Below, piece by piece: positions 1 to 34,167 of a stretch of DNA of 34,167 nucleotides. Source of the stretch: Elusimicrobiaceae bacterium. GTDB lineage: Bacteria > Elusimicrobiota > Elusimicrobia > Elusimicrobiales > Elusimicrobiaceae. Position 1 is the stretch's first letter, and each line of letters begins with the position of its first letter. The notes under the pieces were generated by a model. The model made no database searches. It was not told where the DNA came from and saw nothing but the letters and a program-made list of their open reading frames with translations. Made by a program: the position numbers and the translations under genes. Where the stretch lies: NCBI GenBank assembly GCA_016283355.1, contig JAEEMS010000020.1, positions 1 to 34,167 on the forward strand, given 5' to 3'.

Positions 1-3000
1 GAGAATTTGCCACAAAGAATTACATCAACAGTATATATAAGTATCCGGATGCCATGTGTGGAGAAAAGGGCCATGAACGCCGTTGCGCCAATAGCCGCAG
101 TGCATGGATTGATCTGGGGGTAGAATTGGGCGAAGCCGCCAAAGACGATCCTGCGTTACAAGGAATGTTGAACCAGGTGGTCAATGAGTTGGTAACGGTG
201 CGAACGCCTCGCAGAGGAGATGAAAATCCACAATTAATAACGTGGAATAATTTATTCTTAACGGGGTTGTTATCATCAAAATTTCAAGTGAAGTTGAACA
301 CTCATCCAAGAGATATTTTTACACAACAAGGCCAAGTCATTACACCGAGCGTAGAAGGAAATATCCATGCTATAAAAGAAATAAATGCGATGGGGCTAAC
401 GCAGAGTGAATATTTGGCCTTTGTGTTGTACCATCAAGGGTATTCGGACATAGAACCTAACACAGCGCGTTATATACGCAATATGTTGTATGCGGCAATA
501 ACATCTCCGGAAAAGGCAGAGCGGTTGGGGATGAAATCTTTGGATAGGCCGGGTCCTGGAGATATAGAAAATTACGAAAAATGGGATAAATGGATTAAAG
601 AAGCTGCGATACTGGATGAGGCTATAAAGTTTGTGGCAGAACTCGTCCTATGCTGGTTTGCCCCGGAAGTAGGGCTTTTAATGCTTGGGCGATTGGTGCG
701 CTTGGGAGCTTCTTTCCTTGGGTCTATTCGGTTGGGTACACTCATGGCGCGTACGGGAAAAGGTATTCTTAACGCTGAAAAAGTGGGTAGATTGATAAAT
801 ATTGAAGTGCGCAATGGACAACTTTTCATTCCTTTGCAGATAATGAGGACTGAAGAAACAACGGCTGGACAAGTTTTGAGAGAGGCCGTACAAGCGGAAG
901 TTAAAAAATCTGTCGGGAAGAATTTATTTACACACAATGGAATCAGTTATTTTGTACCCAAAGGTTTCCGCAATGTGTTGGTGAATATTGACGGACGATG
1001 GAGTGTTCAAATAGTAAAAGAGGGGTTAACACGGGCCGAAATTGCTAAACAATTTTCTGTAGTGTTTGACGCTGTTGTTGACATCCGTGTAGTAAACGGA
1101 AAGGCCGTAGGAAGAGCGGCAAAATTGTTAGAAGAATTAACTGCACAAAGCACTAAATCCGGTTTGAGTTATACGGCCGGTGCTGCAGGTGTAAATGAAG
1201 GAACTGTATCAGTTGGCGTAGGTGCCAGAGTGGGCGGAGAAGGGTTAAAATCGATGCCTGTTCCTGCCGCAGCAGAAGCTACTGAAGGTGCCAGCACAGC
1301 TGCAACGGCTGCCAATCAAGGGGCACAAGTTGCCAAACAAGGGAAAAGTTTCTGGAAATGGTTAGATGAAACCGTCATTCACTGGCGGCCCATAAATAGT
1401 GCAACCCCCAGTTTTGCCCGTCAAAGTTGGGATTCGTTAAATTATTGGTTGCGTATCCAGGTACCGGGTTTCTTAAAAGGTGTGGGGCAATTGGGAACAA
1501 GCCGATATGGTGTTGGAGCCATAGGTTCCGGTGTATCCCCCATGTATGCGGGTACTGCTGCCATCAACAATAGTACTGCTATTATGGCGGAAGCACAAGC
1601 TACACGTAGTGCTGTGCAAGTGAGCGAAGTGGCTGCCTCTGCAGTAGGAGAAACATCAGCTGCCGCGGCTACGGCAACTACAGCTACAACCGTTCCAATA
1701 GCCAATCGTTCTTTATTCAATATATTAAAAGCTGCGTTAAATGCCGGAATGAAAACGGTAGCCCCGGCTGTATTTGCAGTATCGCCGTGGTGGGCACCGG
1801 AAAATGAACAACAAACCCCCTTACAGGTAAATATTGATAATGCATATCAACAATGGATGCGCAAGGAAGAAGATCATGTAACGGCTCAGTTGCGCGCCCG
1901 GTTACAACAATCGGCGACGCAAGCTGCCCCCATGACAGTTGTTGTGAGCGCAGATGCTACTCAATCAACTACTGAAGAGGAACCGGTTGTTGTTGCCACA
2001 CATGGTACTGCTACGCAAGCAACTGCAGGCAATGTTGCTACTCCGATTACGTTAAGCCAACAAACCAGCGGAATTGCCGCTATGGATTTTACCTTTGGGG
2101 GAATCTCCTATTTACTGCGTAAAGCAGCCGCGAGAAGAGCAGCGGCCAAAGACACCTCACCCGATCGTCATAAATTCCGGGATGAAGGACTTGCCTCTAA
2201 AGGGTTATTATATACTGCTGACGTTATGGATGAGGTTGCCGGTAGGACGGTCCCCGTAACTTTTAAGTTTGAAAACGAGGCGGCAAAACAGGCGTTTTTT
2301 AAACGTGTGGATTTGGCGCAAGACGAATATTTCATCTTCCAACCCGGTACGGGTGCCATTGTTATTCGCAAACGTTTGACAGAAGGGCAAAAAGCCGAAG
2401 GCGTTAAAGCGCAAGATCGCGGATTTGACAGAATCTTCTTTGAAGGTGCGGAAGCGATGCCTGTGAAATTACATAAGGCCTCAATTCTGGCACCTCTATT
2501 TGCAGCGGCTTCGAATGAAGTAGAAGTGCAGGCGTTACTCTCTCAGCATAGAAAAATTTTGAAAGAAGTTCTGTCGTCCGATTTCCTTGAAAGGTATCCG
2601 GCATTAAAAGAGTACTTAAACACGGAAAAAGAAGATGTGACAAAAGAGATAAGTACACTCATGGAAAGTGTTCCGGCGATGGAACTGGCGCAAGATATCG
2701 TTGCTGATTTAAACGGCGTGTTGGCCACTCCCATTTCAGTATTTAAAGACGATATAGGTCATATTGCACAACTTCTTATCGGATTTATTGAAGGAACACT
2801 TGGAACCATGGGGCAGGCCATGACGGCAGCTTTGAAAGCGTTTGGCATTGTGAAAGGGTGGATGAGTAATTTACCTACGTCCGCCGGGCAGTTTGGCCCT
2901 GCATGGGCACCGTTTATTGGTGCGTGGACGAAAATCTTTGGTACTTTAAAAGTATTACAGAAGGGGTTGACGACGGGGGCTATTGGTCACTCAACGGCTG

Positions 3001-4199
3001 CAATCGGTGTAGGGTTGGGTGCATTAGGAATCTTGCCTCCGATGGCAGCTTTCGCCGCGATGGTAGCCGGTATTACCATCAACGGGGTAGCGGGTGCCTT
3101 CCTGAAACAAGATAACCCGTTGCTTGCTAAACAACGCTCTCCTGATCCTATTTCCGCTACCGCCACTATTACGGATTTAAATGCGTGGGCATCCGTAGGA
3201 GGAATGTTCTGCTACTTATTCTTGCCGGTGGTAGGATGGCTTGTAAGTAAGATCTTTTTGGGTGGGAATGAAGCATCTTCTTTGGGTATCATAGCGAGTA
3301 TGTTTGGCGTGGCTGCAGCCGCACCTTTGGTGGCTAAGTTACTGTTAGCCAAATCGCGTATTCAAAATAATCCCAATAAGGATGCCAATGCAAGTGTTCT
3401 TAAGACCGTCGGCACCAACCTGGGAATTGGTTTTAAGACACTCTCCATGGTTGGTCTGCTTGTTGCTACAGCTGGTGCCCACTTTATGGGCTTAGGTTTT
3501 AACAGCGGACCGGGTAACTTTATCAAAGAAAATATTGCTAACCCCGGTTTAGCCCAACTGGTCGCTTTTGCTGCTATCTACCTGACCGTATTTGCAGGGC
3601 GGAAGTTAGGTGCCAAAGCCATAAAGAAGGGTCTTATCGGGGATAAAGGCATGGCAGGGTTATCTTCCTTAATCGGTGTAACCATGGGAGGCCTTTCGAT
3701 ATTGCCGGGGTTAGATTTTACAACTCGTTGTGTCCTCTTTGCGGCCGCCGGGCTTGGGTTTGCTAACTGGGCAAACGTATTACAATCCATTGAGCTTAAC
3801 CGCCCCGAAAATGCAGACAGAAAAGAGGTGGTGTCCACCATGTACATCTTGGCGCGTACATCAGGTATGTTGACCGGTGTAATGGGTGGATTTGGGGACT
3901 TGTTACAGTCCTCTCTGGGATTAACCCCCGCCACGGCCGCTTTGTATGCGTTGAGCATGCCGTTGTTAGCGGGAACCATATCGCTTGGTATCAACTATAA
4001 AAATATTACCAAAGAGTTGTGGCCGACCTTTAAACGTTGGATAGGTCTTGGAAAGAAAACAGGAACCAATGAAGGCGGCCCTGCCGAAGGTCCCAACGGA
4101 AATGATGGCTCTGTTGCCGGAGCAAGTACTGGTGTTGAACAGCTTCCTCCTGACAACGGAGCAACCGGTAACCTACAAGATGCAGCACCCGTCAACTAG
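1..4199 (+). CDS. Giant orphan multi-membrane protein, 5' end outside window (partial)
   Basis: The frame is already open at base 3 and runs without a stop through the first in-window ATG at 54. No ribosome binding site precedes that ATG, so the gene almost certainly begins before the window; at least 1398 residues are visible. I do not recognise the family. Numbering from the ATG at 54, residues 1-400 look globular with a hydrophobic patch near 195-230. Residues about 400-680 are rich in Ala, Thr, Val and Gln and of low complexity, probably a linker. Residues about 680-900 are charged and globular. Residues about 910-1330 contain roughly ten Gly/Ala-rich hydrophobic stretches whose spacing resembles an MFS-like transporter fold. 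The tail is Gly/Asn/Pro-rich. The gene ends in a hairpin terminator. The membrane location of the C-terminal third is fairly safe; any transport function is only a guess. Confidence 0.8.
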   Translation, partial: EFATKNYINSIYKYPDAMCGEKGHERRCANSRSAWIDLGVELGEAAKDDPALQGMLNQVVNELVTVRTPRRGDENPQLITWNNLFLTGLLSSKFQVKLNTHPRDIFTQQGQVITPSVEGNIHAIKEINAMGLTQSEYLAFVLYHQGYSDIEPNTARYIRNMLYAAITSPEKAERLGMKSLDRPGPGDIENYEKWDKWIKEAAILDEAIKFVAELVLCWFAPEVGLLMLGRLVRLGASFLGSIRLGTLMARTGKGILNAEKVGRLINIEVRNGQLFIPLQIMRTEETTAGQVLREAVQAEVKKSVGKNLFTHNGISYFVPKGFRNVLVNIDGRWSVQIVKEGLTRAEIAKQFSVVFDAVVDIRVVNGKAVGRAAKLLEELTAQSTKSGLSYTAGAAGVNEGTVSVGVGARVGGEGLKSMPVPAAAEATEGASTAATAANQGAQVAKQGKSFWKWLDETVIHWRPINSATPSFARQSWDSLNYWLRIQVPGFLKGVGQLGTSRYGVGAIGSGVSPMYAGTAAINNSTAIMAEAQATRSAVQVSEVAASAVGETSAAAATATTATTVPIANRSLFNILKAALNAGMKTVAPAVFAVSPWWAPENEQQTPLQVNIDNAYQQWMRKEEDHVTAQLRARLQQSATQAAPMTVVVSADATQSTTEEEPVVVATHGTATQATAGNVATPITLSQQTSGIAAMDFTFGGISYLLRKAAARRAAAKDTSPDRHKFRDEGLASKGLLYTADVMDEVAGRTVPVTFKFENEAAKQAFFKRVDLAQDEYFIFQPGTGAIVIRKRLTEGQKAEGVKAQDRGFDRIFFEGAEAMPVKLHKASILAPLFAAASNEVEVQALLSQHRKILKEVLSSDFLERYPALKEYLNTEKEDVTKEISTLMESVPAMELAQDIVADLNGVLATPISVFKDDIGHIAQLLIGFIEGTLGTMGQAMTAALKAFGIVKGWMSNLPTSAGQFGPAWAPFIGAWTKIFGTLKVLQKGLTTGAIGHSTAAIGVGLGALGILPPMAAFAAMVAGITINGVAGAFLKQDNPLLAKQRSPDPISATATITDLNAWASVGGMFCYLFLPVVGWLVSKIFLGGNEASSLGIIASMFGVAAAAPLVAKLLLAKSRIQNNPNKDANASVLKTVGTNLGIGFKTLSMVGLLVATAGAHFMGLGFNSGPGNFIKENIANPGLAQLVAFAAIYLTVFAGRKLGAKAIKKGLIGDKGMAGLSSLIGVTMGGLSILPGLDFTTRCVLFAAAGLGFANWANVLQSIELNRPENADRKEVVSTMYILARTSGMLTGVMGGFGDLLQSSLGLTPATAALYALSMPLLAGTISLGINYKNITKELWPTFKRWIGLGKKTGTNEGGPAEGPNGNDGSVAGASTGVEQLPPDNGATGNLQDAAPVN

Positions 4200-4216
4200 G
4201 CAAAAGGAAAAATTTT

Positions 4217-4239
4217 ATCCCCCGGACTTGCCGGGGGAT
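4217..4239 (+). terminator. Hairpin terminator after the giant orphan gene
   Basis: A perfect 9-bp GC-rich stem (4217-4225 with 4231-4239, 5-nt loop) lies 17 bases after the stop codon. The following T run is short and interrupted, so termination may be partial. Confidence 0.6.
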
Positions 4240-4323
4240 ATTTGTCAGTAAGTGAAGTGAAATAGGTTCGCAAAATGTTGTCAATGAAATACATTCTTTT
4301 GAAGGAAAAATAATCAAAAAATG

Positions 4324-4332
4324 TGTTATAAT
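4324..4332 (+). promoter_or_regulatory. Extended -10 promoter of the OPA transporter gene
   Basis: TGTTATAAT is a perfect -10 hexamer (4327-4332) with the TGn extension. No convincing -35 lies 16-18 bases upstream, as expected for an extended -10 promoter. A good AGGAG ribosome binding site follows at 4358-4362, 7 nt before the ATG at 4370. Confidence 0.6.
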
Positions 4333-4369
4333 GAAGGTATATACGTATAATTTTAATAGGAGATGACTT

Positions 4370-5728
4370 ATGCTACAAAAGTTTTTAGATTGGTTTAAGC
4401 CGCTTCCTCCGGCAGCGGAAAAAATAACCGATCCTGCAGAAATTGACAAACAATATAAACGTTGGCGTTGGAAACTATTTATCAGTGCTTATATCGGGTA
4501 TGCAATGTACTACGTAACGCGCCAAAATTTAAATCCGATTGCCCACGTGTTTAAACCGGCCGTTGGTATGACGGATCACCAGTTTGGGTTGATGGTGTCC
4601 ATTTCTTTGATTGCATACGGGGTAGGTAAATTTATTAGCGGTATGTTGGCAGACAAAAGCAACATCCGCGTTTTTTTGGCCTTCGGGTTGTTGGCCTCTT
4701 CCGTAATCAATTTGTTCTTTGGATATCTGCATTCGTTTTTCCTGCTTGTTTTGTTTTGGACACTTAACCAAGCGTTTCAATCTATGGGATTCCCGCCGAT
4801 TGCGCGTATTTTTGCGTATTGGTTTTCCCCCAAAGAAAGAGCCAGTAAATGGACGTTGTGGGCTTCTGCGCACACCGTCGGTATCTCGATTGCCGCTATT
4901 GTGGCAGCCGTAGTGCTCAAATTAACGGATGTATTGCCGTGGATGCAATGGCAGTTTGTGTTTGTGTTTTCCGGTATCTTGGGAATTGCGACCTCTTTTT
5001 TTATTTTGAAGAACGTTACCGATACGCCAGAATGTGTAGGATTGCCTTCCGTAGAAGAATATATGAACGTTCAACAATTGGTTGTCAAAAAGAAAAAAGA
5101 AGAAGGGGACAGCTACATGACGCTCTTGCGCAAATATGTATTGACGAACAAATACATTTGGATTTTGTCCGTTGCGTTTTTGTGTGTGTACTTTGTACGT
5201 TACGTTACCTTGTCTTGGGCGGCCATTTTCTTGGATTCGCGCGAACTTTCCAAAGCCAGCATTCCGCTAATCTTTACGCTTAACCCGTTGGTGGGTGCCT
5301 TGGGCGGTATCACGGCCGGTATCTTAACGGATAAAGTATTCAAAGGGCGCTGCACACCTTCTAACATTATTTACTTTGTGCTGTTGGGTATTTCCGCCTA
5401 TTGTTTCTACCTGTTTGCCGGGCCGAGCCATGTGGCGCTTACGTGCTTCTTTATTGCGGCGTTGGGTTTCTTTGTGGACGGACCGCAAAACTTACTTAAC
5501 GTGCAAATTTCTTTGCTTACCACAAAAGAATCTGTGGCGGCCGCTTGCGGTTTCTGCGGGCTTTTCGGCTATATTGGCGGATTCTTGGCCGGTAGCGGGG
5601 CTTCCTACATCAAAGATACTTGGGGATGGGCCGGTGTGTTTAACTCCTGTATCGTTGCGTGTGTGGTAGGGGTCTTGTTGGTATTAACGGTTTGGAAGAA
5701 AGAAAACCAAGATATCAAAGCAAAATAG
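4370..5728 (+). CDS. OPA-family MFS transporter (hexose-6-phosphate / glycerol-3-phosphate:phosphate antiporter type)
   Basis: This inner-membrane protein of 452 residues probably imports a phosphorylated sugar or glycerol-3-phosphate in exchange for phosphate. The first membrane helix carries a YIGYAMYYVTRQN motif typical of GlpT, UhpT and UhpC. Its Arg (about residue 51) and a second Arg near 277 (YFVRYVTLSW) match the two substrate-phosphate-binding arginines known from GlpT. About twelve membrane segments and the family length are present. The start is supported by AGGAG 7 nt upstream. It has its own extended -10 promoter and its own terminator, so it is monocistronic. Convergent pyruvate kinase fits a diet of imported sugar phosphate. 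Which of UhpC, UhpT or GlpT it is cannot be decided; no uhpA/uhpB sensor genes are adjacent, so a transporter is likelier than a sensor. Confidence 0.88.
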   Translation: MLQKFLDWFKPLPPAAEKITDPAEIDKQYKRWRWKLFISAYIGYAMYYVTRQNLNPIAHVFKPAVGMTDHQFGLMVSISLIAYGVGKFISGMLADKSNIRVFLAFGLLASSVINLFFGYLHSFFLLVLFWTLNQAFQSMGFPPIARIFAYWFSPKERASKWTLWASAHTVGISIAAIVAAVVLKLTDVLPWMQWQFVFVFSGILGIATSFFILKNVTDTPECVGLPSVEEYMNVQQLVVKKKKEEGDSYMTLLRKYVLTNKYIWILSVAFLCVYFVRYVTLSWAAIFLDSRELSKASIPLIFTLNPLVGALGGITAGILTDKVFKGRCTPSNIIYFVLLGISAYCFYLFAGPSHVALTCFFIAALGFFVDGPQNLLNVQISLLTTKESVAAACGFCGLFGYIGGFLAGSGASYIKDTWGWAGVFNSCIVACVVGVLLVLTVWKKENQDIKAK

Positions 5729-5743
5729 TTTAAAAACAACGTT

Positions 5744-5773
5744 AAAAACCCCGCTCAAGTAGCGGGGTTTTTT
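5744..5773 (+). terminator. Bidirectional terminator between the OPA transporter and pyk
   Basis: A 12-bp stem (5744-5755 with 5761-5772), with core ACCCCGCT/AGCGGGGT and loop CAAGT, is flanked by A5 on one side and T6 on the other. It can stop transcripts from both convergent genes. Confidence 0.88.
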
Positions 5774-5798
5774 ATGGGATACAAGCAGGTTGGTATAC

Positions 5799-7220
5799 TT
5801 AAACCGTCAATACATACAACAAGTTAGTGCTACCGGGTTGCCCAAAGGGAATCCCGGCCGTAATGACTACGCAATCGCCTTTCTTCGCTAATTTCTGAGC
5901 CAAAACGACTTTGCGCGTTTCGTTGGACATATCATCAAAGTCCCCCAAATTTTCGACAACAAGAGGTGTTACCCCCCACGCAAGAGATAGGTGGCGTGCG
6001 GTGGTAATATTGGGGGTTAAAGCCAAAATCGGAATTCCCCCCGTGCGTTGCTGTGACATACGCAATGTAGTGGAGCCGGATTCGGTAAAAGTGACGATGA
6101 GGTTTGCCGTATCAATATTGGCGGCTACAACGCCCGCCCCGATGGTAAGGGCGCGTTCCTTGGTGGTGGCTACGGTATGGTCGAAAACGCTCAGACCTTT
6201 GTGATAACGAGGGTCGTTTTCCACGGTTTCAATAATGCGGCGCATAGTAGCAACGGCTTGTACCGGGTATTGGCCTTGGGCCGTTTCCGCGGAGAGCATG
6301 ACGGCATCTACCCCGTCATAAACGGCGGTGGCTACGTCGGACGCTTCGGCGCGGGTGGGCATAATGTTGTGGACCATGGATTCCAACATCTGCGTGGCCA
6401 CAATTACCGGTTTCCCGGCGCGGCGGCAACCCGATACAATTTGTTTTTGTAAAACAGGCACCAATTCCGGGCTGGTTTCTACTCCCAAATCTCCGCGGGC
6501 CACCATTACCGCATCGGAAAGTTCAATAATTTCTCGTAAATGTTTGACGGCAGAAGGTTTTTCGATTTTCGCGATAATATGGGCCTTTGATTTCATCAAA
6601 CGGCGAAGTTCGGAAATATCGTCGGGAGATTGCACGAAAGATAAGCCGATAAAATCAGCCCCCAGTTGTTCCGCAATTTTTAAATCTTTTTTGTCTTTGG
6701 CCGTCAATGCGGATATGGGTAATTTTACACCGGGTACGTTGACACCTTTTTTACTGGAAAGTTCCCCCCCCGCAATTACGGTACATTGGGCCGAGGTGGG
6801 TGTACACTTCTCTACCCGCAGATGTACAATGCCGTCATTTAATAAAAGGGTGGAGCCCGGTTTCAGGGCACTGAAAATTTCCGGATGAGGTAAACAAACG
6901 CGAGTTTTATCACCGGGCGTTGGGGTCATGTCCAGCTGAAAAGAATCCCCCTCTTTGAGTAAAACCTTTTTATCTTGAAAAGGCCCAATGCGAAGTTTAG
7001 GACCCTGCAAATCGAACAAAATTCCCAAAGAGACATTGTATTTTTGTTCCATTTTACGGATGTTTTTAACCCTTTCCTGGTACTCGGCTAACGAGCCGTG
7101 ACTGCAGTTGCAGCGGAAAACAGAAACCCCGGCCAGCACCAGTTGTTCAATGGCTTTTGCATTCGAAGTATCCGGCCCGATGGTGGCAATAATTTTGCAA
7201 GAAGTAGTGTGTGACGTCAT
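5799..7220 (-). CDS. pyk: Pyruvate kinase
   Basis: This cytoplasmic glycolytic enzyme converts phosphoenolpyruvate and ADP to pyruvate and ATP. The 473-residue length suits a standard bacterial enzyme without the extra C-terminal PEP-utiliser-like domain. Visible landmarks are the N-terminal KIIATIGP strand with RCNCSHG, the DLQGPKLRIG nucleotide/substrate loop, the IAKIEKPSA catalytic Lys region and the signature MVARGDLGVE. I chose the ATG at 7220 because AAGGA lies 7 nt upstream. An in-frame TTG at 7226 would sit only 2 nt from that site. The gene is transcribed alone from a TATAAT box at 7246-7251 on the minus strand and shares a bidirectional terminator with the OPA transporter gene. Confidence 0.97.
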   Translation of the reverse strand: MTSHTTSCKIIATIGPDTSNAKAIEQLVLAGVSVFRCNCSHGSLAEYQERVKNIRKMEQKYNVSLGILFDLQGPKLRIGPFQDKKVLLKEGDSFQLDMTPTPGDKTRVCLPHPEIFSALKPGSTLLLNDGIVHLRVEKCTPTSAQCTVIAGGELSSKKGVNVPGVKLPISALTAKDKKDLKIAEQLGADFIGLSFVQSPDDISELRRLMKSKAHIIAKIEKPSAVKHLREIIELSDAVMVARGDLGVETSPELVPVLQKQIVSGCRRAGKPVIVATQMLESMVHNIMPTRAEASDVATAVYDGVDAVMLSAETAQGQYPVQAVATMRRIIETVENDPRYHKGLSVFDHTVATTKERALTIGAGVVAANIDTANLIVTFTESGSTTLRMSQQRTGGIPILALTPNITTARHLSLAWGVTPLVVENLGDFDDMSNETRKVVLAQKLAKKGDCVVITAGIPFGQPGSTNLLYVLTV

Positions 7221-7245
7221 ATTCAAATCCTTTTTTATTAAGCTT

Positions 7246-7251
7246 ATTATA
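7246..7251 (-). promoter_or_regulatory. Probable -10 box of pyk
   Basis: The minus strand reads TATAAT here, about 25 bases before the pyk start. The -35 region is AT-rich and has no clear hexamer at 17 bp, so only the -10 is asserted. Confidence 0.45.
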
Positions 7252-7317
7252 CATATTTTATTATTTTTGAAGGATACTGCCTAGTTGGGTTGGGGATCAA
7301 GGGACAATGTGCTATCC

Positions 7318-7347
7318 TTGAAAAAGATTTCATAAATCCGCTACAAT
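7318..7347 (+). promoter_or_regulatory. Promoter of the outer-membrane protein gene
   Basis: TTGAAA (7318-7323), an 18-bp spacer and TACAAT (7342-7347) form a good sigma-70-type promoter. The predicted start near 7354 leaves a leader of about 50 nt that contains the perfect palindrome at 7362-7375. Confidence 0.6.
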
Positions 7348-7361
7348 ATAAAAGAGAACGT

Positions 7362-7375
7362 CGGGAAATTTCCCG
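7362..7375. promoter_or_regulatory. Perfect 14-bp palindrome in the leader of the outer-membrane protein gene
   Basis: CGGGAAATTTCCCG is fully self-complementary and sits between the predicted transcription start and the ribosome binding site. It could be an operator. It is too compact for a stable RNA hairpin with a normal loop. Confidence 0.35.
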
Positions 7376-7406
7376 CTTCTTGTTTTTTGCTTGTTAAGGA
7401 GTATTC

Positions 7407-8276
7407 ATGAAAAAAATAATTGTAACAGCACTGTTGCTGGCCATATTGGCTCCTGCTTTTGCCCAAGATAATAAATTGGGATGGCAGGTGGAACTAAAAA
7501 AACTTGCATTTGATTTGACTTCTACCGAAGTAAAAAATGCACAAGATTACCAGGGATTTGCGGATGCGCGTTTAACCTCGGATTCTCAAACCTCTGTGCG
7601 TGGCAGTTGGGATTCTATTGCCGACTATTATGCTGAGCATTTTTTGTGGAATAACGAACTGACCATGGATTATGGGCGCACCAAAGTCCGCCCGGTGGAC
7701 GGCGATACGCTGACCAACGAAAATGCCGATAAAATCCTTTTTACTACGGGCTATACCCAACGGTTATGGAAAGTAGAGGATACCTTAGGAGGATTTGAAA
7801 TGGGCCCGTTTGCCAACATCGGCTATGAAACGGAATTTACCAAAGCCAACGGTTCCCCCCGCCGCCGCGTATTGCGTGGAAAAGCCGGGTGGAAACTATT
7901 TGAAGGAAAATACCTTAAAGAATTATATGCCGCAGTAGTGGATGAGCGCGATTTTACGTATCATCCCTATTCCACTAATTTGGCGTGGGAAGCCGGCGTG
8001 AAAACGGAGATCCCGGTACGCGAAGGCGTTACTTTTAAAGCCGGGGCGTTATTCCGTGATTATCTGGACCATTCCGCCACTCCTACCCCCAATACCAACA
8101 TTGATTGGGAATTTGAAGCTGATGCGCGTTTAGATGTGCAACTCTATAAAAACCTGTTTGTAGCGCCGTTTATCAGCTATTATACGGCCCAGGCAGAGGC
8201 ATTTGGCGCACGCGGGGAAAATGTGTATGTAGGTGTTTCCTTGTCGTTTAGCCATATTTTTAGAGAAGCAAAATAA
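7407..8276 (+). CDS. Probable outer-membrane beta-barrel protein, unrecognised family
   Basis: This 289-residue protein has a clear Sec signal peptide (two lysines, a hydrophobic core, then APAFA-Q with cleavage near residue 20). After it come alternating amphipathic strands rich in Tyr, Trp, Phe and Gly, such as GPFANIGYETEF and VAPFISYYTAQ. This is the pattern of an outer-membrane barrel in the size range of small barrels or DUF481-like proteins. The last strand (YVGVSLSFSHIF) is followed by REAK, so the usual terminal aromatic residue is not quite at the end. AAGGAG lies 6 nt before the ATG and the gene has its own promoter and terminator. Function is unknown; barrel assignment is inference from composition. 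Confidence 0.75.
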   Translation: MKKIIVTALLLAILAPAFAQDNKLGWQVELKKLAFDLTSTEVKNAQDYQGFADARLTSDSQTSVRGSWDSIADYYAEHFLWNNELTMDYGRTKVRPVDGDTLTNENADKILFTTGYTQRLWKVEDTLGGFEMGPFANIGYETEFTKANGSPRRRVLRGKAGWKLFEGKYLKELYAAVVDERDFTYHPYSTNLAWEAGVKTEIPVREGVTFKAGALFRDYLDHSATPTPNTNIDWEFEADARLDVQLYKNLFVAPFISYYTAQAEAFGARGENVYVGVSLSFSHIFREAK

Positions 8277-8295
8277 GAATTAGTTGAGGAATGAG

Positions 8296-8325
8296 AAGGG
8301 GACCGTTGTTGCAGTCCCCTTTTTA
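8296..8325 (+). terminator. Intrinsic terminator after the outer-membrane protein gene
   Basis: The stem AAGGGGAC/GTCCCCTT (8296-8303 with 8314-8321, 10-nt loop) runs into a T tract at 8320-8324. Confidence 0.8.
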
Positions 8326-8334
8326 TGTAGGATC

Positions 8335-9435
8335 TTACTTGGGGAAGATAAAAGGTATGCCGGGAGTATTAACGCGGTCGCGAATCTCTTGCCTAACTGT
8401 TTTAATGTCCGGCGCAATTAAGCCATAATCTTGTGCGCGTTTTTTAAAGTTAATACACCAAATCGATTTTACATAAGCGCTGCCTTGATGTTTAAAACAG
8501 ACGTCAGATAGTTTTTGGGCATTATCCTTCATTTTTTTTGTAAAAGGTTTGATAAGGACAATATCCCAAGCTTTTTTTGCTTGATTGGCATCCTCTGCCC
8601 CTAACGCGCTTACCAAGTTTACCAAGTAACCAAGTCGTCCTAAGTATAATGCACCATGACTAAATGTTGCGCGGCTTCTTGCATGTCTCGCAGGGTCTAA
8701 GATATATTCTGACATCCTATATTTAATGAAATGGAAGGGGTTCTTGTCACCCATTTTTACCGCTCTGGACCAAGCTCCGTCTAGTATTAATTTCACCTCT
8801 TCGAAATCTGGGTCATAACACTGAGTGTATCCTGTGGCTAAAGGAAGTCCTAATGCTTTGGCAAGAGTAATTCGGTCATATAGTTCAGCTCCGAACTCAT
8901 ACTTCCACGGCTTGTTCTCAATATTCAGGACGTGTGGCCACTTGAACAAATTTTCTCTGACAATGGGTTCTAACCAAGTGTTGTACTTATAAGTATCATA
9001 GAAGTTTACCGATTTCTCTTTGTCGAATTTACCAGCATCGTAAGGATTATTTCCATAGAGGTAATGATAATGCTTAGCTAATGCATCGATTAGAATATTC
9101 GGAGGATATACTGTATTTAGCTTATAGTTACGGTATATATAATTCGGCTCTTGTAGATCTGCTTCCTCCAATCCATAATCGCTCTGGCCAGCACAATAAG
9201 CGGGGATTTGGACCTTTCTAATTATTCCTTTCGGGCACGGAGGAATAGAGTCAAGGAATTTTTTAGCTGCCGTGTACTGTTTAGTGCGTAACATTTCAAA
9301 AACCTTGGCAGTTAGTTGTTTGTGCGCTTTTCGAGACCCCGGGTGATTGGGTAAGTAGACAGGGTTATATCCAAACGCAAGCGGGCCTAGGATTATAGCA
9401 AGGCCAATTGCACATATTTTTTTTGAGTAATGCAT
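8335..9435 (-). CDS. Orphan secreted protein, 366 residues
   Basis: I do not recognise the family. The first about 22 residues form a Sec signal peptide (KK, then CAIGLAIILGPLAFG). The mature part is soluble-looking and rich in Lys, Tyr, Asn and Pro, with no membrane segments. Cysteines are few (a CPKG near 70, CAGQ near 84, then scattered), so disulfides are possible. AAGGAG lies 6 nt before the ATG at 9435, which makes the start convincing. A TATAAC box at 9454-9459 (minus strand) is a likely -10. Codon use is more AT-biased and less regular than in the neighbouring metabolic genes, which hints at a fast-evolving or acquired gene. It is divergent from another orphan secreted gene at 9708. 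Confidence 0.75.
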   Translation of the reverse strand: MHYSKKICAIGLAIILGPLAFGYNPVYLPNHPGSRKAHKQLTAKVFEMLRTKQYTAAKKFLDSIPPCPKGIIRKVQIPAYCAGQSDYGLEEADLQEPNYIYRNYKLNTVYPPNILIDALAKHYHYLYGNNPYDAGKFDKEKSVNFYDTYKYNTWLEPIVRENLFKWPHVLNIENKPWKYEFGAELYDRITLAKALGLPLATGYTQCYDPDFEEVKLILDGAWSRAVKMGDKNPFHFIKYRMSEYILDPARHARSRATFSHGALYLGRLGYLVNLVSALGAEDANQAKKAWDIVLIKPFTKKMKDNAQKLSDVCFKHQGSAYVKSIWCINFKKRAQDYGLIAPDIKTVRQEIRDRVNTPGIPFIFPK

Positions 9436-9453
9436 GTCTTTCTCCTTACGCCT

Positions 9454-9459
9454 GTTATA
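9454..9459 (-). promoter_or_regulatory. Probable -10 box of the 366-residue orphan gene
   Basis: The minus strand reads TATAAC about 18 nt before the start codon. No good -35 is visible. A degenerate TTAGCCCACGG (minus strand, 9481-9491) recalls the element upstream of the divergent gene, but spacing differs. Confidence 0.35.
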
Positions 9460-9590
9460 CCGTTGTACAGCGTTTTGACTCCGTGGGCTAACGGTACAGG
9501 CATTTTATGTTTCATCTTTTGTGTTTCTCTTATTATTAATGCATATTAAAGTTGTGGTGCACCAGGGCTAAAAGGCCCAGCCAAAAAAAG

Positions 9591-9622
9591 AAAAAGGGCC
9601 TATAACAAAATAGGTCTTTTTT
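9591..9622. repeat. Terminator-like hairpin inside a GGCCC-rich divergent intergenic region
   Basis: A 12-bp stem (9591-9602 with 9611-9622, two G-U pairs, 8-nt loop) is bounded by A5 on one side and T7 on the other, so it resembles a bidirectional intrinsic terminator. It lies between two divergent promoters. An outer inverted pair ACCAGGGC (9561-9568) and GCCCTGGT (9644-9651) encloses it. Confidence 0.5.
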
Positions 9623-9631
9623 TAAAAAAAA

Positions 9632-9676
9632 TTAGGCCCAAAGGCCCTGGTCTGCGTACTGATATTAACTTATACT
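9632..9676 (+). promoter_or_regulatory. Promoter with upstream GGCCC-AAA-GGCCC element, copy 1
   Basis: TTAGGCCCAAAGGCCC occupies 9632-9647. A poor -35 abuts it (CTGGTC at 9647-9652), then 18 bp, then TATACT at 9671-9676. The same arrangement occurs before the 592-residue gene at the other end of the window. A weak -35 with a conserved element next to it suggests an activator site. Confidence 0.5.
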
Positions 9677-9707
9677 AATGGTAGGTATATCCCTAAAGAG
9701 AAAAAAT

Positions 9708-10277
9708 ATGAAACTAAAAAAATGTTTTGTTTCGCTTGTGGCAGTAGTTCTAAACAGTATCGTTTTTGCTATACCGGCTGTTTCGCCAGATGATAAAGGA
9801 CAGGTTTTCACAAGTGAGCGGGATTCAAATATCCTTACCACGGTACGTTCTATGGTAAGTGTACCAACCCCGAAAGAAGCACTCTTGTATCACGCGGATT
9901 TAACAAAAGTACTTGATGAAATGGCTGAAGATCTTCTCAAACAACAATTTAAAAAAAATGAAGTCACGGATGAAGATTCTGATCAGTTTATCAAAACCGT
10001 TCGAAGACAAGAGATTGAAACTCAATTTCGCAATGGTAAAATATCAGAACTTACTTGTCAACAAAGATTATGGGCATTAGAACGAAGCTCTTTTAAGAAG
10101 GAAGACCTCAAATTCACCGTGAGAAGGAATATACTTAATCAACTGATGAACGTGTATATTGATAAAAAATGGATGAGCGCGGAAGATGCTGAAAGAGGTC
10201 TTGAAATTTTTGATTTTTTTGAGGAAATAATGGCAGAAGCTACCGAAGAAGAGGCCAAGGAAGATACAGAAGATTAA
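9708..10277 (+). CDS. Orphan secreted acidic protein, 189 residues
   Basis: I do not recognise it. The ATG at 9708 starts a typical signal peptide (KLKK, hydrophobic core, cleavage near VFA-IPA). An in-frame ATG at 9678 lies only one base past the predicted -10 box (9671-9676) and would spoil the signal peptide, so I reject it. The mature protein is mostly predicted helix, highly charged and ends in a run of Glu and Asp. The segment around residues 100-130 (RNGKISELTCQQRLWALE) looks like a short helical hairpin. The ribosome binding site is weak (AAAGAG). A strong terminator follows. The gene is divergent from another orphan secreted gene and neither resembles the flanking glycolytic genes. 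Confidence 0.7.
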   Translation: MKLKKCFVSLVAVVLNSIVFAIPAVSPDDKGQVFTSERDSNILTTVRSMVSVPTPKEALLYHADLTKVLDEMAEDLLKQQFKKNEVTDEDSDQFIKTVRRQEIETQFRNGKISELTCQQRLWALERSSFKKEDLKFTVRRNILNQLMNVYIDKKWMSAEDAERGLEIFDFFEEIMAEATEEEAKEDTED

Positions 10278-10302
10278 AAGCATATTGGATTAAAACATAA
10301 GT

Positions 10303-10335
10303 AAAAAAGCCCCAGGTTTTTCCTGGGGCTTTTTT
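10303..10335. terminator. Strong bidirectional terminator between the 189-residue orphan gene and gap
   Basis: A 14-bp stem (10303-10316 with 10322-10335) with core GCCCCAGG/CCTGGGGC, 5-T loop, A6 on the left and T6 on the right. It serves the plus-strand orphan gene and the minus-strand gap gene. Confidence 0.9.
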
Positions 10336-10348
10336 GGGTCTAGAAAAC

Positions 10349-11383
<1,035 letters not shown>

Positions 11384-11431
11384 TTACTTACCTCTATATT
11401 TTACAATTTTTTGGGCATGGCGGGAATACAT

Positions 11432-11463
11432 AAAAAATAGCCCCCGAATCCGTCGGGAGCTAT
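11432..11463 (-). terminator. Terminator of the CDP-sugar operon (after cdd)
   Basis: On the minus strand a stem of about 10-11 bp (11453-11463 with 11437-11447, one G-U pair, 5-nt loop) is followed by T6. It lies 10 bases after the cdd stop codon and separates the operon from gap. Confidence 0.82.
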
Positions 11464-11472
11464 TGAAAAATA

Positions 11473-11925
11473 TTATTTCTTTTTGACCGGTTTTTTGATG
11501 AGTGCATCCGGACTGAAGGGGTAGGGCATATAATCTTTTAGCTTTTTCTTTACGATGCGTTGTGGCTTACCCGTGGATAAATCCGCAGTATAGATGGGCA
11601 TATCGGGTTTGCAAAATTCCGTCATTACTTGGCGGCACGCGCCACAAGGAGTGCTTAACGGGCCAAGATCTTTTTGCTGAAACACAATAACAAGGGCTTC
11701 AAATTCTCTTTCTCCGTTACAAACGGCGGCAAAAATAGCGTTGCGTTCGGCACACAGTGTTACACCGTAGGAGGCATTTTCAATATTAGTGCCCCCGTAA
11801 ATATGACCGTTTTTGGTAAGCACGGCAGCGCCTACTTTAAATTTGGAATAGGGTGAGTAGGAATTTTGCATTGTCTGCCCGGCCTTTTGAAAAAGTTTCT
11901 CTAAAACTGTCTTGGATAGTTTCAT
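11473..11925 (-). CDS. cdd: Cytidine deaminase
   Basis: This zinc enzyme deaminates cytidine or deoxycytidine to uridine or deoxyuridine for pyrimidine salvage. It has 150 residues, typical of the small tetrameric class. The zinc site is complete: Cys58 with the proton-shuttling Glu60 in CAERNAIF, and Cys94 and Cys97 in PCGACRQ. The N-terminal YSPYSKFKVGAA is the usual substrate-binding segment. The lysine-rich tail (KKPVKKK) is extra. GGAGG lies 7 nt before the ATG and only 11 nt separate it from the rfbH stop codon, so it is the last gene of the CDP-sugar operon. That position is unusual for a salvage gene. Confidence 0.95.
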   Translation of the reverse strand: MKLSKTVLEKLFQKAGQTMQNSYSPYSKFKVGAAVLTKNGHIYGGTNIENASYGVTLCAERNAIFAAVCNGEREFEALVIVFQQKDLGPLSTPCGACRQVMTEFCKPDMPIYTADLSTGKPQRIVKKKLKDYMPYPFSPDALIKKPVKKK

Positions 11926-11936
11926 GATTTCCTCCT

Positions 11937-13307
11937 CTATTTTTTTGCAGATTTTTTACCGTTTTTATCAATAAATTGGCGGATGGTTTGAACCGTTTTG
12001 GATAATTCCTCTTCGCCAAGTGCTGGGAAAGTTCCCACCCAAAAAGTGTGGTCCATTATAAAATCCGTTTGCGGCAAAAGAGCATATTCCTTTTCCGTTA
12101 AATTACGCGAATTGAAAATAGGCGAATCCCCTATACGCAGTGCAATATCATCCTCCACAAATGCAGGTTGCCGCAGCAGATTACCGGCAAAAAGTTGGCG
12201 GGTGCCAATACCGTGTTCTTCCAAATATTCCACGAGTTGTTGTTTGGTAAAGGGCGCCTCCTCTTTCACGGAAATCAAGTAGCCAAACCATGACGGAGTA
12301 ACGCCTTTTTCAATTTTCGGGAGAATAAGGTAATCTTGTAAATCAGAAAGATGTTTCGTTAAATAAGCCGCATTTTGCGTACGTTTTTCTAAAAACTGTG
12401 GGAGCTTTTTCAATTGGCTCACGCCGAGCGCAGCTTGCCAATCGGTAATTTTTAAATTGTACCCGATATGGGAATAAGTATATTTATGGTCATAGCCGAA
12501 AGGTAGGTGACCCAGTTGCATATTAAAACGGTTTTTACAGGTGTTGTCCGTGCCCGGTTTGCACCAGCAATCACGTCCCCAATCCCGGAAAGATAAAAGA
12601 ATGCGATAAAGTTGAGGATCATTGGTTACTACGGCCCCTCCTTCCCCCATCGTTATGTGATGAGCCGGATAGAAACTATACGTCCCTATATGCCCGATAG
12701 TACCGGCTTTTTTACCGTTCCACTCGGCCCCCAATGCATCGCAAGAATCTTCAATGAGCCATAAATGATGTTTTTGGCAAATGTCTAAAATTTGTGCTAC
12801 GTCAAACATATTACCCAGCGTGTGGGCAAGAAAAATGGCTTTCGTTTTAGGGCTGATGGCTTTTTCAATTTGGAAGGCATTGATGTTGTAGGTGCCGACT
12901 TCGCAATCTACAAACACGGGGATGAGCCCTTGTTGTAGGATGGGATTGACGGTAGTAGGAAATCCGGCGGCAACCGTAATTACTTCATCCCCCTTTTTTA
13001 AACGTTTTTCCCCTAACTTGGGGGATGTTAAGGCAGCAAGTGCCAGTAAATTTGCCGAAGAACCCGAGTTTGTAGATAAAGCAAATTTTACACCGAGAAA
13101 GCGCGATAAATTTTCTTCAAATTGTGCGTTAAATTGCCCTGCAGTAAGCCACATATCCAAGCTGGCTTCTATCATATTTACCAAATCTTCTTCATCCAAC
13201 AGCTTGCCGGAGGGTGGAATATAGTTAAATTCCCGTTTCTTACCATAAATTTCTTTGTAGTAATTACGGGCTGCCTGCTTGACGGTTTCTCTTAATTCTT
13301 TTTCCAT
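11937..13307 (-). CDS. rfbH: CDP-4-dehydro-6-deoxyglucose 3-dehydrase (E1)
   Basis: This PMP-dependent iron-sulfur enzyme of the DegT/aminotransferase fold removes the C3 hydroxyl of CDP-4-keto-6-deoxyglucose. It is the first half of 3,6-dideoxyhexose formation. Two marks separate it from ordinary sugar aminotransferases. The Schiff-base Lys is replaced by His216 in FYPAHHITMGEGG. The cysteines 189, 247, 249 and 257 give exactly the C-X57-C-X1-C-X7-C pattern known for the E1 [2Fe-2S] cluster. Length (456 residues) is typical. The start overlaps the end of rfbG by 16 nt and lacks a strong Shine-Dalgarno, so translational coupling is likely. The usual electron-donating partner E3 (RfbI/DdhD) is not in the window. 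Confidence 0.95.
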   Translation of the reverse strand: MEKELRETVKQAARNYYKEIYGKKREFNYIPPSGKLLDEEDLVNMIEASLDMWLTAGQFNAQFEENLSRFLGVKFALSTNSGSSANLLALAALTSPKLGEKRLKKGDEVITVAAGFPTTVNPILQQGLIPVFVDCEVGTYNINAFQIEKAISPKTKAIFLAHTLGNMFDVAQILDICQKHHLWLIEDSCDALGAEWNGKKAGTIGHIGTYSFYPAHHITMGEGGAVVTNDPQLYRILLSFRDWGRDCWCKPGTDNTCKNRFNMQLGHLPFGYDHKYTYSHIGYNLKITDWQAALGVSQLKKLPQFLEKRTQNAAYLTKHLSDLQDYLILPKIEKGVTPSWFGYLISVKEEAPFTKQQLVEYLEEHGIGTRQLFAGNLLRQPAFVEDDIALRIGDSPIFNSRNLTEKEYALLPQTDFIMDHTFWVGTFPALGEEELSKTVQTIRQFIDKNGKKSAKK

Positions 13308-14365
13308 TTTAAACTCGCAGTATATTCTTTAATTTGTTGCAAAGAGAAAGATGCCATATCCGTTTTTTCTTCATAGAATTTTTTGTACCACAGAACGGTT
13401 TTTACAATGGCTTCCTTGGCTGTGTAAGTAGGGACCCATCCTAAAACTTTTTCCGCTTTGGTGATGTCTAACATTAACAAGTTGGCTTCGTGTAGGTTGT
13501 CTTTGCGGAAAATTTTTAAGTTTCCTTTGCCGTATTCTGCAATGACAAGGCGGGTAACATCTTCTACCGTCAGCACACTGCTTTGTTGTGGGCCTAAATT
13601 AAAACTCTGCGCGTATTTTTTCCCTTGGACACAGAGCAAGTGGCCTAACAGTAAATAACCCGAAAGAGGTTCCAGTACATGTTGCCATGGACGAGTAGCT
13701 TGCGGATAGCGAATGACAATATCCTCTCCGGCTTCAATACTACGCACACAATCGGGAATTAGCCGATCAGTTGCCCAGTCCCCCCCACCCATTACGTTAC
13801 CGGCACGTACGGTGGCTAAAGCAAAGGTTCCTTCTTCTTGTAAAAAAGAACGACGGTAGGAAGAAGATAAAATTTCTACACACCCTTTGGAGGAAGAATA
13901 CATATCATATCCGCCCATGGGGTCATTTTCCGTATAACCGCGGGTTACTTCTTTATTTTCATAACATTTATCGGTAGTAACGTTTACAAAAGCTTTGACA
14001 CTCGGGCAATGACGGGCGGCCTCAAGCACGTTGAGGGTGCCGATGACATTTGTTTCGTATGTAAGTAAAGGTTCCGTGTAGGAAAGACGTACCAACGGTT
14101 GTGCGGCTAAATGAAATACAATTTCCGGTTGAAAATCCGTAAAAACTTGATTAAGACGCTTGGTATCGAGGATGTTCCCTTCGTGGTGAGTGATGTTTTC
14201 TTTTACGCGGGCTACTTCAAAGAGGGCAGGCGTTGTATTGGGTGCTAACGAATAACCGCATACGGTTGCCCCCATGCTTTTGAGCCATAACGTTAACCAA
14301 CTGCCCTTAAAACCGGTGTGCCCAGTCACTAGAACACGTTTCCCCTGGTATGTATCTTGCCACAT
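13292..14365 (-). CDS. rfbG: CDP-glucose 4,6-dehydratase
   Basis: This extended short-chain dehydrogenase converts CDP-glucose to CDP-4-keto-6-deoxyglucose with bound NAD. The start MWQDTYQGKRVLVTGHTGFKG aligns closely with known RfbG proteins, including the GHTGFKG dinucleotide-binding loop. Further landmarks are FHLAAQPLVRLSY, VTTDKCYENKE, the YSSSK catalytic Tyr/Lys pair, VRAGNVMGGGDWA and RPWQHVLEPLSGYL. I chose the ATG at 14365 (357 residues), which begins just after the rfbF stop codon and best matches the family N-terminus. In-frame ATGs at 14377 and 14407 would overlap rfbF and remain possible. Confidence 0.95.
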   Translation of the reverse strand: MWQDTYQGKRVLVTGHTGFKGSWLTLWLKSMGATVCGYSLAPNTTPALFEVARVKENITHHEGNILDTKRLNQVFTDFQPEIVFHLAAQPLVRLSYTEPLLTYETNVIGTLNVLEAARHCPSVKAFVNVTTDKCYENKEVTRGYTENDPMGGYDMYSSSKGCVEILSSSYRRSFLQEEGTFALATVRAGNVMGGGDWATDRLIPDCVRSIEAGEDIVIRYPQATRPWQHVLEPLSGYLLLGHLLCVQGKKYAQSFNLGPQQSSVLTVEDVTRLVIAEYGKGNLKIFRKDNLHEANLLMLDITKAEKVLGWVPTYTAKEAIVKTVLWYKKFYEEKTDMASFSLQQIKEYTASLKWKKN

Positions 14366-14367
14366 AG

Positions 14368-15144
14368 CTAATCCCATTTTTTCCACGGAGCTTTTTCTTC
14401 CAGCCACAGTTTGGTTAATTGGTTTTTATCACGCAACGTATCCATCGGTTGCCAAAATCCTTCGTGTTTAAAGGCATGAAGCTGGCCGTTTTTGGCTAAA
14501 TTCTCAAGGGGGCCTTGCTCAAAAATAATATTTTCCCCTTCCCCGATATAGTCCAATACTTGAGGTTCACAAACGAAGAATCCGCCATTAATCCATCCGC
14601 CGTCCCCTTTGGGTTTTTCCATGAAAGCGGAAACAATCCCATTTTTATCTACGGTAACGGCACCGAAACGACCGGATGGTTTTACCACGGTTACAGTGGC
14701 AAGTTTTCCGGCCGATTCATGAGAATGAACTAAATCTAAAATATTGACATCGCTTACACCGTCCCCGTACGTAAGGAGAAAACGTTCGTTACCGATATAA
14801 TCTTTGGCTTTTTTGATGCGCGAGCCGGTCATGGTAGTTTGTCCGGTATAAAGAAGTGTCACTTTCCACGGTTCCTGACGTGTTTTATGAATGGTAACCG
14901 TGTTGGTAGAAAGATCTACCGTCAAATCGGAATATTCTTGATAATAATTTACAAAATAGTTTTTGATGAGGTGCGATTTATAACCTGTAAGAATGATAAA
15001 ATCGTTGAATCCGTAATGGGAATACCCTTTCATGATATGCCACAAAATTGGACGGTTACCGATTTCTATCATGGGTTTGGGTTTTAAAATAGTTTCTTCA
15101 CTTAAGCGCGAGCCCAGCCCTCCGGCTAAAATCAATACTTTCAT
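14368..15144 (-). CDS. rfbF: Glucose-1-phosphate cytidylyltransferase
   Basis: It makes CDP-glucose from CTP and glucose-1-phosphate, the entry step to CDP-deoxysugars. At 258 residues it matches known RfbF from end to end: LILAGGLGSRLSEET near the N-terminus, KPKPMIEIG, LTYGDGVSDVNI, KPSGRFGAV, EKPKGDGGWINGG, HEGFWQPMDTLRDK and the C-terminal APWKKW. An ATG also exists at 15150, only 3 nt from the AGGAG site. The ATG at 15144 gives a 9-nt spacing and the family-like start MKVLILAGG, so I prefer it. A 61-nt gap separates it from the upstream GT2 gene and may hold a weak internal promoter. Confidence 0.96.
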   Translation of the reverse strand: MKVLILAGGLGSRLSEETILKPKPMIEIGNRPILWHIMKGYSHYGFNDFIILTGYKSHLIKNYFVNYYQEYSDLTVDLSTNTVTIHKTRQEPWKVTLLYTGQTTMTGSRIKKAKDYIGNERFLLTYGDGVSDVNILDLVHSHESAGKLATVTVVKPSGRFGAVTVDKNGIVSAFMEKPKGDGGWINGGFFVCEPQVLDYIGEGENIIFEQGPLENLAKNGQLHAFKHEGFWQPMDTLRDKNQLTKLWLEEKAPWKKWD

Positions 15145-15176
15145 CGACATTCTCTCCTTTCGATAAGCTTTAACTT

Positions 15177-15204
15177 ATTCTACTAAATACAGCCACTCTG
15201 GAAA
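15177..15204 (-). promoter_or_regulatory. Possible internal promoter before rfbF
   Basis: On the minus strand TTTCCA (15199-15204), a 16-bp spacer and TAGAAT (15177-15182) lie in the largest gap inside the CDP-sugar operon. The match is modest. Confidence 0.3.
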
Positions 15205-15205
15205 C

Positions 15206-16147
15206 TTAAAAATTAATACGTTCCTTTTCTATAACGGCCGGACGTTTTAATACCTGGGTAAAAATTGCGCCGATATATTCACCTAAAATACCTAGGAAAA
15301 ATAATTGTACGGATCCGAAAAATAAAACGGCTAATAACAAAGGCGCTGTTCCCATAGGGAAACGTTCCCAGTAGCATAATTTCAAAATTAAATAAACAAG
15401 AGCGAGCATAAAACTAAAAATGCCCAAGATGAATCCGCCCATTGCCGCCACCCGCAGTGGGACTTTCGTATGGTTGGTAAAACCAATCATAGCATTATCA
15501 TAGAGCGTATAAAAATTGTTTTTGGTAATGCCGTGCTTGCGGGAATGCTGCGCAAACGGAATAAGGGCTTTGGAATAGCCCAATTCACATACCAGTCCGC
15601 GAATGTAGGGATACGGGTCGTTTAAACGGCGGATTTCATCGATTACGTCTTTGTCAAATAATCCAAATCCCGTACAATTATTGGTTAATTCTGCCCCGGA
15701 GTCATTTAGCCATCCTAAAAGTTTGTAATAAAGTTTGCGTGCAGTAGCAAAAACAAAACCCTCTTCCGTTTTTTCTTTTTGAGCGAGAACTACTTTAAAT
15801 CCTTCTTCCCATTTTTGTAAGAATTGCCCAATTAATTCCGGCGGATCTTGTAAATCAGAGGCCAAATAGATTACTGCATCTCCCGTGCATTGCATCATGC
15901 CGTAATAAGGGGATCGGATATGGCCGAAATTGCGTGCGTTGACAATTACTTTAAAATTTTTATCTTCACCGGTAATCTTACGCAGTTCCTCAAGGGTATG
16001 ATCCGTGGAACCGTTATCAAGTACGATCTGTTCGTAATCATATTTATCGGCATGTTTGGACATCTCTGCCTTGACACGTTCGTAAAGTTCACGTACATTG
16101 TCCTGCTCATTGAAAGCACTGGAAACAACGGATATTTTTTTCTTCAT
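15206..16147 (-). CDS. Family 2 glycosyltransferase with C-terminal membrane helices (GtrB/DPM1-like)
   Basis: This 313-residue protein has a GT-A domain followed by two C-terminal membrane helices (about 232-260 and 268-300), the layout of polyprenyl-phosphate glycosyltransferases such as GtrB and ArnC. Visible are ISVVSSAFNEQDNV, the DNGSTDHT nucleotide-binding loop, ARNFGH and the SDLQDPPELI metal/acceptor motif. It probably moves a nucleotide-activated sugar onto a polyprenyl phosphate on the cytoplasmic face of the inner membrane. Its start overlaps the stop of the upstream ThDP gene by ATGA, so the two are translationally coupled. The donor is not predictable; the operon context suggests a CDP-deoxysugar or its product. 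Confidence 0.88.
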   Translation of the reverse strand: MKKKISVVSSAFNEQDNVRELYERVKAEMSKHADKYDYEQIVLDNGSTDHTLEELRKITGEDKNFKVIVNARNFGHIRSPYYGMMQCTGDAVIYLASDLQDPPELIGQFLQKWEEGFKVVLAQKEKTEEGFVFATARKLYYKLLGWLNDSGAELTNNCTGFGLFDKDVIDEIRRLNDPYPYIRGLVCELGYSKALIPFAQHSRKHGITKNNFYTLYDNAMIGFTNHTKVPLRVAAMGGFILGIFSFMLALVYLILKLCYWERFPMGTAPLLLAVLFFGSVQLFFLGILGEYIGAIFTQVLKRPAVIEKERINF

Positions 16148-17949
16148 TTGGGCTCCTTTTCCTTTGAGGGATGAAACTGGGTTTTTCGAAATTCATTACG
16201 GTCTAAAAACGGGAACATATCTTCCAAACTGGGACTGGCTAAAGTGCCGTTTGGCAATTTACGCGAAGAAAGCTTTGGAGAAAAGATGTAATCGGAAGTA
16301 CAGTCAAGTTCACACACCATGGGGCCCTTTGTTGATAGCACTTTCTTAATGCCTTTTTCTACATCTTTGTTTTTTTGGATACGTACTGCCGGTAATCCAA
16401 AAGCTTTTGCTACTTTTACAAAATCGGGTACTTCCACGCCGCTGCGTGCATTGCATCCGGTTAAACGACCGTTAAAGAAGTTGCGTTGAGTTTGAATAAT
16501 GGAAATATATTCCCCGTTTTTAATGATAAAAACTTTAATAGGGAGTTGGAGCGTTTTAAGTGTTTGGAGTTCCTGAATGTTCATCATAATGCTTCCATCC
16601 CCTTCCAAACAAACGGTTTCTTTTTTATTGTTTGCCAAACAGGCACCGATGGCAGCAGGTAAGCCATAGCCCATGGAAGCGTTACCGGAATTAGAGAAAG
16701 TGCGTTGTCCCTTTTTGATAGGGAAAGTTTGCAAAAAAGCCACACAGGAAGTACCGTTTGAGGTAACAAGGACAGCTGGGGTGGGCAATATCTCCCCTAA
16801 TTTTTGCATGAAGAAATAAGGGTGTACCTTGTCGCCTGTTTTTATATTAAATTCCCGCAAAGGCGGAAATTGACGTCGTAAATGTTGGCAATGTTGTAAC
16901 CATCCTTTTGTCCCCAACGGTTTGGGTAACAAACGAACCAGTTCTGGTAAAACCTCTTTTAAATCCCCGCAAATTGACAAATCAGGATGAAGGGTCGGCT
17001 TTTTAAGTTCGGCAGGATCAATATCCACAACGATTTTTTTTGCGTTGTTAGCAAAATGGTCCCAATTGTAGCTGATTTGGCGGATGTTGTTGCGGGTGCC
17101 CAAAAATAAAATTACGTCGGCATTTTGAAGAGCAAAATTCCCCGCCCGCTGGCCCACCGTGCCGATACGTCCAACAAAATGTGGATTTTGATTATCTATC
17201 AAATCGATACCGTTAAAAGTGGTAACAACGGGAATGTGGGTTTGAGAAAGTAAATTTTCTAAATATTTCTGTGTGTGACTTAAACGTACACCGTGGCCCG
17301 CCACAATGAGTGGTTTTTTCGCGTTTTGTAGCCACTTGGCACCCTTTTTAAGAGAAACAGATAGATTCGCTTTTTTTGATTTTTTAGGTGCAAATTTTTT
17401 GAGTTTCTTAGGATTTATCAGGGCAGCTTGTACATTGATTGGAATATCAATCCACACAGGTCCCGGACGGCCGGTAGTGGCGTGATAAATAGCTTCTTCC
17501 AAGACGGCTCTTATCTCATCGGGATTTGTGATCATTTTTGCATATTTGGTAAGAGGGGCTACCACACGGGTAATAGGGGCTTCTTGATCTCCCAATTGGC
17601 GCAAGGGAAGTTGCGGGCAATAGGATAGGGTGGTAGAGGTTTTCACTTGCCCGGAAATGAATAAAACAGGGACACTGTCCGTCCAGGCACCGAATACACC
17701 GTTAAGACAGTTAAGTCCGCCGGGCCCTGTGGTTACGCAGGCAACGGACAACTGATTGTGGTGCCGGGCATATCCTTCCGCAGTGATTGAAAGGGCCTGT
17801 TCATTGTGCGGGAAAATTTTTGTAATTTTTTTGCTTTGACCAAAACTATCGTTGAGGTGCATGGCCCCACCGCCCGTTACCATAAATACGTGGCGCACCC
17901 CGTAAGATTCCAATTTTTTTACTACATAATCCGATAGTTTAATCATCAT
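16144..17949 (-). CDS. ThDP-dependent carboligase, acetolactate-synthase-like (candidate YerE-type branched-sugar enzyme)
   Basis: This 601-residue protein has the three-domain acetohydroxyacid synthase/pyruvate oxidase fold. The N-terminal pyrimidine-binding domain holds the catalytic Glu50 in FPHNEQALSITAEGYAR, followed by TTGPGGLNCLNG. The C-terminal pyrophosphate-binding domain has CLEGDGSIMMNIQEL near residue 450 and the matching Asn in IKNGEY. It sits between a NeuB-like synthase and a glycosyltransferase, in an operon with rfbF, rfbG and rfbH. No ilvN-type regulatory subunit or other ilv gene is nearby, so housekeeping acetolactate synthase is unlikely. YerE, a known ThDP enzyme, adds a two-carbon unit from pyruvate to CDP-4-keto-3,6-dideoxyglucose; that is the best-fitting precedent, by context only. 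The start immediately follows the neuB-like stop codon; a second ATG lies one codon later. Confidence 0.85.
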   Translation of the reverse strand: MMIKLSDYVVKKLESYGVRHVFMVTGGGAMHLNDSFGQSKKITKIFPHNEQALSITAEGYARHHNQLSVACVTTGPGGLNCLNGVFGAWTDSVPVLFISGQVKTSTTLSYCPQLPLRQLGDQEAPITRVVAPLTKYAKMITNPDEIRAVLEEAIYHATTGRPGPVWIDIPINVQAALINPKKLKKFAPKKSKKANLSVSLKKGAKWLQNAKKPLIVAGHGVRLSHTQKYLENLLSQTHIPVVTTFNGIDLIDNQNPHFVGRIGTVGQRAGNFALQNADVILFLGTRNNIRQISYNWDHFANNAKKIVVDIDPAELKKPTLHPDLSICGDLKEVLPELVRLLPKPLGTKGWLQHCQHLRRQFPPLREFNIKTGDKVHPYFFMQKLGEILPTPAVLVTSNGTSCVAFLQTFPIKKGQRTFSNSGNASMGYGLPAAIGACLANNKKETVCLEGDGSIMMNIQELQTLKTLQLPIKVFIIKNGEYISIIQTQRNFFNGRLTGCNARSGVEVPDFVKVAKAFGLPAVRIQKNKDVEKGIKKVLSTKGPMVCELDCTSDYIFSPKLSSRKLPNGTLASPSLEDMFPFLDRNEFRKTQFHPSKEKEPK

Positions 17950-19032
17950 TTATAACCCACGTTCTTCAATTAGCTTTTTTAGCACTTTGTTATGTGCGTA
18001 GGGGCAATCAATCTGTGATATTTTAATGGGGGCATCTTTTTTGATATCTTCCAAAAGCACTTCTCCCCTCATAAGTTCCCGGCAAGAAATTTGTCCTTTT
18101 TGTAAGGGAATGGCCAGGTAAACGTCTTCATCGGTCAATCGGTGTCCTTTGGGTAGGTCCCAACGGGCATATACCCCACGTACCAAAGCATCCAAGTAAG
18201 TGATTTCTTTACGTGGCGCGATATTTTTAGAAGTAGCGCTATGTCCGCAAAGGACAACGGCTTTTTGATACGCCTTGATCCAACGATCAATGTCTTCGGG
18301 CAGAGAACAATAGTCCGATACCGGAATATCATCTGCCTCAATATCAATATGCCGCTCGAAAGTGCGAGCCCCTTTGCCATAGGCAATAAGCATAGAAGAT
18401 TCAAAATCATCATTGAACTCATGGGTGGAAAACCCGATAATGTGTCCGGGGTAACGATTCTTTAAGAAATCAATTTGGTTGAGTTCTAATTCGCATTTTT
18501 CGGAAGGATAAATACTGACACAATGGTTGATGGCCAACGGAATATTGCGGTGCTCGAAGAAAGTGACGAGGTCATCAATATCTTTGAGGGAACTTCCACC
18601 GGTAGAGACAATGACCGGCTTACGGGTGGTAGCGATTTTTTCGATGAGAATCCAATCGTTTAAGTCCGAACTGGCAATTTTAATGATATCGATTCCCAGT
18701 TTGACACAATTGTCCACAGAAACCTCATCGAACGGCGTAGCCATGGGAATACAGCCGTTTTGCCGAATTGCATCTACGAGGATTTGGTAATCCTTAATAT
18801 CCATTTGGGTCGCAACGGTTTTTTTGATATAGCGGATATCTTGTCGGTCTTTAAAATCTTTGTGAATAAACGTGGGAACATTGCGAAATTGCAATTTGAT
18901 AGCCGCACGCACATTGTTAAAACGGACTATTTTTGCAAAATCTTCAATAATCCGAATGCCACGTTCCCGCTTGCCCCAGTGATTATTGGCTAATTCTAAG
19001 ACGAATAAATCTTCAAATATTTTGTTTTTCAT
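17950..19032 (-). CDS. NeuB-family synthase with C-terminal SAF domain, not a classical sialic acid synthase
   Basis: Proteins of this family condense phosphoenolpyruvate with an aldose to give a 2-keto acid sugar. The TIM-barrel part shows LELANNHWG (compare EIGINHEG), AIKLQFR, MATPFDEVSVD, IKIASSDLNDW, PVIVSTGGSS, INHCVSIYP, GFSTHEF and FERHID. These match NeuB metal and PEP landmarks, although the NeuB SGE motif is SSD here. The C-terminal SAF domain starts near RGVYARWDLPKG. Where NeuB, PseI and LegI have an Arg-Pro motif contacting the N-acyl group, this protein has AIPLQKGQ. The substrate is therefore probably not an N-acetylated sugar. It begins 16 nt after the SDR stop codon and abuts the ThDP gene. 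Confidence 0.87.
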   Translation of the reverse strand: MKNKIFEDLFVLELANNHWGKRERGIRIIEDFAKIVRFNNVRAAIKLQFRNVPTFIHKDFKDRQDIRYIKKTVATQMDIKDYQILVDAIRQNGCIPMATPFDEVSVDNCVKLGIDIIKIASSDLNDWILIEKIATTRKPVIVSTGGSSLKDIDDLVTFFEHRNIPLAINHCVSIYPSEKCELELNQIDFLKNRYPGHIIGFSTHEFNDDFESSMLIAYGKGARTFERHIDIEADDIPVSDYCSLPEDIDRWIKAYQKAVVLCGHSATSKNIAPRKEITYLDALVRGVYARWDLPKGHRLTDEDVYLAIPLQKGQISCRELMRGEVLLEDIKKDAPIKISQIDCPYAHNKVLKKLIEERGL

Positions 19033-19048
19033 GAGTTTTTCCTTTGAT

Positions 19049-19936
19049 TTATTTATCCGTCAAGAGGAGTTGCTTATCCAGTTGGTCTTGACGTGTTCTA
19101 TAATAATTAAAAAGTTTTTCTACCGCAGTTTCAAGCGGGGTAAACACAACGGAGGGCATTTCCGCCTTTAAGCGTGCGTTACTGCCGGAATAATTCAGCC
19201 CGTATCCTTCTTTGGCTACGCGAATGGGATTATTTCTCCCCCCTATTTTTTGCACCGTTTGAGCGGCCGTTAATAATTCGGTTTCTGTATCTGGGGTAAT
19301 GTTGTATGTTTTATATTTTGTATTGTGCGTGATAAAAAAATCCAAAATAGGCATTAAATCATCGATATACAGATAACTGAACCGGCGGTTTTGCCGCAAC
19401 GTAATGGGCAAATCAAATAACGTTTTACAAATAGCATTGGAAATGAAGCGGATTTCCCAATCCTCGTGCGGGCCAAAAATACCAAAAATATTGAGGTCTG
19501 TTGCATTTGGTAAATTCTCAATACGTTTGTGTACTACGTATTTACAAAAGCTATGCTCATCCTTGCCACAGCGTAGACCGATTTGGTCTTCGCTAACAAG
19601 GCGGTTATCGGCTGCTATGTCGTAGATGGCTCCGCTACCCAAATTGATTAGTTTCCCAAATTTATCCGTGTGACGGACCAAATTTTCAAATATACGGACA
19701 TTGGTATAAAAGAGCTGGGTAGGATCTTTTGCGTTGCGGTGGCCGGGTTTGGCCGCCGCATGTAAGACAACATCGAAAGAATGTGTACGAAAAAAAGTAT
19801 CTACTTGTGCGGTATCCGTAAGGTCCAATTCGACACTGCGCGGTGCCGTAATTTCGTATTTTTCGGCCAGAAAACTTGCTTGAATGTTTTTACCGATAAA
19901 TCCGTTCCCGCCGGTAAGTAAAATAGTTTTTTTCAT
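19049..19936 (-). CDS. NAD-dependent epimerase/dehydratase (extended SDR), candidate CDP-sugar reductase
   Basis: This 295-residue cytoplasmic protein has the extended SDR pattern: ILLTGGNGFIGKN nucleotide-binding loop, LHAAAKPG, the Ser region NLGSGAIYD and the catalytic YVVHK. It resembles the abequose/paratose synthase group in size and layout, but I cannot name its substrate. As the first gene of an operon with rfbF, rfbG, rfbH and a YerE-like ThDP enzyme, it may reduce a keto group on the CDP-sugar product. I chose the ATG at 19936, which has GAGG about 8 nt upstream and gives the expected MKKTILLTGG start. A longer frame to 19963 would run back past the predicted transcription start. 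Confidence 0.85.
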   Translation of the reverse strand: MKKTILLTGGNGFIGKNIQASFLAEKYEITAPRSVELDLTDTAQVDTFFRTHSFDVVLHAAAKPGHRNAKDPTQLFYTNVRIFENLVRHTDKFGKLINLGSGAIYDIAADNRLVSEDQIGLRCGKDEHSFCKYVVHKRIENLPNATDLNIFGIFGPHEDWEIRFISNAICKTLFDLPITLRQNRRFSYLYIDDLMPILDFFITHNTKYKTYNITPDTETELLTAAQTVQKIGGRNNPIRVAKEGYGLNYSGSNARLKAEMPSVVFTPLETAVEKLFNYYRTRQDQLDKQLLLTDK

Positions 19937-19953
19937 AGGAGACCCTCTTCTCC

Positions 19954-19962
19954 ATTGTAGCA
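19954..19962 (-). promoter_or_regulatory. Extended -10 promoter of the CDP-sugar operon
   Basis: The minus strand reads TGCTACAAT here, an extended -10 box 17 nt before the ATG at 19936. The T-rich terminator of the efflux operon lies directly upstream where a -35 would be. The predicted leader is only about 10 nt but still holds GAGG. Confidence 0.55.
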
Positions 19963-19973
19963 AAATATAGGCA

Positions 19974-19998
19974 TAAAAAACCCCGCAATAGCGGGGTT
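19974..19998 (-). terminator. Terminator of the efflux operon
   Basis: On the minus strand a stem of at least 9 bp with core ACCCCGC/GCGGGGT and a 4-nt loop is followed by T6, a few bases after the RND gene stop codon. It insulates the efflux operon from the CDP-sugar promoter. Confidence 0.85.
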
Positions 19999-20002
19999 TA
20001 AA

Positions 20003-23000
20003 TTAACGAATGCGGATTTCTCCTTCCTGTGGGAGCGGACGTGGCTGGGCACGTTTTCGTTGCCATTTGTCTACATAGTTTTGGACAAGCATGTAGAATA
20101 GAGGAATCAGTACAAGACCGGCTAACGTACCAATGAGCATCCCCCAGAAGACAGGGGTACCAATCGCGCGGCGGCTAGCTGCTCCGGCCCCGGTAGCAAC
20201 AACCATAGGTACCATACCCAAAATGAAGGTAAAAGCTGTCATGAGTACAGGACGGAAGCGTTGGGTAAGTCCGTCCATGGCGGCATTATAAATACTCGTG
20301 CCGCGTTCTTGCTCACCTTTGGCGAATTCTACAATTAAAATGGCGTTCTTTGCCGCTAATCCAACGAGCAATACAAGACCCAACTGTGCATAAATACTCA
20401 TGGGAAGATGTGTAATCCATAATCCAAATAATCCTCCAAACACAGCTGCTACTACGGACATCAATACCGGTACGGGGATTGTCCAACTTTCGTATTGCGC
20501 GACGAGGAACAGGTACGCAAACAAGACGGCTAGGAAAATAAGCGTATTGATTTGGCCCTTATTTTGTTTTTCCTGATAACTCATACCGGTCCATTCATAC
20601 GCGTATCCGGGCGGTAAGTTTTGCATAATTTTTTCCGTTACTTCCATGGCCTCACCGGTGCTTGAATTTGCATTAGGAGTAGCCATAATCGTTGCCGCCG
20701 GATACTGGTTATAGCGCGTGATTTGGCGCGGCGATAGAATGTATTTTAAATCTACCAAGGCCATTAACGGTACAAGTTCACCGGTGGCACTGGTGACGTA
20801 CATTTTGTTAATGTCTTCCGGTGTCATGCGGTATTTACTATCGGACTGCATGATTACTTTGTTAATTTGTGTGCCAAAGTTCACATCTCCCACGTAGGAA
20901 GAACCTAAGTAATTTTCCAAAATAGAGAAAATACTGGAAACGGGAACTTTCATAGCTTCGGCTTTGGCACGGTTGACATCCAAAAAAATGTTAGGTGTAT
21001 CGGCCCTGAATGTGGAATAGGCAAATGCCATGGAAGGATCACTCATCATTTGATAACCGAAACCAGCTGATGTATTAGCCAATTTGGTATAGTCAAAATC
21101 GTTGAGTGTTTGTAAACGTAAATCTAGCCCACCCGAAGTTCCTAATCCTGGAATAGAAGGCATTTCTAAGGTGCGGATAGTGGCATCATCTATCGCAGCA
21201 AATTTCTGGCTAAATAGTTGCGCAATATAACTCTGTTTAAGGGTTTTCTTTTTGCGTTTATCCCACGGTTGCAACGCTACAAACCCTACTGCAACGTTTT
21301 CTCCGGAACCGGACATCAAACTAAAACCGATAACGGATGTAAAATGTTTGACGCCGGGTGTGTTTAATACTTCCGGTGTGATTTTATTAAGTACTTCCTG
21401 GGTGCGTGCAAAAGAAGCTCCTTCGGGTAGGGCAATGTTCATCATTACAATCCCTTGGTCTTCCACCGGAATGAAAGAAGTGTGAATGGTTTTGAGAAAT
21501 ACAAAATCTAAAAATACAAAACCCACAAACAAAAGCACGATGATAAATTTACGTGCTAACTTACGTACCATGGTACGGTACCCTTTTGCCCCACGCAAAA
21601 CAGCTAAATTGAACCAACGTAGTGCAAAAATGCTTGTTTCCGGAATAGGTTTAAGCAAGGTGGCGCAGATAGCCGGTGAAAGGGATAGTGCGTTTAAGGT
21701 GGAGAAACAAACCGCTACGGAAATAGTAACTGCGAACTGTTTGTAAATTTCCCCGGTAATCCCACCCATGAACGTAATCGGTACGAAGATGGCTAGTAAC
21801 ACAAGCGTTGTGGCAATAAGCGCACTAGAGAGTTCCCCCATGGCTTGCTCAGCTGCGTGCTTGGCTGTTTGTTTCTCTCGGTTCATCAGCACAATTACAC
21901 GTTCTACGACACAGATAGCATCATCTACTACTAACCCGATGGCCAGTACAAGGGCAAAAAGGGTGAATAAGTTAATAGAGTACCCCAAGGCCAACATGAT
22001 GGCAAATGTGCCCAGTAATGATACCGGAATGGTAGCTGCCGGAACGAGCGTGGCACGCCAGTCCTGCAAAAAAACATAACATACGATAACTACCAAAATG
22101 AAAGTGATAAGCAACGTGAAGATAACTTCTTCAATAGAGGCATTAATAAAATTTGTTGTATCTATGGCAAATTCATAAGTAAGTCCTGCCGGGAAGAATT
22201 GTTCCATACGTTTTAATTCGGCCTTGACTCCTTTCATTGTTTCCAAAGCGTTAGCGCCGGAAGAAAGGTTAATCATTAAGGGGACTGTAGGATGACCGTC
22301 GAATGAACCGGCAAAACTGTAGGTTTCTTGGCCTTCCTCTACTCGGGCAATTTCGGAAAGCCGTACTTCACCCCCTTTGCTGTCTGTGCGAATAATAATC
22401 TTTTCAAATTCCTCCGCACTGTTTAAACGCCCTTGTGTTTGCAGCGGGTAAACGGTCAGGACGGATCCATCACTGGGGCGCGCCCCGATTTTTCCTAAAG
22501 AAGGTTGGTAGTTTTGGGTAGCGATGGCACTTTTAACATCCGCCACAGAAATATCCATAGCAGCCATTTTATCCGAATCGAGCCATACGCGCATACTTTT
22601 AGCGGCACCGAATACGCGGGCTTCCCCTACCCCATTCACACGGCTTAAATTTTTTTGCAAATTATTGTTGAGATAATCACTGATCTCAATAGTGTTCATC
22701 TTTCCGGTTGGATCACTAAATGCAAGTAATCCTAAAATATTAGACGAACGGCGAAAAACACTGATTCCTTGTTGCGTGACAGCTGCCGGTAACAAAGGAG
22801 ATGCTTGAGAAACACGGTTCTGTACCTTTACTTGTGCAATATCCGGGTCTACCCCCGTTTTGAAGGTAACGGTAAGCATGTAAGAACCGTCGGCAGAATC
22901 GGAGGACATATAAAGCATGTCTTCCACCCCGTTGACATTGGCCTCGAGCGGAATCCCAATTGTTTTAGCAATAACATCCGCACTAGCACCCGGATAAATT

Positions 23001-23143
23001 GCGCGGACAATGATTTCCGGCGGAGTAATTTCTGGATAGAGCGCAATGGGTAGCGTTTTAAGCGCAATCGCACCCGCTAAACATAAAACAAGAGAGATAA
23101 CGATAGCAAAACGAGGTCGGTTAATGAAAAATTTAGAAAACAT
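20003..23143 (-). CDS. RND multidrug efflux permease (AcrB/MexB type, HAE-1)
   Basis: This inner-membrane proton antiporter of 1046 residues is the pump of a tripartite system that expels drugs, bile-type detergents or other toxic compounds. The N-terminal RPRFAIVISL helix is followed by two large periplasmic loops and two sets of six membrane helices. The proton-relay pair is in LVVDDAICVVE (helix 4) and the partner Lys is in GLAAKNAILIVEFAKG (helix 10). FMGGITGEIYKQFA and PVLMTAFTFILGM are typical HAE-1 segments. Its start codon overlaps the adaptor stop codon by one base. Substrates cannot be read from sequence. It is the last gene of the TetR-TolC-adaptor-RND operon. Confidence 0.96.
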   Translation of the reverse strand: MFSKFFINRPRFAIVISLVLCLAGAIALKTLPIALYPEITPPEIIVRAIYPGASADVIAKTIGIPLEANVNGVEDMLYMSSDSADGSYMLTVTFKTGVDPDIAQVKVQNRVSQASPLLPAAVTQQGISVFRRSSNILGLLAFSDPTGKMNTIEISDYLNNNLQKNLSRVNGVGEARVFGAAKSMRVWLDSDKMAAMDISVADVKSAIATQNYQPSLGKIGARPSDGSVLTVYPLQTQGRLNSAEEFEKIIIRTDSKGGEVRLSEIARVEEGQETYSFAGSFDGHPTVPLMINLSSGANALETMKGVKAELKRMEQFFPAGLTYEFAIDTTNFINASIEEVIFTLLITFILVVIVCYVFLQDWRATLVPAATIPVSLLGTFAIMLALGYSINLFTLFALVLAIGLVVDDAICVVERVIVLMNREKQTAKHAAEQAMGELSSALIATTLVLLAIFVPITFMGGITGEIYKQFAVTISVAVCFSTLNALSLSPAICATLLKPIPETSIFALRWFNLAVLRGAKGYRTMVRKLARKFIIVLLFVGFVFLDFVFLKTIHTSFIPVEDQGIVMMNIALPEGASFARTQEVLNKITPEVLNTPGVKHFTSVIGFSLMSGSGENVAVGFVALQPWDKRKKKTLKQSYIAQLFSQKFAAIDDATIRTLEMPSIPGLGTSGGLDLRLQTLNDFDYTKLANTSAGFGYQMMSDPSMAFAYSTFRADTPNIFLDVNRAKAEAMKVPVSSIFSILENYLGSSYVGDVNFGTQINKVIMQSDSKYRMTPEDINKMYVTSATGELVPLMALVDLKYILSPRQITRYNQYPAATIMATPNANSSTGEAMEVTEKIMQNLPPGYAYEWTGMSYQEKQNKGQINTLIFLAVLFAYLFLVAQYESWTIPVPVLMSVVAAVFGGLFGLWITHLPMSIYAQLGLVLLVGLAAKNAILIVEFAKGEQERGTSIYNAAMDGLTQRFRPVLMTAFTFILGMVPMVVATGAGAASRRAIGTPVFWGMLIGTLAGLVLIPLFYMLVQNYVDKWQRKRAQPRPLPQEGEIRIR

Positions 23144-24327
23144 TACTTGCTTTCCTCCGTTTCCTTTTGTGTGTTATCTTGAGGTGTTTTGTTGCCCGGC
23201 GTGATAATTTCGCTTACGTTGACTTTCATACCGTTTTGCAGACGTTGTTGTCCCATGGTAACAACACGATCTCCTTCTTCCAAACCGGATGCAACGATAT
23301 ATTTTCCGTTGACCATGTCTCCGGTAGTAATGTATTTTTGTACAACGGTATTATCCGGTGTTACGGTCATTACATACTGTCCGGTAGCATCCTGTGAAAC
23401 GGCTGTTTGCGGAACAGAAAGTACCGGTTGTAATTTATCTAAGCTGACCGTAACATTTACATAATTGCCGGGAACTAAACGGTTATCGGGATTGTCTGTT
23501 TTCGCGTATACGGCCATTGTAGCAGTTTGGGCATTAATTTCATTGTCCGAAAATACAGTAGCAGAGGGCATGTTGATAGTGTCTCCGTTCGGGAGCGCAA
23601 TTTGTAAATCTGGGTGTTGGATGGTTAATTGGTCCATCCCGGACAATCGTTCTTTATCCGTAATAGAGAACACAACGCGAATCGGGTCCATTTGGATAAC
23701 ACGCGCCAATTTACTGGCTCCGGCCGTCGCCAAATTCCCTTTGGTAATGAGGGCTTTACCCACATATCCGGTAATAGGCGAGCGTACTTCCGTATAGTTT
23801 AAATCCAGTTTGGCCAAATCAAGTGCGGCTTGGGCGGATTTTACATTCGCTTTGGCATTGGCAAGGTTGCTTTCGGCCAATTCCATATCCGCCTTGGAAA
23901 GCATCTGATCGCGGTATAGTTCTTGTTCGCGGTGAAAATCATTTTCCACTTGCGTTAAATTGGCTTTTGCTTTATCCACCGCAGCTTGTGCGGAAGACAC
24001 CGCAGCTTTATAGCGTTTTTGGTCGATGACAAATAAGACATCCCCTTCCTTTACTAAGGAGCCATCTTTAAACATTACTTTGTCAACGTACCCTGATACT
24101 TGAGGGACAACATCGGCCGCGTTAATAGCTTCTACCCGGGCAATAAATTTTTTGCCTTGGAGCATGGGTGCCTTTTTTAGTGTCTGGACCAACACAGTAG
24201 TTTGTCCCCCCATCCCTGGCATAGCCCCGTTGGAACCAAACTTACCTTTGGCGAAAAGCCCAATGATTACCCCGATGAAGAATAGGGTAACGTATTTCAG
24301 ATAATGGAATAGTTTTCTTTTTGTCAT
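23143..24327 (-). CDS. RND efflux periplasmic adaptor (membrane fusion protein)
   Basis: This 394-residue protein links the RND pump to the outer-membrane channel. One N-terminal membrane helix (about residues 10-28) anchors it; there is no lipobox Cys, so it is not lipidated like AcrA. Next come a lipoyl half-domain (VSGYVDKVMFKDGSLVKEGD), an alpha-helical hairpin (about residues 105-170), the second lipoyl half (VRSPITGYVGKALITKGN), and beta-barrel and membrane-proximal domains. The tail is polar and rich in Thr, Gln and Glu. It overlaps the upstream tolC-like gene by 4 nt. Confidence 0.94.
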   Translation of the reverse strand: MTKRKLFHYLKYVTLFFIGVIIGLFAKGKFGSNGAMPGMGGQTTVLVQTLKKAPMLQGKKFIARVEAINAADVVPQVSGYVDKVMFKDGSLVKEGDVLFVIDQKRYKAAVSSAQAAVDKAKANLTQVENDFHREQELYRDQMLSKADMELAESNLANAKANVKSAQAALDLAKLDLNYTEVRSPITGYVGKALITKGNLATAGASKLARVIQMDPIRVVFSITDKERLSGMDQLTIQHPDLQIALPNGDTINMPSATVFSDNEINAQTATMAVYAKTDNPDNRLVPGNYVNVTVSLDKLQPVLSVPQTAVSQDATGQYVMTVTPDNTVVQKYITTGDMVNGKYIVASGLEEGDRVVTMGQQRLQNGMKVNVSEIITPGNKTPQDNTQKETEESK

Positions 24328-25664
24328 AATTGTTTTCCTATACTTTTTTGTAAACTTGCCTTACTTAATAACAAATCGTAAAAAGCCGTAATTTTGTTTT
24401 GTCGTGCATCGGCTAGTTGTGCCACGGCGGTAAGTAAGTTGAGGGTGTCACTCTTCCCTACTTTATAGTAACGGAAAGCGACCCGTTCGTTTTCTTCCGC
24501 ACTTTCTAAAACGGTCTTGCTGATTTCGTACGCTTTAACGGCCGTTTTGTAATTTTGATATTTGTTCCACACATCGTTTTGAATTTGTAAACGGGTGCTT
24601 TGTGTATTAGCTTGTGCTTGTTTGTACGCATAAGAAGCACTCTGCGTGGCATACGTATTGGCGAAGCCGGTAAACAGAGGCATGGACACACTCAGCCCCG
24701 CAGCTGTATCCGTTTTGTACGGAGAAGCGTGTTTCCAATTATCACCGTACGTAGCGGAAGCATTGGCATAAATGGACGGTAAAAATTGTGTCCGAGTATT
24801 GTAAAGATTGAATTTTGCTACTTGTTGTGCACTTTCTTGAGCTTGCATTTCCGGACGGTTTTTCACGGCCTCTTGCATAAGTTGTTCAATATTGTCGTTT
24901 TCAATTTTTGTGAAATCATCGTTAAAAACGGGCGTTGCAATTTGCAAGGGGGTATTGGGTGATAAATTTAGTAATACGGCTAAATTACCTTGCGCCTGGT
25001 TTAATGAATTCTCTGTCAGTACAACAGCCAACAAAGCTTGTTCATATTTTGTTTTTGTTTGTAGCTGATCGCTTAGCGATACCATTCCCAATTTGTAACG
25101 CTTTTGTGCTTCATTATAAGATTGGTTATAGGTATCCAAGCTGGCTTGAGCACTGACCAAAGATTCCTTTGCGGCCAATACATTTAAGTAGGCCGTCTGA
25201 ACGGACAGCATAAAATCCTGTAGTTGCGCATCATACATGAAACGCACCATGTCAGCTTGAGCCCGAGATAATTTGGCGCGAGAGGTGCGTCCTCCCCAGT
25301 CAAATAACAACCACGAAGCAGCTGCCGTACCGGAATAAGGTTCGTTTTGGACGTAATTTTGATCTTCGATACGTTCCCCCGTAATGTTTCCTTGTCCAGA
25401 TAATATGACGGAAGGCAAATATTCCGCACGTGAAATCCCAACATTTGCCTCGGCTGATTTGACCCCCATGTATTGCGCTTTTAAAGCAGGATTGTTACAA
25501 ACACCAATTTGAACTAAGTCCAAGAGAGACAGTTCTTGATTGGAAACATCTTTGTCCGCACATTTTTCCAGTTGTTGGGCGGAAGAATGGACAAACAGTG
25601 GGTCCAAAGCCCAGGTTCCGATTGTGATACTAGAAAGTATTACAAGCAACAGATATTTTTTCAT
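24324..25664 (-). CDS. TolC-family outer-membrane efflux channel
   Basis: This 446-residue protein forms the exit duct of the tripartite pump. A Sec signal peptide (about 19 residues, ending near TWA-L) precedes two repeated outer-membrane-factor units of long coiled helices and short barrel strands. The KSAEANVGISRAEYLPSV stretch of unit one and its counterpart (YNTRTQFLPSIYANAS) in unit two show the internal duplication. No lipobox Cys is visible, so it is not of the lipidated NodT type. AGGGA lies 7 nt before the ATG. Its start overlaps the end of the tetR-type gene by 35 nt, which ties regulator and pump in one transcript. Confidence 0.93.
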   Translation of the reverse strand: MKKYLLLVILSSITIGTWALDPLFVHSSAQQLEKCADKDVSNQELSLLDLVQIGVCNNPALKAQYMGVKSAEANVGISRAEYLPSVILSGQGNITGERIEDQNYVQNEPYSGTAAASWLLFDWGGRTSRAKLSRAQADMVRFMYDAQLQDFMLSVQTAYLNVLAAKESLVSAQASLDTYNQSYNEAQKRYKLGMVSLSDQLQTKTKYEQALLAVVLTENSLNQAQGNLAVLLNLSPNTPLQIATPVFNDDFTKIENDNIEQLMQEAVKNRPEMQAQESAQQVAKFNLYNTRTQFLPSIYANASATYGDNWKHASPYKTDTAAGLSVSMPLFTGFANTYATQSASYAYKQAQANTQSTRLQIQNDVWNKYQNYKTAVKAYEISKTVLESAEENERVAFRYYKVGKSDTLNLLTAVAQLADARQNKITAFYDLLLSKASLQKSIGKQL

Positions 25665-26310
25665 TCTTTTTTCCCTTTTTATATGATCTCAAAATCGTTT
25701 CAATTGACTGCCAAATAGCTTGTTTTAATTTGGCGGGTGGTGTATGTTGAGAGGGGTTTTCTCCCAAGGCACGTAAAATCATAAAGCGGTCGCATTCTGA
25801 CAGATTGATTTGCAAAAAAATTAAATGGGCCAATAGTACCATTTCCGAAGAGTTTTCCTTTATCCCGGTTAGCTTTGCCAACGTATGTCGTACAAGTAGA
25901 TTGATAGGAGAAGAGAATGCTTTGAGTGATGTAAGCATTTCCGCGGATCCTTCTAATTCGGCAAACGTAAAGATACGTTCCAACGGTACATTGATGCGAT
26001 TAAATTTCATGTCCAGCACTTTGTCGACGATGCGGTGCAGGGCCTTCCACGTTTGGGCAAGGGATAGCTTGTCAATATCTTGGGGCGTGGGTAAGGGTCG
26101 GTTCCCGCCAAAAATATAATCTTTGTTTTTAGAGAGCAAATACTTGAGTGTTTCCAAATAAAGGTTACGTTTGTTGCCAAAATGGTACGAAATAGAAGAT
26201 ACATTCTCCCCGGCTGCCTGTACGATATCTCGTACCGAGGTAGAAGTGTAGCCATTCTTTGCAAATAAGCGTGCGGCGGTGCGGAGAAGTTTAAGACGCG
26301 TGTTTTGCAT
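25630..26310 (-). CDS. TetR-family regulator of the efflux operon
   Basis: This 226-residue cytoplasmic repressor has an N-terminal three-helix DNA-binding domain. The recognition part is TSVRDIVQAAGENVSSISYHFGNKRNLY, split here as TSVRDIVQAAGEN and VSSISYHFGNKRNLY. The C-terminal ligand domain resembles the CecR/YbiH group in length and layout, a moderate call. I chose the ATG at 26310. The frame extends to 26361, but that would pass through the promoter and the operator. It is the first gene of the pump operon, and a perfect palindrome covers the -35 of its promoter, so autorepression lifted by a pump substrate is the likely mode. Confidence 0.92.
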   Translation of the reverse strand: MQNTRLKLLRTAARLFAKNGYTSTSVRDIVQAAGENVSSISYHFGNKRNLYLETLKYLLSKNKDYIFGGNRPLPTPQDIDKLSLAQTWKALHRIVDKVLDMKFNRINVPLERIFTFAELEGSAEMLTSLKAFSSPINLLVRHTLAKLTGIKENSSEMVLLAHLIFLQINLSECDRFMILRALGENPSQHTPPAKLKQAIWQSIETILRSYKKGKKNEKISVACNTF

Positions 26311-26328
26311 AATGATAACCCTACTAGA

Positions 26329-26357
26329 ATTATACAAAACAAAAAGAAAAAATTCAA
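26329..26357 (-). promoter_or_regulatory. Promoter of the TetR-efflux operon
   Basis: On the minus strand TTGAAT (26352-26357), a 17-bp spacer and TATAAT (26329-26334) form a strong sigma-70-type promoter. The predicted leader is only about 12 nt. Confidence 0.75.
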
Positions 26358-26376
26358 ACATTTGTTTGAATTTTTT
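26347..26376. promoter_or_regulatory. Probable TetR operator overlapping the -35 box
   Basis: Two perfect 13-nt arms, with core ATTCAAAC/GTTTGAAT and a 4-nt centre, span 26347-26359 and 26364-26376. The -35 hexamer lies inside the left arm, so a bound repressor would exclude RNA polymerase. It may also act as a weak AT-rich terminator after rmlA, because a T-rich stretch follows on the minus strand. Confidence 0.72.
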
Positions 26377-26385
26377 TGGGTTAGA

Positions 26386-27258
26386 TTATTTTTTCCTTTG
26401 AAGTTGTTCTTTTAAATAATCGTAGTAATTGTTTTTAGGGGATTTTTTAAGGCGTGTTAGTAATTGGGAACGGCTGATAAATCCTTTTTCTAATGCAATT
26501 TCTTCTAAACAGGCAATTTCCACGCCTTGGTTGATTTGCATCGTATGGACAAAATTGGATGCTTGCAATACCGTTTCGTGCGTACCGGTATCCAGCCAGG
26601 CAAATCCACGGTCTAGGCGGCTTACATGCAATTGTCCTTTTTGCAAATAAAGACGGTTCAAATCGGTAATTTCCAATTCCCCCCGGTACGAGGGCTGTAA
26701 TCTTTGGGCTAATTTTACCACTTGGTTGTCATAGAAATAAAGGCCGGTCACCGCAAAATTGCTTTTTGGATTTCTTGGTTTTTCATCCAAAGAAATCGCT
26801 TTTCCTTTTTTATCAAAAGCAACTACCCCGAAACGTTCCGGATCGCTTACTTCGTAGGCAAAAACAGTTGCCCCTGTTTTGTTTTGTAACGATTTTTTTA
26901 ATATATTCTCAAAACCGTTACCGTAGAAAATATTGTCACCTAAGATGAGGGCGCAGCGTTCTTTGCCGATAAAATCTTTTCCAATAATAAAGGCATCCGC
27001 AATCCCGCGTTTAACGTGTTGCACAGCATAGGAAAGGTTTAATCCCCATTGATGTCCATCTCCCAAGACGCGTTTAAAATTTTCATTGTCTTCCGGGTTT
27101 GTAATGATAAGAATGTCTCGAATTCTTGCCTGCATGAGTACAGACAACGGATAATAAATCATGGGTTTATTATAAACGGGTAGGAGAATTTTTGAAATAG
27201 GCAGAGACGCAGGATAAAGACGCGTACCGGCTCCGGCAGCTAAAATAATTCCTTTCAT
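26386..27258 (-). CDS. rmlA: Glucose-1-phosphate thymidylyltransferase
   Basis: This cytoplasmic enzyme makes dTDP-glucose from dTTP and glucose-1-phosphate, the first step to dTDP-rhamnose and related sugars. The 290-residue length and landmarks are standard: [71 protein letters not shown] and WLDTGTHE. No rmlB, rmlC or rmlD is beside it. It overlaps the upstream phosphatase gene by ATGA, so the two form a coupled pair transcribed away from the exopolysaccharide export genes. Confidence 0.96.
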
Positions 27259-27707
27259 GGGATGACTCCTTGAGTTTGTTTAATTCTTTTAACGGCAGTT
27301 TCAACTGCTTCTTGCAGTAAAGTAGCTTGTTTAATAAAACTCCTTCCGGATAATAAAATGGGATCTTGTAAATTCGTGTCTTTGGAAAAGGAAAAATCGT
27401 TCAGTAACCACATTTTATCGCTATACTGTGCGTAGCGGTCTAACAAATTTTCCAAATGTGCTTTTTCCATACAAAAAATATAATCTGCCTCTCGTAAATC
27501 GTCAACAGTTAATTGCGTAGAAATATGCGGTGTTGGCGTGATATTTAGAGAAGATAAAAAGTCCAACACTTTTGTGGGGATCGCATACTCTTTATTGGCA
27601 TACAAACCACGGGAAAATACCGACGCTTGAGGAAGTAAATTTTTACAAATTTCTTGCGCCATAAAACTGCGGCAAATATTTGCATGGCAAATAAATAATA
27701 TTTTCAC
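27255..27707 (-). CDS. Low-molecular-weight protein-tyrosine phosphatase (Wzb-like)
   Basis: The 150-residue protein begins with the signature loop CHANICRS, giving nucleophile Cys7 and Arg13 of the C-X5-R motif, and has a later QDPI that fits the general-acid Asp of this family. In capsule and exopolysaccharide loci such enzymes dephosphorylate the BY-kinase, and a Wzc-like kinase is encoded 2.4 kb away. The start is GTG with no Shine-Dalgarno. A TGCTATAGT extended -10 box lies only 7 nt before it, so the mRNA is probably leaderless. Arsenate reductase is a less likely alternative because there is no ars gene nearby. Confidence 0.88.
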
Positions 27708-27714
27708 ACTACAT

Positions 27715-27723
27715 ACTATAGCA
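27715..27723 (-). promoter_or_regulatory. Extended -10 promoter of the phosphatase-rmlA pair
   Basis: The minus strand reads TGCTATAGT here. The -10 hexamer ends 7 nt before the GTG start codon at 27707, so transcription should begin at or next to the start codon. Confidence 0.5.
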
Positions 27724-27728
27724 AATTT

Positions 27729-27734
27729 TATAAA
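27729..27734 (+). promoter_or_regulatory. Probable -10 box of the Wzy-like gene
   Basis: TATAAA ends 8 nt before the ATG at 27743. A TTCACA hexamer at 27703-27708 is too far upstream (20 bp) for a normal -35. There is no Shine-Dalgarno, so initiation on a leaderless mRNA is plausible. Confidence 0.4.
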
Positions 27735-27742
27735 ATATCTTT

Positions 27743-29404
27743 ATGAATTTATTGCTCAAATCCGGAGTAATTTTTTTCCTGTTTTTTGCTCCTTTTGCTT
27801 TTGCTTGTACCACCGCATGGGCCTTTTCCGTTTTACAATGTGGGGTAATGGGATTGTGTGTTTTGGCTGCTTATACTTCCCGTCATTGGTATATAACCCG
27901 CCCGCTTAAATGGATTACGGCGATTTTGTTGTTTTTGTTGGGGTTTGCCCTGCTGCAAAGTTGTTTCCCTTCTACCTTATTAGAAAAAGTTTCCTGGCAT
28001 CCCATTACATTGGTACGCTTATATACGTTGCATACGGCTTCTTTATTTTTGACGTATTTGGCTTTAGTGTGGCTAACTGTACAGGTGTTCCCCTCTTTTG
28101 CAGATGCCAAACGAACGTTACTGTTGGTGGCTTTATGTGGTAGTGCGGTGGCTTTATGTGCGGCTTCTTTGCCAAAAGGGGCTTATTTGTTCCACTTGGC
28201 TGGGGTGCGTGGTGGTTTCGGTCCGTTTATGAACCGCAACCACGCCAGTATTTTCCTGGCTATGTGTGCGGTGGGAATGTTGGCCTACTTTTTTACGTCC
28301 CACATCCAATATGCTAAAAAAGTGATGACAAATCAACTACCATCCTTTTACATCCGTCAATGTTGCTTGGCCGTAGTTTTTCTATGCCTTTGTGCCGGAG
28401 TGATTTTTACACGTTCACGCGGTGGGATGTTGGCACTCACGGTAGGAATTTTTACATATGCTTTTTTATGTTGCTGGGTGATTCCCCCCCAACTTAAAAA
28501 GAAACTAAAAGGGGTATTTTTTACCTTAATCGCTTTGGGGTTAGTTTCCTGTTGGGTGGCCACGCACATTCCTCAGATTAATGCATTTGCGCATCGTGCA
28601 ACGGGCACATCGGAGATGACACGAAAGATGCTTTATCGCTCCACATTTCGTGTGCTAAAAGAATATCCTTACTTTGGCGTGGGTATTTCGACAACACCGT
28701 TAGTTATCCCGAACTATTTTGAATGGCCCGTAAAAAAATATGTGAATTATCTACATTGTGATTGGCTGGAACTGTTGTTGGGAGTGGGATATGTGGGAAT
28801 CCTCCCTGTACTTATATTGCTTGTGGGGTTGGGGATTGTATTTTTGAAGCGGTTGAAAGAGTTGGAAACCAAAAAACAGATACTTTACAGCGGATTACTT
28901 AGTATTTTGGTGGTAATGTGTATTGGAAGCGCAGTGGATTTTGATTTCTTTATACCGGCGAATGCCTTTTTGTTCTTTCTTATCGCAGGGCTTGCGTCTT
29001 CTCCTTCTTTTTATAAGGGACGTACCCACACAACGCTTATGGAGTGGAAGAAACGAGCTGTACTGATAACGGTGTGTGTGTTGGCCCTTTGGGTACCACT
29101 GCGTAAGACGTTGGCTTGGAGAACGGCTTACTTTGGCAAAGGACTCAAACCGGAATCTAAAATTGCCGCGTATGAAAAAGCCGCTGCGTACTACCCGGAC
29201 CCGCGTTACGGTTTGCAGTTGGCGGCTTCTTACTACAATGCGGCCGTACATAGCAAACAGCCCCAGCAACGTTTGGATTTTTTGCAGCAGGCGAATCGTG
29301 TTGCAACTGTTTACCTGCAAAAGTATCCCAAAGAGAAGGAATTATCCCGTATTTATATGCTTACCCGTCCCTACCGTTCAATTGGAAATTCCCCTCACAT
29401 TTAG
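27743..29404 (+). CDS. O-antigen polymerase/ligase-type membrane protein (Wzy/WaaL fold) with C-terminal TPR-like tail
   Basis: This 553-residue inner-membrane protein has about ten to twelve hydrophobic helices and a large periplasmic segment. The region GGFGPFMNRNHASIFLAM, followed by FTRSRGGMLALTVG, matches the conserved core of the Wzy_C/O-antigen ligase family. After the last helix near residue 450, the chain is helical and TPR-like (AAYEKAAAYYPDPRYG, then ASYYNAAV and YLQKYPKEKELS). It likely polymerises or ligates polysaccharide repeat units on the periplasmic face. The downstream Wza-like and Wzc-like genes support polymerase in an exopolysaccharide or capsule pathway. Wzy and WaaL cannot be told apart here. 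Confidence 0.88.
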   Translation: MNLLLKSGVIFFLFFAPFAFACTTAWAFSVLQCGVMGLCVLAAYTSRHWYITRPLKWITAILLFLLGFALLQSCFPSTLLEKVSWHPITLVRLYTLHTASLFLTYLALVWLTVQVFPSFADAKRTLLLVALCGSAVALCAASLPKGAYLFHLAGVRGGFGPFMNRNHASIFLAMCAVGMLAYFFTSHIQYAKKVMTNQLPSFYIRQCCLAVVFLCLCAGVIFTRSRGGMLALTVGIFTYAFLCCWVIPPQLKKKLKGVFFTLIALGLVSCWVATHIPQINAFAHRATGTSEMTRKMLYRSTFRVLKEYPYFGVGISTTPLVIPNYFEWPVKKYVNYLHCDWLELLLGVGYVGILPVLILLVGLGIVFLKRLKELETKKQILYSGLLSILVVMCIGSAVDFDFFIPANAFLFFLIAGLASSPSFYKGRTHTTLMEWKKRAVLITVCVLALWVPLRKTLAWRTAYFGKGLKPESKIAAYEKAAAYYPDPRYGLQLAASYYNAAVHSKQPQQRLDFLQQANRVATVYLQKYPKEKELSRIYMLTRPYRSIGNSPHI

Positions 29405-29410
29405 TATAAT
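29382..29410 (+). promoter_or_regulatory. Promoter immediately before the Wza-like gene
   Basis: TTGGAA (29382-29387), a 17-bp spacer and TATAAT (29405-29410) form a good promoter that overlaps the 3' end of the upstream gene. The -10 ends 8 nt before the ATG at 29419, so the transcript is predicted to be leaderless or nearly so. Confidence 0.55.
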
Positions 29411-29418
29411 TTGAGTAT

Positions 29419-30069
29419 ATGAAAAACTATTATTTTGTATTTTTGGCTCTTTGTGCCGTTTGCGGGCTGGGGGCCTGTTCTTCTGCTAAGATTCAAGACA
29501 AAGCTTCTATTCAAAAACAACTGGAACAACAAAATGTTTTGAATGGAATAGAAACGATCCGTTCTTCCGCATCCTATACGCTCCAACCGGGAGATTTGGT
29601 TGAAATTCAAGTGTTTAAAGAGGACGATATGCAACGCACATTGCGTTTAAACGGCAACGGGAGCGTTACCTTCCCGCTCGTGGGGAATATCCATTTGTCG
29701 GGGTTAACTTTAGAAGAGGCGGAACAAAAATTAGCCGGGCAGCTTATGGCATATTTACGTAATCCGCAAGTATCTATGTTGGTCAAAGAATACGGTAACA
29801 AAACCGTGTACGTATTGGGGCAAGTGAAAAAACCTTCTTCTATCGAAATCCCACCGGAAAAATCCTTGACCGTATTAGAGGCCATCAGTTCGGTTGGCGG
29901 GTTTACGGACATTGCCAACACTTCGAAAGTGCGCGTTTTGCGTACGAAAGACGGTAAACAAGAATCGTTGGATGTAGATGTTGCGCAAATTACCAAGCAA
30001 GGTAACAAATTGTTGGATATAGCGTTAATGCCCGGTGACGTGGTATTTGTGCCGCAAAGTATGTTTTAG
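29419..30069 (+). CDS. Polysaccharide export lipoprotein (Wza-like, Poly_export plus SLBB)
   Basis: This 216-residue outer-membrane lipoprotein belongs to the channel family that exports capsule or exopolysaccharide. The signal peptide ends in the lipobox LGAC with Cys20; no Asp follows it, so transport to the outer membrane is expected. The Poly_export domain (about residues 50-125) starts SYTLQPGDLVEIQVF and includes FPLVGNIHLSGLT and YLRNPQVSM. One SLBB domain follows, with VYVLGQVKKPSSIEI and AISSVGGFTDIA. It is much shorter than E. coli Wza, with one SLBB and no C-terminal transmembrane helix, as in many OPX-B/C-type proteins. The lipobox fixes the start even though the Shine-Dalgarno is poor. 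Confidence 0.94.
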   Translation: MKNYYFVFLALCAVCGLGACSSAKIQDKASIQKQLEQQNVLNGIETIRSSASYTLQPGDLVEIQVFKEDDMQRTLRLNGNGSVTFPLVGNIHLSGLTLEEAEQKLAGQLMAYLRNPQVSMLVKEYGNKTVYVLGQVKKPSSIEIPPEKSLTVLEAISSVGGFTDIANTSKVRVLRTKDGKQESLDVDVAQITKQGNKLLDIALMPGDVVFVPQSMF

Positions 30070-30079
30070 TGAGTAGATT

Positions 30080-31795
30080 ATGGAAAATACAACGAACGAA
30101 GAATTTGATTTAAGTGAAATTATACAAGTGTTGTTTAAGCATATTTGGGTAATAGCGGCACTGATGTTGTTGGGACTGGTGGCGGCCGTTTTGGTAAATG
30201 TGTTGATGCGCCCCGTCTACGAAGCTACGACACTGATGATGATTAATAAAGAAAATGCCGGAAAATTGGATGTAGATACGTATGGTTCTTTTTCGGCAGA
30301 GGAAGATTATTACCGCACGCAGTACCAACTGTTGGAAAGTCGCTCTTTGCTTGAAAATGTGTACAATCAATTGGATTTGAATCAATATAACGAATTTGCA
30401 AACCCGGGAGGAATCGGCAAACTCAAAAGAGCCATAAAGGTGGACCCGGTAACGCGCAGCCGTTTGGTGAACGTAAAGGCACGTTCGTATGATTCGCAAT
30501 TAGCTGCGGAGATATCCAACACGTTGAGTAGTTCTTTCGTGGCAGAAAACGTAGAAAATCGTATCTCGATGGGGCAAGATGTTATTCGCGCGCTTGAAAG
30601 CACGGAAAAGAGTAGTGCCGAACAAGAATTGCTTAATTCCATGCCGCAAGTGGTAAACAGCGATTTTATCAAGTCGCTTAAACAACAAGCGGCGCAATTA
30701 GAAGGTAAAAGAGCGGAGCTTTCCGCTAAATATACGGATAAACACCCGGAAATAGTATCTGTTAACCGCCAGTTATCCTCTATTCGAGAAGAAATCAGTA
30801 CGGAAACACGCCGTTTGGTGCAAAGTATTAAAATTGAACTTTCCGGTCAATTTTCCGGTAACAATATCCGCATTGTAGACCCGGCTATCGTTCCCACTTC
30901 TCCTGTTTTCCCCCGCAAGCTGCTCAATTTGTTGATAGGGTTGTTAGGTGGCGCGGTGATAGGCGTATTGGTTGCATTTGTATTGGAATTTTTAGATCAG
31001 AGCGTTAAAAATTCCGAGGAAATGGATGAGAAACTCGGGTTGCCTTTCTTGGGTTTTGTTCCTTATGAGAAAACCAAAAAGAAAGAATCCGAGTATGCCA
31101 CCATGCTTAAAGAAGGGAACTTTTTGAAAGCCGAGAATGTGCGTAATATTCGTACGATGCTGGAATTTGCCTTGGCAGGGGATACCAACGCTCCGTTTTT
31201 AATTACCAGTTCTTTGCAAGGGGAAGGAAAGAGTTATTTATCAAGCAATTTAATGGTGGCTTTGGCGCAAGCCGGTAAAAAAATATTGCTTATTGACGGA
31301 GATTTACGCCGCAGCCGTTTGCATAAGACGTTTAAACTCTCACTTGATAAAGGGCTAAGTAATATATGGGACAAAGACCCCAAAAAAGCCGATTATGCGG
31401 CCAATGTGCAGCCCGTGGCGGATGTAAAGAATTTATTTGTAATGACTTCCGGTACACGTCCCCCCAATCCGGCCGAATTACTTGGTACCCCGAAGTTGGC
31501 TGATTTTATTGCATGGGCCCAGAAACATTATGACCAAGTAGTGGTGGATTGCCCTGCTATTTTGCCGGTATCGGATACTATGTTGTGGGGCCGTCATATT
31601 CCACGGGCTATTTTTGTGATTAAATACGGCAAAACCAATGTTAAATTGGCTAAAATTGCGCTAGATAAGCTGCAAAAGGCCGGTGTGAAGGTGTTAGGCG
31701 GTGTTATAGGTGCTTATCAGCCGCAAGGCCTTTCCTACGGGAAATATGGCTATTACAAGAGTTATCACTATTATTCGGACGAAGAAAAGAAATAG
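30080..31795 (+). CDS. Polysaccharide co-polymerase / BY-type tyrosine autokinase (Wzc-like)
   Basis: This 571-residue inner-membrane protein controls chain length and export. The N-terminal Wzz domain lies between two membrane helices (about residues 20-45 and 275-300), with a coiled periplasmic part and the usual Pro-rich approach to helix two (VPTSPVFPRKLL). The cytoplasmic BY-kinase has Walker A SSLQGEGKS near residue 376, Walker A' ILLIDGDLRRSRL near 403 and Walker B VVVDCPAI near 487. A C-terminal tyrosine cluster (SYGKYGYYKSYHYYSD) holds the autophosphorylation sites. It begins 10 nt after the Wza-like gene. The divergent LMW phosphatase is its likely partner. Confidence 0.95.
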   Translation: MENTTNEEFDLSEIIQVLFKHIWVIAALMLLGLVAAVLVNVLMRPVYEATTLMMINKENAGKLDVDTYGSFSAEEDYYRTQYQLLESRSLLENVYNQLDLNQYNEFANPGGIGKLKRAIKVDPVTRSRLVNVKARSYDSQLAAEISNTLSSSFVAENVENRISMGQDVIRALESTEKSSAEQELLNSMPQVVNSDFIKSLKQQAAQLEGKRAELSAKYTDKHPEIVSVNRQLSSIREEISTETRRLVQSIKIELSGQFSGNNIRIVDPAIVPTSPVFPRKLLNLLIGLLGGAVIGVLVAFVLEFLDQSVKNSEEMDEKLGLPFLGFVPYEKTKKKESEYATMLKEGNFLKAENVRNIRTMLEFALAGDTNAPFLITSSLQGEGKSYLSSNLMVALAQAGKKILLIDGDLRRSRLHKTFKLSLDKGLSNIWDKDPKKADYAANVQPVADVKNLFVMTSGTRPPNPAELLGTPKLADFIAWAQKHYDQVVVDCPAILPVSDTMLWGRHIPRAIFVIKYGKTNVKLAKIALDKLQKAGVKVLGGVIGAYQPQGLSYGKYGYYKSYHYYSDEEKK

Positions 31796-31822
31796 TGCCG
31801 AAAAGAAGATCTCGAATGAATA

Positions 31823-31857
31823 AACCCCTCGGATTTAACCGAGGGGTTATATTTTTG
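31823..31857 (+). terminator. Terminator of the exopolysaccharide gene set
   Basis: A perfect 10-bp stem with core ACCCCTCGG/CCGAGGGGT (31823-31832 with 31839-31848, 6-nt loop) is followed by a T-rich run. Confidence 0.85.
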
Positions 31858-31888
31858 ATTTTACCCAATGGAAAATAAAAGTAACATG

Positions 31889-31917
31889 TAAAAAAGGGCC
31901 CCGGTTGGGGCCCTTTT
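31889..31917 (-). terminator. Terminator of the 592-residue secreted protein gene
   Basis: An 11-bp stem with core GGGCCCC/GGGGCCC and a 4-nt loop (31892-31902 with 31907-31917) is followed on the minus strand by a T tract. It starts 2 bases after the stop codon. Confidence 0.85.
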
Positions 31918-31918
31918 A

Positions 31919-33697
31919 TTATAATTCGGTAGAATTCCCATTGGATTTAGCGCGTTCGATAGCTCTGTTATAGGAGTATACCGTTTTCCAATATTGCTCT
32001 ACATTTCTTAACAAGTCATATAAGGCGGGTAAGTCGGTTCCTCTAAGGGGATGCACCATGTGTTCCATGTCACGAATCCATTCTATTGCTACCTGTACGC
32101 TATTGCAGCGTTGACGCGCAAATGCGGAGTTGGGCAGCGGGTGAGTACCCAGGGCATCCAACTCAATGAACGGTAGTTCCTGAAGAAGTACCTCGCGTGC
32201 GTAGGCTGTTGTATAGAAATACATGATATAGCGTTGTTCTTTTATGATTTCTTTTTCTTGCCAGGATAAAGGGTGCATCGCAATAAAAAATTTGGAAGGG
32301 TCTTGCGGCGCTAGCGCAATGTTCTCCCACTCATCCAAGCGCATAAGGTTGTTTGCTTTTTCGAAGACTCCCGGTAATTCTTTGTTTAGTTTATTGCGTA
32401 GCTCTTTGGCTTTGGTGCGTACATTTCTTTCGGGCTGGTCGCTAAGGCCTTCAATCGTAAATGCGACTGAATTGTTGTCGTGCAGAAAACCATAGGCCCA
32501 GTTTCTTTTATTTTCTTCGAAACCTTTACCAAAAGTCTCGGGTACAAAAACGCCGGAAAGGCCATATTCGTCTCTAAAATCCTTTGGGACATCTATTTGT
32601 GCACTTTGCAAGAAACGGTAATAATCGGATAATTGGGAAAAAGCATCATACACTTCACGTTGCAAGTGAGTGCCGCCCTTCATATTGTACTGCATGAAAG
32701 CCACCAACTTGGCTCTTTCGGCCAGTGCCTCTGCCCGCCATTGTTGTGCTTGTGCATCTATTTCTTCCGTAGAAAATATTTTTGGATTGTCTACATATTT
32801 TTGCAAATTATCTCTGTGGAAGGTTAATTGGGAAGAAAATTCGTCGTTTAATAGTTCATACCTGTGCAAAAACGATTTGACAACGGCTTGCCTGTGGGCA
32901 GGAGGTAAATCTGTATCACGGTAAATAAAATATTTTAAAGGGTCCTCCAAGGTGGTGGATGTTAGCAAATTATCCGTTTTTTCCAGTTGGGAGATTAATT
33001 TTTGTGTCCGGTCAATATAGTAACGCGGATTATCGTGTTGCTTTTTGGCCCGGCGTATCAATGCTTGCTCTTCCGGAGTTCCTTTTTGCGGCAACCAGGC
33101 CCGCGTATATTTATGCCCGAAATGGTTGGATGTGGTGCCCAGCATCCAGTCAGGGGCTTGATTGGTGAGATCGTCTTTCCATTCGTTGAGATGATTTTGC
33201 ACGCTGGAATTTTGACCCGGAATAAAAATCGGGAAGTGCGATGTCGTGAAAGCACCATACTCTCTTGCAACATGGTTTGCGAGGCGTATGGCCTCATCAC
33301 TGATTTCATATTCTGCCTGAAACCGGTTCAAAAAGTCAAATTCGCCGTGGCGCAGTGCGGTACGGAGTGCCAATACTTCCAAACGAGCGCCCGCAGAGTC
33401 AGATTCTTTCTCAAATAATTTGTAAGTTTGTTCAATTAGGGGAAGATAATCCGCGGATGTATATCCCAATATGGAAAGATTGTGCAGTAGGTTAGGGAAT
33501 CTATCCAAATTAAGTTGGTACGGTTTGAGATTACCTGCAGCGGCTAAATCTGCTTGTACACTCTTTTCAAGAGCCGATAATCCTCCTGCCTTTTGAATAG
33601 CCGCACGGACGGCAGAAGCGGGGATAAATTTCGGTTTGCCAGCCGTTAACGAAAGGGGCAAACAGGTAGCCAAGACGACTAAAATTATTTTCTTCAT
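31919..33697 (-). CDS. Orphan secreted protein, 592 residues
   Basis: I do not recognise the family. A Sec signal peptide (KK, then IILVVLATCLPLSLTAG, cleavage near residue 19) starts the protein. The mature chain is soluble-looking, strongly helical and rich in Leu, Glu, Gln, Arg and Tyr, with no further membrane segment. The middle (about residues 235-350) has long amphipathic helices that may form coiled coils. Only a single Cys is visible after the signal peptide. GAGG lies about 6 nt before the ATG. The promoter carries the same upstream element as the 189-residue orphan gene and a dyad over its -10. It lies between exopolysaccharide export genes and a barrel gene, so a cell-surface or periplasmic role is likely. 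Confidence 0.78.
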   Translation of the reverse strand: MKKIILVVLATCLPLSLTAGKPKFIPASAVRAAIQKAGGLSALEKSVQADLAAAGNLKPYQLNLDRFPNLLHNLSILGYTSADYLPLIEQTYKLFEKESDSAGARLEVLALRTALRHGEFDFLNRFQAEYEISDEAIRLANHVAREYGAFTTSHFPIFIPGQNSSVQNHLNEWKDDLTNQAPDWMLGTTSNHFGHKYTRAWLPQKGTPEEQALIRRAKKQHDNPRYYIDRTQKLISQLEKTDNLLTSTTLEDPLKYFIYRDTDLPPAHRQAVVKSFLHRYELLNDEFSSQLTFHRDNLQKYVDNPKIFSTEEIDAQAQQWRAEALAERAKLVAFMQYNMKGGTHLQREVYDAFSQLSDYYRFLQSAQIDVPKDFRDEYGLSGVFVPETFGKGFEENKRNWAYGFLHDNNSVAFTIEGLSDQPERNVRTKAKELRNKLNKELPGVFEKANNLMRLDEWENIALAPQDPSKFFIAMHPLSWQEKEIIKEQRYIMYFYTTAYAREVLLQELPFIELDALGTHPLPNSAFARQRCNSVQVAIEWIRDMEHMVHPLRGTDLPALYDLLRNVEQYWKTVYSYNRAIERAKSNGNSTEL

Positions 33698-33721
33698 GGG
33701 TTCCTCTTCAAAATAATAAGA

Positions 33722-33738
33722 TACCTAAATTGTAGGTA
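33722..33738. promoter_or_regulatory. TACCTA-N5-TAGGTA dyad over the -10 of the 592-residue gene
   Basis: Perfect 6-bp arms (33722-33727 and 33733-33738) flank a 5-nt centre and cover the minus-strand -10 box TACAAT (33729-33734). It could bind a repressor. Confidence 0.4.
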
Positions 33739-33774
33739 ATCCCAGGAGGAGCCCACAAGGGTCTTTGGGCCTAA
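33729..33774 (-). promoter_or_regulatory. Promoter with upstream GGCCC-AAA-GACCC element, copy 2
   Basis: On the minus strand TTAGGCCCAAAGACCC (33759-33774) directly abuts TTGTGG (-35, 33753-33758). An 18-bp spacer and TACAAT (33729-33734) follow. The element matches copy 1 at 15 of 16 positions and lies 61 nt from the start codon, against 60 nt in copy 1. Confidence 0.55.
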
Positions 33775-33830
33775 ACAAGAAATAGGTCTTTTGGGTCCTT
33801 GGATAGCTTGTGAGACGGGTCGTGTGTAAA

Positions 33831-33863
33831 AAAATAAAAACCCCCCGCTTTTGCGAGGGGTTT
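33831..33863 (-). terminator. Terminator of the beta-barrel gene
   Basis: An 11-bp stem with one C-A mismatch (33838-33848 with 33853-33863, 4-T loop) is followed on the minus strand by long T runs. It lies about 20 bases after the stop codon. Confidence 0.82.
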
Positions 33864-33883
33864 AAAATACGTTTCAGCTACGA

Positions 33884-34167
33884 TTAGAACAAAGCGCGTA
33901 CAAATACACCGGCTCTGTTATTTTCGTAATGGGCTGCACTCACGTTGGAGTGGCGGACGCGGAATTGATACCACACACCGGCCGTTAACCATTCTTTGAA
34001 TTGATAGTCAATACCGGGGCGGACCAAGACCAAGTCATCCGTGCGTTTGGCACCGGATACTTCGGTATCGTAGTGCATTTGGTCCCAAATCAAGGTAGCA
34101 TGCGCCGTTAAACGGTTGGAGAGTTTTTGATCCGCATACAAGGACAACATCGTGTCTTTGAAGTAGC
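33884..34167 (-). CDS. C-terminal end of an outer-membrane beta-barrel protein (BBP2-like), 5' end outside window
   Basis: The frame is open to the window edge, and the internal Met at 34150 has no sign of being a start, so only the last about 94 residues are seen. They show regular alternating strands with Trp/Tyr girdles (LVRPGIDYQFKEWLTAGVWY) and end in ALF, the C-terminal aromatic signature recognised by the BAM machinery. The text 'RPGIDYQFKEWLTAG..YQFRVRHSN' style of strand pair is common in the putative porin BBP2 family found in exopolysaccharide loci, which fits the Wza/Wzc/Wzy genes nearby. Barrel assignment is strong; the family is moderate. Confidence 0.75.
   Translation of the reverse strand, partial: YFKDTMLSLYADQKLSNRLTAHATLIWDQMHYDTEVSGAKRTDDLVLVRPGIDYQFKEWLTAGVWYQFRVRHSNVSAAHYENNRAGVFVRALF

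Follow-up and report, generated by a model that had tools for sequence, protein, structure and literature searches.

A NeuB-family protein encoded at positions 17950-19032 of the window (the whole stretch of 34,167 nt analysed here, from an Elusimicrobiaceae bacterium) probably serves, and we say so with good confidence, as a phosphoenolpyruvate (PEP)-dependent donor synthase for a neighbouring YerE-like thiamine enzyme that builds a branched sugar. The odd residues of this NeuB-like protein would be explained by its context, namely the YerE-like enzyme and the rfbF, rfbG and rfbH genes.

A NeuB-like clade without the SAF arginine

The reading frame at 17950-19032 was confirmed to be open on the minus strand. 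It encodes 360 aa and consists of a NeuB barrel (PF03102, E 3.1e-35, 122.2 bits for a gathering cut-off of 22.1) followed by a SAF domain (E 1.5e-5); we propose it to be a 3-deoxy-2-keto acid synthase. The closest solved relative was PDB 3G8R (E 1.8e-66), then meningococcal NeuB (E 1.5e-22), and the match to Bacillus subtilis SpsE (1VLI, E 3.1e-16) was far weaker than that to 3G8R. An AlphaFold2 model of the protein (pLDDT 75.9) was compared with solved structures by Foldseek, which also ranked 3G8R first, then PseI and NeuB.

The first-pass annotation of this DNA had claimed that the arginine of the SAF domain was replaced by isoleucine and that the SGE motif read SSD, and both substitutions are present. 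In the phmmer alignment, the segment AIPLQKGQ lies opposite KRPG-NGD of Neisseria meningitidis NeuB, so that Ile308 (codon 18109..18111, minus strand) stands against Arg314, a position pinned by the crystal entries 4IPI and 4IPJ (R314A and R314K). SGE is replaced by S121-S122-D123. NeuB forms dimers in which the SAF domain of one subunit extends into the active site of the other.

These positions were followed in an alignment of 82 clade rows, three rows from a sister clade and, from the control loci, 31 rows of other NeuB-family proteins. Site 308 is Ile in 55 clade rows and Val in 27, and the three sister rows all have Ile, whereas Arg was found in 25 of the 31 other rows and was absent from six, a difference well beyond what chance would give. 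The loss of Arg is therefore a mark of the whole clade related to 3G8R; an isolated oddity of the window protein was considered and rejected, as the loss runs through the entire clade. However, six ordinary NeuB-family rows lack the residue too, so that a missing Arg alone is no proof of a non-acetamido substrate. The barrel landmarks, which the first-pass annotation had described as kept, are invariant: E13, K46, Q48, K118, S121, Y175, H204, E226 and H228 are identical in 82 of 82 clade rows, together with S143 and S202. Among them, we take E13, K46, K118, H204 and H228 to be the catalytic Glu, Lys and two His, after their roles in meningococcal NeuB. A pseudoenzyme was likewise rejected, given that the catalytic residues are intact throughout the clade. 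Two residues past Q48, on the same strand, lies Arg50 (codon 18883..18885, minus strand). All 85 rows of the clade and its sister have it, versus only 3 of the 31 other rows, and it may be another Arg of the same pocket, a case that the first-pass annotation had listed as counting against its reading.

In the phylogeny against the NeuB family, which the first-pass annotation had suggested as a check and from which SpsE was left outside, clade, sister and other rows were split with one change each (starred support of 100 for the clade and for the others, 79 for the sister clade). Main and sister rows group with 3G8R, and the branch to the other NeuB-family rows has a starred support of 100; the long branches of several control rows make the placement of those particular rows unsure. 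The 3G8R protein, from Chromobacterium violaceum and named "probable spore coat polysaccharide biosynthesis protein E", lacks the SAF Arg as well (it has Phe), but differs from the window protein in its position in the tree, among the sister rows (support 79). Our literature search found no functional paper on it. The NeuB, PseI and LegI synthases share with the window protein the PF03102 barrel, the SAF domain and the catalytic residues; they differ by their separate clade (starred support of 100) and by other partner genes.

Gene context and pairing with YerE-like genes

All genes of the cluster are on the minus strand. The start of a gene for a 601 aa thiamine-diphosphate (TPP) enzyme (16144..17949; N, M and C TPP_enzyme domains) abuts the stop codon of the NeuB-like gene. 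Its nearest solved structure is the YerE-like enzyme JanthE (8RPH, E 8.9e-111), which it matched with 374 bits versus 260 bits or less for acetolactate synthases. Three further genes passed the equivalog cut-offs of their models: RfbF, glucose-1-phosphate cytidylyltransferase (14368..15150; TIGR02623, 388 bits, cut-off 300), RfbG, CDP-glucose 4,6-dehydratase (13292..14407; TIGR02622, 477 bits, cut-off 278), and RfbH (11937..13307; NF011936, 676 bits, cut-off 423), the enzyme leading toward CDP-4-keto-3,6-dideoxyglucose. This nucleotide sugar is the product of RfbF, RfbG and RfbH together. The cluster is completed by a reductase of the NAD-dependent epimerase/dehydratase type (SDR, 19049..19963; PF01370, E 2.8e-23), and by a GT2 glycosyltransferase (15206..16147; PF00535, E 6e-25) whose best NCBIfam models, of PgfS and ArnC type, scored below their cut-offs. 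The first-pass annotation had been silent on the thiamine-enzyme and rfbFGH genes.

Two other regions of the window deserve mention. A cytidine deaminase gene (11473-11925) directly follows rfbH, and one occupies the same position in locus L022. Further away, at 27258-31795, a low-molecular-weight phosphatase gene precedes genes that, on inspection by eye, resemble those for an O-antigen ligase, for a polysaccharide exporter of the outer membrane and for a chain-length tyrosine kinase. It may be into this polysaccharide that the branched sugar goes.

The first-pass annotation had noted that the operon contains neither a CMP-sialic acid synthetase nor a 2-epimerase, which holds for the cluster; acetamido-sugar genes and a cytidylyltransferase for an ulosonic acid are absent from it as well. 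In the whole genome from which the window comes, the sole strong CTP_transf_3 match was KdsB, two more matches being weaker and barely above the cut-off, and Epimerase_2 had no match over its cut-off. These data bear on the possibility that the protein is after all a nonulosonic-acid synthase of the NeuB, PseI or LegI type. Its substrate would then be an acetamido sugar, Arg50 or some other residue would take the place of Arg314, and the TPP gene would separately make a yersiniose-type sugar from pyruvate. The fold and catalytic residues are those of NeuB, Arg50 is conserved through the clade, and the six Arg-less rows of the ordinary family would fit such a replacement. Yet the window protein scored only 106.7 bits with the N-acetylneuraminate synthase model (TIGR03569, cut-off 399.65) and 105.5 bits with the PseI model (TIGR03586, cut-off 340.25), the genome gave no Epimerase_2 match over the cut-off and no strong match to a CMP-sugar synthetase apart from KdsB, and both the YerE-like pairing and the aldolase swap reported below are left unexplained. 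We regard an acetamido substrate of this kind as unlikely, and an unusual sialic, pseudaminic or legionaminic acid synthase was rejected as the main reading on model scores and context.

To see how constant the pairing is, genome contigs were scanned and 456 relatives of the NeuB-like protein were found, of which the best 80 were kept; these are the closest ones and not a random sample. Judging by the titles of their records, they come from Elusimicrobiota, Gastranaerophilales, beta- and alphaproteobacteria, Acidobacteria, Myxococcota, Cyanobacteria, Verrucomicrobia, Patescibacteria and an actinobacterium. In 75 of these best 80 loci, a YerE-like TPP gene lies beside the NeuB-like gene, with a median gap of 33 bases and, for 70 of the 75 pairs, on the same strand. 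In four of the five exceptions (L050, L070, L081, L086 and L110), the NeuB-like gene is at most 1.1 kb from a contig end, and L070 still holds part of a TPP gene; in the genome of the fifth, a TPP gene is found on a separate contig together with RfbH. Among the 31 control loci with other NeuB-family genes, only L195 had a TPP neighbour that reached 35% identity (38%), and a 28% homologue was present in L181. At the limits used, neither NeuB-like nor TPP matches came up in plasmid records, whereas three weak matches to the NeuB family were obtained from phage records.

The other cluster genes are less constant. RfbH was found within 8 kb in 42 of 79 NeuB rows, GT2 in 43 and an SDR match in 29, the last two being thus not universal. 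This scatter would agree with a donor made for the TPP enzyme as we propose, with an acceptor other than CDP-4-keto-3,6-dideoxyglucose. The genome G071, a MAG, had no RfbH orthologue, and the RfbH homologue of loci L222 and L223, which sits beside rfbF and rfbG, shares only 35-37% identity. Against this, RfbH orthologues (52-58% identity) were detected in 10 of the 11 clade genomes searched, including seven of the eight that have no RfbH at the locus, and the window itself has all of rfbF, rfbG and rfbH. A different acceptor is in our estimate improbable, and CDP-4-keto-3,6-dideoxyglucose is retained below. Locus L222 also encodes, at 10323-11249 and beside the TPP gene, a 308 aa protein with a weak Rieske match.

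Exchange of candidate donor genes beside YerE-like genes

A second search, centred on the TPP gene, covered 185 genomes from a single class, 396 from an actinobacterial phylum, 337 from an alphaproteobacterial class and 198 from the phylum of the window. It yielded 86 TPP rows in 85 loci, a set that omits places already counted as NeuB-like loci and a few incomplete ones. Within 6 kb, 29 rows had an HpcH/HpaI-family aldolase gene, 10 a DmpG gene, two an HMGL-like gene, and 22 a NeuB-family gene (10 of the main clade, six of the sister clade and six others), whereas no candidate was recognised for 23. None of the 86 rows had two donor kinds; among the clade-centred loci, a second candidate donor gene was nearby in three (L047, L056 and L068). 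The HpaI-family assignments come with modest Pfam scores, 31.5-44.5 bits for a cut-off of 25. In L223, DmpG and DmpF both pass the equivalog cut-offs (4-hydroxy-2-oxovalerate aldolase and acetylating acetaldehyde dehydrogenase, respectively). The 23 rows with no donor gene have a median of 37% identity to the window TPP protein, some reaching 48%, and most are TPP genes of low identity, which may work with pyruvate as YerE does.

The exchange also occurs within the genus of the window, where the order rfbF-rfbG-rfbH-SDR-X-TPP recurs. X is a NeuB gene in the window and in 11 more loci, 12 in all, and an HpaI-family gene in nine, and the SDR of the window is retained in both versions. The scaffold is 55-85% identical to that of the window; some of these loci stop at contig ends or have part of the scaffold missing, and in a few an AroB-like module or a HAD gene is inserted. 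One species (G1061) has one NeuB copy and one HpaI copy. In a DmpG locus, L334, rfbF, rfbG and rfbH are kept, and the SDR (33%) and TPP (38%) genes are its own. In a FastTree tree of TPP proteins, the window belongs to a starred set comprising 19 rows, 12 with NeuB and seven with HpaI neighbours, and the NeuB label changes at least 17 times on starred branches. Rows within a genus are related, so that the Fisher and shuffle values of this analysis are not independent tests. Since NeuB, HpaI and DmpG genes often replace each other beside a near-constant partner, they most likely perform the same step, the synthesis of a 2-keto acid donor.

Gene pairing alone leaves the order of steps unfixed, and the TPP product, an aldehyde or a keto sugar, might conversely be extended with PEP by the NeuB-like enzyme, whose product would then be the end sugar. 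Three facts make this reversed order very unlikely. The DmpG and HpaI-family genes found in the sibling slots have 2-keto acids as known products, the cluster has no ulosonic-acid cytidylyltransferase, and YerE and ErwE use 2-keto acid donors on CDP-4-keto-3,6-dideoxyglucose, according to PMC12247030.

Other gene arrangements were seen beside YerE-like genes. Loci L225 (9471-10816) and L328 (10671-12060) have a NeuB-family protein devoid of SAF domain next to a KdsC-type phosphatase and YerE-like genes, which is probably an independent recruitment via a phosphorylated keto acid. In L234 (3037-4770) and L326 (11292-13025), a YerE-like gene is adjacent to the gene of a 577 aa protein whose N-terminal part resembles DmpG, with a score below the cut-off; these proteins are perhaps another donor synthase.

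Proposed pathway and its substrate

From these genes, we infer the reactions, their order and the product as follows. The NeuB-like synthase would join PEP to a plain aldose with no acetamido group, or to the phosphate of such an aldose, and so form a 3-deoxy-2-keto-4-hydroxy acid. Rather than ending up as a cell-surface sialic acid, this keto acid would be used as donor by the YerE-like thiamine enzyme encoded beside the synthase. The thiamine enzyme would decarboxylate it, and add the resulting acyl anion to the C4 ketone of the CDP-4-keto-3,6-dideoxyglucose provided by RfbF, RfbG and RfbH. The SDR would reduce the new branch ketone, and the GT2 enzyme would transfer the finished sugar. The predicted product is a CDP-3,6-dideoxyhexose with a 4-C-(1,3,...-polyhydroxyalkyl) branch, caryophyllose- or erwiniose-like, in which branch carbon 2' would be a CH2 derived from C3 of PEP.

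The first-pass annotation had deduced a non-acetamido substrate from the missing Arg. The substrate is likely to be of that kind, mainly on account of gene context, and the part of the argument that did not stand is the sufficiency of the Arg loss. The context points to it in three ways: the cluster has no acetamido-sugar genes and is paired with a YerE-like enzyme, the slot is filled in sibling clusters by aldolases using plain aldehydes, and the sister-clade proteins carry a fused cupin domain that has D-lyxose isomerase among its relatives. The cupin is C-terminal and was present in all eight sister-clade NeuB genes (L193:7960-9483, L235:6964-8481, L030, L031, L285, L323, L324 and L327). 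Two of these cupins were tested with Pfam, and matched Cupin_2 first and D-lyxose isomerase more weakly; the nearest solved structures of the sister cupins include D-lyxose ketol-isomerase (E 6.7e-9 and 8.7e-5) and L-ribose isomerases.

Two further gene types were counted in the neighbourhoods. An FGGY kinase gene was beside 10 of 79 NeuB rows and none of the 30 HpaI rows (xylulokinase was the best NCBIfam model, far below its cut-off). HAD phosphatase genes of one type were near 31 of 117 NeuB, sister or HpaI rows, but near none of the 34 rows that have DmpG or no recognised donor gene (Fisher p 1.8e-4, the rows being related). Taken with the cupin, these hints, which are indirect and come in part from the sister clade, favour a plain pentose-type aldose, perhaps phosphorylated. 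A pentose-type aldose or its phosphate is our first choice for the aldehyde substrate, though we hold this choice as somewhat less likely than not. For gastriose, an eight-carbon keto acid would be needed, which matches pentose plus PEP.

Some clusters contain in addition an AroB-like gene, whose best model is a "sugar phosphate phospholyase (cyclizing)" (TIGR04425, below cut-off), together with a short-chain dehydrogenase gene (L040:6874-9990, L299, L300, L316, L291 and L298). This combination was found in the cluster of 13 of 79 NeuB rows and 7 of 30 HpaI rows, and of no DmpG row. The module may close the sugar branch into a ring.

A wider scheme can be put forward, tentatively: a single core of rfbF-G-H, reductase and YerE-like genes with swappable donor cassettes (NeuB-family with PEP, HpaI-family with pyruvate, or DmpG/DmpF), such that sister species would display different, mostly undescribed, long-branched sugars. 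The NeuB donor would be in that case an eight-carbon, KDO-like acid made from a pentose, and the AroB-like module might close the branch to a carbocycle.

Several enzymes of the same ThDP subfamily are documented in the literature. For YerE, in the yersiniose A pathway, the donor given by PMC12247030 is pyruvate or 2-oxobutyrate. JanthE is described as a YerE-like enzyme (PMC12188165 and PMC12247030), and its physiological donor as not established (PMC12188165). ErwE, of the erwiniose pathway, is a YerE-like ThDP enzyme that takes a long hydroxylated 2-keto acid as donor and CDP-4-keto-3,6-dideoxyglucose as acceptor; it also accepts 4-hydroxy-2-oxopentanoate, the DmpG product, and the MMAR_2332 enzyme of Mycobacterium marinum (caryophyllose), YerE-like too, has similar donor preferences, with a long hydroxylated 2-keto acid as donor (PMC12247030). 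According to PMC5706390, caryophyllose of M. marinum is a 3,6-dideoxy-4-C-(1,3,4,5-tetrahydroxyhexyl)-hexopyranose. Its 2'-CH2 branch carbon is exactly the pattern predicted for a PEP-derived donor. The window cluster differs from the ErwE and MMAR_2332 systems by having a NeuB-family gene as proposed source of the donor. In the literature covered by our search, which contains few subscription journals, no NeuB-family synthase was found tied to a YerE-like branched-sugar pathway.

If the proposal is true, it would give a concrete function to a clade that has a single solved structure, labelled as a spore-coat protein, and that belongs to a family read as sialic-acid synthases, and gut and environmental carriers of these genes would cease to count as sialic-acid makers. 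It would also provide matched enzyme pairs for the biocatalysis of chiral tertiary alcohols, and a candidate source of the donors, long and hydroxylated 2-keto acids, from which sugars of the erwiniose and caryophyllose type are built.
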